Below, one piece after another: positions 1-48,321 of a stretch of DNA of 48,321 bases. Position 1 is the stretch's first letter. Every line of letters begins with the position of its first letter. Origin of the DNA: Nocardia ninae NBRC 108245 (GTDB lineage: Bacteria; Actinomycetota; Actinomycetes; Mycobacteriales; Mycobacteriaceae); NCBI RefSeq assembly GCF_007990755.1, contig NZ_BJXA01000071.1, positions 1 through 48,321 of the forward strand, in the 5' to 3' direction. The position numbers were made by a program, and so were the translations under genes. The notes under the pieces were generated by a model. It worked only from the letters and a program-made list of their open reading frames with translations. It did no database searches and had not been told where the DNA came from.

Positions 1-1686
1 GACGAGGCCGACGAGGAGGTGGCCGCGCTGCTCGAACGTCATGCGCGCGATTGCTGGCGGCGCGGCGGCTACGCGACGGCGACCCGGGCGATGCGCCAGG
101 CTGCGGCGCTGTCGCCGATGCCTGCGGATGCGGCGCGACGGCTCGCGTTGGGCGCTCGATCCGCTTGGGAGGCAGGGCAAGTGGGCCCGGCGCGCGAACT
201 GCTCGAGCGGGCGGGCAGACTGGCGCCCGAGGACACGGTGGCGCGACTCAGTGGCGGACTGCGTGGCGGCATCGAATTCGTGTGTGGCGATCAGGCGCAG
301 GCGAATCGGTGGCTGCTGCGGGACTCCGCCGCGGTGGCCGACCCGGCCATGGCGGTGGAGCTGGCGTGCCTGGCGATTCGCGCGGGCTGGTCGGGCGGGT
401 CCGCCGAGCGCCAAGGCGCGGCGTTGCAGCGGCTGACCGGATTGGCGGTCAACGCCGACTTCCCCAAGGGCGCACTGCTTTCCGTGGTCGAGCAGTGGTG
501 GGGCAGCGCACCGCGACCGGCGCCGGTGCCGTGGACGGACGAGACCGCAGGCCAGCTCGGCGCGCTCTCCTGGCGGTTGATGCCACCGGCACCGCTGGCC
601 GTGGCGTGGGGCATGGAGCAGTGGCTGGGCGACGCGTATCGGCACAAGATGGACGGCTTACGCCGGACCGACGCGGTCACCGGGCTCGTGCTGACCACGT
701 CTCAGCTGGTGACTCTCGACATCGTGGCAGGGCGATGGACGGACGCGGGCGCCGACGCCGCGGAGACGCTGCGCCTCGCCGAGGAAATCGGCGCCGACCA
801 CACCGCCTCGCAATGCCGTAACTCATTGTCCTGGCTCGCGGCATTGCGCGGCGACGAGCGGACAGTCAACGAATTGACCACTCGCACACTGGAATTGTCG
901 GTGCCGCGCGGCGTGCGCGCGCTGACCGCCGCCGCCTACTGGCATCGAGGGCAGGCGGCGCTGTTCGCCGGGCGGGCAGCCGAAAGCCTGGAACACCTGG
1001 TTCGGCTGACCGAACCCGGTCACGATGCGGCGCATGCGACCTTCGCCATGCTCGCCGCCGAGGACACCGTCGAGGCCGCGGTCCGGGCGGACCGTGCCGA
1101 CTTGGCCGCGGAAGCCCTGGGGTCGCTGCGGGACTGGGCCGAACGCACCGGCGCAGCCTGGGCCACGGCCGCCGCGCACCGCAGTGCGGCATTGCTCGCC
1201 ACCGAGGAAGCGGAGGACTTCTTCCTGCGCGCCCTTGCGGTGCCGGGTACGACGGCGCGCCCGTTCGCCCACGCGCGCACTCGGCTGCTCTATGGGGAGT
1301 GGCTGCGGCGAGCACGCCGCCGCACGGATGCCCGGGTGCAGCTGGCCGAAGCAGCCGAGATATTCCGCAGGCTCGGCGCCGCGCCGCTGCTTGCACGCAG
1401 CCTGACCGAGCAAGAGCTGACCGGTCAGCAACTGCGCCGTACCGAATCATCCGAGCGCCGTACCGAGCTCCTGCTCACCCCGCAGGAACTCCGGGTGGCC
1501 CGTCTCGCCGCGGACGGGCTCACCAATCGGGAGATCGCCGCCCAACTGCTGATCAGCCCCCGCACCGTGGGGCACCACCTGTCCAGCGTCTTCCCGAAGT
1601 TGGGTATCGCCGGCCGGGGCGAACTGGCCAGGGTGGATTTCGAGAACGGCATGCGTCTGACCGACCTCTCCGCGCGACCGACCTAG
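1..1686 (+). CDS. LuxR-family (LAL-like) transcriptional regulator, 5'-truncated by window edge
   Basis: The reading frame is open to the left edge (codons 1-6 read DEADEE), so the true start and probably an N-terminal ATPase domain lie outside the window. The visible ~560 residues are an Ala/Leu/Arg-rich helical repeat region of the TPR/MalT kind. They are followed by a C-terminal LuxR helix-turn-helix with LTPQELRVARL, GLTNREIAAQLLIS and PRTVGHHLSSVF. Large LuxR proteins of this layout usually activate neighbouring operons in response to a small molecule. The oxidoreductase operon downstream on the same strand is a plausible target, but this is inference. The stop codon TAG lies inside the CTAG that flanks the hairpin element just downstream. 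Confidence 0.88.
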   Translation, partial: DEADEEVAALLERHARDCWRRGGYATATRAMRQAAALSPMPADAARRLALGARSAWEAGQVGPARELLERAGRLAPEDTVARLSGGLRGGIEFVCGDQAQANRWLLRDSAAVADPAMAVELACLAIRAGWSGGSAERQGAALQRLTGLAVNADFPKGALLSVVEQWWGSAPRPAPVPWTDETAGQLGALSWRLMPPAPLAVAWGMEQWLGDAYRHKMDGLRRTDAVTGLVLTTSQLVTLDIVAGRWTDAGADAAETLRLAEEIGADHTASQCRNSLSWLAALRGDERTVNELTTRTLELSVPRGVRALTAAAYWHRGQAALFAGRAAESLEHLVRLTEPGHDAAHATFAMLAAEDTVEAAVRADRADLAAEALGSLRDWAERTGAAWATAAAHRSAALLATEEAEDFFLRALAVPGTTARPFAHARTRLLYGEWLRRARRRTDARVQLAEAAEIFRRLGAAPLLARSLTEQELTGQQLRRTESSERRTELLLTPQELRVARLAADGLTNREIAAQLLISPRTVGHHLSSVFPKLGIAGRGELARVDFENGMRLTDLSARPT

Positions 1687-1844
1687 GGCCTGTCGCAAAG
1701 TCCGGCCGGATGCATCCGGTGGCTGGATCGTCGCCTGGCAAGGCGGAGGAGTTGCCGATACCGGGTTTGTATCGGCGACGACGACAACGCGGCCAGGCGG
1801 CGATCCAGCCACCGGAGGCGCCGGATGGGACTTTGCGACAGGCC
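1687..1844. mobile_element. MITE-like non-autonomous inverted-repeat element
   Basis: This 158-bp block starts GGCCTGTCGCAAAGTCC and ends with the exact reverse complement of that 17-mer. A second matching stretch further in (TCCGGTGGCTGGATCG, about 1715-1730, paired with 1800-1816) and a central hairpin (CCGATAC/GTATCGG) let the whole element fold on itself. CTAG occurs directly on both sides (1683-1686 and 1845-1848). Outside these, ACCGAC and GTCGGT form a palindrome that would be restored by precise excision. No transposase is encoded. The GGCCTGTCGCAAAG end resembles transposase-recognised IS ends, but I cannot name the family. A very long terminator hairpin is the alternative. Confidence 0.6.
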
Positions 1845-1845
1845 C

Positions 1846-1873
1846 TAGGTCGGTGAGCTGCGTCACCGACCTA
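1846..1873. promoter_or_regulatory. 11-bp perfect inverted repeat (operator or terminator)
   Basis: TAGGTCGGTGA (1846-1856) and TCACCGACCTA (1863-1873) are exact reverse complements around a 6-bp spacer. The repeat sits 48 bp before the GMC oxidoreductase start and just after the LuxR gene, so it could be the LuxR terminator or an operator for the operon. There is no clear T-tract after it. The half sequence ACCGACCTA also occurs at 1677-1685, left of the MITE-like element, so an element-free site would have offered overlapping hairpins. Confidence 0.5.
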
Positions 1874-1920
1874 TTCGATGACGGATTTCCCAGGGCGGCC
1901 GGGCTTCTAGCGTCGGTGCC

Positions 1921-3429
1921 ATGGACAACACCACCGCGCACCGCACCGTCATCGTCGGCGGCGGTTCGGCCGGCGCCGTGCTCGCCGCCCGGCTCAGTGC
2001 GGATCCCGATCGCCGTGTGCTGCTGCTGGAAGCGGGCCCGCAGTACGCGCCGGACGCCTACCCCGCCGAGGTCGCCGACAGCCGCATGCTCGGCGCGTAC
2101 ACCGGCCACGACTGGGACTATCGCTCCGAACCCGGCTACCTCGGCCACCCCGTCGCCGCCTACCGCGGCAAGGTGCTCGGTGGCAGCTCGGCGGTCAACG
2201 GTTCGGTCGCCGTCCGCGCCTTGCCGTCCGACTTCGGTCGCTGGTCGAAGGGTGGCCTGACCGGCTGGTCGTACGCGGACCTGTTGCCCGCGTACCGGGC
2301 GCTCGAATCCACCGGCGCCGGTGCGGACGCGCTGCACGGCCGCGGCGGGCCGCTGCCCATCACCCAGCTCACCCGAGACGACCTGAGCACCATGCAGCGA
2401 GCCTTCATGGATGCTGCTCTGGCACAAGGCTTTCAGGCTGTCACCGACTTCAACGGTACGGAGCCCGATGGTGTCGGCCCGTATCCGATGAATGTGCGCG
2501 ACGGTGTTCGCGTCAATACCGGCATGGCCTATCTGACCGAGGCGGTGCGCGCCCGTGCCAATCTCACCATCAGCGCCGACGTGCTGGTCGACCGCGTGTT
2601 CTTCGCGGACGGGCAGGCGGCCGGTGTCGTCCTCGCCGACGACACCGAAATCCCTGCGCGGGAGGTGATCCTCAGCGCGGGGACCTACGGCAGCGCCGCG
2701 ATCCTGCTGCGCTCGGGCATTGGTCCCGCCGCAGACATTGCGGCCCTTGGTATTCCGGTGATCGCGGACCTCCCCGTCGGGCTGCGGTTACAGGACCATC
2801 CCTTCTACTACAACGCCTACGCCGCCGATCCGGACCGCATCGGCGTCCAGACTCCGGTGATCGGGGCCAAGGTATGGACCGCGAGTTCGCAGGCCGACGC
2901 GGGCGAGCTCGATCTGCATATCACCGCCACCCACCTGTTCGAGCATGCCACCAGCCCCACCGGTGTCGGCTTCGTGCTCGCGGTCGCCCTGGTGCGTCCG
3001 CACTCGCAGGGCACCCTGACCCTCGTCAGCCGGGACCCGGCGGTCGCACCCCGTATCGATCTCAATTTCCTGGCCGAGCCCGGCGACCGCCGCCGCCTGA
3101 TCGAGGGCATCGAGCTCGCCCGCCGCCTCGGCGCCGCCCCACCGCTGGCCGACCTCGTCGAACGCGAGCTGAACCCCGGTCCGCAGGCGACCAGCCGGGC
3201 CGACATCGAAGCATCGATGCTCGCCACCCTGGACACCTACCATCACCCCACCTCGACCGCCCCGATGGGCGCGCCCGACGACCCGGCCGCCGTGACCGAC
3301 CGGCTCGGCGCCGTGCGCGGTGTGCCCGGCCTGCGGGTCGTCGACGCCTCGATCTTCCCGGACGTCCCCTCCGCCGCCACCAACCTGACGGTCATCGCGG
3401 CCGCAGAACACATCTCCCGCCAGATCTGA
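1921..3429 (+). CDS. GMC-family FAD-dependent alcohol oxidoreductase
   Basis: This 502-residue flavoprotein belongs to the glucose-methanol-choline family, whose members oxidise alcohols to aldehydes. It has the N-terminal FAD-binding motif VIVGGGSAGAV (residues ~10-20) with LLLEAGP after it. GMC signature 1 lies around GKVLGGSSAVNGSVAVR, signature 2 around ILSAGTYGSAAILLRSGIGP, and the C-terminal catalytic region contains HHPTSTAPM and PSAATNLTVIAAAEHI, including the usual His and Asn. The ATG at 1921 directly precedes the FAD motif. The aldehyde dehydrogenase 50 bp downstream suggests that alcohol is oxidised through aldehyde to acid. The natural substrate cannot be told; choline is only one possibility. 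Confidence 0.93.
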   Translation: MDNTTAHRTVIVGGGSAGAVLAARLSADPDRRVLLLEAGPQYAPDAYPAEVADSRMLGAYTGHDWDYRSEPGYLGHPVAAYRGKVLGGSSAVNGSVAVRALPSDFGRWSKGGLTGWSYADLLPAYRALESTGAGADALHGRGGPLPITQLTRDDLSTMQRAFMDAALAQGFQAVTDFNGTEPDGVGPYPMNVRDGVRVNTGMAYLTEAVRARANLTISADVLVDRVFFADGQAAGVVLADDTEIPAREVILSAGTYGSAAILLRSGIGPAADIAALGIPVIADLPVGLRLQDHPFYYNAYAADPDRIGVQTPVIGAKVWTASSQADAGELDLHITATHLFEHATSPTGVGFVLAVALVRPHSQGTLTLVSRDPAVAPRIDLNFLAEPGDRRRLIEGIELARRLGAAPPLADLVERELNPGPQATSRADIEASMLATLDTYHHPTSTAPMGAPDDPAAVTDRLGAVRGVPGLRVVDASIFPDVPSAATNLTVIAAAEHISRQI

Positions 3430-3479
3430 ACTCCGACAACCTGTTCGACTTTCCGCACGGTCAAAGGAACTCCATCATC

Positions 3480-4916
3480 GTGACCATCTCCGGTCTCCCG
3501 CACGCCCGCAACTACATCGACGGCCAGTGGGTCGATTCCGCAACGCACACCGAATCTTTGAACCCGGCCACCGGCCGGATTCTCGGCACCTTCGCCGAGG
3601 CAGGCGCCGACGAAGCACGCGCCGCGATCGCCGCCGCCCGTCGCGCATTCGAGACCACCGACTGGGCCCGCGACCGCGCGCTGCGGGCCAAGGCGCTGTT
3701 CGAGATGGCCGACCACCTCGAGGCCCGCCGCGAGGATTTCATCACCCTGCTCGCCCGTGAGAACGGAAAGATCCTGGGGGACGCCACCTTCGAGGTCGAC
3801 CTCACCATTCCCAAGCTGCGTTACTACGCGGCCCTGGCCCTGAGCGACCACGGTGGCGCGGCCGAAGTGCGGCCCGGCCTGTACTCCATGACGCTGCGGG
3901 AAGCGGCGGGCGTCGCGGGTGTCATCGCACCGTGGAATTCGCCGATCGTGCTGGCGGTCCGGTCTTTCGCGCCCGCGCTGGCCGCAGGCTGCACCGTGGT
4001 CGTGAAGCTGCCGGGCCAGACCGGTCTGGTCAACGGATTGCTCGCCGAGCTGGTCGCCCAGACCCACAGCCTGCCGCCCGGCGTCATGAACATCTTCACC
4101 GAATCGGGCAATGATGGTGCGCCACTACTTGTCTCGTCGCCGGAGGTGGATGTCGTGAGCTACACCGGTTCCACCATGGTCGGCCGGATGATCATGGCGA
4201 ACGCCGCACCGACGCTGAAGCCGCTGTCGTTGGAACTCGGCGGCAAGAGTCCGATGCTCGTTTTCGACGACGCGGATCTCGATGCCGTGGTGCCCGTGCT
4301 CACCGCGGCCATCACCACCTTCACCGGCCAGTTCTGCATGACCGGCAGCCGCATTCTGGTTCAGCGCGGCAGCGCGGACGAACTGCGTCGCCGGATGGTC
4401 GCGGCGCTGCAAGCGGTCAAGGTCGGTCCCGGTGACGATCCCAGCAGTGAGATGGGCGCGATGATCGACGAGCGCAACGCCCAACGCGTCGAGGGTGTCG
4501 TCGCGGACGCCGCGACCTACGCGACGGTGCTGGTGCAGGGTCGGCGCGACGGCGCGTTCCTGCACCCTTCGCTGGTCGAAGTCCAGGATCTGGACGCGCC
4601 GATCGTGCAGCGGGAGGTGTTCGGCCCGGTCGCCACCTTCGAGATCTTCGACACCGAGGCCGAAGCGATCACCCGCGCCAACGCCACCGAATACGGTCTG
4701 GCGGCGTCGATCTGGACTCGCGACGTCGACCTGCCGCTGCGCGTCATGCGCGAGATCAAGGCAGGCACGGTGTGGACCAACACCTGGGCCGTGGTGCACG
4801 ACATGTTCGAAGAGGGTGGTTTCAAACAGTCCGGCCTCGGACGCCTCAACGGTGTGCGCGGGCTGGAGGAGTTCCAGGAGACCAAGCATTTCGTGCACGC
4901 GACCTCGCCTGCCTGA
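3480..4916 (+). CDS. NAD(P)-dependent aldehyde dehydrogenase
   Basis: This 478-residue ALDH-superfamily enzyme starts at GTG 3480, with AGGA 11 bases upstream; the open frame continues far upstream but into the GMC gene. Family landmarks are IAPWNSPIVLAVRSFAPALAAG (cofactor-binding region), the general-base glutamate in LELGGKSP, the nucleophilic cysteine in GQFCMTGSR, the REVFGPV segment, and a C-terminal GGFKQSGLGR motif. The length is normal. It probably oxidises the aldehyde made by the GMC enzyme next door. Only 9 bp separate it from the following gene, so the two are probably co-transcribed. Confidence 0.94.
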   Translation: MTISGLPHARNYIDGQWVDSATHTESLNPATGRILGTFAEAGADEARAAIAAARRAFETTDWARDRALRAKALFEMADHLEARREDFITLLARENGKILGDATFEVDLTIPKLRYYAALALSDHGGAAEVRPGLYSMTLREAAGVAGVIAPWNSPIVLAVRSFAPALAAGCTVVVKLPGQTGLVNGLLAELVAQTHSLPPGVMNIFTESGNDGAPLLVSSPEVDVVSYTGSTMVGRMIMANAAPTLKPLSLELGGKSPMLVFDDADLDAVVPVLTAAITTFTGQFCMTGSRILVQRGSADELRRRMVAALQAVKVGPGDDPSSEMGAMIDERNAQRVEGVVADAATYATVLVQGRRDGAFLHPSLVEVQDLDAPIVQREVFGPVATFEIFDTEAEAITRANATEYGLAASIWTRDVDLPLRVMREIKAGTVWTNTWAVVHDMFEEGGFKQSGLGRLNGVRGLEEFQETKHFVHATSPA

Positions 4917-4925
4917 CCGGCGTCC

Positions 4926-5543
4926 GTGGCCGAAATACCTTCGGGTCCAGCACAACCCGCGCCCGCGGCGGACGTGGCGCTCATCGTGGCGCGGGTGGTC
5001 GAGCCGGGACACGAGGAGGCGTTCCAGGAGTGGGCGCGCGGCATTCTGGCTGCTGCCGCCACCACGATCGGCTATCTGGGCGGCGGCCTCTTCCACCCGG
5101 TCGTGGACGGCGGACCGTGGATCATCGTGCACCGCTTCCGAAATCAGGATGCGTTGCAGAGGTGGCTGGACTCGCCGCAACGGGCCGGGTTCTTCGACAA
5201 CATCGAGGGACACCGGCACACCGAGGTCGCGCGTCGCGAACTGACCGGCATGGAGACCTGGTTCTCAGCGGCGAACCCCGCCGGGTCTGTCCCGCCGCGC
5301 TGGAAGATGGCGGCGAGCTCGGCCATCGGGATCTTCCCGATCTCGCTGTTCGGCAGCGCGGTGCTCGGTCCTTACCTGGCCGCACTCCCGCTGGTGCTGC
5401 GGACCGCCTGCTTCGCCGCGCTGTTCAGCGTGCTGATGACCTACCTGTCCATGCCGCTGGTCACCCGCGTGCTGCGCCGCTGGCTCGGACCCGGCCAGCC
5501 AGCTCATCCCCCGAACATCAAGCTGCAGAAGGAGATTCCATGA
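4926..5543 (+). CDS. ABM-domain membrane protein (antibiotic biosynthesis monooxygenase-like)
   Basis: This 205-residue protein begins at GTG 4926. Residues ~20-115 match the small ferredoxin-like ABM fold (VALIVARVVEPGHEEAF, IIVHRFRNQDALQRWLDS). The C-terminal third has two likely membrane helices (ASSAIGIFPISLFGSAVLG and a second around LPLVLRTACFAALFSVLMTY). This ABM-plus-two-helix layout is a recognised family of membrane-anchored proteins with no firmly assigned reaction. The stop overlaps the next start as ATGA, so translation is coupled. A cofactor-independent oxygenase or a quinone-related role is possible but unproved. Confidence 0.8.
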   Translation: MAEIPSGPAQPAPAADVALIVARVVEPGHEEAFQEWARGILAAAATTIGYLGGGLFHPVVDGGPWIIVHRFRNQDALQRWLDSPQRAGFFDNIEGHRHTEVARRELTGMETWFSAANPAGSVPPRWKMAASSAIGIFPISLFGSAVLGPYLAALPLVLRTACFAALFSVLMTYLSMPLVTRVLRRWLGPGQPAHPPNIKLQKEIP

Positions 5544-6178
5544 CCACCGCAATTATTGGCACCGGAAACATCGGCAGCCGCCTGGCGGCGGACCTCGTCG
5601 CGGGCGGTGCAGACCTGCTGCTCGCAGGCAACGATCTCGCCGACGCGCAGAGCCTCGCCCAGGCCTTGGGCGAGCGCGCCACGGCGGTCACCGTCGACCA
5701 GGCCATCGACCAGGCGGACGTAATCATCTTCGCCGTCTGGCTCGATACGACCAAGCAACTTTTCGCCGAGTACGGGGACCGGCTGTCAGGAAAAATCCTG
5801 GTAGACCCGTCCAATCCGATCGCGCCGGACGGCAACGACGGCTTCGCCAAAACGATCGCCGTCGACGAATCCGCCGGGCAGATTTTGGCGGCCCTCGTCC
5901 CCGCGGGCGCCCGCCTGGTCAAGGCGTTCGGCACCCTCTCCGCCGAGTCGCTCGGATCCGCCTCCCGCCGGGCACCGGATCGCGCCGTCGGGTTCTACGC
6001 CGCCGATGACGAAGCCGCAGGCAAGGTCGTTGCCGAACTGATCACCGCGGCAGGCTTCGACCCGCTCGCCATCGGCGGACTCGACCAATCGATCCGCATC
6101 GAGGTCTTCGGCGACCTGCACGAGTTCGGCGCACTGGGCAAGCCGGTGAACCGAGCCGAAGCGCTTGCCGCACTCTGA
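5540..6178 (+). CDS. NADPH-dependent F420 reductase-like / NAD(P)-binding protein
   Basis: The 212-residue protein starts at ATG 5540, with GGAG nine bases upstream and an ATGA overlap with the previous gene. It opens with a Rossmann motif (TTAIIGTGNIGSRLA). It then reads DVIIFAVWLDTTKQL and ILVDPSNPIAPDG, the arrangement of the family pairing F420-dependent NADP reductase with NADP-oxidoreductase coenzyme F420-dependent proteins. Nocardiae make F420, so hydride transfer between F420 and NADP is plausible, though many members of this family are uncharacterised. It may supply or recycle reduced cofactor for the operon. Confidence 0.8.
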   Translation: MTTAIIGTGNIGSRLAADLVAGGADLLLAGNDLADAQSLAQALGERATAVTVDQAIDQADVIIFAVWLDTTKQLFAEYGDRLSGKILVDPSNPIAPDGNDGFAKTIAVDESAGQILAALVPAGARLVKAFGTLSAESLGSASRRAPDRAVGFYAADDEAAGKVVAELITAAGFDPLAIGGLDQSIRIEVFGDLHEFGALGKPVNRAEALAAL

Positions 6179-6221
6179 AGCCCACCCCACCCCCCACACT
6201 CGCCAGAGAGGCTGATCAACT

Positions 6222-7052
6222 ATGAGTACCAGAGTAATTCGGCTCGGACGCACCCTGCTGATCGGCATGGCCGTCACGCTGAGCATGGCAGTCACCGCGT
6301 GTTCGGCCAAGGCCGACAAGCCGGCGATCGAGCAGCCGGTCGACAAGCCGGCGGTCCTGCTCGTGCACGGCGCGTTCGCCGACGGTTCGAGCTGGACCAA
6401 GGTCGCCGAAAAGCTACAGCGCGACGGCTACCAGGTGACCACCGCAGCCGTCCCGCTGCGCGGCCTCACTTACGACTCCGCTTATATCCGAAGCGTTTTG
6501 GACGGCATGCCCGGCAAAACCATCGTGGTCGGCCACTCCTACGGCGGCGCGGTCATCACCAATGCCGCCACCGGCTCACCGAAGGCAGCAGGCCTGGTCT
6601 ACATCGCCGCATTCGCCCCCGACCGCGGCGAGAGCCTCGGCGAGCTCGACGGTCGCTTCGGCGGCCCCGCCACCAAAATCTCGGTGCCCCACGAATATCC
6701 ACTACCCGACGGCAAGGGCAACGCCCCCGAACTGACCATCGCCCCGGACAAGTTCGGCGAATTCTTCGCCCAGGACCTCCCCGCCACCGACGCCGAGGTC
6801 CTCGCCGCAGGCCAACGCCCCATCGCCGTAGCCTCCTTCACCGAACCATCCGCCGAACCCGCCTGGAAGACCCTCCCCAGCTGGACCCTGGTAGCCAAGG
6901 ACGACCGCATGATTCCGCCGGACGGCCAACGCCAAATGGCCACCCGCATCAACGCCACCGTCGTCGAGCACGCAGGCAGCCACGCCATCGCCCTCTCCCA
7001 ACCCCAAGCCGTCGTCGACGTCATCGAGACCGCCGCAGCCAAAACCAGCTGA
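6222..7052 (+). CDS. Secreted alpha/beta hydrolase lipoprotein
   Basis: The 276-residue product has a basic N-terminus, a hydrophobic stretch and a lipobox ending VTAC (Cys ~27), so it is probably exported and lipid-anchored. The mature part is an alpha/beta hydrolase: VLLVHGAFADGSSW (oxyanion region), the nucleophile elbow VVGHSYGGAV, AKDDRMIPP (candidate acid) and GSHAIALSQP (catalytic His). It is close to the family of small esterases often labelled salicylate esterase-like. It follows the F420-reductase-like gene by 43 bp with GAGAGG as a possible RBS, and is probably the last gene of the operon before the hairpin at 7083. Confidence 0.88.
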   Translation: MSTRVIRLGRTLLIGMAVTLSMAVTACSAKADKPAIEQPVDKPAVLLVHGAFADGSSWTKVAEKLQRDGYQVTTAAVPLRGLTYDSAYIRSVLDGMPGKTIVVGHSYGGAVITNAATGSPKAAGLVYIAAFAPDRGESLGELDGRFGGPATKISVPHEYPLPDGKGNAPELTIAPDKFGEFFAQDLPATDAEVLAAGQRPIAVASFTEPSAEPAWKTLPSWTLVAKDDRMIPPDGQRQMATRINATVVEHAGSHAIALSQPQAVVDVIETAAAKTS

Positions 7053-7082
7053 ATCCTCTTCCGCCCCTAAGGCTTCGACACG

Positions 7083-7116
7083 CGTCGCCGTCATTCCGAC
7101 CTGGATGACGGCGACG
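7083..7116. terminator. Bidirectional terminator hairpin
   Basis: CGTCGCCGTCAT (7083-7094) pairs perfectly with ATGACGGCGACG (7105-7116) across a 10-base loop. It lies between the convergent hydrolase gene and the minus-strand gene at 7146. There is no long T-tract, as is common in actinomycetes. Confidence 0.65.
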
Positions 7117-7145
7117 TCATGCGTCGCCGGCGCGGCGAAAGATGC

Positions 7146-7625
7146 CTAGCTATCGGTGCGTTCGTTCCAGATGTGCAGGAGTAGGTGCTCGTTCACCGGG
7201 ACCAAGCGGGGTTGGTAGCCGGGTGCGGTGGCCAGGTACGGATCATGCGGACCAGGAATTTCATAGAGCCGCACGTGTACCCGTGCGCGCCCGGGTGGTG
7301 TCAGCGGCGCGGCCAGTTCTCCCTGGCATTCAGCGAAATAGCAGTCACCGATTCGCTGGCACCCCAGCTCGGTGAGATAGCTGGCCTCTTCGATGAACTC
7401 GGCGTCGGACGGTTCGGCCGGGAATCCAACGTCCGCGACTTCCACACTGATTCGTGCGAGATGACCATAACTGCGGTCGTTGACGGTTTTGATCCCCAGT
7501 GCCCCGACACCGGGCCGTAGACGTCCGGTGTCGAGCGCCGGAAGGGTGCGGATCTGCTTGGTCAGGTCGTCATCGAGAAGATAGATCGATCCGCCGTCGT
7601 AGTCGATGATGCCGGTTGCCCTCAC
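7146..7625 (-). CDS. Hypothetical protein, 159 aa
   Basis: I do not recognise the family. The GTG start at 7625 is preceded by a good RBS (CAGGAGGT). The protein has no signal peptide or membrane helix and looks cytosolic. It is rich in acidic residues near the N-terminus (DYDGGSIYLLDDDLT) and contains CQRIGDCYFAECQG, with three closely spaced Cys. It ends in a beta-rich segment (RVHVRLYEIPGP, HLLLHIWNE). The strand and codon use match its neighbours. It is followed convergently by the hydrolase gene and preceded by 150 bp with no gene before the SDR gene. Confidence 0.7.
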   Translation of the reverse strand: MRATGIIDYDGGSIYLLDDDLTKQIRTLPALDTGRLRPGVGALGIKTVNDRSYGHLARISVEVADVGFPAEPSDAEFIEEASYLTELGCQRIGDCYFAECQGELAAPLTPPGRARVHVRLYEIPGPHDPYLATAPGYQPRLVPVNEHLLLHIWNERTDS

Positions 7626-7777
7626 GATGACCTCCTGCGTTCACAGCGAGGGTCGATGATCCTCTGCGATGCCGGTCCAACCGTATGCCCGCGCGTGGGC
7701 ACCGCTCAATCTACTGCGGCAACAAGTCCCTCCCGCCACGTGCGAGATTCCACCGGGTGGGTGACGCGCGACCTCGA

Positions 7778-8863
7778 TCAGGAGCGATGCGAGTTCGCCG
7801 AGGTACGGTCGACCGGGTCCGAACCTCCTATACCGGAAGCGAATTCATCGATGCGCAGCGGACCACCGGCGTGCCGGGCCAGCGGCGGAGTGTCGATCTC
7901 CGCCGACGTGCGGATGCCTTCCAGCAGCTCCTGCACCGCATCCAGGGAGCTGTGGCGCGGCTGCCATCCGAGTTCGGTGCGTGCTCGCGTGGTGTCGAGC
8001 ACCGGGATCCGCAGAAACGCGTCGAGTAGCTGGGGTGACACGGGAAGGAGGCGGAGGAACCAGGCGGCCGCGAGTCCGGAGCGCAGCAGACGGGTGGGTA
8101 TGCGCGCTCGGCGCGCGCCGAGCAGTTCGCTCAGGCGTGCGGTGTCGAGCACCGGGTCGGCGGCGATGTTGAAGGGCCCGGCCACTTTTCGGGTGACGGC
8201 GAGCCGGAAGGCCTCGCCCGCGTCGGCGGTGTGTACAGCTTGGAACAGCAGTTCCGGGATATCGGGCAGGACCGGGATCAGGTCCGGGCGCACCAACCGG
8301 TTGGGCAGCAGCGGACCGGCGAACAGGCGCCGCTGCGCACTCGCGGAGCCGCGCTGGAAAATGAACGCGGGGCGCAGTCGCACTGCCCGGCACTGCGGGT
8401 GCTGCTGTTCGAAAGTGTCCAGGAGGCGCTCGACGTAAGCCTTTTCCCGCGTGTAGCCGGCCAACGGCCAGCCATTGGTCGGCCAACTCTCAGCGACCGG
8501 CTGTTCGTCGCGCCGCGGGGAGTAGGCGCCCACCGAGGACGCGTACACAAATACCGGAACCTGTTCTGCGGCAACAGCTTCTAACACTCGAGAGCTGCCG
8601 ATGACATTCGTCTCCCAGGCCACCGTCGGCTGATGCGTCGGCTGGAACAGCCAGGCCAGATGGACCACCGCGTCCGCACCGCGGAACAGCGCGCATAGAT
8701 CGTCGGTCCGCACGTCGGCCGCGGCCCATTCCGTCTTGGGCACGGCACGGCCCGCCTTGCGCCGCGCGAGTCCGAGAATCGACGTCACTTCCGGATCCGC
8801 GGCCAGTGCGTCGACCACGCCGGTTCCGACATTTCCGGTGGCACCCGTTACGACGACACGCAT
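7778..8863 (-). CDS. NAD-dependent epimerase/dehydratase (extended SDR)
   Basis: The 361-residue protein starts at ATG 8863, preceded by GAGGAG; the frame is open another 21 codons but lacks a site there. It has the extended-SDR nucleotide motif VVVTGATGNVGTGVV, ADAVVHLAW, and the active-site segment YASSVGAY followed by GYTREKAYVE (Tyr-x-x-x-Lys). The C-terminal half contains substrate-domain features (FNIAADPVLD, LGWQPRHSSLDA). Such proteins act on nucleotide sugars, steroids or flavonoid-like alcohols; the substrate is not inferable. It lies 110 bp from the HTH regulator on the same strand. Confidence 0.9.
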   Translation of the reverse strand: MRVVVTGATGNVGTGVVDALAADPEVTSILGLARRKAGRAVPKTEWAAADVRTDDLCALFRGADAVVHLAWLFQPTHQPTVAWETNVIGSSRVLEAVAAEQVPVFVYASSVGAYSPRRDEQPVAESWPTNGWPLAGYTREKAYVERLLDTFEQQHPQCRAVRLRPAFIFQRGSASAQRRLFAGPLLPNRLVRPDLIPVLPDIPELLFQAVHTADAGEAFRLAVTRKVAGPFNIAADPVLDTARLSELLGARRARIPTRLLRSGLAAAWFLRLLPVSPQLLDAFLRIPVLDTTRARTELGWQPRHSSLDAVQELLEGIRTSAEIDTPPLARHAGGPLRIDEFASGIGGSDPVDRTSANSHRS

Positions 8864-8972
8864 CTGAACTCCTCGTCCCGAGAACGTCCTCAGCTCGCGG
8901 CATACCCGCATCCGCGCTGCGAACACCTCACCGCGCCGAAGTTCAATGACCGATATTCGAGGGGTCTACGCG

Positions 8973-9644
8973 TTATTTCGACCCGGCAGGGTGCACGACC
9001 ACACAACAGCGATCCGGATGCGGTGCCAACTCCGCGCACGCGTCGGGCTGGGCACTCTCGGCGATCGCGCCCTCGATCAACCGCAAGTTCAGCCCGCACA
9101 CCAACTCCCGATGGTCCTGGGCAACCAGATGAAAAGGGCAGTTGCGCAGATTGATACGACCGTCGTCGACCTGGGGCAAGTACCCGCAACTCCGCAGCGC
9201 TGCCAGCAGGTCACCACCGCTGGCCACGGCCGCACGCCTCCCCTCGGCGAGCGCCGCCTCGTGCACGGCCGCGCGCACGGCGCCGCTGTCGTCCTGCTCG
9301 ACCGAGGAAACCATCAACCGGGCCAGCAACTCGTAGTCGCGCGGTGGCGCGGTGAACGCAATTTCCTTCGTGGCCCGGGCGTAGAACTTCGCCGGCCGCC
9401 CCGCGCCGGGTCCGCCACGACCGGGCGGACGCTGGTAACTGACCGTCACCAACTCGGCCTCGGCCAGCTTGTCCAGGTGATAGGCCGCCAGTGTCCGGCC
9501 GATTCCGGCGGCAGCAGCAGCCTGTTCGCGCGAGACTGGCGCGTCGCTCTCGACCACATGTTCGTAGAGCTTGCGCCGCACCGGGTCGTCGAGGTTGCTG
9601 AGCGCCGCCAGAACCGCTGGAACGCCGGAACGCGGAGTAGGCAT
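8973..9644 (-). CDS. HTH regulator with SufR-like cysteine cluster
   Basis: This is a 223-residue regulator with an ArsR/MarR-like winged helix at the N-terminus (LSNLDDPVRRKLYEHV, AAAAAGIGRTLAAYHLDKL). The second half is helical and carries Cys in LRSCGYLPQ, LRNCPFHLVA, RELVCGLN and PDRCCVVV. The 13-residue spacing between the second and third Cys matches SufR-type iron-sulfur regulators, whose cluster controls DNA binding; the first spacing is 15 instead of 12. The start could be ATG 9644 (chosen), GTG 9659 or TTG 9662. It is divergent from the DoxX gene, with a palindrome between them, so it probably represses both. Confidence 0.82.
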   Translation of the reverse strand: MPTPRSGVPAVLAALSNLDDPVRRKLYEHVVESDAPVSREQAAAAAGIGRTLAAYHLDKLAEAELVTVSYQRPPGRGGPGAGRPAKFYARATKEIAFTAPPRDYELLARLMVSSVEQDDSGAVRAAVHEAALAEGRRAAVASGGDLLAALRSCGYLPQVDDGRINLRNCPFHLVAQDHRELVCGLNLRLIEGAIAESAQPDACAELAPHPDRCCVVVHPAGSK

Positions 9645-9654
9645 GCCCAACTCT

Positions 9655-9674
9655 AACACCAACCAGTGTTGACA
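9655..9674. promoter_or_regulatory. Divergent operator/promoter of HTH regulator and doxX
   Basis: AACAC (9655-9659) and GTGTT (9666-9670) form an inverted repeat with a 6-bp spacer. A consensus-like -35 TTGACA (9669-9674) for the rightward DoxX gene overlaps its right half, so a protein bound here would block that promoter. The -10 is not clear. The bound protein is probably the adjacent HTH regulator. Confidence 0.5.
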
Positions 9675-9736
9675 AATAGGCGCCGAGGGCAGACTCTAAA
9701 AACACATCTCATTATTCTTACAGAAGGGTTTCCGTG

Positions 9737-10213
9737 ATGAACGCTTCGACCTCGCTCCCCTCTCCCCGCAGCCTCGGGGAAGCTGTGCAACGCGCGCGCA
9801 GCGAACCCGCGTACGGCGCGTTCCTGCTGCTGCGGATCGGTTTCACCGTGCTGCCGACCATCTTCGGCCTGGACAAGTTCACCAACGTGCTCACCACCTG
9901 GGAGAACTATCTCGCGCCGTGGATCATCGACCTAGTCCCCTTCACCGCACAGCAGACGATGTGGATCGTCGGGGCGATCGAGGTCGCCGCGGGCCTGGCC
10001 GTCGCGGTCAAACCGCGCTATGCCGCCTTCGTCGTCGCCGCATGGCTCGCAGGCATCGTGCTCAACTTGCTGACCTACCCGGGTTTCTACGACGTCGCAC
10101 TGCGTGACTTCGGCCTGATGCTCGCCGCACTCACCCTGGGCCGGCTGGCCTTCGTCTACGACCCGGCCTGGCACCGGCGCACCGCGCCCGCGGGCAAACT
10201 CAGCGCCGCCTGA
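9737..10213 (+). CDS. DoxX-family membrane protein
   Basis: The 158-residue integral membrane protein has about four hydrophobic helices (FLLLRIGFTVLPTIFGLDKF, MWIVGAIEVAAGLAVAV, FVVAAWLAGIVLNLL, GLMLAALTLGRLAFVY). The Gly-Leu-x-Lys-Phe after the first helix is typical of DoxX/SURF4-like proteins, some of which take part in redox balance at the membrane. AAGGG lies upstream of GTG 9734/ATG 9737; the ATG is chosen. It is transcribed away from the Cys-containing regulator, which suggests oxidative or Fe-S stress control. It stands alone and ends in a strong hairpin. Confidence 0.85.
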   Translation: MNASTSLPSPRSLGEAVQRARSEPAYGAFLLLRIGFTVLPTIFGLDKFTNVLTTWENYLAPWIIDLVPFTAQQTMWIVGAIEVAAGLAVAVKPRYAAFVVAAWLAGIVLNLLTYPGFYDVALRDFGLMLAALTLGRLAFVYDPAWHRRTAPAGKLSAA

Positions 10214-10254
10214 CCGGAACCCGCTGCACCCCTTCGGATTCGACTGATCATCTC

Positions 10255-10294
10255 GTCCACCTGGCGACGCCCATCCCGGCGTCGCCAGGTGGAC
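10255..10294 (+). terminator. Strong terminator hairpin after doxX
   Basis: A perfect 17-bp stem (GTCCACCTGGCGACGCC at 10255-10271 with its reverse complement at 10278-10294) closes a 6-base loop, 42 bp after the DoxX stop. Confidence 0.75.
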
Positions 10295-10335
10295 CTCACC
10301 TAGTTTTCGCGGAAGGAACGGGCTCGCAAGCGACA

Positions 10336-10497
10336 ATGCGCGTTCTCCATCAAGCGCTGAGCCGGGACATGGCCGCGGCCGAAAGCGCGGCGGCTGCGAT
10401 CGGGTCAGCCACCGCGACCTCCACGCTGCTCGGCCCCCTTCGCGAGGACCCGCGTTCCCGTCAAGAATTCTTCGCGCTCACCGGCGTCAACACCTGA
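10336..10497 (+). CDS. Possible small ORF or gene remnant, 53 aa
   Basis: ATG 10336 opens 53 codons with actinobacterial-looking third positions, containing LHQALSRDMAAAESAAAAIG and ending FFALTGVNT. I do not recognise it. No strong RBS precedes it and it ends one base before the convergent TetR gene's stop. It could be the tail of a lost gene or chance. Confidence 0.2.
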   Translation: MRVLHQALSRDMAAAESAAAAIGSATATSTLLGPLREDPRSRQEFFALTGVNT

Positions 10498-11127
10498 TCA
10501 GCCGGTACCCGCTGAGCGCGACGGAGCGAAAGCGCCTGCCGCTGCGGCAAATGCAGCACTCACTGCTGCACGGTCGGGCAGGTCCGGATCGGGTGGCGTG
10601 CGCAGCAGCACCAACTGGTGATAGAGCGGTGCGGTAGCCGCGATCAGCAACGCACGCGCGTCGACCTCGGGCGCGAGTTCGCCGCGCTGCACCGCGCGCT
10701 GAATGATGATCTCGGACTGCGCATATCGGTCCTCCCACAACCTTCGCAGCGCGCGAGCGGCTTCCTCGGACCGGAACGACACCGCGATCAGCGCCACCGC
10801 GATCGAGGACTCCTCGCTCAGCGAATCCTGGATTTCCTGGTTCAGCGCCGCCAAATCCCCACGGAGCGAACCGGTGTCGCGCGGTTCCCACGGCTGCTGA
10901 CTCGCCGCATCGAAGACGTCGGCGAGCAGGCCGCCGACATCGTGCCAGCGACGATACACCGTCGCGCGATGCACGCCCGACCGCGCGGCGATGGCATCGA
11001 TGCTCAGCGCGTCGTAACCATGCTCGGTCAACTCCGCGCTGACCGCTTCGAGCACTTGGTCGCGGATGCGGGCGGTTCGCCCACCCGGGCGACGGGCCGG
11101 CTCGGCCGGTGGAGGTGCGGAATTCAT
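10498..11127 (-). CDS. TetR-family repressor of the divergent resistance operon
   Basis: This 209-residue TetR regulator has its DNA-binding domain at residues ~20-75 (ELTEHGYDALSIDAIAARSGV, HRATVYRRWHDVGGLLADVF), followed by a ligand-binding domain resembling TetR_C_11-type regulators (AEPARRPGGRTARI before the HTH). The ATG at 11127 is chosen over GTG 11166, which would lie nearer the operator. It is divergent from the ABC-F/Vat/glycosyltransferase operon, and a 26-bp imperfect palindrome lies between. It probably represses that operon and itself, with an antibiotic or related compound as a possible inducer (inference). Confidence 0.88.
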   Translation of the reverse strand: MNSAPPPAEPARRPGGRTARIRDQVLEAVSAELTEHGYDALSIDAIAARSGVHRATVYRRWHDVGGLLADVFDAASQQPWEPRDTGSLRGDLAALNQEIQDSLSEESSIAVALIAVSFRSEEAARALRRLWEDRYAQSEIIIQRAVQRGELAPEVDARALLIAATAPLYHQLVLLRTPPDPDLPDRAAVSAAFAAAAGAFAPSRSAGTG

Positions 11128-11171
11128 GGTCGGCAGTCCGATTGCTTGACGGGATGGAGTCTCCACGATAC

Positions 11172-11197
11172 CTTAGTGCGACAGTCGTCGTATTAAG
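11172..11197. promoter_or_regulatory. Putative TetR operator overlapping the ABC-F promoter
   Basis: CTTAGTGCGAC (11172-11182) and GTCGTATTAAG (11187-11197) are inverted repeats with 9 of 11 pairs matching around a 4-bp spacer, the size of typical TetR operators. TATTAA (11191-11196) inside the right half could be the -10 of the rightward promoter, with transcription starting a few bases before the leader ORF at 11209. Confidence 0.5.
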
Positions 11198-11208
11198 TGA
11201 GGGTGCCG

Positions 11209-11349
11209 ATGTTCTTCCGAAGTGTTTCCCCGGCCCTGCGGTCCCTGCTGACCGTGTCGTCCTCGAACGCTTCGGAGAGTGCATATGCCCACCCAGATCA
11301 CCGCGCGAGCGGTCAGCAAATCCTTCAACGGCACAACGGTTCTCGATGA
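11209..11349 (+). CDS. Putative regulatory leader peptide (uORF) of ABC-F gene
   Basis: ATG 11209, preceded by GTGAGGG with 5-base spacing, opens 46 codons beginning MFFRSVSPALRSLL. The frame differs from the ABC-F gene and ends 62 bp inside it (TGA 11347-11349). Its codons 3-6 cover the left arm of the hairpin that pairs with the ABC-F ribosome-binding site. Leader peptides upstream of erm, msr-like and ABC-F genes control expression when an antibiotic stalls the ribosome; this layout fits, but stalling here is inference. Confidence 0.45.
   Translation: MFFRSVSPALRSLLTVSSSNASESAYAHPDHRASGQQILQRHNGSR
11216..11279 (+). promoter_or_regulatory. Candidate translation attenuator masking the ABC-F RBS
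   Basis: TCCGAAGTGTT (11216-11226) pairs with AACGCTTCGGA (11266-11276) at 11 of 11 positions if one G-U pair is allowed. The right arm includes the first bases of GGAGAG (11274-11279), the ribosome-binding site for ATG 11285. The stem would hide this site unless a ribosome occupies the left arm, which lies within the first codons of the leader ORF. Confidence 0.45.
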
Positions 11350-12892
11350 GGTGACGTGTTCGCTCGCCGCGGGTGAGCGAACCGGGATCATCGGCGAGAA
11401 CGGCTCCGGCAAGACCACCCTGCTGCGCCTGTTCGCCGGACGAGAGCAGCCCGATCACGGCGAGATCGTCGTGCACGCCGACGGCGGCATCGGCTACCTC
11501 GCCCAGGAAGAACAGCTGCCGCCGCAGTCGACCGTGCAGGAGGTCATCGATCGGGCACTGACCGAACTCCGGGCGCTCGAACAGCGGATGCGCCGGCTCG
11601 AGGTCGCGATGGCCGACGGCGACGAGTCCGGGATGACCGAATACGGCGAGCTGACAACAGTTTTCGAGCTACGCGGCGGCTACGACGCCGACGCTCGAGT
11701 GGAACGCGCCCTGCACGGTCTGGGGTTGAGCCTGGTGGACCGCACCCGCACCGTCGGCGAGCTGTCCGGCGGCGAGCAGGTCCGGCTGCGCCTGGCCGCG
11801 ATCCTCGCCGCCGGTACCGAGGTGCTGCTACTGGACGAACCCACCAACCATCTCGACGGCGACGCCCTGACCTGGCTGGAAGATCACCTGCGCACCCGCC
11901 GCGGCACCACGGTGACGGTCTCGCACGACCGCGCCTTCCTCAAGCGGGTCGCGACCACCCTGCTCGAGGTCGACGCGGACCGTCGCCGAGTCGTCCGCTA
12001 CGGCAACGGTTACGCGGGATTCCTGGCCGAGAAGGCGGCGGCGCGCCAGCGGTGGGTCCAGTCGTACCACCAATGGCAGGCCGACACCGACCGGCTCCGC
12101 GAACTCGCCGCCACCACCGCCCGCGATGTCGCACCGGGCCGGGCGATGAAGGACAACAACAAGATGGCCTACGACCGGGCCGGCGGGCGGGTGCAGCAGT
12201 CACTGGCCAGCCGGGTGCGCAATGCGGAGGAACGGTTGCGCCGTCTGCTCGCGGATCCGGTGCCGCCGCCACCGCAACCACTGCGCTTCGCACCCACACT
12301 GCGGGCCGGCGGTGCCCGCGGCACCGTGCTCGACGCTACCGACATCGCTGTCGCGGGCAGGCTCGACCGGACCGGTCTGACGGTCACCGCAGGCGACCGG
12401 CTGCTGATCACCGGCCCGAACGGTGCAGGCAAGTCCACGCTGTTGCGGGTACTGGCCGGTCGGCTCGCGCCGGACACCGGCACGATCATTCGCCACGGCA
12501 AGGTCGGCTACCTCGCGCAGGACCCGCCGCCCGCCGAACCCGGGCAAACCCTGCTGGCCGCTTTCGCCCGCGGTCGCACCGGCGAAAGCGACGAGCACGC
12601 CGAACGATTGCTGTCCCTCGGCCTGTTCGACCGTGCTCGCCTGACGACGCGTGTCGAGAATCTGTCCACCGGGCAGCGGCAGCGGCTCGCCTTGGCGCGG
12701 CTGGTCACCGAGTCCGTCGACGTGCTGTTGCTCGACGAGCCCACCAACCACCTGTCGCCGGGCCTGGTCGAAGAGCTGGAAACCGCGCTGGCCGAATACC
12801 GTGGCGCCCTGGTGATCGTCAGCCACGACCGCCGGCTACGCGCCCGCTGGCGCGGTGCTCAGCTCGACCTGCGCGCGTCCGTATCCGTCTGA
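11285..12892 (+). CDS. ABC-F ribosomal protection protein (MLS-type resistance)
   Basis: This 535-residue protein has two ATPase domains in one chain and no membrane helices, the ABC-F layout. Domain 1 has Walker A GENGSGKTT, signature LSGGEQVRL and Walker B LLLDEPTNHLDG. Domain 2 has GPNGAGKSTLL, LSTGQRQRLALARL and LLLDEPTNHLSP. Between them lies a charged helical linker (AEKAAARQRWVQSYHQW through NAEERLRRLL), the part that reaches into the ribosome. Antibiotic-resistance ABC-F proteins displace macrolides, lincosamides, streptogramins or pleuromutilins; it resembles the actinomycete producer type (OleB/TlrC-like). Start ATG 11285 follows GGAGAG; GTG 11279 overlaps that site. It is the first gene of a three-gene resistance operon. 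Confidence 0.9.
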   Translation: MPTQITARAVSKSFNGTTVLDEVTCSLAAGERTGIIGENGSGKTTLLRLFAGREQPDHGEIVVHADGGIGYLAQEEQLPPQSTVQEVIDRALTELRALEQRMRRLEVAMADGDESGMTEYGELTTVFELRGGYDADARVERALHGLGLSLVDRTRTVGELSGGEQVRLRLAAILAAGTEVLLLDEPTNHLDGDALTWLEDHLRTRRGTTVTVSHDRAFLKRVATTLLEVDADRRRVVRYGNGYAGFLAEKAAARQRWVQSYHQWQADTDRLRELAATTARDVAPGRAMKDNNKMAYDRAGGRVQQSLASRVRNAEERLRRLLADPVPPPPQPLRFAPTLRAGGARGTVLDATDIAVAGRLDRTGLTVTAGDRLLITGPNGAGKSTLLRVLAGRLAPDTGTIIRHGKVGYLAQDPPPAEPGQTLLAAFARGRTGESDEHAERLLSLGLFDRARLTTRVENLSTGQRQRLALARLVTESVDVLLLDEPTNHLSPGLVEELETALAEYRGALVIVSHDRRLRARWRGAQLDLRASVSV

Positions 12893-12917
12893 TCCCCTGC
12901 CCCCGAAGGAGTTTCGC

Positions 12918-13568
12918 GTGCCCGACAGCCCTGTCCCCGCCGACCCGATGGTGTTGCACCCCATGCCCGGCCAGCCGCGCGTGGTGCTGCTGAAGCCGCT
13001 GGTCACCTCACCACTGATCGAAGTCGGCGAGTTCTCCTACTACGACGATCCCGACGATCCGACCGCGTTCGAAACCCGAAACGTGCTCTACCACTACGGA
13101 CCCGAGAAACTGATCATCGGAAAGTTCTGCGCCCTCGGCACCGGCGTCCGCTTCATCATGAACGGCGCCAACCACCGCATGGACGGCCCCTCCACCTTCC
13201 CCTTCCCCACCATGGGCGGCTCATGGTCGAACCACTTCGACCTGCTCACCGGCCTACCCGGCCGAGGCGACACCATCGTCGGGAACGACGTCTGGTTCGG
13301 CAACGGCGCGACCGTGATGCCCGGCGTGCGAATCGGCCACGGCGCCATCATCAGCACCGGCTCCGTGGTCGTCGGCGACGTACCCAACTACGGCATCGTC
13401 GGCGGCAACCCGGCCCGCCTCATCCGCACCCGCTACAGCGACGAGGACATCGCCCGCCTGCTGGCGGTGGCGTGGTGGGACTGGCCCCTCGACCACCTCA
13501 CCGAACACGTGCCGACCATCATGTCCGGCAGCATTACCGACCTGGAAGCCGCCGAGGCCCGGAAATGA
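12918..13568 (+). CDS. Vat-family (xenobiotic) O-acetyltransferase
   Basis: The 216-residue protein is a left-handed beta-helix acetyltransferase of the Vat/CatB family. Family motifs are GEFSYYDDPDDP, IIGKFCALGTGVRFIMNGANH (its His is the expected catalytic residue), FPF, and the hexapeptide-repeat run IVGNDVWFGNGATVMPGV to GIVGGNPARLIRTRY. Vat enzymes acetylate group A streptogramins using acetyl-CoA; related enzymes act on chloramphenicol. Start GTG 12918 follows AAGGAG; the open frame extends further but inside the ABC-F gene. It is 25 bp after ABC-F and overlaps the glycosyltransferase start by ATGA, so the three genes form one operon. Confidence 0.9.
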   Translation: MPDSPVPADPMVLHPMPGQPRVVLLKPLVTSPLIEVGEFSYYDDPDDPTAFETRNVLYHYGPEKLIIGKFCALGTGVRFIMNGANHRMDGPSTFPFPTMGGSWSNHFDLLTGLPGRGDTIVGNDVWFGNGATVMPGVRIGHGAIISTGSVVVGDVPNYGIVGGNPARLIRTRYSDEDIARLLAVAWWDWPLDHLTEHVPTIMSGSITDLEAAEARK

Positions 13569-14782
13569 GTGAAATGCTTTCACGACCTGCCCATATCGCG
13601 ATGGTCGGCATCCCCATCGTCAGCCATGTCCTGCCGAGCCTGGAGCTCATCCGCGAGCTGATTGCCCGTGGCCATCGAGTGAGCTACGCCAACGACCCGG
13701 CCGTCGCCGATTTGATTACCGGGGCAGGCGCCGACCTGGTTCCGTGCACGTCTGCGCTGCCGGTCGCCGACAACAACTGGCCCGCTGATCCCGTCGCGGT
13801 GATGAACCTGTTCCTCGACAACGCCGTCCAGGCGCTCCCGCAACTGCACGCGGCCTACGACCCAGACCCCGCGGACCTCTACCTCTATGACATCGGTGCC
13901 TACGCCGGGCGTGCCCTCGCCGAAGCGCAGGGTCGCCCGGTCGTCCAGCTGTCGCCCACGTTCGTAGCTTGGAAAGGCTACGAACAGGAGGTGGCGGCAC
14001 CCCTATGGCAGTTGCCGGGCGCCGACGCCTACCGCGCGAAGTTCGCACGGTGGCTTGCCGATTGCCATGCGGCGACCACCGACGTGGACGCGTTCTCCGG
14101 CCTGCCCGACCGCGCCCTGGCGCTGATACCCCGGGCCATGCAACCGCACGCCGACGACGTCGATACCGGGGTGGTGACATTCGTGGGACCCTGCTTCGAC
14201 CCGCGCGGCGACGCTGCGGGCTGGGTCCGCCCGGCCGCGGCGAAGAAGGTCCTGCTGATCTCGCTGGGCTCGGCCTACACGCGCCAACCGGCGTTCTACC
14301 GCCAATGCCTGCAAGCGTACCGAGACCTGCCCGGCTGGCACGTTGTACTACAGATCGGTAAGCACACCGACCCGCGAGAACTCGGCGACATCCCCGCCAA
14401 CATCGAAGTGCACTCCTGGGTTCCGCAGCGGGCGATCCTGGAACAGGCGGACACCTTCGTCACCCATGCCGGCATGGGCGGCTGTGGCGAAGGACTGCTG
14501 GCCGGTGTTCCGATGATCGCCGTGCCGCAGGCCGCCGAGCAGTTCCTCAACGCAGACCGGCTCGTCGAACTGGGCGTGGCCCGCCGCATCGACACCCAGG
14601 AAGCCACCGCCGAGAAACTACGCGAGGCACTGCACGACTTGACCTCCGACCCCGAGGTGGCCCGCCGCGCAGCACAGTTGCGCGCCGCCGCGCGAGCTGA
14701 GGGCGGCACCATGCGAGCCGCCGACCTCGTCGAAGCGGCTCTGCCCCAACATATCCCAGCAATGTCACTTCGGATGTCCTAA
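13565..14782 (+). CDS. Macrolide-type UDP-glycosyltransferase (MGT family)
   Basis: The 405-residue GT1/GT-B enzyme has an N-terminal acceptor domain (IAMVGIPIVSHVLPSLELIREL) and a C-terminal UDP-sugar domain with KKVLLISLGSAYTRQP, VHSWVPQRAILEQADTFVTH and HAGMGGCGEGLLAGVPMI. It matches the MgtA/OleD-like macrolide glycosyltransferases that inactivate macrolides by adding glucose to the desosamine 2'-OH. The ATG at 13565 overlaps the Vat stop; a second ATG at 13574 is possible. With ABC-F and Vat it suggests resistance to macrolides as well as streptogramin A. A role in natural-product tailoring is the alternative, but no biosynthetic genes are adjacent. Confidence 0.9.
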   Translation: MSEMLSRPAHIAMVGIPIVSHVLPSLELIRELIARGHRVSYANDPAVADLITGAGADLVPCTSALPVADNNWPADPVAVMNLFLDNAVQALPQLHAAYDPDPADLYLYDIGAYAGRALAEAQGRPVVQLSPTFVAWKGYEQEVAAPLWQLPGADAYRAKFARWLADCHAATTDVDAFSGLPDRALALIPRAMQPHADDVDTGVVTFVGPCFDPRGDAAGWVRPAAAKKVLLISLGSAYTRQPAFYRQCLQAYRDLPGWHVVLQIGKHTDPRELGDIPANIEVHSWVPQRAILEQADTFVTHAGMGGCGEGLLAGVPMIAVPQAAEQFLNADRLVELGVARRIDTQEATAEKLREALHDLTSDPEVARRAAQLRAAARAEGGTMRAADLVEAALPQHIPAMSLRMS

Positions 14783-14817
14783 TCCGCAAGCCATCTCACC
14801 GCGCTGACCGGAATATC

Positions 14818-15597
14818 TCACAAGCGCCGAACGCGCAGTACGCCGGTCAGCAACGGGAGGGCGAACTCGCCGCCCGAGGTCTCCGACCTGCTCGCCAGAA
14901 AGGCGCGGATACGGCCGAGCGCGGCCTGTCGTTCCGGCTCCTGCATGACCAGCACGCCCGCGCGGGTTCCGAGTGTCGCAACGAGGGAGTCGGCCGTGCG
15001 CCGCTGTCCATGCGTAAACTCGGCCTGCTCCGGCGACCCGAACCGGGGATTCAGGCCAGTCGCAGGAAGATACAACCGCTCCGTCGCGGCGCGCCAGCTG
15101 CTGAACGTGTCACGCGGACCGATGGCCGCACTCCCGCCGACCCGCTCTAGTCCGGCAACCCAGTCGACCCGGTCGTCCATAACATTCCACAACCCGGCCA
15201 GAATCCCTTCGGGCGCGAGAATTCTCGCGATCTCGGGCCCCGCGACAGCCATATCGAACCAATGCAAGGCATTCCCCGCCAGCACCGCATCGACCGCCCC
15301 ATCCGGCAGCGGTATCTCCTCCGCACTACCCGACAAGGCACGAACAGCTGGCAGCACACTACGCAACTCGGCCAGCATCGCCGAATCAGGCTCGACCGCA
15401 ACAACATCGGCGCCCAACGCGAGCAGCGTGCCAGTCAGCTTCCCGGTCCCCGCCCCGAGATCCAACACCCGCGGTCCCGGCGCGGCCGCCAACGCCCAAC
15501 GCACCGCGTCAGCCGCGTAGTCCGGCCGATGCTCGGCATAGGCGGGCGCCGCCGCACCGAACGACGAGGAATGCCGCAGCCGCACTTCGTCTTCCAT
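14818..15597 (-). CDS. Class I SAM-dependent methyltransferase
   Basis: The 259-residue protein has the N-terminal motif SSSFGAAAPAYAEHRPDY common in the UbiE/Methyltransf_11 group. SAM motif I is VLDLGAGTGKLT and motif II is VVAVEPD, followed by GSAEEIPLPDGAVDAVLAGNALHWFD. The substrate is unknown, probably a small molecule. It is convergent with the resistance operon (35 bp gap). Nothing ties it to that operon, and it lacks the features of Erm rRNA methylases. Confidence 0.9.
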   Translation of the reverse strand: MEDEVRLRHSSSFGAAAPAYAEHRPDYAADAVRWALAAAPGPRVLDLGAGTGKLTGTLLALGADVVAVEPDSAMLAELRSVLPAVRALSGSAEEIPLPDGAVDAVLAGNALHWFDMAVAGPEIARILAPEGILAGLWNVMDDRVDWVAGLERVGGSAAIGPRDTFSSWRAATERLYLPATGLNPRFGSPEQAEFTHGQRRTADSLVATLGTRAGVLVMQEPERQAALGRIRAFLASRSETSGGEFALPLLTGVLRVRRL

Positions 15598-15866
15598 GCA
15601 GTCACCCTAGTCGCGCGGATCACCGAATTCCGAGCACCAGCAAAAGCCAATCCTGATCTATTGCAGAGACCGGCTCCCACATATCCGTAATCGACAGCAG
15701 CATCGTTTCCGACTGCAGAGCGTGGTCGGCCTGTTACGCAGAACCGATGTGTGGGCAGCGCTCTCGCCCCTCACCGTTACCCGCTGCGCACAACGCCCGC
15801 ACCCACGGCCCTGCCCGGTACTTGCCGGGTTCTCACTGTTTTCTGGCCACGGCGACGAACCGAGCT
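15598..15866. other. Intergenic region, no gene seen
   Basis: This is 269 bp between the methyltransferase start and the end of the next minus-strand gene. Frames here lack starts with RBS and recognisable domains. The left part should hold the methyltransferase promoter. Confidence 0.5.
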
Positions 15867-16325
15867 CTAGGGGATGCGGACGCAGCGATCCCCTCCGCGC
15901 GTGACGGAGCACCCCACCAGTAAGACGCCGTTGTCTTCGTCCACGAGCCAGACCTGGACTATTCTGGCTCCACCGGCCACGTCTGCCGTGAGGTGGATCT
16001 CCCGATGAACGGGCCCCGTGCACGTGGCGCTCGTAGTGTTGTCGTCCAAAACCAGGCCCCAGGCAGTTTCGCTGAGAGCATACCCCCGGCGGCAACCGGT
16101 GCTCAGGCCTCGAAGGCTGCCGGCGACGACGACCGAGCGGTTGTAGAATTCGATCGTGCCACTGTAGTAGGTCGCCCCGAAGGGGAGCTCGAATATGGCC
16201 CGATCGTCGGCAGCCGCGTTGGGCGCCCCAGCCACAGTCAAACCCCCGACAGCCGCGAGCGTAGCCATGACCGCAGCCGCTCTCTTCGATGTTCGTAAGA
16301 TACGTGGATGCACGGTAACCCCCAT
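15867..16325 (-). CDS. Small secreted protein with four cysteines, unknown function
   Basis: The protein is ~152 residues with a Sec signal (RTSKRAAAVMATLAAVGG, ending near PNAAADD). The mature part of about 110 residues is beta-rich and has four Cys (STGCRR, SATCTGP, LVGCSVT, DRCVRIP), suggesting two disulfides. I do not recognise the family. The start may be ATG 16325 or GTG 16313; the latter has GGGGG five bases upstream. Upstream DNA is unusually AT-rich for this genome, with ACAATTGT-like sequences. Confidence 0.65.
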   Translation of the reverse strand: MGVTVHPRILRTSKRAAAVMATLAAVGGLTVAGAPNAAADDRAIFELPFGATYYSGTIEFYNRSVVVAGSLRGLSTGCRRGYALSETAWGLVLDDNTTSATCTGPVHREIHLTADVAGGARIVQVWLVDEDNGVLLVGCSVTRGGDRCVRIP

Positions 16326-16584
16326 TTCTTCAAAACAATTGTTGTGAAACACTTTTCACTCTGAGTATAAATCGACCTGTGGCACTTCACCGGAGCTTCA
16401 GGAATTCTCGGAGGGCTGTTCGCGAGCCCTGACGCGACGCTGGCGCTGTGACGCGCCGACGCGGACGGCGTCCTGGGTGGTCAAAGAATTGTTTTGCTAC
16501 ACAACAACTCTCAGCAGGGGATATCTGATCTGTATCAGGCCAACAGATTTCGTCGTGATCAATTCGGCGGGCCGCCGGATCGAG
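16326..16584. other. AT-rich intergenic region with paired ATTGTT motifs
   Basis: No gene is supported. CAAAACAATTGTTGTG (16328-16343) and AAAGAATTGTTTTG (about 16485-16498) are related sequences in opposite orientation, in locally AT-rich DNA. They could be promoter or operator elements for the secreted protein gene, or marks of inserted DNA. Confidence 0.35.
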
Positions 16585-16875
16585 CTACTCCACCGTGCGC
16601 AGTTGGCGCACGAATCCAACATCTGTCGCTGCGGCACGAGTCATCCGTTCGGTGCGCAGTTCGTGGATAACCTGAGCGTAGACCTTGATTTGGCTGCCGA
16701 GTCGCGAATTCTCGGCCCGATCGCCCAGCTTGTCCTACCCGGTGCGGTTGGCGAAGGGCCGCTTGCCGTACGTCGCCACGAACTCAGCGATCATGGCCTT
16801 CTCCGTGGCGCGCGCGTCGTCGGTGGGCCGCCAGCCCACCAGCAGCTCGGCGCTGTCGGCCAACTGCCAGATCAC
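16585..16875 (-). pseudogene. Decayed C-terminal fragment, GIY-YIG nuclease-like, with in-frame stop
   Basis: The minus-strand frame from 16875 reads [20 protein letters not shown], then [15 protein letters not shown], and stops at TAG (16735-16737). After the stop the same frame stays coding-like for another 49 codons (LGSQIKVYAQVIHELRTER and so on) until TAG at 16585. The YGKxPFAN segment resembles the end of GIY-YIG-type proteins of actinobacteria. No start or N-terminal catalytic part is present. It looks like the tail of a gene broken by rearrangement plus a nonsense mutation. Confidence 0.5.
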
Positions 16876-17141
16876 ACGGCGGCTCCTCCGGCGTCTTTTG
16901 CCCACGGGGTTTTGAATCCGCCCACCAGTCGACCCTGTTTGTTGTTGACGGTCACCGACCCGTCGGGCTGTAGCTCGGTGACCGCACCGGCAGGCAGCTC
17001 CAGTCTGAACGAGTACTCTTGCGGCGCTGCGGCATTGGGTATCTCGATGACGGTAGCGACTTCACCATTTGCCGAGGTGGTGGTGTCGAATCGGGACGTC
17101 GAACCAGCAGGGATCGACCAGCCGACCTTTTCGGGGTCCAC
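16872..17141 (-). pseudogene. Truncated actinobacterial surface/secreted protein fragment
   Basis: The frame reads VGWSIPAGSTSRFDTTTS, then [24 protein letters not shown], and stops abruptly at 16872. PWAKDAxG normally continues into a longer conserved domain of actinobacterial exported proteins (a PTHYEV-type segment), which is absent. The frame is open further upstream, into the end of the GNAT gene, without a convincing start. The stop falls exactly where the GIY-YIG-like fragment begins (4-bp overlap), so two unrelated gene pieces have been joined here. Confidence 0.5.
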
Positions 17142-17187
17142 GGCCGATGGCGCATAAACGTGGCTGCCCGGCGGGCTGGGCGCCGAT

Positions 17188-17754
17188 TCACACCAGGCTG
17201 TTGTGTTCCCACTCCGCGCGAGTGATCTCGTAGCGAACCTCCCCGTGCTCGGAACCTTCGATCATGGGTAGCTCGGGGTGGTACGTCTTCACGTGGGTCA
17301 TGCCGAGCTTCTCCATGACATGCCGCGAACCCTTATTCACGAACATCGTTTCGGCCCAGACCATGCGCACGCCGAGTTCGGTGAACGCTTTGCGCAGCAA
17401 CGCCGTCGACCCCTCGGTCGCGAATCCTTTACCCCAGGCCGACTTACGGAACCGGTAGCCGAGTTCGACTTCGTCGAGCGGGCCGTCGGCTGCGGGGCGC
17501 AGGATGAACCAGCCGATGAACTCGCCGTCGGCCTTCTCGTGCGCGGCAATTGTGCCGTAGGTGTTGTTCCATGTCTTGTATTGGCCCAGCAGCCGAGGAA
17601 TCGTTTCCTTGCGGATCTTCTCCGGCGGTGTGGGCACGCCGCCGGAGAGGTAGCGCATCACCTCGGGGTTGCTGTCGAGCTCGATGAGCAGCTCGGCGTC
17701 GGTCTCGGTGAAGTGGCGCAGGGTCAGTCGGTCGGTCTCGAGGTAGACAGCCAT
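17188..17754 (-). CDS. GNAT N-acetyltransferase (RimJ/RimL-like)
   Basis: The 188-residue enzyme starts MAVYLETDRLTLRHFTETD, typical of the RimJ/RimL class. It has VELGYRFRKSAWGKGFATEG, the acetyl-CoA binding region (R/Q-x-x-G-x-G/A-like GKGFATE), and FVNKGSRHVMEKLGM, a standard C-terminal motif. It transfers acetyl from acetyl-CoA to an amine, either a protein N-terminus or a small molecule. The ATG at 17754 fits the family start. The gene stands alone between decayed fragments and the Rieske gene. Confidence 0.9.
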   Translation of the reverse strand: MAVYLETDRLTLRHFTETDAELLIELDSNPEVMRYLSGGVPTPPEKIRKETIPRLLGQYKTWNNTYGTIAAHEKADGEFIGWFILRPAADGPLDEVELGYRFRKSAWGKGFATEGSTALLRKAFTELGVRMVWAETMFVNKGSRHVMEKLGMTHVKTYHPELPMIEGSEHGEVRYEITRAEWEHNSLV

Positions 17755-17797
17755 ACGCGATGCTCACATGGAGCGGATCGAATGATCCAATGGTTTT

Positions 17798-18214
17798 CTA
17801 CCGAACCACGATCTCCGCAGCCTCGATGACAAACGTGCGCGCGGACAACGGTTTCCGCGCCGGGCCGCGCACCGCCGATCCATCGCTGATGCTGAATCCG
17901 CTGCCGTGACAAGCGCATTCGATGGCACCGTCACGGACGCGGGCGACCAGGCAACCCTGGTGTGGGCAGGTGGCCGAGAAGACTCGGATATCGCCGGCGA
18001 CCGGCTGGGTGACGACCAGGTCTTGCTGCGGGTAGATACGTCCACCACCGACGGGGACCTCGGCCAGCGGTACCCGAGCCGGTGCGGTGTCCGCGTCACC
18101 TCGGCCGCAGCCCGCGGCGGTGGTTGCCGCGACAGCCACCGCGGCACCGACAAGCACACTGCGCCTGGTGCAGCCGCTGCAGGATGGCCGACCGGAATCT
18201 GGTGCGTCGATCAT
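17798..18214 (-). CDS. Exported Rieske [2Fe-2S] lipoprotein
   Basis: The 138-residue protein has a twin-arginine-like signal (CTRRSVLVGAAVAVAATTA) ending in a lipobox AAGC, so it is likely exported folded and lipid-anchored. The mature domain is a Rieske fold with both cluster motifs, CPHQGC and CACHGSGF, giving two Cys and two His ligands. It is small, like arsenite-oxidase or photosystem-type Rieske subunits, and lacks the cytochrome bc1 context. Its ATG overlaps the ZIP transporter stop (ATGA), so it is the third gene of the multicopper oxidase operon and probably passes electrons to or from that enzyme. Confidence 0.88.
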   Translation of the reverse strand: MIDAPDSGRPSCSGCTRRSVLVGAAVAVAATTAAGCGRGDADTAPARVPLAEVPVGGGRIYPQQDLVVTQPVAGDIRVFSATCPHQGCLVARVRDGAIECACHGSGFSISDGSAVRGPARKPLSARTFVIEAAEIVVR

Positions 18215-19392
18215 GCGGTCACCAATAACCCCGTCGCATACATCACCAACAACCCGATCGAAACACCGCCGAGCGTCGACACCGCGATCCCCTTGCCCTC
18301 CGGTTCCCGCAGGCTCGGCACGATTTGCACGATCACCTGGACGATCGCGCCGACACCGACACCGAGCAACAGCGCGGACAGTTCCGCATTGTTGACCGTC
18401 GCCCCGACCACGGCACCGATGATGGCAGGAGCCCCCGCCACCAGACCGAGTCCGAGCAGGATCAGCAGTGGCGGTCGGCGCTCGGTCAACGGTGCGACAA
18501 CGGCAAGCCCTTCGGTGGTGTTCTGGATGGCGAAGCCGATCACCAGAAACGTCCCGAGCGCCAATTCCCCTACGGCATAGGCGGATCCGATGGCCAGACC
18601 TTCACCGAGATTGTGCAGTCCGATACCGATGGCGATCATCAGCGCCAATCGCACGCCACTGGCCCCCTGCACCGCGGCCGACTGTCGACGGCTCCGCAGC
18701 CACTGGTCCACCGCGGTCAACCCGAGGAAAGCCAGCACCGCGCCGAGCACGACCAGCGCGGTACCGCCGAACGCACCACCCGATCGACCCGCCAGCTCGA
18801 AGCCTTCGCTCGTACCTTCCCAGGCCAGAAACGCGAGCAACCCCACGGTCACCGCGAGCAGTATCCGCACGACCCGACCACCGGCGGCCCGCATCACCGG
18901 CAGGAACAACATCCCGAGCACCACCGGAATAATGCCGACATAGGTCCCGAGCAAGGCCATCAACCCGAAGAACGACGCATTGGTCGCGGGTGTCTCGACC
19001 GCGGCGGGAATATCGTGCTCGATGACCAGCCCGGTCGAGGTCAGCATCGACACGAGGTAGGGCTGACCGTCCTGCCACGGATAGTCCAGCCGCACGCGCG
19101 CCGATTCCAAGCGTCCGATCGGCTCGGCCGGACCGGTGAAGTCGACGTAGGCGTCATTGACGAAGATCTGCGCGACCGAGACCGGATCAGGCCCGGTATT
19201 ACGCAGCGTCAAGTCGATCGAACCAGGCTCGAGCCTGGTCTGCTCGACCGCGATCTCCTCCACCGGCGGCCCGGTACGTTCCGGCAGGCTGCGCCCGCCC
19301 AGCACGGCCAACCCGACCAACGCGATCGCCAGCAGTCCGACGGAGACCAGGCCGAGCAGCCACGGCCTGCGGGTGCGCTCGATGTCCACCAT
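18211..19392 (-). CDS. ZIP-family metal transporter with extracytoplasmic N-terminal domain
   Basis: The 393-residue protein has an N-terminal helix (WLLGLVSVGLLAIALVGLAVL), a ~90-residue beta-rich outer domain (IDLTLRNTGPDPVSVAQIFV, VSMLTSTGLVIEHDIP), then about eight membrane helices. Conserved ZIP features lie in the C-terminal part: GIGLHNLGEGLAIGSAYAVGE (helix 4) and FAIQNTTEGLAVVAPL (helix 5, N and E replacing the usual H-E-x-x-H-E). ZIP proteins import zinc, iron or manganese. The ATG at 19392 lies 2 bp after the multicopper oxidase stop; the frame extends upstream only as an antisense-like shadow. The partnership suggests metal oxidation linked to transport. Confidence 0.82.
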   Translation of the reverse strand: MVDIERTRRPWLLGLVSVGLLAIALVGLAVLGGRSLPERTGPPVEEIAVEQTRLEPGSIDLTLRNTGPDPVSVAQIFVNDAYVDFTGPAEPIGRLESARVRLDYPWQDGQPYLVSMLTSTGLVIEHDIPAAVETPATNASFFGLMALLGTYVGIIPVVLGMLFLPVMRAAGGRVVRILLAVTVGLLAFLAWEGTSEGFELAGRSGGAFGGTALVVLGAVLAFLGLTAVDQWLRSRRQSAAVQGASGVRLALMIAIGIGLHNLGEGLAIGSAYAVGELALGTFLVIGFAIQNTTEGLAVVAPLTERRPPLLILLGLGLVAGAPAIIGAVVGATVNNAELSALLLGVGVGAIVQVIVQIVPSLREPEGKGIAVSTLGGVSIGLLVMYATGLLVTA

Positions 19393-19394
19393 GG

Positions 19395-20447
19395 CTACTC
19401 CGTCACCTCGAACATGCCCATCCAGCCGAGCTCGGCGAACTCGGTCTTGTGCGCGTGGAACATGTACTGGCCCAGATGCGGAAACCGCAGCTCGCAGATG
19501 CCGCGCTGCCCTTGCCCCTGCACGATGGTGTCGGTGAATTCCGTTGGCTCCAAACGCGTTCCGGTCGGGAAGTAGTCGAAGAAGTTTCCGTGGATGTGGA
19601 AGCTGTTGATGGGGTCGTACTCCAGCACGTTCACCAGGTAGATGCGCACCAGCGCATTGCGTTTCACGCGGATCGGCTCGTGCATGTAGTGGAACGGGAT
19701 CCCGTTCACCGCGTAGAGCTGGTTGCCTTCGCCGTCGAAGGTCGTGTTGTAGCCGTGCTGCACCATCACCATCTCGTCGGCCGCCGGGCGCGGCTGCGGC
19801 GGATCGATGATGAACGTCCCGTACATGCCGCGCGCGATGTGCTCGGCCAGCGGCCCGACGTGGCAGTGGAACAGGTGCAGTCCGAACGGGGTGGCGTCGA
19901 ACTCGTAGGTGAAGCTCTCCCCCGGGTTGATGATGCCGCGGCCGAGGCCGGGGATGCCGTCCATGTCGGCCGGGTGGATGCCGTGAAAATGCAGCGTGTG
20001 CGGGTGTTTCGAGCCGTTGGTGAAATTGACCCGCAGCATGTCGCCTTCCCGGCAACGCAAGGTCGGTCCCGGAATCCGCGAATTGAGCGTCCACGCCGGG
20101 AAACTCACCCCCGGCGCGATCTCGATGTCCTCGTCGCTGGCGTACACATCCCATTCCCGCAGCGTGCGACCGTCCGGGCCGGTGGTGACCCGGCCGTAGT
20201 CGAAGTCGCGCAGGATGGCAGTCGGATCGAATCCGTTCGCCTCGTGGTCGACGACGCTGCCCTTGCGAAACGTGGGCCCGGAAGCTCCCCCGCCGTGCTG
20301 ATCAGCGCCGTGTTGGTGCGCCGGCCGGTCGTGCTCCCGCGCCCGGGCCGACGCCGAGTCCAAGACCCCACCTGCCCCTAAAGCCACACCTACCGCACCG
20401 GCCGCAGCCCCGCCGGCCAGGAATCGGCGCCGAGTCGGAATGTCCAT
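19395..20447 (-). CDS. Two-domain multicopper oxidase, Tat-exported
   Basis: The 350-residue enzyme has a twin-arginine signal (TRRRFLAGGAAAGAVG), a His-rich stretch (HDRPAHQHGADQHGG) and two cupredoxin domains. Domain 1 contains HTLHFHG and HLFHCHVGPLAEHIARGM, giving the type 1 copper ligands; domain 2 contains HIHGNFF and MFHAHKTEF. The four His-x-His motifs fit a trinuclear copper site at the subunit interface of a trimer, as in two-domain laccases, rather than a copper nitrite reductase. Likely substrates are Fe(II), Cu(I), Mn(II) or phenols. It is the first gene of a three-gene operon with a ZIP transporter and a Rieske protein. Confidence 0.9.
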   Translation of the reverse strand: MDIPTRRRFLAGGAAAGAVGVALGAGGVLDSASARAREHDRPAHQHGADQHGGGASGPTFRKGSVVDHEANGFDPTAILRDFDYGRVTTGPDGRTLREWDVYASDEDIEIAPGVSFPAWTLNSRIPGPTLRCREGDMLRVNFTNGSKHPHTLHFHGIHPADMDGIPGLGRGIINPGESFTYEFDATPFGLHLFHCHVGPLAEHIARGMYGTFIIDPPQPRPAADEMVMVQHGYNTTFDGEGNQLYAVNGIPFHYMHEPIRVKRNALVRIYLVNVLEYDPINSFHIHGNFFDYFPTGTRLEPTEFTDTIVQGQGQRGICELRFPHLGQYMFHAHKTEFAELGWMGMFEVTE

Positions 20448-20470
20448 TCAGGTGTGCCTTACTTCGTGGA

Positions 20471-20526
20471 TCGATGGAACGGTAGGTAAAGTTTGGGCTA
20501 CCGAACTCTAAAATTCAACCCATCGA
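20471..20526. promoter_or_regulatory. Nested inverted repeats upstream of the multicopper oxidase
   Basis: CGGTAG/CTACCG (20480-20485, 20498-20503) and TCGATGG/CCATCGA (20471-20477, 20520-20526) are nested inverted repeats in the oxidase promoter region. On the minus strand TTGAAT could be the -35. They may bind a metal regulator, but no known consensus fits well. Confidence 0.3.
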
Positions 20527-20582
20527 ACGCCGCAGCTCGGATCGACATCCGGCCGGAGCGTGGACTACCAGCTCAACTCGCG

Positions 20583-20960
20583 CTAAATGCTGCGCAACCC
20601 GCCGAAGAATCCGACGATCCGGCGGATCCGCCCCTCCGCCGAGACCTCCACGAAGTCCACCCCGTCCGGCAACGCCGTGCCATCCGCCTGCACCAGCCGC
20701 CAGCCGAACCGAGCCATGTCATGGTGCGCATCTATCCGGCTGACCCGCAGCACCCGCATCCCCGGCTGCTGCGCGAACACCGCATCGATATGGGCCGCCA
20801 GCTCCTCGACCCCGACCGCGTGCACGGTTGGATCGGTATACGTCGCGTCCGCCGCCAACGCTGCGCTCAAAAATTCCCGTCGCCGCACCGGATCCGGATC
20901 ACTCCATCCCAGACAATACGTATCGACCAACGCATCGAGCGGACCATCTACCTCAGCCAT
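20583..20960 (-). CDS. SnoaL/NTF2-like protein
   Basis: This 125-residue cytosolic protein starts at ATG 20960 (GAGGA upstream). It has the SnoaL-like pattern LVDTYCLGWSDPDPVRRREFL, ATYTDPTVHAVGVEELAAHI and FGWRLVQADGT, ending DFVEVSAEGRIRRIVGFFGG. The fold is a cone-shaped alpha/beta barrel used for isomerases, cyclases and binding proteins; this gene is usually annotated only as nuclear transport factor 2 family. No neighbour explains its role. The frame upstream of the ATG is a shadow. Confidence 0.85.
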   Translation of the reverse strand: MAEVDGPLDALVDTYCLGWSDPDPVRRREFLSAALAADATYTDPTVHAVGVEELAAHIDAVFAQQPGMRVLRVSRIDAHHDMARFGWRLVQADGTALPDGVDFVEVSAEGRIRRIVGFFGGLRSI

Positions 20961-21360
20961 TCCGTCATCCTCACGTGGTATTCGACAATGTCCCCAGTCT
21001 GCACCAACCGGAGAATGCGAATCGCCGAGGCCGTGACAGCGATATCCGACAACCGGGGAGTCACTGGGGACACATCGCCGCAAGTCACGGGCCCGCACCA
21101 GTTTCCTTGAGGCACTGGAGATCCCGGCTACATATCAATGAAAGTTGTACTTCTTCCACCCCCGGCCCCTTGCCCGGTCCGCCGTGCGCGACCTATCGTC
21201 ATTGTCACATTCGAGCTCGAAATACCTTCGCCGACAAGGCGTTTGGCTACTGAGCAGCACAACAGCCCGCTGCTCGGGTTGCGAGTAGTGCAATGACCTA
21301 TTGCCGACCGGATGTGACACCTGAACACTCCCGCCCACCCTCTCGCGAGGAGATCAAATC
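20961..21360. other. 400-bp divergent intergenic region, no gene seen
   Basis: Short frames on both strands (for example a 66-codon one around 21128-21328, minus) have no RBS, domain or typical codon pattern. The region must hold the promoters of the SnoaL-like gene (leftward) and the dioxygenase gene (rightward). I see no clear operator. Confidence 0.5.
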
Positions 21361-22026
21361 ATGAGCACCGACCATTTGCCGGATGACGACACCGAACTCC
21401 CCCAGGCGATTACTCGGAAACGCCTGCTGCAACTAGGTTTACTGGCCGTGCCCGCCGCGGCGACACTGACCGGTGCCGCGGTCGGCATCGGCAACGCCGA
21501 CGAAGGTCAGCAGGCCGTACCGGACGACCTCGAACCCACCCCGGCCTGCCACGACGGGGACGCACCCACAATTTCACAAACCGAAGGCCCGTACTTCAAG
21601 CCGAACTCGCCGCTCCGGAGCGATCTGGTGATACCCGGCTCCCCCGGCACCCGGCTGACGGTCAGCGGCTATGTGTTCACGCGCTCCTGCCGCCCGGTCG
21701 CCCAGGCACTACTGGACTTCTGGCAGGCCGACAACGCAGGCGCCTACGACAATTCGGGCTACAAGTGGCGCGGCCATCAATTCACCGACGCGAACGGCCA
21801 ATTCAAACTCTCGACCATCGTGCCGGGCTTGTACCCGGGCCGCACCCGGCACATCCACGTCAAAGTGCAGGCTCCTAACCAGCGGGTGCTGACCACCCAG
21901 CTGTATTTCCCCAACGAGCCACGAAACAACACCGATTCCATCTTCGACCGTCGGTTGCTGATGACGGTCCGTACCGTGCCCACCGGGCGGGAGGCGACTT
22001 ACGACTTCATTCTGAACTTCCGCTGA
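21361..22026 (+). CDS. Exported intradiol ring-cleavage dioxygenase-like protein
   Basis: The 221-residue protein starts at ATG 21361 behind GAGGAGA. An N-terminal RKRLLQLGLLAVPAAATLTG segment looks like an export signal. The mature part has the intradiol fold: TEGPYFKPNSPLRSDL, ALLDFWQADNAGAYDNSGY, GQFKLSTIVPGLYPGRTRHIHVKV and a final TYDFILNF. Two Tyr and two His (Tyr in GAYDN and/or PYF/GLYPG region, His in RHIHV) are the expected Fe(III) ligands. Cytosolic members cleave catechols; exported members have been linked to aromatic or lignin-derived compounds. The gene is alone, followed by a broken hydrolase. Confidence 0.85.
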   Translation: MSTDHLPDDDTELPQAITRKRLLQLGLLAVPAAATLTGAAVGIGNADEGQQAVPDDLEPTPACHDGDAPTISQTEGPYFKPNSPLRSDLVIPGSPGTRLTVSGYVFTRSCRPVAQALLDFWQADNAGAYDNSGYKWRGHQFTDANGQFKLSTIVPGLYPGRTRHIHVKVQAPNQRVLTTQLYFPNEPRNNTDSIFDRRLLMTVRTVPTGREATYDFILNFR

Positions 22027-22027
22027 C

Positions 22028-22460
22028 ATGCCGGAGTTCGCGCGCTTGACCTTGCCCGAGGTCAAGGTGCACGTTCGAGGCGGCGGTCCGGGACCTCGAC
22101 GCCGTCCTGAACCACAGAGGGGTGGACCGCCCACTGCTGGTGGGCTGGTCCTACGGCGCACTACTCGGCGTGCACTGGGCCGACCGCAACCCGGGCCGGG
22201 TGATCGGCGTGGTCGGCCCGTTCCCGATGGGCTGGACCGACGACACCGACCTGGATCGGGCCCGTAAACTGTTCCACCGGTAGCGTTTTGCGCCGCCGCT
22301 GGTGGCCCCGCACGGCCTGTCCGCGCTCTTCGCCGGCAAACTCCGCGCGGCGGGCATCGCTGTCCCCGGACCCGCTCAGAACTGCTCCGCCGAAGTTCGC
22401 GTCGCCCCTGCTGGCGGTCAGCCTCCCGCGTTCCCCTCGACTGGGGAGCGCCACTGGTGA
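22028..22460 (+). pseudogene. Alpha/beta hydrolase pseudogene (internal deletion and stop)
   Basis: ATG 22028 begins MPEFARLTLPEVKVHVRGGG, the usual N-terminus of an epoxide-hydrolase-like enzyme. The expected ~60 residues up to the mid-domain are missing. A different frame from about 22077 continues with EAAVRDLDAVL, then LLVGWSYGALLGVHWADRNP with the nucleophile motif GWSYGA. It has an in-frame TAG at 22281-22283, after which coding-like sequence runs to TGA 22458-22460. A deletion with frameshift plus a nonsense codon makes it non-functional. Confidence 0.7.
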
Positions 22461-22531
22461 TCATTCTCTTGTGGCGCAGACCGACCGGTCCTACGGTGGG
22501 ACGCGCTATCCACCGATCGGAAGGAAGTCGA

Positions 22532-23053
22532 ATGCACAAGTCGCGCTTGGCAATTGCCGGTGCCCTGGTCGCCCTCGCCGGTTCAGTCGCCCTCGCCGTC
22601 CCAGCCGGGGCGGACACCTCCGATGCCCACAAGCTCTCCGTGGCGAACGCGGCGCGTGCACAGTATGGGGCTCCTCCGATGACCTGGAACTCGGGCTTGT
22701 CCGCCGACACACAGCAATACGCCGCGGCATGCAAGTTCCAGCACTCGGATTCGCGCGGCCGCTACGGCGAGAATCTCTATGCGGGCACCGGCAATCGCAG
22801 TTTCGAAGACGCGATGAAGAGCTGGATGGCAGAGGCGAGCAAGTACGACTACAACAATCCCGGCTTTTCCCCCGAGACAGGACATTTCACCCAGGTGGTG
22901 TGGAAGGCCAGCACGCAGCTGACCGTGGGCATTGCTTCATGCCCAGCAGGCACCATCTTCTCGCAGCCCAGCACCTACATAGTCGCCCGCTACACCCCGC
23001 CGGGAAACGTCAGGGGCCAGTTCCCGCAGAACGTCGGTCGTCCGCAGAACTGA
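22532..23053 (+). CDS. Secreted CAP-domain (SCP/TAPS) protein
   Basis: The 173-residue protein starts at ATG 22532 with AAGGAAG upstream. A Sec signal (HKSRLAIAGALVALAGSVALAV, cut near PAGA-DT) precedes a CAP domain: ANAARAQYGAPPMTWNSGLSA, HSDSRGRYGENLYAG, SWMAEASKYDYNNPGF, GHFTQVVWKASTQLTVG and YIVARYTPPGNVRGQF. The His, Glu and following HFTQVVW residues are the conserved CAP cavity. Bacterial CAP proteins are secreted, sometimes lipid-binding or host-interacting. Its last 44 bp overlap the end of the convergent MMPL gene. Confidence 0.9.
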   Translation: MHKSRLAIAGALVALAGSVALAVPAGADTSDAHKLSVANAARAQYGAPPMTWNSGLSADTQQYAAACKFQHSDSRGRYGENLYAGTGNRSFEDAMKSWMAEASKYDYNNPGFSPETGHFTQVVWKASTQLTVGIASCPAGTIFSQPSTYIVARYTPPGNVRGQFPQNVGRPQN

Positions 23054-25097
23054 GCTGCCCCGCATCCCGCGCCCCCGCTGGAGTGGGGACGCGGGAGAGG
23101 GCGCTGGGCCACCAGATTTTCGGCCCGGTGATGCTGAAAAGTGCTGGGATGACTACGGTTCGGACCAGGAAGGTGTCCAGCAGAATACCCAGCCCGACGA
23201 TGATTCCGAGCTGCGTGAGGATGATCAACGGCAGGACGCCGAGCACACAGAACACGGCGGCCAGGACGATGCCCGCGCTGGTGATGACGGCGCCGGTGGC
23301 GGACACGGCGCGGACGATGCCCTGGGTACTGCCGTGGTCGGGTGTTTCCTCACGCGCTCGGGTCACCAAGAAGATGGTGTAGTCGATGCCGAGCGCTACC
23401 AGGAAGAGGAAGGCATACAGCGGCGCGCTGGTGTCCAACGCCGGAAAACCGAAGACATGCAAGCCGATCCAGGCCCCGAGCCCGAGCGCGGCCAGCGCGC
23501 TGAGCACCGAGACACCCACTAGCAGCACGGCAGCGGGAACGGCACGCAGCAGGGCGAGCAGGATGACCGACACGACCGCCAGGATCATCGGAATCACCAC
23601 GCGCTGATCGTGTTCGGCGGCTGTCCTGGTGTCCAACCCCTCCGCGTCGCCGCCGCCGACCAGTGCGCCGGGTATCGAGGACAGCTCGGTCCGCATCGAC
23701 TCGATGGTCGAGAAGGCTTGCGGCGAACCGGGTTCGGCGTTCAGCACGACCGACCACCGCATCAGCCCGGACGGCGAGGTTCCGGTGGGCGTTACCTCGG
23801 TGATGCCCGGCATGGCCCGCAGCTTCTGCTGGACCTCGGCCCCCGCATCCGCCTTCGCCAAGACGATCGTCGGGTTGGCCGCACCGGCCGGGAAATGCGC
23901 GGCGAGGGTGTCGAATCCTTCGACGGATTCGGCGCGGACCCGGAACTGATCGGTTTGTGACAACCCCACGTCGGTCCCGATCAAGCCGGCCGCGAACCCA
24001 CCGAGCACCACCAGTGTGCCGCAGGCGACGATCACCGGCTTACGCACGACCCACGCAGCGATCGCATGCCACATCCCCTGCTCGGCCGCCATCCGATCGT
24101 CCGCCTGCGGGACGAACGGCCAGAAGATATTGCGCCCGCACAAGGCCAGCGCGGCAGGCAGCGCCACCAGAACGAACACCAGAGCCACCACCAACCCGGC
24201 GGCGGCGCCCACACCGAGACTGCGAGTGTTGGGCAGCGAAGCCAGCAGCAGCGTCAACAGTGCGGCGACGACGGTGACATTGCTCGCCAGGATCGCCGGT
24301 CCGGCATGCCGGACCGCGTGGCGCAACGCCGCCCGATGATCGGCATTGCGATGCAACTCGTCGCGGTAGCGCGAGACCAGCAGCAGCGCATAGTTCGTCC
24401 CCGCGCCGAAGACGAGCACGCTGGTGATGCCCGAGGTCGAGCCGTCGAAGGCGAGCCCGGTCCACCGGGCCAGTCCAGTGCCGACGGTGGCCGCGACGCG
24501 ATCCGCCGAGCCGACCACGAGCAACGGCACCAGCCACAGCACCGGCGACCGGTAGGTCACGATGAGCAGCAACGCGACGACGGCGGCCGTCACCGCGAGC
24601 AGGGTGATGTTGGCACCGGCGAAGGAATCGGCGATGTCTCCGCCGAACGCGGGCCCGCCGGTCACCTGAATGTTCAGATCCGCCGGTTGCCCGGCTTTCA
24701 CGGACTCGCGCAGTTCGTTGATGCGGTCGGTCAAGGCGAACCCGCTCAACTTCGCGTCGACCGGCAGCCGTCCGATCGCGGCCTGCCGATCGGGCGAAAT
24801 GGCCAGCTCACCGAGCCGGACCCGCAGTTCCGCCACCTCATCGGCAGCCAATTCGGCGCCGTCGGTGCGGGTCACCACGACCACCGCGGGTGCGGTACCC
24901 GCATCCGGGAATTGGGTGAGCAGCTCTTTGACCCGCGCCGATTCCGCGCTGCCCGGCAAGGAGTTCGGCGCCTCCCCCGCGGCGTCGTTACCGCCGATTC
25001 CACCGATCAATGCGGCCGACACTAAGGCGAGCAACACGAGCAGCAACCATGACCTACGGGCGGTGACCGCGGTCGCGAACCGATCCCACATGCGCAT
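23010..25097 (-). CDS. MMPL/RND-family membrane transporter
   Basis: The ~695-residue protein has the MmpL layout. An N-terminal helix (WLLLVLLALVSAALIGGI) and a large outer domain (residues ~40-200) are followed by five or six helices containing GAGTNYALLLVSRYRDEL. A second outer domain and a second helix bundle with LVALGIDYTIFLVTRAREE come next. The D-Y motifs in the transmembrane part are the expected proton-relay residues. Such proteins export lipids, siderophores or drugs; no lipid-synthesis genes are adjacent. The start may be ATG 25097 or ATG 25091. The 3' end runs antisense into the CAP gene for 44 bp. Confidence 0.9.
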   Translation of the reverse strand: MRMWDRFATAVTARRSWLLLVLLALVSAALIGGIGGNDAAGEAPNSLPGSAESARVKELLTQFPDAGTAPAVVVVTRTDGAELAADEVAELRVRLGELAISPDRQAAIGRLPVDAKLSGFALTDRINELRESVKAGQPADLNIQVTGGPAFGGDIADSFAGANITLLAVTAAVVALLLIVTYRSPVLWLVPLLVVGSADRVAATVGTGLARWTGLAFDGSTSGITSVLVFGAGTNYALLLVSRYRDELHRNADHRAALRHAVRHAGPAILASNVTVVAALLTLLLASLPNTRSLGVGAAAGLVVALVFVLVALPAALALCGRNIFWPFVPQADDRMAAEQGMWHAIAAWVVRKPVIVACGTLVVLGGFAAGLIGTDVGLSQTDQFRVRAESVEGFDTLAAHFPAGAANPTIVLAKADAGAEVQQKLRAMPGITEVTPTGTSPSGLMRWSVVLNAEPGSPQAFSTIESMRTELSSIPGALVGGGDAEGLDTRTAAEHDQRVVIPMILAVVSVILLALLRAVPAAVLLVGVSVLSALAALGLGAWIGLHVFGFPALDTSAPLYAFLFLVALGIDYTIFLVTRAREETPDHGSTQGIVRAVSATGAVITSAGIVLAAVFCVLGVLPLIILTQLGIIVGLGILLDTFLVRTVVIPALFSITGPKIWWPSALSRVPTPAGARDAGQLSSADDRRSAGTGP

Positions 25098-25187
25098 CAC
25101 CACACGATGGCAGAACCACTGCCGGGGCGCGCGTTGTCACCCCGGCCACGTGGGGATGATCACGGCCCGGTAGGCAAAGCGCAGCGA

Positions 25188-25826
25188 TCAGTCGAATCCA
25201 TAAATCTTTGCTACCTGCATCTGCTCGGCGTCGAAGGTCGTCGTCTCGACCTTCCCGGAGCCCGGTTTGGTGAGGCTGATCGTGGTGTCGCCGGTGAAGG
25301 ACACGCGCTGCGGGCACTCGTCCTCGTTCCAGACGGTGGCCTGCCTGCTGAACAGCCCGCCACGCTCACGAAGCACGACGCGGCAACCGGGCGGGTGGTT
25401 GTAGATCTTGTGCGATTCCGTGACGACTTCGTGGCTCCCGTCGGGACTCACTTCGACGGCCACGACCTTGCTTTCCTCGGCGACGAACCCGTGCACGAAC
25501 ATCGAAACGGCCCACACGGGCACCAGCACCAGCCCCAGGGTGGCGGCAACCGCAAGCTGACCCGGACTGCGGCGCGGACCCACTCGCTGCACGGCGAGCA
25601 GTAGCACGGCGGCCGTCCAGCACGCCGCCGGCGCCCATACCGGGACCCAGTCGAATCGATAGAAACGGAGTGACTGAAACCATGCGGGCCCGGCCGCGAC
25701 TCCCACCGCGAAAAGTACGAGGACAGCGACCATCCACATAATCCGCTGTCTCCGACGCGCCCGCTCGGTAGCGCTGCCCGGCCGGTCCGGCACCGGAGAC
25801 GCATCGTCGTTCGCCGTCGCGGTCAT
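25188..25826 (-). CDS. Membrane protein of unknown function
   Basis: The 212-residue protein starts at ATG 25826; the frame upstream is not supported. After a charged cytosolic N-terminus (TERARRRQR) there are about three helices (IMWMVAVLVLFAVGVAAG, VWAPAACWTAAVLLLAV, VAATLGLVLVPVWAVSMFV). A ~90-residue outer or cytosolic beta-rich domain follows, with SPDGSHEVVTESH and CRVVLRERGGLFSRQATVW. I do not recognise the family. It lies 90 bp upstream of the MMPL gene on the same strand and may be co-transcribed with it. Confidence 0.7.
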   Translation of the reverse strand: MTATANDDASPVPDRPGSATERARRRQRIMWMVAVLVLFAVGVAAGPAWFQSLRFYRFDWVPVWAPAACWTAAVLLLAVQRVGPRRSPGQLAVAATLGLVLVPVWAVSMFVHGFVAEESKVVAVEVSPDGSHEVVTESHKIYNHPPGCRVVLRERGGLFSRQATVWNEDECPQRVSFTGDTTISLTKPGSGKVETTTFDAEQMQVAKIYGFD

Positions 25827-26000
25827 AAGACTGCCCACCTCGTGCAGATCACGTCCGACTCCGTCGGTTCGGACACACGGTGAGCCTAACCGAATCATCG
25901 AGAAAGTAATGGGGGGCAACGTAACTCGGGGCGTGCGGGCGGCTTCCGGCACCGGATAACTTGATGGCATTCAGCATCAGCATCCACCGAAGGAGATCGA

Positions 26001-26213
26001 ATGCCTACCTCTCGAACGGCACTGCGCAGCGCTGTTGTCGGCGCAGTTTTCGTGACCATGACCGCGATCACGGGCGCGAGCGCTTACGCCGAGTCGACGG
26101 TTCCGACGGAACCGCAGCCGAACCCGACCGCGAAGTCGATCGATTGCAATCCGAGCAACTTCAACTTGCTAACATGCCTGTTCAGCGGCTCGTCCTCGCT
26201 GTCGGCGAAATAG
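26001..26213 (+). CDS. Tiny secreted peptide with two cysteines
   Basis: The 70-codon gene starts at ATG 26001 behind AAGGAG. Residues 1-30 are a Sec signal (AVVGAVFVTMTAITG, cleavage near AYA-ES). The ~40-residue mature peptide is Pro/Ser/Asn-rich and ends in DCNPSNFNLLTCLFSGSSS, with two Cys that could form one disulfide. It resembles small exported peptides of Nocardia with no known role. It is divergent from the membrane protein gene and followed by a strong hairpin. Confidence 0.7.
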   Translation: MPTSRTALRSAVVGAVFVTMTAITGASAYAESTVPTEPQPNPTAKSIDCNPSNFNLLTCLFSGSSSLSAK

Positions 26214-26223
26214 CCTGACTTGC

Positions 26224-26272
26224 CATGCGGTCCCGGCTCGAAGCACTGAAGTTCGAGCCGGGTGACCGCATG
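26224..26272. terminator. Long bidirectional terminator hairpin
   Basis: CATGCGGTC followed by CCGGCTCGAA pairs with TTCGAGCCGG and GACCGCATG, with a 9-base loop and a 2-base bulge. It lies between the tiny secreted peptide gene and the convergent aztD gene. Confidence 0.75.
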
Positions 26273-26292
26273 AACAAGCTAGTCGGGTCCGA

Positions 26293-27462
26293 TCAGTGTC
26301 CGATCACTCCGCTCAGTTCGTTCGGCGTGGCGGCCAGTGTCGCGCTCGCGGCCACCGCGCCGGTGCTCAGGTCGATCCGGTGTACCTGCTTGGTCGCCGG
26401 GTCGGACACGTAGGCCATTCCGTCGCGGCTGAACAGGGTCGGGCGGGGATCCTGCCACTTCAGCGGTTCCTGCCACGGCGCGAGCACCGGGATGGAGCGG
26501 GTGATGGTGCCCGCCACCGGGTCGATCACGTGCAGGCGGCCGTCGGTGCCGAGCACCAGCGCCTCGCCTTGCGGGCCACGGGCCAGCGAGCGGAAGGTGT
26601 AGCTGGTGCCGATGTCGACCAGGCGCAGCGAGCCGCTGACCGTGTCGATGAGCGAAATCTGCTGGGGGCGTTCGAGTTCGGCGTCCTTGTCCTGCTTGTA
26701 GTCACCGAGCACGATCGGCGAGACATCGCTGCCCGCCGCATTTCCGATGCGGCCGTAGGGCGTCGGGCTGGTGACCTTGGTGATGGCTCCGTTGCGGTAG
26801 ACGAGAACGCCGGTCTGGCAGCCGATGACGATCGCCTCGTCCTTGGCTGCGGCTTCACCGTGCACGCCGGGGCAGTCCTCGTTGCGGGCGATCTCCTTGC
26901 GCTGCGCGTCCAGCACCACGGCCCCGACCCGCTTCTCTTCGGTGCCGAGCGTGACCAGCAGGTTGCCGTTCGCCAGCTGCACCGCGACACCATGATGCGG
27001 GGTGGGCGTGCGATAGACCTCGGTCTCGGGCTTCTTCCCCGACTCGAGCGCGGCGGATTCGAAGGCGGTGACCTCGCCGGTGCCGTCGGCGAACAGCACC
27101 GTGCGGCCTGCGTGGCGCACCACGTGACCTGGCTTGGCGGCCGGGAATTCGGTGCCGGTGAATTTCGTGGCGGCCGCGTCGAAGACCTTGAAGCCGTCCT
27201 TGACCGTCACCATCAGATGCCGGTCGTCGCCGGCCGGGTTGAGCCGGTTGAAGCCTTCCAGCTGCACCTCACCGGTCTTTTCCAGCGTGGTCGGGTCCAA
27301 GACGTAGATGCCGCCGTCATAGGTGAGCGCGATCGGCTCGGCACCGTGCGCGGGCGCCGCCGACTCGGTGGAATCGTCCGTGCCGCAGCTGCTTACGGCG
27401 ACTACCGAAGCGACGATTCCGGATAGAGCCACTGTCTTGGTGGCTCGTGACCGCATGTGCAT
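26293..27462 (-). CDS. aztD: AztD-like zinc metallochaperone lipoprotein
   Basis: The 389-residue protein has a lipoprotein signal (VALSGIVASVVAVSSC) and a beta-propeller of repeated strands: ALTYDGGIYVLDPTTLEKTG, HLMVTVKDGFKVFD, LLVTLGTEEKRVGAVVLD and so on. HHGVAVQLANGNLLV and the Cys pair in NEDCPGVHGE and IVIGCQTGV match the AztD family. AztD binds zinc outside the cytoplasm and hands it to the solute-binding protein AztC, as described for the Paracoccus Azt system. Start ATG 27462 has GGAG seven bases upstream. It follows aztC by 27 bp as the last gene of the leftward operon. Confidence 0.85.
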   Translation of the reverse strand: MHMRSRATKTVALSGIVASVVAVSSCGTDDSTESAAPAHGAEPIALTYDGGIYVLDPTTLEKTGEVQLEGFNRLNPAGDDRHLMVTVKDGFKVFDAAATKFTGTEFPAAKPGHVVRHAGRTVLFADGTGEVTAFESAALESGKKPETEVYRTPTPHHGVAVQLANGNLLVTLGTEEKRVGAVVLDAQRKEIARNEDCPGVHGEAAAKDEAIVIGCQTGVLVYRNGAITKVTSPTPYGRIGNAAGSDVSPIVLGDYKQDKDAELERPQQISLIDTVSGSLRLVDIGTSYTFRSLARGPQGEALVLGTDGRLHVIDPVAGTITRSIPVLAPWQEPLKWQDPRPTLFSRDGMAYVSDPATKQVHRIDLSTGAVAASATLAATPNELSGVIGH

Positions 27463-27489
27463 TTACTTACTCCGTGTTCTCGTGGGGTA

Positions 27490-28413
27490 TCAGGTGGGAG
27501 GTGCGGTGAGACCGCGCACGATCGCCGCGGTGTTCGCGCGCGTCATCTCCAGGAAGGTGGCCGCGCCGCCGCCCGGCGCGGTCAGCGACTCGGTGTGCAG
27601 TGCGATGACCTGCACGCGCACCCCGACTTGCTCGGCCAGCACGCGAGCGAGCTTGTCGGGCTGGGACGAATCGATGAAGATCGCGCCGACGCCGGCGGTC
27701 CGGATGGCATCGGCCAGCGAGCTGAGGTCCGACGAGCTCGGGGAGGCAAGTGCCGTGCCGCTCGGCATCACCGCGCCGACCACCTGAAAGCCGAAACGCT
27801 GTGCGAGATAACCGAAGACGTGGTGGTTGGTGACCAGCTTGCGACGTTCGGCGGGAATACCGGCGAACTGGTCGGCGACCCACTGGTCGAGCTGATCGAG
27901 CTCGGTCAGGTACCGATCGGTATTGGCGCGGATCGCCGTCGCATCGACACCGTCGACGTGTTCGATGATCGCAGCGGCGATCGTCTCGACCGCCACCCGC
28001 ACCCGCTTGGGATCGGTCCAGAAATGCGGATCGACACGCCCTGCGGATTCGTCGGAGGTGTAGCTGATCGGGTCGACGTGGTCACCGACCGCGAGCGTCG
28101 GAACTCCCGAACTCGCCGCGGCCGCCACATGGCGCGCCACCCCTTCTTCGAGGCCCAAACCGTTGTGCACGACGAGCGCGGCGCGGTCGAGTTTCGCGGC
28201 CTGCTGAGCCGAGGCCGCGAACGAGTGTGGGTCGGCATCGGGGGCCATCAGCACCGTCACCTCGGCGGTGTCGCCGGCGATGACGCGGGTGAGATCACCG
28301 AGGATGTTGGTGGTGACCACGATTCCGGTGCGATCACCGCCGCTTCCGGTGCACGCGACGAGCAGCGGGACCACGACGGCAAGCGCGGCGACTACGCGCA
28401 GCAGGGTTTTCAT
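27490..28413 (-). CDS. aztC: AztC-like zinc-binding lipoprotein of ABC transporter
   Basis: The 307-residue cluster A-I solute-binding protein has a lipobox LLVAC after the signal. Its zinc ligands are expected in DPHSFAASAQQ (His), RVDPHFWTDPKRV (His), VTNHHVFGYLAQRFG (His) and IFIDSSQPDKLA (Asp). It captures zinc outside the membrane and delivers it to the AztB permease. Its ATG overlaps the stop of the preceding aztB-aztD fusion by ATGA, so they are translationally coupled. Confidence 0.9.
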   Translation of the reverse strand: MKTLLRVVAALAVVVPLLVACTGSGGDRTGIVVTTNILGDLTRVIAGDTAEVTVLMAPDADPHSFAASAQQAAKLDRAALVVHNGLGLEEGVARHVAAAASSGVPTLAVGDHVDPISYTSDESAGRVDPHFWTDPKRVRVAVETIAAAIIEHVDGVDATAIRANTDRYLTELDQLDQWVADQFAGIPAERRKLVTNHHVFGYLAQRFGFQVVGAVMPSGTALASPSSSDLSSLADAIRTAGVGAIFIDSSQPDKLARVLAEQVGVRVQVIALHTESLTAPGGGAATFLEMTRANTAAIVRGLTAPPT

Positions 28414-30401
28414 TCGCCGGTCTCCGTCATGTGGGTCGGTGCGAGGTCGGCGGTGAGGGTGCGGGCCAGGCGCAGGTTGTCGTTGTACGCGATCTCGTAG
28501 ACCTTCCCGCGGGGTGCGTCGTTGACGTACGCGCGCTGGGAGTCGACCAGGATCGCCGGTGCGGCGGCGCCGTCCGCGAGCGGTTCGAGCAGCGCGACCT
28601 GCGTTGTCTCCCTTGCGGTTCCGGGATCGAAGCTGTGCAGCACACCGTCGCGGGTCAGCGCGAGCAGCGTGGCACCCTCGCCCGCGGTGTTCACCGCGAC
28701 GACCGGGCCGACCTGCGCCAGCGTCCAGTTCTTCTTCCGCACGTCGAGCGTCCAGAATCCCTGCTCGCCGGCGCGGGCGGTGAGCGTCGCGCTGCCGGGG
28801 CGGTGGGTGAACTCCACGGCGCGGTCGGCGGCGGCGACGTCGGCCGGGTAGCGGATCTTCTGTCCAGTGAAGTTGCCTTCGTCCCCCGTCACGACCAAAG
28901 CACCGTCGGCACAACCGAATACGGCGCCGCGGCGGGTCACCGCCCGGCCGCGCGGGTCGTGGCACGGTTCGGCGATCGTGGTCACTGCGGCGTTGTCGCG
29001 GGTACGTACCTCGACCTTGTCACCGGTCGCGACCAGCAGGTGCGCGGCATACGGCAGCGCCGCGGCACCGGTGATCCTGCCGCGCTCGACGATCGAGCCC
29101 TGATCGAGCGCGGGACGGTCCAGCAGCACCGTGGCGCCGTCTTCGAGCACCAGCGCCGCCAGCACCGGATCACTGTGCGCAGCCACCACCTGCCCGCCGA
29201 GGGTGCCGACTTCGCGGACGGGGGCACGGTAGTAGTGCACGTGGTCGCCGTGATCGACCATCCAGCCGCCGCTGTCCACGATGCGCGTCGAATTCCCCAC
29301 GCTCACATAGCCATAGCGACCATCGCCGACGATGCGGCGCACACCGTCGGCGCGGCCCGCGTCCACGGACTTCTCGGTGGTCAGATCCAGCACCTTGATC
29401 GCGCCCGCGCCACGGTCGGCGAGGATCAGCCGTGATTGCGGCTCGGCGGACTCCTCCGCACCGGCCACATAGCCGTGCGGCGTCTCGACCGGTGGGGCGG
29501 ACTCGGGGGTTGTTCCACAACCGGCCAGCGGGACCACGGCAAGCGCACTCGCCGCTACCGCCGCTGTGCGAATACCTTTGCCACGCAGCCGGTCCCGCGC
29601 CGCAGCCGCCAGCGCGGACAGGAAGAACAGGGCGACCGCGACGGCGGCGATCGTCGCGCCGCCCGCCGTCCCCGCGTGCCAGGAGATCAGCAGCCCCGTC
29701 GTCGTGGCCACACCGCCCAACACCGCGGCGAGCACCATCACCATCGGAATCCGGTCGGCCCAGTACGTCGCGGCCGCGGGCGGTGCGATGAGCAGCCCGA
29801 ACACCAGCAGCGTGCCGACAATATGGAAGGACGCGACGATCGCCAGTGTCACCAGTCCCACCAGCGCCACGTGCGCGAGTTGCGGGCGCAGACCCAGGGT
29901 GTGCGCTTTGCGCGCGTCGAAGGTCAATGCCACGAACGCGCGATGCCCGAGTGCCGTTATCAGCACCGCAATACCCAGCGCCACAACGAGATACAGCAGA
30001 TCCCGGTCGCGCACCGCCAGTACGTCGCCGAACAGGAACCCGGTCAGGTCGACCGCGAACGACTGCGAGCGCGACACGATGATGACACCAGCCGCGAGCA
30101 TGCCGACGAACAGCAAACCGATGCCGGTATCGGCCGACAATCGTTTGTTGCGGCCGATCGCGGAGACGCCCACCGCCATTGCCGCACAACTGATCGCGGC
30201 GCCGACCAGCAGATTGCCCCCGAGCAGCGAGGCCACCGCGACGCCGGGCAGCATGCCGTGCGCCATCGCGTCCCCGAGAAAAGCCATGCCGCGCACCACG
30301 ACCCACGTGCCCGCGAGGGCACAGATGCAGGACACGAGCAGGCCGCCCCACAGCGCCCGTTGCACGAAAGCCACCTCGAACGGGGCGAACAACCACTCCA
30401 T
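28410..30401 (-). CDS. Fusion of AztB-like zinc permease and AztD-like beta-propeller
   Basis: The 663-residue protein combines two components. Residues 1-272 form a zinc/manganese ABC permease of the ZnuB/AztB type (MAFLGDAMAHGMLPGVA, LTGFLFGDVLAV, FGLLIAPPAAATYWADR). Residues 275-295 read like a lipoprotein signal ending PLAGC. Residues ~320-663 form an AztD-like propeller (GGWMVDHGDHVHYYRAPV, EPCHDPRGRA, AVFGCADGALVV). There is no stop and no ATG/GTG/TTG start with RBS at the junction, and the strand stays in one frame. Such a permease-chaperone fusion is unusual. It starts at ATG 30401, beside a Zur box. Confidence 0.85.
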   Translation of the reverse strand: MEWLFAPFEVAFVQRALWGGLLVSCICALAGTWVVVRGMAFLGDAMAHGMLPGVAVASLLGGNLLVGAAISCAAMAVGVSAIGRNKRLSADTGIGLLFVGMLAAGVIIVSRSQSFAVDLTGFLFGDVLAVRDRDLLYLVVALGIAVLITALGHRAFVALTFDARKAHTLGLRPQLAHVALVGLVTLAIVASFHIVGTLLVFGLLIAPPAAATYWADRIPMVMVLAAVLGGVATTTGLLISWHAGTAGGATIAAVAVALFFLSALAAAARDRLRGKGIRTAAVAASALAVVPLAGCGTTPESAPPVETPHGYVAGAEESAEPQSRLILADRGAGAIKVLDLTTEKSVDAGRADGVRRIVGDGRYGYVSVGNSTRIVDSGGWMVDHGDHVHYYRAPVREVGTLGGQVVAAHSDPVLAALVLEDGATVLLDRPALDQGSIVERGRITGAAALPYAAHLLVATGDKVEVRTRDNAAVTTIAEPCHDPRGRAVTRRGAVFGCADGALVVTGDEGNFTGQKIRYPADVAAADRAVEFTHRPGSATLTARAGEQGFWTLDVRKKNWTLAQVGPVVAVNTAGEGATLLALTRDGVLHSFDPGTARETTQVALLEPLADGAAAPAILVDSQRAYVNDAPRGKVYEIAYNDNLRLARTLTADLAPTHMTETGE

Positions 30402-30415
30402 GCGCCCTACAGTAG

Positions 30416-30434
30416 AATGAAAACGATTGTCATT
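30416..30434. promoter_or_regulatory. Zur box between aztB-D and aztA
   Basis: AATGAAAACGATTGTCATT is a 19-bp imperfect palindrome (AATGA...TCATT with matching inner bases) in the 47-bp gap between the divergent zinc-transport genes. It fits the actinobacterial Zur consensus TGAAAACGATTTTCA. TACAGT (30408-30413) may be the -10 for aztA. Zinc-loaded Zur should repress both directions. Confidence 0.85.
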
Positions 30435-30448
30435 ACAAGTGAGGTGAA

Positions 30449-31174
30449 ATGATCCACACGGAGACCCCGAGCGCGCTGCGCCTGCACGGCCTGTCCGCGG
30501 GTTACGCAGGTCGTACGGTGCTGCACCAGGTGAGCGGCGTGATTCCGGCCGACCAGGTCACCGCGATCGTCGGCCCGAACGGGTCCGGGAAATCGACGCT
30601 GCTCGCGGTACTCGCCGACGTGCTCGCCCCGTCCGCAGGGACGGTCGAGCGGACCACCGAGCGCAGGCCCGCCTTCGTGATCCAGCACACCGCGGTGCCC
30701 GCGACATTGCCGATCACGGTGCGCGAGACGGTGGCGATGGGCCGCTGGGCGCACCGCGGCCCGTGGCGGCGGCTGACCCGGGCCGACCGCGCCCTCGTCG
30801 ACACCTGTCTGGAGCGTCTCGACATCACCGACCTGGCGGGCCGCCGGCTCGACACCCTGTCCGGCGGTCAGCGTCAGCGTGCCCTGCTGGCCCAAGCGCT
30901 GGCGCAGGAGGCCGAGGTACTGCTGCTCGACGAACCGGCCGCCGGACTGGATTCCAGTTCCCAGCAAGAGATTTCGCGCGCCATTCGAGAAATCAGCGCC
31001 GGCGGCGTGACCGTCGTACAGGCCACCCACGACGCCGAGGAGGCGGCCCGCGCCGACCACTGCCTCTACCTGCGCGACGGCACCCTGATCTCCGAGGGCG
31101 CGCCCGATGACGTTCTCATCCGATACCGCGCGGTGCCCTCCGCAGCGAACGAAAGGGCCCTAGAATTGACCTGA
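30449..31174 (+). CDS. aztA: Zinc ABC transporter ATP-binding protein, AztA-like
   Basis: The 241-residue ATPase has Walker A IVGPNGSGKSTLL, a Q-loop in FVIQHTAVPATLPITV, the signature LSGGQRQRALLAQALAQ, Walker B VLLLDEPAAGLD and the switch His in VQATHDAEEA. It belongs to the metal-import class. GAGG lies four bases before ATG 30449. It is divergent from the permease fusion with the Zur box between, and it would power that permease together with AztC. A DoxX gene follows after 16 bp. Confidence 0.92.
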   Translation: MIHTETPSALRLHGLSAGYAGRTVLHQVSGVIPADQVTAIVGPNGSGKSTLLAVLADVLAPSAGTVERTTERRPAFVIQHTAVPATLPITVRETVAMGRWAHRGPWRRLTRADRALVDTCLERLDITDLAGRRLDTLSGGQRQRALLAQALAQEAEVLLLDEPAAGLDSSSQQEISRAIREISAGGVTVVQATHDAEEAARADHCLYLRDGTLISEGAPDDVLIRYRAVPSAANERALELT

Positions 31175-31190
31175 CGGAAAGGGGCTCCGC

Positions 31191-31679
31191 GTGTCCGACA
31201 CCGTCCCCTGGCGAACTCGGTTGCTCTCCACCACCGCGCCGGCCGCGACGATCTGGATTCGCCTCTACGTAGGTGCGGTGTTCTTCTTCGAAGGCATCCA
31301 GAAGTTCCTCTACCCCGACACCCTCGGCACCGGCCGATTCGACAAAGCCGGTATCCCGGCCCCAGGATTCTTCGGCCCACTCGACGGCGTGTTCGAGATC
31401 GTCTGCGGCGCTTTGATTCTGGCCGGGCTCCTCACCCGCCTCGCGGCGGTGCCGATGATCGTGAACATGCTCGGCGCCCTGCTGATCACCAAACTCCCGA
31501 TCCTGTGGGGCGACGCGCCCCTGTTCAGCGGCAAGTCCGGCTGGTGGGACTTCATCCACGACTCCCGCACCGACCTCGCCCAACTGTGCGGCAGTGTCTT
31601 CCTCCTCATCGTCGGCGCCGGAGCCTGGTCGATCGACGCACGCCTCGCCCGTCGGGGAGCCCGCCCCCTCGCCTACTGA
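31191..31679 (+). CDS. DoxX-family membrane protein in the zinc locus
   Basis: The 162-residue protein starts at GTG 31191, behind GAAAGGGG. It has about four membrane helices (IWIRLYVGAVFFFEGIQKFL, EIVCGALILAGLLTRLAAV, IVNMLGALLITKLPIL, LCGSVFLLIVGAGAW). FEGIQKFLYP is the usual DoxX loop. With only 16 bp to aztA it is probably in the Zur-regulated transcript. A function in zinc limitation is not established. It differs from the DoxX gene at 9737. Confidence 0.88.
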   Translation: MSDTVPWRTRLLSTTAPAATIWIRLYVGAVFFFEGIQKFLYPDTLGTGRFDKAGIPAPGFFGPLDGVFEIVCGALILAGLLTRLAAVPMIVNMLGALLITKLPILWGDAPLFSGKSGWWDFIHDSRTDLAQLCGSVFLLIVGAGAWSIDARLARRGARPLAY

Positions 31680-31743
31680 CTGCCCCCGCATGCACCATCG
31701 CCGCCGATCGACAGCGCCCAGCCCGGTCGGCGCGCTGCGCAAC

Positions 31744-31827
31744 TCCCGAGAATCCGCACTGGCTCTCGGGATCCGCATCCACTAGGGGCGCCCAGGTGGG
31801 TACAGATCCCGAGAGTCGGTGCGGATT
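31744..31827. repeat. Nested palindromic (REP-like) element between convergent genes
   Basis: Two arms of 23 bases (31751-31773 and 31805-31827) are reverse complements except for two positions that can still pair as G-U. They contain AATCCGCAC and CTCTCGGGATC. A third related copy, TCCCGAGA (31744-31751), can pair instead with TCTCGGGA (31764-31771), so two hairpins are mutually exclusive. It sits in the 185-bp gap between DoxX and the convergent DUF6745 gene and may be a terminator or a repeated extragenic palindrome. Confidence 0.6.
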
Positions 31828-31864
31828 TTGCCGCTGGAGCAACCCCAGGCACAGTGACAAGTAC

Positions 31865-32875
31865 TCAGGTCTGCTGGACGGGCTCGTAGATTTCTGCGCC
31901 CAGTCCGAAAGTCCATGCCACGCCTTCGCGGGCGGTGCGGGTCGCCGGGGGGACGCGCAGCCAGTAGGTGCGGTGGGTGCCGTCGGGCTCGGGGGTGGAG
32001 TTGACGACTTCGACCATCGCCACGTCCTCGTCACCGACGAGCTCGATCCGCCAGAGCACCCCTGTTTCGTCGCGGTGGATCGGTTGCGCGCCCGATTCGT
32101 CGAGATAGCGGTCGTAGCCGTAGTACTCGAGCATGATCCGGCGCAGCTCGGCATTCTCTTCCGCGCGAATCTGCTCCGGAGTCAGTGCCCGCAAGCTGTC
32201 GAGGAATTCGGCGCTGACGGACATGCCGCGCCATGCGTGTAGCTCGAAGCCGTCGCTATAGGCCAGCGCGGGGCCGTCGCCGCGGTCGAGGCGGCCGGCT
32301 TCGTCGCGGTGCAAGGCGGTGGGGCGTTCGCTGATCAGGGCGACCTTCTCGTACGGCCACCACCAGCCAGCTTCCCTTGCCACCGCGGCCAATCCACCGA
32401 GTGGCGAGCCTGCGTCGGTGTCGAAGGCGCACAACCACGCGGAATCATGTTGGCCGAGTGTGGCATCCAGCAGCAACAGGCGAACCTGGGTGCGCTGCTC
32501 GGCCGTGCTCGCCGCAGCTTCGATGACACCTTCACGCACCCGATCGACAACGGTCTGCGTCAGCTCCCACAAGCCCGCACCGGTGGCCTGCCAGCGTTCG
32601 TTGAACGCCTTCGACCCCAATTCCGCATGGACGCGGGCACGTTCGGCCGCCCACGGCGCACTACGCACCGCTTCGCGCACACTGGCACCGCGCTCCCCCA
32701 CCCCGCCCTCCGACAGCATCCGCACCGCCGCCAAAGGCGAACCGACCCATACGATCCGCTCAGGCTCGGCCAGTCCCGCCTGCCGATAGGCCGCCCGCAC
32801 CCCGGCCTCCGCCGCCGCTCGATCACCGGCGCCGGTCTTCGCCGAAATCGCCCGCCACACATCACGTTCCGTCAC
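31865..32875 (-). CDS. DUF6745-family protein
   Basis: The 336-residue protein starts at GTG 32875, behind GGAAGAG. Its conserved blocks are AEPERIVWVGSPLAAVRML, GSPLGGLAAVAREAGWWWPYE, GFELHAWRGMSVSAEFL and a C-terminal RVPPATRTAREGVAWTFGLG, matching actinobacterial DUF6745 proteins. It is soluble with no signal. The function is unknown. It is 46 bp downstream of the small gene at 32922 and divergent from the STM4015 cassette. I believe this family often sits near leucine-rich-repeat genes, which would support a shared system, but this needs a genome search. Confidence 0.8.
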   Translation of the reverse strand: MTERDVWRAISAKTGAGDRAAAEAGVRAAYRQAGLAEPERIVWVGSPLAAVRMLSEGGVGERGASVREAVRSAPWAAERARVHAELGSKAFNERWQATGAGLWELTQTVVDRVREGVIEAAASTAEQRTQVRLLLLDATLGQHDSAWLCAFDTDAGSPLGGLAAVAREAGWWWPYEKVALISERPTALHRDEAGRLDRGDGPALAYSDGFELHAWRGMSVSAEFLDSLRALTPEQIRAEENAELRRIMLEYYGYDRYLDESGAQPIHRDETGVLWRIELVGDEDVAMVEVVNSTPEPDGTHRTYWLRVPPATRTAREGVAWTFGLGAEIYEPVQQT

Positions 32876-32921
32876 GTCTTCACTCTTCCTGTGTTCGTAA
32901 GGTTGTCTGACGCTGTGATGT

Positions 32922-33248
32922 TCAGTCGGCGACGATTCGTACCGACCCGGGCACGTACTCCCGCTGGCGCACCACCCGATACCACCCCTTCGGCAGCGTG
33001 ATGGCCGCATGCTCTTCGTGCACGACGCGACCGCCCTCGGGCAGGTGCAGCAGCATCGGTCCGAACACACTCGCCTCGCGAATCAACCTGCCGGGACCGG
33101 CGATTGCGTGCGCATGGCCGGTGACTTCGCCGAGCGCCAGCACCAATCGCCCGCGGCCGTCGCGGGGTTCCGAGGCCGCGTGCACGGCCGTTTCGGGCAC
33201 CGCGCTTTCCGCCAACGGAACGATCAAGACGTCGCCTTGCCGATACAT
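32922..33248 (-). CDS. Small conserved protein (YRQGDVL type), DUF6745 partner
   Basis: The 108-residue protein starts at ATG 33248, with a strong GGAGGAG RBS. It begins MYRQGDVLIVPLAESAVP and is beta-rich, containing ALGEVTGHAHAIAG, RVVHEEHAAITLPKGWYRV and VRQREYVPG. The clustered His residues (GHAHA, HEEHA) could bind a metal in a cupin-like barrel, but no family function is known to me. It shares the promoter region 33249-33401 with the STM4015 cassette and lies just upstream of the DUF6745 gene. Confidence 0.8.
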   Translation of the reverse strand: MYRQGDVLIVPLAESAVPETAVHAASEPRDGRGRLVLALGEVTGHAHAIAGPGRLIREASVFGPMLLHLPEGGRVVHEEHAAITLPKGWYRVVRQREYVPGSVRIVAD

Positions 33249-33401
33249 GATTTCTCCTCCCACCGCCGGCCCGAGATCGGTGCCGTGCCCAGGACGGTAG
33301 CGGCGGGCACCGACAAAGCCCGCCCGCTGCCCCGGATGTCGGTGGGACTTGGTAGAACTCACCTCATCACTATCGAAACAGGACAGAAGGGGCGGGGACG
33401 T

Positions 33402-33473
33402 ATGAGCGAGCAAATCGTGTCGCAGTGCGCAACGCGCAGGCCGGAGCCGAGCGCGAGCGAGGTGCAGGCATGA
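33402..33473 (+). CDS. 23-aa ORF translationally coupled to the STM4015 gene
   Basis: ATG 33402, with the G-rich GGGGCGGGG upstream, opens 23 codons beginning MSEQIVSQCATRR and ending SEVQA. Its TGA overlaps the STM4015-family ATG as ATGA. It has one Cys. It could be a leader peptide, a translation-coupling device or a tiny substrate for the radical SAM enzymes downstream; it could also be chance in the leader. I have no homologue in memory. Confidence 0.35.
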   Translation: MSEQIVSQCATRRPEPSASEVQA

Positions 33474-34450
33474 GTGTCGGCGACCATCTGCAAGAGTTCG
33501 GCGGCTTGCCGGCGTACGACTTTCCGACCACCGATACGGACGGCCCGGAGAAGTCCGCAGGCGTCGTGCTCCCGGTCACGGACTCGGTCGCCTGGCGCAT
33601 CGGTGTCCCGTCCTACGAAGAGGAAGAATCCTGGGGCGCGGCCTTCGCCGAATTCCTCGACACCGTGGACACCACCGAGGTGCGGGCGCTGATCGTGGGT
33701 TGCTGGACCGAGGCGTACGAAACCAAGCCGGACGAGGTGTTCGAGGCCTTGCTCGACGCCAAGGATCGGTTCCCCGCGCTGCGCGCCTTGTTCCTCGGCG
33801 ACATCGTCGGTGAGGAGTGCGAGATCTCCTGGATCCACCAGGGGCAGCCGACGCTGCTGCTGGAGGCCTTCCCGGAGTTGACGGAACTCGGCATACGCGG
33901 CGGCCAGGAACTGGTGTTCCCGGCGATCCGCCACGAGCGTCTCCGGAAGCTGACCGTCGAAACCGGCGGTATGCCCGCCGAGGTGGTGCGCGGGATCGCC
34001 GCGAGCGACCTGCCCGCACTCACCCATCTCGACCTGTGGCTCGGCACCTCGGAGTACGGCGGTGACGCCGGCATCGCCGATCTCGCCCCGATCCTGGCCG
34101 GCACCCGGCTACCGAGCCTGAAGCACCTAGCGTTGCGCAACAGCGAGATCCAGGACGAGGTCTGCGCCGCGCTCGCGTCGGCGCCGGTGGTGGCCCGCCT
34201 CGATGTCCTCGACGTTTCGATGGGCGTGCTCACCGACGACGGCGCCGCCGCCCTGCTCACCGGACAACCGCTCACCCATCTGCAATTCCTGGACCTGCAC
34301 CACAATTACCTGTCCGCGGCGATGCGCACCCGGCTGACCGAAGCACTCGCGCCTGCCGGGGTGAAGCTGAATCTGGATCCCGACGACGCCTACTCCGACG
34401 AAGACGAGGACGCGGGCACTGTCTGGCGCTTCGTCGCGGTCGGTGAGTGA
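33470..34450 (+). CDS. STM4015-family leucine-rich-repeat protein
   Basis: The 326-residue soluble protein starts MSVGDHLQEFGGLPAYDF at ATG 33470, as expected for the family. The first ~130 residues form a conserved domain (WRIGVPSYEEEESWGAAFAE, VRALIVGCWTEAYE, CEISWIHQGQ). Then come leucine-rich repeats (FPELTELGIRGGQEL, LPALTHLDLWLG, LPSLKHLALRNSEIQD, LTHLQFLDLHHNYLS) and an acidic tail (DAYSDEDEDAG). LRRs usually bind proteins, so it may be the scaffold, target or substrate carrier of the cassette. It is the first large gene of five tightly packed genes. Confidence 0.88.
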   Translation: MSVGDHLQEFGGLPAYDFPTTDTDGPEKSAGVVLPVTDSVAWRIGVPSYEEEESWGAAFAEFLDTVDTTEVRALIVGCWTEAYETKPDEVFEALLDAKDRFPALRALFLGDIVGEECEISWIHQGQPTLLLEAFPELTELGIRGGQELVFPAIRHERLRKLTVETGGMPAEVVRGIAASDLPALTHLDLWLGTSEYGGDAGIADLAPILAGTRLPSLKHLALRNSEIQDEVCAALASAPVVARLDVLDVSMGVLTDDGAAALLTGQPLTHLQFLDLHHNYLSAAMRTRLTEALAPAGVKLNLDPDDAYSDEDEDAGTVWRFVAVGE

Positions 34451-35561
34451 GTCGCGACGCTGGGTAGTCGTCGGCAACAGCGAGAATCGTCGGGTCGGCC
34501 TGTTCCTCGACACCGCGCGCGCGGCAGGTATGGCCGCGCCGCGGGTCGTCGAGTGGCGTGACGTGCTGCGCGACGGCGGACACGACTTCGCCGACGACGA
34601 GATCGTCCGGCTCGATTCGTCCGGGGAGAATCCCGAGGTGGACGAGCTACTGCGCGGTGTGAAAGACCCGACCCGCGTAGAAGGTTCGGCACGGTGGTAC
34701 GCGCGGTTCCGCGACGCGGTCGGTTCGCTGCGCGGTGGCATCCGGCTGGACGATCCGGCGGAACTGGCGCTGCTGTTCGACAAGCGACTGTGCCATGCCC
34801 GCCTCGACGCCGCGGCCGTACCGGTGCCGCGCTCGCCCACCTCGGGTGTCGCTGCGCCTGTGCGAGGCTGGTCCGACGTGCGAGACCGCATGCGCGACGC
34901 CCGCCTGCACCGCGTCTTCGTGAAGCTCGCGCACGGATCCTCCGCATCGGGTGTGCTGGCGATCGAATCCACCAGCACAGGCCGACTGCGGGCAACCACC
35001 TCGGTGGAGGTCGCGCCCGGCGGCCGACTCCACAACTCGCTCAAGATCCGTTGCTACACCAGCGAATCCGAGGTCGCCGCGATCGTCGACCGGCTCGCAC
35101 CGGACGGGCTGCACATCGAACAGTGGGTGCCGAAGGCTGCGCTGGCCGGCCGGACCGCCGACCTACGGGTGCTCGTCGTCGCGGGCCGCGCCACCCATGC
35201 CGTGGTGCGAACGAGCCGGGCGCCGATGACCAACCTGCACCTCGGCGGCGCCCGCGGCGACCTGGCCGCCGTTCGCGCGGCGGCGGGTAAGTACTGGGAC
35301 GACGCGCTGTCGATCTGCGAACAGGCCGCCGCCTGCTTTCCCGGAACGCTGTGCGTCGGTGTCGATTTGCTGCCCTCGATCGGCTGGCGGCGGTTCACGG
35401 TCGGCGAGGTCAACGCGTTCGGCGATCTCCTTCCCCGGCTCACCGGACTACCCGAAGGCCCCTCCGCAGGCACGGACACCTACACCGCACAACTGCGCGC
35501 AGCGCCATATTTCATTGCCCGACAGCGGGTTTCATCGGAGGAGAGGTATGCACCGGCCTGA
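34443..35561 (+). CDS. STM4014-family ATP-grasp-like protein
   Basis: The 372-residue protein starts at GTG 34443, overlapping the STM4015 gene by 8 bp. It begins RRWVVVGNSENRRVGLFLDT. ATP-grasp features include FDKRLCHARLDAAAVPVPR, RVFVKLAHGSSASGVLAI (nucleotide-binding Lys and glycine-rich loop), HIEQWVPKAALAGRTADLRV and the metal-binding region GVDLLPS...VGEVNAFGDLLP. ATP-grasp enzymes activate a carboxylate as acyl phosphate and join it to an amine or thiol, so a peptide-bond or amide ligation step is likely. The substrate is unknown. Confidence 0.87.
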   Translation: MSESRRWVVVGNSENRRVGLFLDTARAAGMAAPRVVEWRDVLRDGGHDFADDEIVRLDSSGENPEVDELLRGVKDPTRVEGSARWYARFRDAVGSLRGGIRLDDPAELALLFDKRLCHARLDAAAVPVPRSPTSGVAAPVRGWSDVRDRMRDARLHRVFVKLAHGSSASGVLAIESTSTGRLRATTSVEVAPGGRLHNSLKIRCYTSESEVAAIVDRLAPDGLHIEQWVPKAALAGRTADLRVLVVAGRATHAVVRTSRAPMTNLHLGGARGDLAAVRAAAGKYWDDALSICEQAAACFPGTLCVGVDLLPSIGWRRFTVGEVNAFGDLLPRLTGLPEGPSAGTDTYTAQLRAAPYFIARQRVSSEERYAPA

Positions 35562-36369
35562 CATGAACGAGGTCGTCGGCCGCGACGATCTGCTGCTACT
35601 CACCCTCGATACGCTCCGCTACGACGTCGCGGTGGAGCTCGCGGCGGCCGGCAAACTACCGAACCTGTCCGCCCATCTTCCCGGCGGCACGTGGGAGCAG
35701 CGACACGCGCCAGGCAATTTCACCTACGCCTCCCATCAGGCAATATTCGCCGGATTTCTACCGACTCCCGCAGCACCGGGCCCGCACCCCCGCCTCTTCG
35801 CCGCACGTTTCGCCGGTAGTGAGACAACCGCCGACGGCACCTTCGTCTTCGACTCCCCCGACCTGGTAACCGCGCTCGCGGACCGCGGCTATCACACGGT
35901 ATGCATCGGCGGCGTCGGGTTCTTCAACAAGCAAGGTGCCCTCGGCAACGTGCTGCCCGGACTGTTCGCCGAAAGTCACTGGGAGCCGGAATTCTCGGTA
36001 GCATCGCCCAGTTCGTTCGAATCTCAGGTAGCCCGCGCCGAGAAAGTGGTCGCCGACCTGCCTGCCGAGCAACGACTCTTCTTGTTCCTCAACGCTTCCG
36101 CGCTCCATCAACCCAACTGGTTCCATCTGCCGGGAGCCACCCGCGAAACCGGGGACAGCCGCGAAACACACGCTGCCGCTCTGCAATACATCGACGGACA
36201 CGTAGGCCGCCTGTTCGACGCCATGCGTTCCCGGCGGCGCTGCTTCGCCATCGTCTGCTCCGACCACGGCACCGCCTACGGCGACGACGGCTACACCGGA
36301 CACCGGCTCGGCCACGAATCCGTATGGACAGTCCCCTACAGCCATTTCTTCCTGGAGCCTTCCGCATGA
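35548..36369 (+). CDS. STM4013-family alkaline-phosphatase-fold hydrolase
   Basis: The 273-residue protein is chosen from ATG 35548, five bases after GGAGGA; ATG 35563 has no RBS. It belongs to the sulfatase/phosphatase superfamily. LLLTLDTLRYDVA holds the metal-binding Asp and the probable Thr nucleophile. GNFTYASHQAIFAGFLPTP follows, and CSDHGTAYGDDGYTGHRLGH supplies Asp/His metal ligands. It overlaps STM4014 by 14 bp and STM4012 by ATGA. It should remove or transfer a phosphate, phosphonate or sulfate group within the pathway; the direction is unknown. Confidence 0.86.
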   Translation: MHRPDMNEVVGRDDLLLLTLDTLRYDVAVELAAAGKLPNLSAHLPGGTWEQRHAPGNFTYASHQAIFAGFLPTPAAPGPHPRLFAARFAGSETTADGTFVFDSPDLVTALADRGYHTVCIGGVGFFNKQGALGNVLPGLFAESHWEPEFSVASPSSFESQVARAEKVVADLPAEQRLFLFLNASALHQPNWFHLPGATRETGDSRETHAAALQYIDGHVGRLFDAMRSRRRCFAIVCSDHGTAYGDDGYTGHRLGHESVWTVPYSHFFLEPSA

Positions 36370-37706
36370 TCGACACCATCGCGCTACCGCGGCCCTACCA
36401 GAACTACGTGTACGCGTATCCGCACAAGACGGCGTATCGGCCGCTGACACCGAGTCCCGCACTCGCCGATCTGTGGGCAGACCAACCCAGACAAGCGCTT
36501 TCGCTGTATCTGCACATCCCGTTCTGTGAAGTGCGCTGCGGCTTCTGCAATCTGTTCACCCGGGTCGGCGCACCGGACGGGCTCACCGGCCGATACCTCG
36601 ACGCCCTCGCCCGGCAAGCGCAAGCCGTGCGGGCGGCACTCGGCGACCGAGAACCCGTGCGTTTCGCGAATGCCGCGTTCGGTGGCGGCACGCCGACCTA
36701 TCTCGAGGCCGCCGAGTTGTCGCGACTGTGCGATATCGCCGAGGTGCTCATGGGCGCCGACCTGCGGTCCATCCCACTGTCGGTCGAGACCTCGCCGAGT
36801 ACCGCCACCGCTGATCGTCTGGCCGTACTCGCCGAGCGAGGAACAACCCGGCTGAGCATCGGCGTGCAGAGCTTCATCGACGAAGAGGCCCGCGCCGCCG
36901 TACGACCCCAACGACGCACCGAGGTCGAGGCGGCCCTCGGACGCATCCGCGACACCGACATCCCGGTCCTCAATATCGACTTGATCTACGGCATCGACGG
37001 TCAGACCGAGGCGAGTTGGCGACGCTCGCTCGATGCCGCACTCGCCTGGCGACCCGAAGAGATCTACCTCTATCCGCTTTACGTGCGCCCGCTGACCGGC
37101 CTCGCCCGTCATGCCGATCCCGCTGTCGCGGAACGCGACTGGGACGAACAACGGTTGCGCCGCTACACCGAGGGCCGTGATCATCTGCTCGCGCACGGCT
37201 ATACGCAGGTCTCCATGCGCATGTTCCGCCGAACCGACGCCCCGCCACAGGGACCCGACGACTACGCCTGCCAGACCGACGGCATGATCGGACTCGGTTG
37301 CGGCGCCCGCTCCTACACCTCCGCACTGCATTACTCGTTCGACTACGCGGTCTCCATGCGGGAGGTCCGCACCATCATCGACACCTACACCGCCACAACT
37401 GATTTCAGCCGCGCAGTCCACGGGCGAGTGATCGATCAGGACGAGGCGAAGCGGAGGTTCCTGCTCCAGTCGCTGTTACAAGCCGACGGCTTCTCGACCG
37501 CGGACTATCGACTTCAGTTCGGCAACGACCCGTGGCAGGACTTCCCCACCGAATTACAGACCCTCGGTGACCGTGGCTGGCTGTCCGACACCGAAGTCGA
37601 CCGCGTGCGCCTCACCTCGGACGGCCTCGCCTACTCGGACGCCATCGGCCCCGAATTCTTCTCCCCCACAGTGCAAGCGGCCATGGCCGCCTACGAACTG
37701 AGATAG
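36366..37706 (+). CDS. STM4012-family radical SAM protein (HemN-like)
   Basis: The 446-residue protein starts at ATG 36366 (ATGA overlap). It has the radical SAM motif CEVRCGFC inside LYLHIPFCEVRCGFCNLF, and NAAFGGGTPTYLEAAELS for SAM binding. ETSPSTATADRLAVL and LSIGVQSFIDEEARA follow, all typical of the HemN/HemW group. The C-terminal domain ends in a HemN_C-like winged segment (FLLQSLLQADGFSTADYRL). It is not a haem enzyme by context; HemW relatives act as haem chaperones or C-methylases. In this cassette it probably modifies an unreactive carbon of the pathway substrate. Confidence 0.9.
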   Translation: MIDTIALPRPYQNYVYAYPHKTAYRPLTPSPALADLWADQPRQALSLYLHIPFCEVRCGFCNLFTRVGAPDGLTGRYLDALARQAQAVRAALGDREPVRFANAAFGGGTPTYLEAAELSRLCDIAEVLMGADLRSIPLSVETSPSTATADRLAVLAERGTTRLSIGVQSFIDEEARAAVRPQRRTEVEAALGRIRDTDIPVLNIDLIYGIDGQTEASWRRSLDAALAWRPEEIYLYPLYVRPLTGLARHADPAVAERDWDEQRLRRYTEGRDHLLAHGYTQVSMRMFRRTDAPPQGPDDYACQTDGMIGLGCGARSYTSALHYSFDYAVSMREVRTIIDTYTATTDFSRAVHGRVIDQDEAKRRFLLQSLLQADGFSTADYRLQFGNDPWQDFPTELQTLGDRGWLSDTEVDRVRLTSDGLAYSDAIGPEFFSPTVQAAMAAYELR

Positions 37707-37708
37707 CC

Positions 37709-38596
37709 GTGGACCTGACCATCCTCTACCGCGGCCCACTCGCGTCCTGCGACTACGACTGCCCGTACTGCCCCTTCGCCAAACGAAGAGACAGCACCGC
37801 GCAACTGCGCGCCGACCGCGCCTGCCTCGAACGATTCACCACCTGGGCGCACCAGCAGACCGGTGACCGGCTCTCCCTCCTCTTCACCCCCTGGGGCGAA
37901 GGCCTGGTGCGCTCCTGGTACCGACGCGCACTGGTCGAGCTGTCCCACGCGCCACATATCGACCGCGTCGCCATCCAGACCAACCTCAGCTGCCGCACGA
38001 ACTGGTTGTCCGACGCCGACCCCGACACCCTCGCCCTCTGGTGCACCTACCACCCCGGCCAAACCCCCTACCACCGCTTCCTCGACAAAACCCACCAGCT
38101 CGCCGGTGCCGGTATCCGCTTCAGCGTCGGAATAGTCGGCGTCCCCGAGCATCTCGAACACGCACAACGGCTACGCACCGACCTCCCCGACCACGTCTAC
38201 CTCTGGGTGAACGCCGCCGAAGGCCACACCTACACAGACGCCCAAGCCGAGCGCTGGACCGCCCTCGACCCCCTCTTCCCCGTCAGCCGCCACCCCCACA
38301 ACTCCGCCGGACAAGCCTGCCGCACCGGTTCGTCGGTCATCTCCGTCGACGGCGACGGCACCGTCCGCCGCTGCCATTTCGTCCGTGACCCGTTGGGAAA
38401 CCTCTACGACAACTCCTACCGCAGCGCCCTGACCCCGCGCCCCTGCCCACTCACCATCTGCGACTGCCACATCGGCTACGTCCACCTCGAAACGCTCCCG
38501 CTCTACGATGTCTTCGCCGGCGGCATCCTCGAACGCATCCCCGCTCGACTCGGCGCGACCGACCTCGGTGTCCCGCAGTGGCACGGAATTGCCTGA
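37709..38596 (+). CDS. STM4011-family radical SAM protein
   Basis: The 295-residue protein starts at GTG 37709, two bases after the STM4012 stop. The cluster motif is CDYDCPYC within LASCDYDCPYCPFAKRR. A C-terminal Cys-rich part (CRTGSSVISVDGDG, RRCHFVRDPLGN, CPLTICDCHIGYVH) has the spacing of SPASM/twitch-type auxiliary clusters seen in peptide-modifying radical SAM enzymes. It closes the cassette. Two different radical SAM enzymes with an ATP-grasp and a hydrolase suggest multistep modification of a peptide or protein. Confidence 0.9.
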   Translation: MDLTILYRGPLASCDYDCPYCPFAKRRDSTAQLRADRACLERFTTWAHQQTGDRLSLLFTPWGEGLVRSWYRRALVELSHAPHIDRVAIQTNLSCRTNWLSDADPDTLALWCTYHPGQTPYHRFLDKTHQLAGAGIRFSVGIVGVPEHLEHAQRLRTDLPDHVYLWVNAAEGHTYTDAQAERWTALDPLFPVSRHPHNSAGQACRTGSSVISVDGDGTVRRCHFVRDPLGNLYDNSYRSALTPRPCPLTICDCHIGYVHLETLPLYDVFAGGILERIPARLGATDLGVPQWHGIA

Positions 38597-38679
38597 CCTT
38601 CCACGCGGACGACCTCGCCCCGCCCGATATCGAACCAGCCCTGATCGCGGCACAGCGGCCGTACCTGCACGACACAGTT

Positions 38680-39215
38680 CTACGGCCGGTCGCTACCTTC
38701 CGGTGCAGCCCGACCAGGCAACGGATGCGCCATGAACCCGTCAGCGAAGAACATCATCGACCCACACCGATCACACCGATAAGCATGCTGCTTGACCACC
38801 TGTTGCCCCAGCTCGCTCGGATGATCGGTCAACAACCCGGCATGCCCGGTGACAAACCCCAGCACCCCGATATAGGTCCGCTGCCTTTCACACCATTGGC
38901 ACATCAAATCAACAGCTTCACGCCGCCGCCGAATCGCAGCTTCCCGCAACGCTATCCGCTGCTCCACCTGCTCGACATAACGTCGGCCTTCCTCCACCGT
39001 CAGCCGCTCCGGCTCACTCCACGGCCCTTCATACGCCCCGTCCGCAGCTGCACGAACTCCGCGTCGGACCGCCGCACCACCCGCGTCCCCCGCAACCCAC
39101 CCGCCACCCGAAAACTGATCTCCGCCCGCGAAACCCCACCGGGCAACCCCCGCCACATCCGCACCCGCTTAGGATCATCCGCATCCGGCTTGAACTCGAT
39201 GCCCCCATCCGCCAC
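38680..39215 (-). pseudogene. Frameshifted zinc-ribbon protein gene
   Basis: The first frame (GTG 39215) reads VADGGIEFKPDADDPKRVRM, GLPGGVSRAEISFRVAGG and RRSDAEFVQLRTG. A second frame then continues naturally with AYEGPWSEPERLTVEEGRR, LMCQWCERQRTYIG and YRCDRCGSMMFFADGF, ending at 38680. The switch falls in a run of four C (39036-39039). One more base would join the frames into a ~178-residue protein with two CxxC pairs. This is either a genuine mutation or a sequencing error in a homopolymer. I do not know its function. Confidence 0.55.
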
Positions 39216-39343
39216 ACCCGCACGATACCGCGACCACCCCCACCCCAAGTGACACCCCGGTAACCGTCAACCAAACGAACCCGCGAGATACCGCGCCCAA
39301 TTCGTCAGCGACCGACCACGGTTGAGGTTGAACGCGTGGTCAT

Positions 39344-40066
39344 CTAACGGTGAGCGTGGATGACGATGGCCGTGGCATTGTCGTTTCCCCCTGCCGCATC
39401 AGCAGCGGAGAGAAGCTGCCAGACCATCATGTCGGGTGAGCTCTGCTGCTCCAGTATTTCCAGGATTTGTTGGTAGGCAACCTGATCGGCGATACCGTCG
39501 CTGCACAACAGAAACCGGTCTTCGGGTCGTACGCTCACGCTCAGCACGTCCGGCTCCGGATGCGCGCCATGCCCGACATATCGGGTGAGGTGGTAGCGCG
39601 CAGCGGCGGCTTGGGGTGAGTCCATGGGGTACCAGCCGTGGATCACGCCTAGCCAGGCCATGGTGTGGTCCGTGGTGAGCAACTCCAATAGTCCTTCTCT
39701 GAGCCGGTAGACCCGGGAGTCACCGATGTTCGTGATCCAGTACCCGGTATCCGACCCGATGAGCGCGGTGAGCGTGCAGCCGGCCAGCCCGCCGACCCGC
39801 CGACCGATGTCGCCCACCCGCTGTTGTGCCGCCGCGACCGCCGCATGCAGAACGTCCGGGGAGACTTTGCCGTCCGCGGCATTCACGTGGTCGACGAAGG
39901 TGTCCACCGCGGTCCGCCCGGCGAGGGCACTACCTTCACTGTCGCCCATGCCGTCCGCGACAACCGCGAGCAGGGGTTCCGGTTCCAGGTGCATGACATC
40001 GTAATTGGCCCGGTAGCGATTTCCCATCTCGCTCCCACTTGCGGAGCTGAGCTTCAGCGTGGTCAT
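39344..40066 (-). CDS. PP2C-family serine/threonine phosphatase
   Basis: The 240-residue soluble enzyme starts at ATG 40066. Mn/Mg-dependent PP2C motifs are present in order: VVADGMGDSEGSALAGR, GCTLTALI, ITNIGDSRVYRLREGLLELLTTDHT, FLLCSDGIADQVA and GGNDNATAIVIH. The Asp residues in ADGMG, NIGD, CSDG and NDN are the metal ligands. It would reverse Ser/Thr kinase phosphorylation, like PstP in mycobacteria, but there is no kinase gene in view. Confidence 0.93.
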   Translation of the reverse strand: MTTLKLSSASGSEMGNRYRANYDVMHLEPEPLLAVVADGMGDSEGSALAGRTAVDTFVDHVNAADGKVSPDVLHAAVAAAQQRVGDIGRRVGGLAGCTLTALIGSDTGYWITNIGDSRVYRLREGLLELLTTDHTMAWLGVIHGWYPMDSPQAAAARYHLTRYVGHGAHPEPDVLSVSVRPEDRFLLCSDGIADQVAYQQILEILEQQSSPDMMVWQLLSAADAAGGNDNATAIVIHAHR

Positions 40067-40195
40067 CGCACCACTGTGCCAGTAACCCAGGTCTGGTGCT
40101 CGGAACCGTCTCGGCGTCAAGGCAGTCGGCGCGAAGACGGAGGAAGCATCAGGCGCGCTTGCCACGACGTCCGCGCTCGCGCTTCGGGCACCCCG

Positions 40196-40543
40196 TTACC
40201 ACTCGCGAGTGGCGGTCAGTTCTTCTGGATCCGCGTCTTCGAACCCGTAAGCGTCGGCGATAAAGCAGAACTCCTCGCAGATCTCTTCGCGCGCAGTGGT
40301 TTCGATTCCACTGTCTGCCGCTTCGAACTCCGCTTCCAGCGCGTTGAACTCCTCGGTGGCGCGCTGGGTGAGTTCGTACAGTTTCGTCAGATCGGCAGGT
40401 GGTTCCGCTTCGATCTGCGCGCACAGCCGCCGGAGGATCTCGGTACCTTTGTCCAAGACGTGGTTCGGGAAATATGGGTCCTCGTACATCATCTGCAGGA
40501 ACGCATGCTCGTTCACCTGCTGATTCGTGATCGACACTGTCAC
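40196..40543 (-). CDS. DUF5713-family protein
   Basis: The 115-residue acidic protein starts at GTG 40543, behind GGAGAGAAGA. It contains MMYEDPYFPNHVLDKGTEIL, RLCAQIEAEPPADLTKLYEL, RATEEFNALEAEFEAADSGI and ends AYGFEDADPEELTATREW. This pattern fits DUF5713, a small helical family with no known function. It lies 129 bp from the PP2C gene and is divergent from the universal stress protein gene. Confidence 0.8.
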   Translation of the reverse strand: MTVSITNQQVNEHAFLQMMYEDPYFPNHVLDKGTEILRRLCAQIEAEPPADLTKLYELTQRATEEFNALEAEFEAADSGIETTAREEICEEFCFIADAYGFEDADPEELTATREW

Positions 40544-40714
40544 TCTTCTCTCCTGCGCGAACGGCCGTCGGCCGTCGGTCACTGTAGCGGAGGACCATGC
40601 GGCTCAACCTATTCGAGCGGCTCCGAGACGGCGCGGATGCGTTCGGGTGGGTGCATCTCCCGGCGGATCCCTGCTCGCGGTCCGCTACCGATAGCTGTCT
40701 TTGCTCCCCTCAGC

Positions 40715-40734
40715 ATGGGACCAACGGCCCTGCA
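40715..40734 (+). promoter_or_regulatory. Possible DosR/DevR box upstream of universal stress gene
   Basis: ATGGGACCAACGGCCCTGCA resembles mycobacterial DosR sites (GGGACC-N3-GGCCC type). It lies in the 323-bp divergent gap 40544-40866, about 130 bp before the universal stress protein start. DosR-regulated universal stress proteins are known in mycobacteria. Otherwise the gap shows no gene. Confidence 0.4.
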
Positions 40735-40866
40735 TACCGACCGCGATCCGCGAGAACCTGGGAACAGACCGGCCGGAACACCTTCCCGGAGCGGACCACG
40801 CAGCGACCACTGCGGAACGTCGTAGATGGTGGCGACCACCTCGCAGCACGAAGGGCAACAACGACT

Positions 40867-41784
40867 ATGGCTACACCGCACGGCAATCCGCACCAACTCG
40901 CGAAGGCACCGGTCGTCGTCGGCGTCGACGGGTCATTCGGCAGCGACCTGGCTGTTCGGTGGGCCGCCGAGCTCGCCGCGCAACGCGGCCGCACACTACT
41001 CATCGCGCACGGCCTCGATCTTGCGGCCATGCGTTCGGTGGTCGGCGGCTACGACATAGCGGCGGCATCGTTCATCGAAACAGCCCGCGCCCAGGGCGCC
41101 GAGACCGTCGCCCACGCACACCGGCTCGCGACCGCGGTCGCCCCTGACCTCCACATCACCACGGAGACGACCGACGCATCAGCCGCCGAAATGCTGATTC
41201 AGCACTCGCGCACCGCCTACCTCGTCGCGATCGGCGCCACCGGCAATCTGGGCACCATCGCCCATCTCGGCTCCACACTGCTCGCCGTGGTCAGCCACGG
41301 CCACGGCACGATCGTCGTGGTCCGCGAGACCGACACCGAACAGCACATCCGAACCGACGGACCGGTGGTGGTCGGCATCGACGGCGGCCCGGTCAGCGAG
41401 GCCGCGATCGCAGCAGCCTTCGCCGAGGCCGCCGCCCGCGGCACCGACCTCATCGCCACACACTCCTGGAACTACTGGCAGCTCGGCGATTTCGCGGGCG
41501 AACCCTACGTCCTGGTCGCCGGAGAACAGATCGAATCGACCGAGGACGCGATCCTCATCGAACGCCTCGCCGGGTGGCAGGAGAAGTACCCCGACGTCAC
41601 CGTCACCCGCAAGGTCTACCGCACCGAACCCACCGAGCAACTCGCGGAATGGTCGAACAGCGCCCAGCTGATCGTCGTCGGCAGCCGCGGCCGCGGCGGT
41701 TTCACCGGCATGCTGCTCGGCTCCACCAGCCACTTCCTCGTCCAGCACGCCCACTGCCCGGTGCTGGTCGCACATCCGGAGTAG
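40867..41784 (+). CDS. Two-domain universal stress protein
   Basis: The 305-residue protein has tandem Usp domains. Domain 1 begins APVVVGVDGSFGSDLAVRWA, and domain 2 begins GPVVVGIDGGPVSEAAIAAA. Domain 2 ends with the ATP-binding motif VVGSRGRGGFTGMLLGSTSH and the tail HCPVLVAHPE; domain 1 has a weaker version (AIGATGNLGTIAHLGST). ATG 40867 is chosen; the longer frame has no family similarity. Proteins of this kind bind ATP and act in dormancy, hypoxia or stress. A DosR-like box upstream supports hypoxia control. A clean terminator follows. Confidence 0.92.
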   Translation: MATPHGNPHQLAKAPVVVGVDGSFGSDLAVRWAAELAAQRGRTLLIAHGLDLAAMRSVVGGYDIAAASFIETARAQGAETVAHAHRLATAVAPDLHITTETTDASAAEMLIQHSRTAYLVAIGATGNLGTIAHLGSTLLAVVSHGHGTIVVVRETDTEQHIRTDGPVVVGIDGGPVSEAAIAAAFAEAAARGTDLIATHSWNYWQLGDFAGEPYVLVAGEQIESTEDAILIERLAGWQEKYPDVTVTRKVYRTEPTEQLAEWSNSAQLIVVGSRGRGGFTGMLLGSTSHFLVQHAHCPVLVAHPE

Positions 41785-41794
41785 CCGGGAGAGC

Positions 41795-41828
41795 AAACGG
41801 TCCGCTTGCGAAGCAGGCGGACCGTTTT
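41795..41828. terminator. Intrinsic terminator with T-tract
   Basis: AAACGGTCCGC (41795-41805) pairs perfectly with GCGGACCGTTT (41817-41827) around an 11-base loop and is followed by T. It separates the stress protein gene from the convergent flavin monooxygenase gene. Confidence 0.85.
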
Positions 41829-41882
41829 CGCGCCGCCGGTCCGATGGCGTCGACCGCACATGCCGACCGCGCCGCACTCCGC

Positions 41883-42950
41883 CTACGACCCGACCAGCGC
41901 CGGCGCTCCGGTGACATGCGCGGCCAGTGCGGTCACCACATGTTCAGCGTCGCGGTGCACGCCGCGCAGGGTGTTGGAGGAGAACGAGCGCTGGAATTCC
42001 AGCCCGACGTAAACCAGTCCGGGGTGGGTCATGGACACCCCGTCCCGGTGCAGCGGATAGCCATCGTTCAGGGCACCGAGCGGGGCGAGGTAGTCCAGGT
42101 GCGGACGGTATCCGGTGGCGAAGATGACCGTGTCGGCGGGCTCACGGATTCCCTCGGTCCAGACGATCGCGTCCTGGTCGAAGGCGGTGAACATGGGGCG
42201 CCGGTCCATCCGGCCGCTGTCGAGGGCGTGCTGATAGTCGCCGGTGTCCATGACCAGCGTGCCGCCGGCATAGCGGATCAGCCATTCCGGCGGCAACCGG
42301 TCGAAGCCGGTGTCGACCAGCCAGTGGTGGATATCGTGCCCGTCGCGGCGCTGCGGGAGGAAGTTGACCGGTCGATGGGTAGCGAGGGTCACCGTCGCGG
42401 TCTCGGCCAGTTCATAGGCGACCTGGACCGCGGAGTTTCCGGCACCGACGACGATGACCCGTTGGCCTGCATAACGTTTGGGGCTACGGTAGTCGGCGAC
42501 ATGCAGCAGGTCGCCGGTGAACTGCTCTTGTCCGGGCAGCCGCGGACGGTACGGATTGCCGAAAGAGCCGGTGGCGGCCACTATCCCGGCGGTGTGCAGC
42601 GTCTCACCGGTGGTGGTGTGGACGAGGAATCCCGTATCGGTATGGACTTCGACCGCTGCGACCGGGGTATCGGTGCGGATGTCGGCGTCGAGGGTGATGG
42701 CGTAGCGGCGCAGATAGTCGACGACTTCATCACGGTGCGGGTAATGGTCTGGGCCGCTACGGAATTCGAGCCCGGGCATGGTGCTGTGCGCAGCGGGCGA
42801 GAACAGGGTGAGGCTGTCGTAGTAGCACGACCAGGACCCGACGGGCTCAGGGCCGGCTTCCAGGATCACCGGGGCCAGCCCGTGGTCGAGCAGGGCGCGG
42901 GCGGCGCTGAGACCGGATTGTCCCGCACCGATGACAAGGGCATCGATCAT
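41883..42950 (-). CDS. ArsO-like flavin monooxygenase
   Basis: The 355-residue flavoprotein starts at ATG 42950. It has the FAD motif VIGAGQSGLSAARALLDHG, SWSCYYDSLTLFSP, the FxGxxxH-like region FTGDLLHVADYRSP, the NADPH motif VIVVGAGNSAVQVAYELAE and TVIFATGYRPHLDYL. It matches the flavin-containing monooxygenases annotated ArsO in arsenic operons, whose reaction is not firmly known. Its start overlaps the MFS transporter stop, so translation is coupled. The ArsR-ArsN regulator nearby supports the arsenic context. Confidence 0.83.
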   Translation of the reverse strand: MIDALVIGAGQSGLSAARALLDHGLAPVILEAGPEPVGSWSCYYDSLTLFSPAAHSTMPGLEFRSGPDHYPHRDEVVDYLRRYAITLDADIRTDTPVAAVEVHTDTGFLVHTTTGETLHTAGIVAATGSFGNPYRPRLPGQEQFTGDLLHVADYRSPKRYAGQRVIVVGAGNSAVQVAYELAETATVTLATHRPVNFLPQRRDGHDIHHWLVDTGFDRLPPEWLIRYAGGTLVMDTGDYQHALDSGRMDRRPMFTAFDQDAIVWTEGIREPADTVIFATGYRPHLDYLAPLGALNDGYPLHRDGVSMTHPGLVYVGLEFQRSFSSNTLRGVHRDAEHVVTALAAHVTGAPALVGS

Positions 42951-44164
42951 GAGAAGTGCTCTTTCCGTGGTTGTTTCGGGATGCCGGCCAGCGACAGGAA
43001 GGCCGCTGCGGTGGCGAGGGCAGCGAGAATCAGGAAGGCGCGCGGGTACCCGCCGACAGCTTCGGCCACGGCGGTGGCGGCGAACGGGGCCAGGGCCAGG
43101 CTGATGGTTACCGGGGCGGTCAGGACTCCGTTGAGCCGACCGTAATGGGCGGCGCCCCATCGGTCGGTGATGGCGGTGGCCTCGAGCAGGGTGAATACCC
43201 CACGCGCCATACCGGCCAGGACGGCGACGGCGATCAGCGCCACCGCGGAGGTGAACACCGCGAGCAGTGCGGTGGTGGCGGCGATGGCGAGCAGGATCGA
43301 GAGTGTGCGGGTGCGGACGCTGGTGCGCGCCGCGAACGCGGAGTAGCCGAGACGGCTGACGACCTGCCCGGCACCGCCGAGACCCAATGCGACAGCGGCG
43401 ATTCCGGTATCGAAGCCGAGTTCGACGAGCAGCGGCACCAGGTTCACCACCGCGGCGAACGAAGCAAACCCCGTGACACTCAACGCTATCGCCAACGCCC
43501 AGAACGCGGGGCTGCGTGCCGTGCGGCCAGGATCGGTGAGGTGCGCGTACTCCGGTTCGGCCGCCGGACGCGCCGGCCACGGCAGGGTCAGGCCGAACCA
43601 GTGGCCCGGAATCGTCACTACGGCCAGCAGGACCGCGAGCACCAAATATGTTGTGCGCCAGTCCAGATGGGCCGACAGCACTGCGGTCAACGGCGCGAAC
43701 AGGGTCGAGGCGAGCCCGCCGACCAGGGTGAGGGCGGTCAGTGCCCGGATCCGATCCGGCCCGTACCAGCGGGTGACGGCGGCGAAGGCCGGCGGGTAGA
43801 GCACCGCGCCCATCGCCACCCCGACGAGCAGCCAGCCGAGGAAGAACCACGCCGGAGTCGGTGCGAGCGCCACCACGACCAGGGCCGGAACCGCCAGCAC
43901 CGAACCTGCTGTCATCGCTGTCCGTGGTCCGCGCTGGTCGAGCCGGCGCCCGACCGGGATCCCGACGAGGGCGGCGACGAGCTGCCCGGCCGAGAACGCC
44001 GCCATCAGCACGGTGGCCGACCAGCCGGTGTCGGCGGTGATGTCACCCAATAGGACCGGGAAGGCATAGAACAGGATGCCCCAGCTGGTGATCTCGGTAC
44101 CGCACAGGACCACCAGCACCCGCCGCAGTCCGGCGGGTGCGGGTAGCGTCGAAACTGCTTGCAT
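42947..44164 (-). CDS. MFS efflux transporter of the arsenic-type locus
   Basis: The 405-residue protein has 12 likely membrane helices. The motif A-like loop is GIPVGRRLDQRGPRTAMTAG, and other helices include TEITSWGILFYAFPVLLGD, VGVAMGAVLYPPAFAAVTRW and VLAGMARGVFTLLEATAITD. It resembles monocarboxylate-type or drug-efflux MFS proteins. Between two flavoproteins and opposite an ArsR-ArsN regulator, it probably exports an arsenical or an organic product. It is 9 bp from the upstream flavoprotein gene. Confidence 0.85.
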   Translation of the reverse strand: MQAVSTLPAPAGLRRVLVVLCGTEITSWGILFYAFPVLLGDITADTGWSATVLMAAFSAGQLVAALVGIPVGRRLDQRGPRTAMTAGSVLAVPALVVVALAPTPAWFFLGWLLVGVAMGAVLYPPAFAAVTRWYGPDRIRALTALTLVGGLASTLFAPLTAVLSAHLDWRTTYLVLAVLLAVVTIPGHWFGLTLPWPARPAAEPEYAHLTDPGRTARSPAFWALAIALSVTGFASFAAVVNLVPLLVELGFDTGIAAVALGLGGAGQVVSRLGYSAFAARTSVRTRTLSILLAIAATTALLAVFTSAVALIAVAVLAGMARGVFTLLEATAITDRWGAAHYGRLNGVLTAPVTISLALAPFAATAVAEAVGGYPRAFLILAALATAAAFLSLAGIPKQPRKEHFS

Positions 44165-44173
44165 CGCAGCGCT

Positions 44174-45529
44174 TCAGCGAGTGGCGGTAGCCGACAGGGT
44201 CAAGTCCTGAAGCGCTACGGGCGCGGACAGCTCCGCGGGCGCCGCACAGCAGCCATTGCCACCGCTTTCCTCAACCGGCGCATCGAACAGCCCGGATCCA
44301 CCACAAACCCCGGTGTCGGGTAGCACCAATTCCACCCGATCAGCGGCCTCCTGGTCCCCGGCCAGCGCGGCCGCGATCGAGCGAACCTGCTCGTATCCGG
44401 TCATCGCCAGGAAGGTCGGCGCACGACCGTAGCTCTTCATGCCGACCAGGAACACCCCCGGCTCGGGATGCGAAAGTTCCCGCACGCCATGCGGATACAC
44501 CGTCCCGCAGGAGTGCACGTTCGGATCGATCAGCGGCGCGAGCAAAGTCGGCGCCTGCAAGGTGGCGTCCAAGCCGAGCCGCACCTCCGCCAACCAGGAC
44601 AGGTCCGGCCGGAACCCGGTCAGCACCACGACCTCGTCCACCCCGCTGACCGGTTGCCCCTCGGCCGGGATCAAAACCAGGCGGCCCTCCGCGTCGCGCT
44701 GCACGGTTTCGGTGCGGAATCCGGTGACCACGCCGATGTGCCCGGCGGCGACCGCTTCCTGCGCACGCAGCCCGAGCGCGCCGCGCGCAGGCAGCTGGTC
44801 GGCCGCGCCGCCGCCGAACGTGGCACCGATTTCCCCGCGGCGCAGCAACCAGGTGACCCGGGTGGCCGGATGTTGTTCGACGAGCCCGGCCAACACGATC
44901 AACGCGGTGAGCGCGGAGTGCCCACTGCCCGCAACGGCGACATGCTTGCCCGCGTACCGAGCAAGACCATCGGGACCGGAGAGGTCGGGCACCCGGTAGG
45001 AAATGCGCTCTGCCGCAGCGGCTTCCCCGATCGCGGGCAGACCGTCGCCGCCGAGAGGGCTGGGGGTGGTCCACGTTCCGGACGCATCGATCAACGCGCG
45101 GGCGGTGATCCGCCCCTCCCCGTCGGCGGTGCGCACGTGCACGGTCAGCGGCTCGCTGTCACGCCCGGCATCAACCACCCGGTCGCGGCCACGCCGGGCG
45201 ACACCGACCACTTCGGCCTCGAACCGGACCCGGTCACCCAGGGCGGCACCGAGCGGACGCAGGTACTGCTCGACCCATTCCCCACCGGTCGGATACGACT
45301 CCGGGTCCGGTTCCTGCCAGCCGTGGGTTGCCAACAGCGGCCGGGCGGCCGGTGCGATGAGCTCTCCCCACCGGGAGAACAGACGCACATGGTTCCACTC
45401 GCCGACCGCCGCGCCGGCGTGCGCGCCGCGTTCGAGGACCAGCACGGGCAGTCCGCGGGCGGTGAGTTCGGCGGCCGCGGCCAGCCCGCTCGGGCCCGCA
45501 CCGACGACAACAACAGGGAGAGTACTCAT
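44174..45529 (-). CDS. Cys-tailed FAD/NAD(P) flavoprotein of the arsenic-type locus
   Basis: The 451-residue protein has the FAD motif VVVVGAGPSGLAAAAELTARG, EWNHVRLFSRWGELIAP, SGTWTTPSPLGGDGLPA, the second nucleotide motif VAVAGSGHSALTALIVLAG and VVVLTGFRPDLSW. The C-terminus carries Cys-rich segments (DTGVCGGSGLFDAP and GNGCCAAPAE) that could hold As(III) or act in redox. Related flavoproteins are common in actinobacterial ars operons, with unproved function. ATG 45529 lies within 20 bp of operator A, so it is the first gene of the leftward ars-type operon. Confidence 0.85.
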   Translation of the reverse strand: MSTLPVVVVGAGPSGLAAAAELTARGLPVLVLERGAHAGAAVGEWNHVRLFSRWGELIAPAARPLLATHGWQEPDPESYPTGGEWVEQYLRPLGAALGDRVRFEAEVVGVARRGRDRVVDAGRDSEPLTVHVRTADGEGRITARALIDASGTWTTPSPLGGDGLPAIGEAAAAERISYRVPDLSGPDGLARYAGKHVAVAGSGHSALTALIVLAGLVEQHPATRVTWLLRRGEIGATFGGGAADQLPARGALGLRAQEAVAAGHIGVVTGFRTETVQRDAEGRLVLIPAEGQPVSGVDEVVVLTGFRPDLSWLAEVRLGLDATLQAPTLLAPLIDPNVHSCGTVYPHGVRELSHPEPGVFLVGMKSYGRAPTFLAMTGYEQVRSIAAALAGDQEAADRVELVLPDTGVCGGSGLFDAPVEESGGNGCCAAPAELSAPVALQDLTLSATATR

Positions 45530-45544
45530 GACCTTCTCGCTTCC

Positions 45545-45615
45545 ATCGATCTGTATCGATCAAGTGCGACAGTATCGACCACCGTCGATGAATGCAACCA
45601 TCGATACAAATCGAT
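45545..45615. promoter_or_regulatory. Three tandem ArsR operators
   Basis: Three 16-bp palindromes share the pattern ATCGAY-N4-RTCGAT: ATCGATctgtATCGAT (45545-45560), ATCGACcaccGTCGAT (45574-45589) and ATCGATacaaATCGAT (45600-45615). Starts are spaced 29 and 26 bp apart. They fill the gap between the two divergent arsenic-type operons and are the likely binding sites of the adjacent ArsR domain. Confidence 0.85.
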
Positions 45616-45620
45616 ATACT
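45615..45620 (+). promoter_or_regulatory. -10 element of leaderless arsR-arsN promoter
   Basis: TATACT shares its first base with the last base of operator C and lies 7 bp before ATG 45628, so transcription would begin at or next to the start codon. No good RBS is present, which fits a leaderless message. Confidence 0.55.
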
Positions 45621-45627
45621 CGGTGAC

Positions 45628-46467
45628 ATGCCCGTCGCCTTGCCGCAAGCCCAGGTCCTGCCGCCGAGCGAGGCCGCCACCTACGCCGAGTGGTTCGCCT
45701 GCCTGGCCGAGCCGGTGCGGGTGCGACTCCTGCACGCGGTGGCCACCACACCGAAGGGCATCACCGTCGGCGCGCTGACCGAGATCCTCGGCACCAGCCA
45801 GTCCACGACCTCCCACCACGTCCGCAAACTCGCCGACGTCGGCTTCGTGCATCTACACAAGGAGGGCACGGCCACCATCGTCACGGTCAACCAAGCCTGC
45901 TGCTCGGGCCTGCCGCATGCTGCCGACGCCGTCATGGGGCTGCTCGCGCCGCGCCCCTGCTGCCCCGACGACGTACCCACCGATGTCACCGTGCGCGCCC
46001 TGCGGGCCGCGGACTGGACCGCCGTGCGCCGCATCTACGCCGAAGGCCTCGCCACCGGCCTGGCGACCTTCGAGACCACCGTGCCCAGCCGCCCCAGCCT
46101 CGAATCCCACTGGCTGCCCGAGCACCGCTGGGTCGCCGAGATCGACGGCGAGGTAGTCGGGTGGGCCGCCGCGAGCCCGGCCTCCACCCGCGCGCCGTAT
46201 TCCGGCGTCGCGGAGACCTCGGTCTACGTCGGTGCGGACTACCGCGGTCGAGGTGTCGGAAAAGCGTTGCTGCACAAGCAGGTCACCGCCGCCGACGCCG
46301 CGGGCCTGTGGACGTTGCAGTCCTCGATCTTCACCGAGAACCGCACCGCGCTTGCCCTGCACCACAGCGCCGGATACCGCACCGTCGGCATTCGCGAACG
46401 CGTCGCGCGACTCGACGGCGTCTGGCACGACACAGTTCTCCTCGAACGCCGCTCACCGGTGAACTGA
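45628..46467 (+). CDS. ArsR regulator fused to ArsN-type GNAT acetyltransferase
   Basis: The 279-residue protein has an ArsR winged helix at ~20-95 (EWFACLAEPVRVRLLHAV, GTSQSTTSHHVRKLADVG). It is followed by Cys pairs C91-C92 (NQACCSGLP) and C111-C112 (PRPCCPDD), likely As(III) ligands. A PAT-like GNAT domain then covers 120-279 (VRALRAADWTAVRRIYAEG, GVAETSVYVGADYRGRGVG, SSIFTENRTALALHHSAGYR). ArsN1 enzymes N-acetylate arsinothricin and phosphinothricin. One protein thus senses and probably detoxifies. It is divergent from the flavoprotein/MFS genes, with three operators between. Confidence 0.88.
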   Translation: MPVALPQAQVLPPSEAATYAEWFACLAEPVRVRLLHAVATTPKGITVGALTEILGTSQSTTSHHVRKLADVGFVHLHKEGTATIVTVNQACCSGLPHAADAVMGLLAPRPCCPDDVPTDVTVRALRAADWTAVRRIYAEGLATGLATFETTVPSRPSLESHWLPEHRWVAEIDGEVVGWAAASPASTRAPYSGVAETSVYVGADYRGRGVGKALLHKQVTAADAAGLWTLQSSIFTENRTALALHHSAGYRTVGIRERVARLDGVWHDTVLLERRSPVN

Positions 46468-46502
46468 GCGCGTGTCGGGGTTCGTCCGTCAACTGTGCGA
46501 CT

Positions 46503-47021
46503 TCAGGGCGATGGTCGACCGCCGAGTGCGCGCGCGGAAACCCGTTGCAGCACCGAAAATCCCACGGTGACATCTTGACTGTCGTTGAGCACCTCCCCGT
46601 GTAGCTCCGTCCACGAGTGGAAGGAGTAGCGGGGGTTGGTGGAGGTTCGCTCGCGCGCCACGATGACTTCGGCCGACAGTCCGATAGCCGAAAGATAAGT
46701 TCCCAGTGAGAAGGAACGGGGCAGACATAGCCCGTTGGGCTGCAAGGTTCGCAAAACCAGCTGACTGAACAGGATCTCGCGCCGGACGAGCCGGATCGCC
46801 TCCGCAGGAGCCAGTTCGGCGGACGCCTGCCAGCCCGGTCCGGGCCGCAGGTCCTGCAGGTAGCGATGGGCCGGTCCCCACCCTTGCGTGCCGAGCAGGC
46901 GTAGCGCCCGCCACGTGCTGCGCACCGCGTAACCGCGGAGCCGATACGACGGGCGCGGCGGTGCAGGCACACCATCGATATCGGACAGCATGGACTCCAA
47001 TTGGCGTGCCAGCTCGGTCAT
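46503..47021 (-). CDS. Lasso peptide B2 leader peptidase
   Basis: The 172-residue protein matches the transglutaminase-like B2 family that removes the leader from a lasso precursor. The catalytic Cys is in LQPNGLCLPRSFSLGTYL, the His in YSFHSWTELHGEVL, and the Asp probably in the NDSQDVTVGF segment. ATG 47021 overlaps the B1 stop as ATGA. It is the last gene of the leftward cluster and convergent with the ArsR-ArsN gene. The precursor and any exporter are not seen in the window. Confidence 0.88.
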   Translation of the reverse strand: MTELARQLESMLSDIDGVPAPPRPSYRLRGYAVRSTWRALRLLGTQGWGPAHRYLQDLRPGPGWQASAELAPAEAIRLVRREILFSQLVLRTLQPNGLCLPRSFSLGTYLSAIGLSAEVIVARERTSTNPRYSFHSWTELHGEVLNDSQDVTVGFSVLQRVSARALGGRPSP

Positions 47022-47293
47022 TTCGCGGCATCCGTTCGCGCGAGAAGCCGGTGTTCGGCGAGCTGATCGACCAGCTTGCCCAGACCGGCGCGCAATGTCT
47101 CGGCGCTCGCATCGATACGTTGCTCGAGCTCGCGGACCGCATCCTCGACGGTCTCGCAGCTCATCGCAGCCTGAACCATCAGCGTGGCAACGGGATTCAG
47201 TTCGAAGTAGACGCCCGCCCGGGAGTCCATGATGACGCCGACGCCGTCGGTGGTGTCCAGAATGGCGTCGTCGCCGAGTTGCAGCAGCGGCAT
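47018..47293 (-). CDS. Lasso peptide B1 protein (PqqD-like RRE)
   Basis: The 91-residue PqqD-family protein starts MPLLQLGDDAILDTTDG at ATG 47293, with GGAG upstream, and contains GVYFELNPVATLMVQA and EDAVRELEQRIDAS. B1 is the RiPP recognition element that binds the leader peptide and presents it to B2. It lies 5 bp after the cyclase stop and overlaps B2 by ATGA, a compact lasso operon. Confidence 0.9.
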   Translation of the reverse strand: MPLLQLGDDAILDTTDGVGVIMDSRAGVYFELNPVATLMVQAAMSCETVEDAVRELEQRIDASAETLRAGLGKLVDQLAEHRLLARTDAAK

Positions 47294-47298
47294 GGTGA

Positions 47299-48321
47299 TC
47301 AGCTCCTCACCGGATGTGCGGTCCGGCTTTCCAGACTGCGCAGGAATAGTTCGGTCATGGCCGTGCAGATCAGGCTCTGCGCGTGGCGGCGGGTCGACAA
47401 CGGATGGCCGAGCACGGCGACCACCCGCGCCGGGTCGACGATGTTCAGCCGAGCCAGCAGCGAGTCGGGCCCGAGTAGCCCGGCGAGCGCCTGCGGATGG
47501 TTGAGGCAGAAGTTCTCGTGCGGCGAACCCAGCCACAACCGTCCGTGCCGACGCCAAATCATCGGCGGCAGCCGGTCTTCGAGCATCAACCGCTGCACCG
47601 GTTTGTTGATATTTCGGCCGCCGTACGAAATACACCGGTATGCCCTCGGCATGCCGGTCATCAGCTCGTACAGCGCCCGATCGGCCATCGGCGAGCAGAA
47701 CTGGACGCCGTGCGGCCAGGCCAGGGCCAGATCGGTGGTCTGCTCCTCGGGGACGAACTCCGGGTTGGGCAACTCGAACCGCACGCCCGGCATCGGGACC
47801 AGAAAGTCGGGGTGGCGCGTGTAATCGCCGAACGCCGAGGCGTCGATCGCCAGCGAATACGAGCGACGGACGCTCTTCAGCAGATCCGTCAGCGTCCAGC
47901 GCGAGCAGAGCAGGCCGCGCAGCATCAGGCGCTTCTCCGGCAAGCTCAGCCGCCCCCACAGCACATCGCACACGCCGTAGTCGGGGGCGGGACTGAACAG
48001 CAGGTCACCGTCCCGGCCCCAGGTGAGCAGCTGCACGCCGTCCTGGTGGACCCGCTGCACGATCTGCTCCAGCCAGCGAAACCCGGTGTGGTTGTACGGG
48101 TGGGAGAACCGCCAGTCCTCGTTGACGTGCCCGGCACCGGTGTCGGTCATGATCGGTACGAACGGGATGGACAGATACCGGCACACTTCGCGGGCGTACT
48201 CGGATTCGTCGGCGAGCGGATCGTCGGTGGCCAGGTGGTAGGCGGTGACGTCGGCGCCGTTGGCCACCAGCGCGGCGGCCACGGCGGAGGAATCCATGCC
48301 GCCGCTCAGCAGTAGTCCGAT
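47299..48321 (-). CDS. Lasso cyclase (asparagine synthetase-like), 5'-truncated by window edge
   Basis: The visible 340 residues are the synthetase domain. The first codons at the right edge give IGLLLSGGMDSSAVAAAL, holding the PP-loop SGGMDSS that binds ATP. Later come HLATDDPLADESEYAREV, WGRDGDLLFSP and SYGGRNINKPVQRLML. With B1 and B2 it is the enzyme that adenylates an Asp/Glu side chain and closes the macrolactam. The glutaminase-like N-terminal part lies outside. The precursor gene is normally upstream of this gene, so also outside. Confidence 0.9.
   Translation of the reverse strand: MGLLLSGGMDSSAVAAALVANGADVTAYHLATDDPLADESEYAREVCRYLSIPFVPIMTDTGAGHVNEDWRFSHPYNHTGFRWLEQIVQRVHQDGVQLLTWGRDGDLLFSPAPDYGVCDVLWGRLSLPEKRLMLRGLLCSRWTLTDLLKSVRRSYSLAIDASAFGDYTRHPDFLVPMPGVRFELPNPEFVPEEQTTDLALAWPHGVQFCSPMADRALYELMTGMPRAYRCISYGGRNINKPVQRLMLEDRLPPMIWRRHGRLWLGSPHENFCLNHPQALAGLLGPDSLLARLNIVDPARVVAVLGHPLSTRRHAQSLICTAMTELFLRSLESRTAHPVRS

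Follow-up and report, generated by a model that had tools for sequence, protein, structure and literature searches.

The STM4015-STM4011 cassette of Nocardia ninae: an invariant C-terminal glutamate in its LRR protein as a possible site of ATP-grasp modification

Introduction

The alpha-L-glutamate ligases RimK, MptN, and CofF extend terminal glutamates and, to our knowledge, act without radical SAM partners. Grasp-with-SPASM systems combine an ATP-grasp enzyme with a radical SAM enzyme that bears a cysteine-rich auxiliary domain. In the LysW system, according to an extract of PMC10433800, the ATP-grasp ligase LysX joins an amino acid to the gamma-carboxyl of the C-terminal Glu of LysW, an essential residue at the end of an EDWGE tail that LysX recognizes through a GSWGR motif.

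Here we analyzed the STM4015-4014-4013-4012-4011 cassette of Nocardia ninae NBRC 108245, located on contig NZ_BJXA01000071.1 (GCF_007990755.1) within the 48,321-nt stretch of DNA referred to below as the window. Like LysW/ArgW and LysX/ArgX, STM4015 and STM4014 combine a tail ending in Glu with an enzyme of the same broad ATP-grasp group. However, LysW is a small zinc protein whereas STM4015 has an LRR body of ~300 residues, and the zinc-binding cysteines and EDWGE end of LysW are absent from STM4015 proteins, which are LRR relatives that mostly end in R-[YF]-x-x-x-[GSA]-E. STM4014 lacks the GSWGR motif of LysX, and the partners of LysW/ArgW are lysine and arginine pathway enzymes, whereas here they are radical SAM and phosphoesterase-like proteins. 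Family matches of STM4014 to RimK, MptN, and CofF are weak yet broad, but they fall far below the family cut-offs and the substrates differ. As in grasp-with-SPASM and sactipeptide (SkfB) systems, the cassette has an ATP-grasp protein and a radical SAM protein, STM4011, with a putative cysteine-rich auxiliary domain; unlike in such RiPP systems, no short precursor peptide was noticed among ORFs of at least 80 aa, and the candidate substrate tail is carried by a folded LRR protein.

Results

The cassette and its distribution

The cassette occupies positions 33470-38596 of the forward strand, and its five genes scored above the curated cut-offs of their NCBIfam models in the order originally predicted: STM4015 (33470..34450; NF038076, 396 bits, cut-off 275), STM4014 (34443..35561; NF038074, 436 bits, cut-off 175), STM4013 (35563..36369; NF038075, 423 bits, cut-off 250), STM4012 (36366..37706; NF006067, 644 bits, cut-off 380), and STM4011 (37709..38596; NF038073, 419 bits, cut-off 200). 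Their predicted tight packing was also confirmed. In ORF coordinates, with starts as chosen, STM4015 and STM4014 overlap by 8 bases and STM4013 and STM4012 by 4, while gaps of 1 and 2 bases separate STM4014 from STM4013 and STM4012 from STM4011, respectively; since the five genes abut or overlap, no space remains between them for a further gene (ORFs of at least 80 aa considered). The radical SAM motifs that had been read from the window, CEVRCGFC and CDYDCPYC, are both present in its translations. On the other side of an intergenic region at 33249..33469, which from the gene layout presumably holds the promoters of both arms, lie the expected divergent genes for a DUF6745 and a YRQGDVL protein. 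No Rfam model matched the window at gathering scores.

Considering that 78 of 80 genome loci hold all five genes, in the window's order, the cassette is not a chance association; the other two loci (L050 and L083) are interrupted by contig ends. These 80 loci, which by name belong to Nocardia, Streptomyces, Actinacidiphila, and one 'Actinobacteria bacterium', were the best by similarity of at least 587 confirmed matches, and the sample is therefore biased towards near relatives. The cassette is sparse: of 150 genomes sampled from the order, 6 encode STM4011 above its cut-off, as do 6 of 296 from the phylum, the window's own included in both cases. Its families occur in Actinomycetota, Pseudomonadota, Bacillota, Deinococcota, and Bacteroidota (three of the five intact in the last), and STM4014 and STM4011 were found in an identical set of 13 plasmid records. 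A Bacteroides plasmid locus holds only STM4015, STM4014, and a STM4011-HAD fusion, with STM4013 and STM4012 as remnants, so either a five-step scheme is unneeded there or the locus has decayed. HAD phosphatase genes accompany the cassette in both Salmonella and Bacteroides. The end of STM4011 in Streptomyces cadmiisoli is overlapped by an exporter gene of the TauE/SafE family. Among viruses, none of 13 pattern matches for the cassette was a relative. When flanking genes were clustered, the largest cluster (47 of 80 loci) looked like an out-of-frame translation, and no transporter was seen to recur next to the cassette, in clusters noisy enough for one to be missed.

The C-terminal glutamate of STM4015

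STM4015 consists of an LRR body, an acidic linker, and a C-terminal tail, W-R-F-V-A-V-G-E, encoded at 34424..34447 (+ strand) with GAG as its last codon. The C-terminal residue was Glu in all 119 STM4015 proteins kept, which came from five phyla (118 distinct) and were 32-79% identical to the window protein over alignments A4 and A6. Left out of this count were pieces scoring below 250 bits, one in L087 (at 4977; 126 bits) and one in L130 (at 12215; 69 bits); the L130 piece has the tail. The commonest ending, given above, stands behind a variable, usually acidic linker (entropy 2.2-3.3 bits at positions -30 to -13). Among distinct tails, Arg occupies position -7 in 112 of 118 and Tyr or Phe position -6 in 115 of 118; tails without Arg include YMNAMYTE in Salmonella and WYYPMITE in Bacteroides.

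Since 83 of the 119 genes were called without overlap with the next STM4015 or STM4014 gene, and all three kinds of stop codon follow the invariant Glu, overlap does not force the last residue and we rejected an overlapping-gene artefact. The final Glu was also retained in seven of seven copies found far from a cassette, one of them on a plasmid record of Calothrix that yielded neither STM4011 nor STM4014; the L267 copy, which adjoins its cassette, was counted among the 119 and not among these seven. A second copy in genome G012 is missing much of its LRR and still ends in ...ERYVAVGE.

A degenerate DNA pattern for the tail matched one place in the 9.7-Mb genome of the window, the site at 34424..34447, and its reversed control none. 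A set of 19 genomes or records returned 18 matches, spread over 16 of them (control, 0), and 59 genomes of the genus returned 15 matches in 13 (control, 1). Of 28 pattern loci opened, which leave out four places from the 59-genome set, 24 were STM4015 tails (L282 and L296 being the same two copies); the other four (L280, L285, L298, and L303) were short or implausible frames that we judged to be chance. The pattern is incomplete, as G047 and G133 hold STM4015 yet gave no match. On these counts we rejected the tail as a general protein end.

In a PDB profile search, STM4015 best matched 2ra8 (E 5e-92), an uncharacterized family member from Bacteroides fragilis (Q64V53) for which a literature search found no paper, followed by ribonuclease-inhibitor LRRs. 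The alignment to 2ra8 ran to the final Glu of the profile, beyond which the chain entry continues for 8 residues that are presumably a tag. Unlike STM4015, 2ra8 has 72 residues before the match, which in a Bacteroides finegoldii relative (L108) form a WGR domain.

The enzymes

The suggestion that STM4014 is ATP-grasp-like held up: it has the two ATP-binding lysines, the Asp, and the ExN motif that an extract of PMC4431377 gives as hallmarks. In alignment A1, all 17 members share K114, K161, D308, and N324, and E322 is nearly invariant; the AlphaFold model has a pLDDT of 92.3. The best PDB profile matches were LysX (1uc8/1uc9, 1e-5), then 3vpd and RimK (3e-5 to 4e-5). At E up to 1, NCBIfam models for MptN (16/17 members), rimK_fam (16/17), LysX (13/17), and CofF (4/17) were matched, all far under their cut-offs; the window protein reached 18.2 bits for rimK_fam, where 143.4 are needed, and 13.0 bits for the LysX/ArgX model TIGR02144, below its cut-off of 275.6. 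Pfam ATPgrasp_ST matched 15 of 17 members (best E 5.8e-10), YheCD 13, and RimK only 5 (best E 0.013). In place of GSWGR, the aligned positions in A1 read GS[SG]A[SAG]G. Matches to peptide-maturase ATP-grasp enzymes were weaker still, with GRASP_SAV_5884 in 1 of 17 members and 7drm, which we take to be a graspetide ligase, at E 0.03.

STM4013 is an alkaline-phosphatase-superfamily hydrolase (Sulfatase PF00884, 31 bits, cut-off 25) whose best PDB match was the phosphodiesterase-nucleotide pyrophosphatase 7n1s (E 5.9e-7). Its residues T54, D234, H235, and H247 are invariant in 14 of 14 members, with the Thr, placed by eye, at the expected nucleophile position. STM4012 is predicted to be a HemN-like radical SAM enzyme, a group that takes in class C methyltransferases, from its matches to the radical SAM core PF04055 (62.9 bits) and HemN_C PF06969 (25.3 bits, cut-off 24); in the PDB it matched HemN 1olt (E 2e-53) and NocN 9p2u (E 2e-33).

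In STM4011, C14/C18/C21 and C204/C222/C246/C251/C253 are invariant in 17 of 17 members. SPASM/twitch domains are defined by C-x(9-15)-G-x(4)-C and more cysteines after the radical SAM core, and all 17 have the spacing C204-x12-G217-x4-C222 followed by C246/C251/C253, although Pfam SPASM was matched in one member at 18.3 bits, below its cut-off of 21.5. The sole PDB match at E up to 0.01 was SkfB 6efn, over residues 313-396 only (E 2e-4), and weak matches to peptide maturases were seen for PapB (6/17), AmcB (4), and geopeptide (2) models.

The DUF6745-YRQ pair

The YRQGDVL protein (108 aa; 32922..33248, - strand) is the product of the first gene of the pair. In alignment A2 of 17 diverse members, H47, H77, E79, H80, E97, and D108 are invariant, a candidate metal site; the longer frame of the gene had no Pfam or NCBIfam match. 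It matched phrog_27831, which has no assigned function (E 1.3e-13), and had no convincing PDB relative (best E 0.3 and 0.13). The second gene of the pair encodes the DUF6745 protein (31865..32875, - strand; PF20530, 382 bits, cut-off 27), whose start, taken as ~32875, is uncertain since the open frame reaches 33070. Profile searches of the PDB with DUF6745 up to E 1 gave no relative.

The original prediction tied this pair to the cassette, and the linkage itself was found in Nocardia, Streptomyces, Nonomuraea, Deinococcus, and Methylobacterium. Among the 78 complete, similarity-biased loci, 71 have YRQ and 69 have all seven families. The placement of the pair takes three forms in different lineages. 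The pair is missing from the cassettes of Salmonella and Paenibacillus, from 7 of the 78 complete loci, and from 6 of 9 further genomes of the window's phylum. Conversely, YRQ relatives are encoded in 194 of 208 pattern-matched viral stretches, and both pair genes occur in 88 of 93 viral loci fetched, with no cassette gene nearby in the fetched stretch. Therefore, the pair is an add-on, and one obligate seven-gene unit was rejected. Some of the pair's viral neighbors are DNA-metabolism genes. In a FastTree tree of 112 rows, the Actinomycetota pairs fell apart from those of Deinococcus and Methylobacterium, among viral ones. This suggests that the pair joined the cassette on two separate occasions, although a single clade of cassette-linked pairs was not rejected (AU p 0.146; thinned set, 53 of 112 rows).

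Discussion

The weak likeness of STM4014 to the terminal-glutamate ligases LysX, RimK, and MptN leads us to propose the C-terminal Glu of STM4015 as its substrate, which it would load or extend. The cassette would then carry out a post-translational modification or a protein-tethered biosynthesis, a reading to which we give an even chance of being correct. STM4015 would present its tail, and STM4014 would activate the last carboxylate to form an amide with glutamate or another amino compound. Radical chemistry by STM4011 and STM4012 could follow on the tail or the attached group, and STM4013, with the HAD phosphatase in Salmonella and Bacteroides, might act on an intermediate by removing phosphate or cleaving a phosphodiester. 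Recruitment of the enzymes may fall to the LRR body, or this body may determine the site of action of the modified protein. STM4015 copies at other places in the genome might be modified in trans, and the optional, phage-shared pair could act on the product or protect from it. The reaction and the order of its steps are inferences, as are the cargo, the part played by the pair, and the fate of the product, either release or retention as a prosthetic group; no release peptidase was seen among the cassette genes.

The LRR protein had been put forward as scaffold or target, and the invariant Glu strengthens the second of these ideas. The same end could instead be a docking signal. If it docked STM4014, STM4015 would organize the enzymes and the product would be a free small molecule, which accords with the LRR as a classical protein-binding fold, with the phosphorylated intermediates that STM4013 and the HAD genes suggest, with tandem or scattered STM4015 copies as alternative scaffolds, and with the S. 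cadmiisoli exporter gene. We find this doubtful, as copies far from the cassette keep the identical end, a single invariant terminal residue after a variable linker is, in our judgment, rare for a docking peptide, and a conserved transporter was not apparent, though the noisy flanking clusters could conceal one. The frequency of Arg and Tyr/Phe in the tail, together with the likeness of STM4011 to peptide maturases and to a stretch of SkfB, would also fit a RiPP-like system in which the tail is a core peptide on an outsized LRR leader, STM4011 and STM4012 cross-link or alkylate these residues, and STM4014 forms a side-chain amide or lactam. However, invariance is limited to the last Glu, Arg is absent in Salmonella and Bacteroides, peptide-maturase ATP-grasp enzymes match STM4014 less well, and LysX/RimK relatives use terminal glutamates as substrates and do not form lactams; we consider such a system unlikely.

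The phage-borne pair, and a tree that hints at two linkages to the cassette even if one would also be compatible with it, could point to an anti-phage or inter-bacterial system for which DUF6745-YRQ serves as an immunity or counter-defence partner that phages carry too. Against this, PADLOC returned nothing for six of the seven proteins and one weak match (31 bits) for STM4012, some cassettes lack the pair, and the annotation read around the cassettes of Salmonella, Methylobacterium, and Deinococcus listed toxin-antitoxin genes as the sole defence genes, making this very improbable. Returning to modification of the C-terminal Glu, a bolder version, which we think unlikely, is that LRR targets across the genome share the tail and receive a new protein-bound cofactor or warhead from the ATP-grasp and two radical SAM enzymes, which phage YRQ-DUF6745 then handles.

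As originally anticipated, the literature searches made turned up no published function for the five genes and no description of the proposed protein modification. Should the tail prove to be loaded or extended, STM4015 would be the first LRR protein known to us to serve, as carrier or target, a ligase of the LysX/RimK type together with radical SAM chemistry. Such a role could explain a phage gene pair without assigned function. The five families, seen in five phyla, still carry Salmonella locus-tag names, and one invariant residue of STM4015 offers a concrete and cheap handle on the function of the whole operon.

Identity and distribution of the cassette

The original prediction of a complete STM4015-4014-4013-4012-4011 cassette in the window (33470-38596, plus strand) was borne out, with all five NCBIfam models matched above their cut-offs. 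The window belongs to a Nocardia genome of 9.7 Mb; among named relatives, its STM4011 is best matched by that of N. suismassiliense, at 96%. One STM4011 scan of a species-level genome collection gave at least 587 confirmed relatives, of which the best 80, all Actinomycetota by name, were kept. All five genes were present in 78 of these 80 loci, the remaining two ending at contig ends, and in 9/9 further genomes of the window's phylum. Among 72,556 plasmid records, STM4011 and STM4014 were found in the same 13; of the 12 of these loci examined, 10 passed profile thresholds for all five genes. The others were a reduced Bacteroides locus (L108) and an Embleya locus (L147) whose STM4014 was detected by tblastn and missed in the open-frame profile search.

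Other neighbours were also seen. Positions 26293-31174 of the window hold apparent zinc ABC importer genes, which we take to be AztABCD-like, and a chaperone gene; within them, a permease is joined to another domain in one reading frame (28410-30401). On a Streptomyces cadmiisoli plasmid (L119:2408-4023), STM4011 overlaps at its end with a gene for a TauE/SafE-family exporter. In the open-licence literature we found no function for STM4011-STM4015, DUF6745, 2RA8/Q64V53 or YRQGDVL, and a subscription paper could exist; STM4013 and STM4015 are named incidentally in passages of PMC3844500 and PMC2784778.

The C-terminal tail of STM4015

When 22 diverse STM4015 proteins, with tandem copies among them, were aligned, the last residue was Glu throughout, and this held for 119/119 sequences kept (118 distinct), among them extra copies near the cassette at L064 and L146. 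Counting back from this Glu, position -2 holds G, S, A or T, position -6 Y or F (115/118) and position -7 R (112/118), while residues -30 to -13 are variable, with Asp/Glu frequent between -23 and -12. The last codon is GAG in 88 and GAA in 31, followed by TGA (80), TAG (30) or TAA (9); the gene overlaps the next called STM4015 or STM4014 gene in 32 cases, does not in 83, and has no such gene nearby in four. Unlike the Glu of STM4015, the last residues of STM4011-4014 are not fixed. Copies far from a cassette ended in Glu in 7/7 examined: these include three on one Embleya plasmid record and one on another, one in Streptomyces cadmiisoli, and one in genome G305, ~100 kb from that genome's cassette. 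The seventh lies on a Calothrix plasmid record, and a search of that record found neither STM4011 nor STM4014. In genome G012, a second copy (fetched as L156 and L282, around C1:2107711) is a 205-aa frame that is missing much of the LRR body and matches the profile in three pieces; it retains the complete tail, ...ADDERYVAVGE. From these comparisons we conclude that selection acts on the tail itself, which may be read in trans.

The YRQ-DUF6745 pair

Upstream of the cassette lie the DUF6745 gene (31865 to about 32875, minus strand), confirmed by Pfam, and the 108-aa "YRQGDVL" gene (YRQ; 32922-33248, minus strand), which matched phage family phrog_27831 (function unknown) and had no match in Pfam or NCBIfam. 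The predicted association of this pair with the cassette held in part: both genes occur in 69/78 complete loci and neither in 7/78. YRQ itself was present in 71/78, the two loci lacking a full DUF6745 match being L029, whose contig stops on the DUF6745 side, and L048, where the YRQ match is only weak. The pair was found in 3/9 further genomes of the window's phylum, all nine with the five-gene cassette, and at 6/12 plasmid cassette loci examined; YRQ occurs in nine plasmid records, seven of them among the 13 STM4011/STM4014 records. The pair lies upstream and divergent in Nocardia and Streptomyces, downstream and convergent in Nonomuraea and three Deinococcus, and upstream and co-directional in Methylobacterium, and is absent from the Salmonella, Paenibacillus, Bacteroides and Embleya cassette loci examined.

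The DUF6745 match in Deinococcus and Methylobacterium is confined to the C-terminal part of the protein, preceded by a stretch judged by eye to be leucine-rich-repeat-like. Runs of short degenerate repeats precede DUF6745 in Nocardia farcinica (L118:4951-6273) and genome G074 (L142:7112-8713), and the DUF6745 protein of L114 is of unusual length. The YRQ alignment contains an invariant His/Glu/Asp set, which suggests a candidate metal site. Its last residue is Asp in 86/87; since no variable linker precedes it, we read this Asp as part of the fold.

A YRQ relative was encoded in 194/208 pattern-matched viral stretches. The best 80 of these 194, with 13/18 from a cyanophage query, gave 93 loci (flanks up to 5 kb; at least one contig counted twice). 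DUF6745 adjoins YRQ in 88/93, the other five each having <0.8 kb of sequence beyond YRQ, and no STM401x gene occurred within the fetched stretch (0/93). In cyanophage Ma-LMM01 the pair is gp175-gp174 (L115:3968-5499), adjoining DNA-metabolism genes; relatives lie on many IMG/VR contigs. Among 50 hand-picked viral neighbours, Ma-LMM01-like loci left out, the matches listed (25 of 80 PHROGs and 25 of 34 Pfam families) were to helicases, primases, recombinases, methyltransferases, nucleases, integrases and one terminase small subunit, no family being matched by more than two of the 50. The neighbourhoods are thus varied and mostly of DNA metabolism. Since the pair occurs at viral loci with no cassette gene in the fetched stretch, YRQ-DUF6745 is an independent module. 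A Deinococcus ficus plasmid (L116:5928-12254) likewise carries the pair, and no STM401x gene lies within the region; after the pair come VWA, DUF350, glutathionylspermidine-synthase-type and ion-transporter genes, so that the ligase family nearby differs from the cassette's.

Enzymes of the cassette and a proposed mechanism

By PDB comparison, STM4012 is HemN-like and close to the methyltransferase NocN. STM4011 has the radical SAM cysteine triad and five invariant C-terminal cysteines, and its only PDB match at E up to 0.01 was the C-terminal stretch of SkfB. STM4013 is closest to phosphodiesterase-nucleotide pyrophosphatases, then sulfatases, with an invariant Thr at the presumed nucleophile place. 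In Salmonella, STM4011 overlaps at its end with a separate Cof-type HAD hydrolase gene, and in Bacteroides finegoldii, where STM4013 and STM4012 are only remnants (L108), STM4011 is fused to such a hydrolase (HAD/STM4011 observations at L108:8965-10527 and L107:9834-10565). Because the HAD is so linked to STM4011, by overlap or fusion, the arrangement points to phosphorylated intermediates.

With a 17-member STM4014 profile, the leading PDB matches were LysX (1uc8, 1uc9), 3vpd and RimK. In NCBIfam, MptN (16/17), the RimK family (16) and LysX (13) were all far under cut-off, and in Pfam the sugar-transfer ATP-grasp (15/17), YheCD (13) and RimK (5) families were matched. The AlphaFold model was confident (57 sequences, pLDDT 92.3, pTM 0.91). 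Because the NCBIfam matches are below cut-off and those in Pfam mixed, we lean towards a glutamate ligase and do not file STM4014 as one. RimK and MptN add to terminal glutamates. As described in PMC10433800, LysX attaches an amino acid at the C-terminal Glu of LysW, through the gamma-carboxyl group of that residue, and the GSWGR motif of LysX recognises LysW EDWGE; in STM4014, GSWGR is replaced by other residues. The economical reading is that STM4014 would form an amide on the C-terminal Glu of STM4015, with both radical SAM enzymes and the phosphoesterase-like enzyme acting on the tail or its cargo. Because no release peptidase is visible and some genomes carry several LRR copies, we lean towards a product that would be kept as a prosthetic group rather than released as from LysW.
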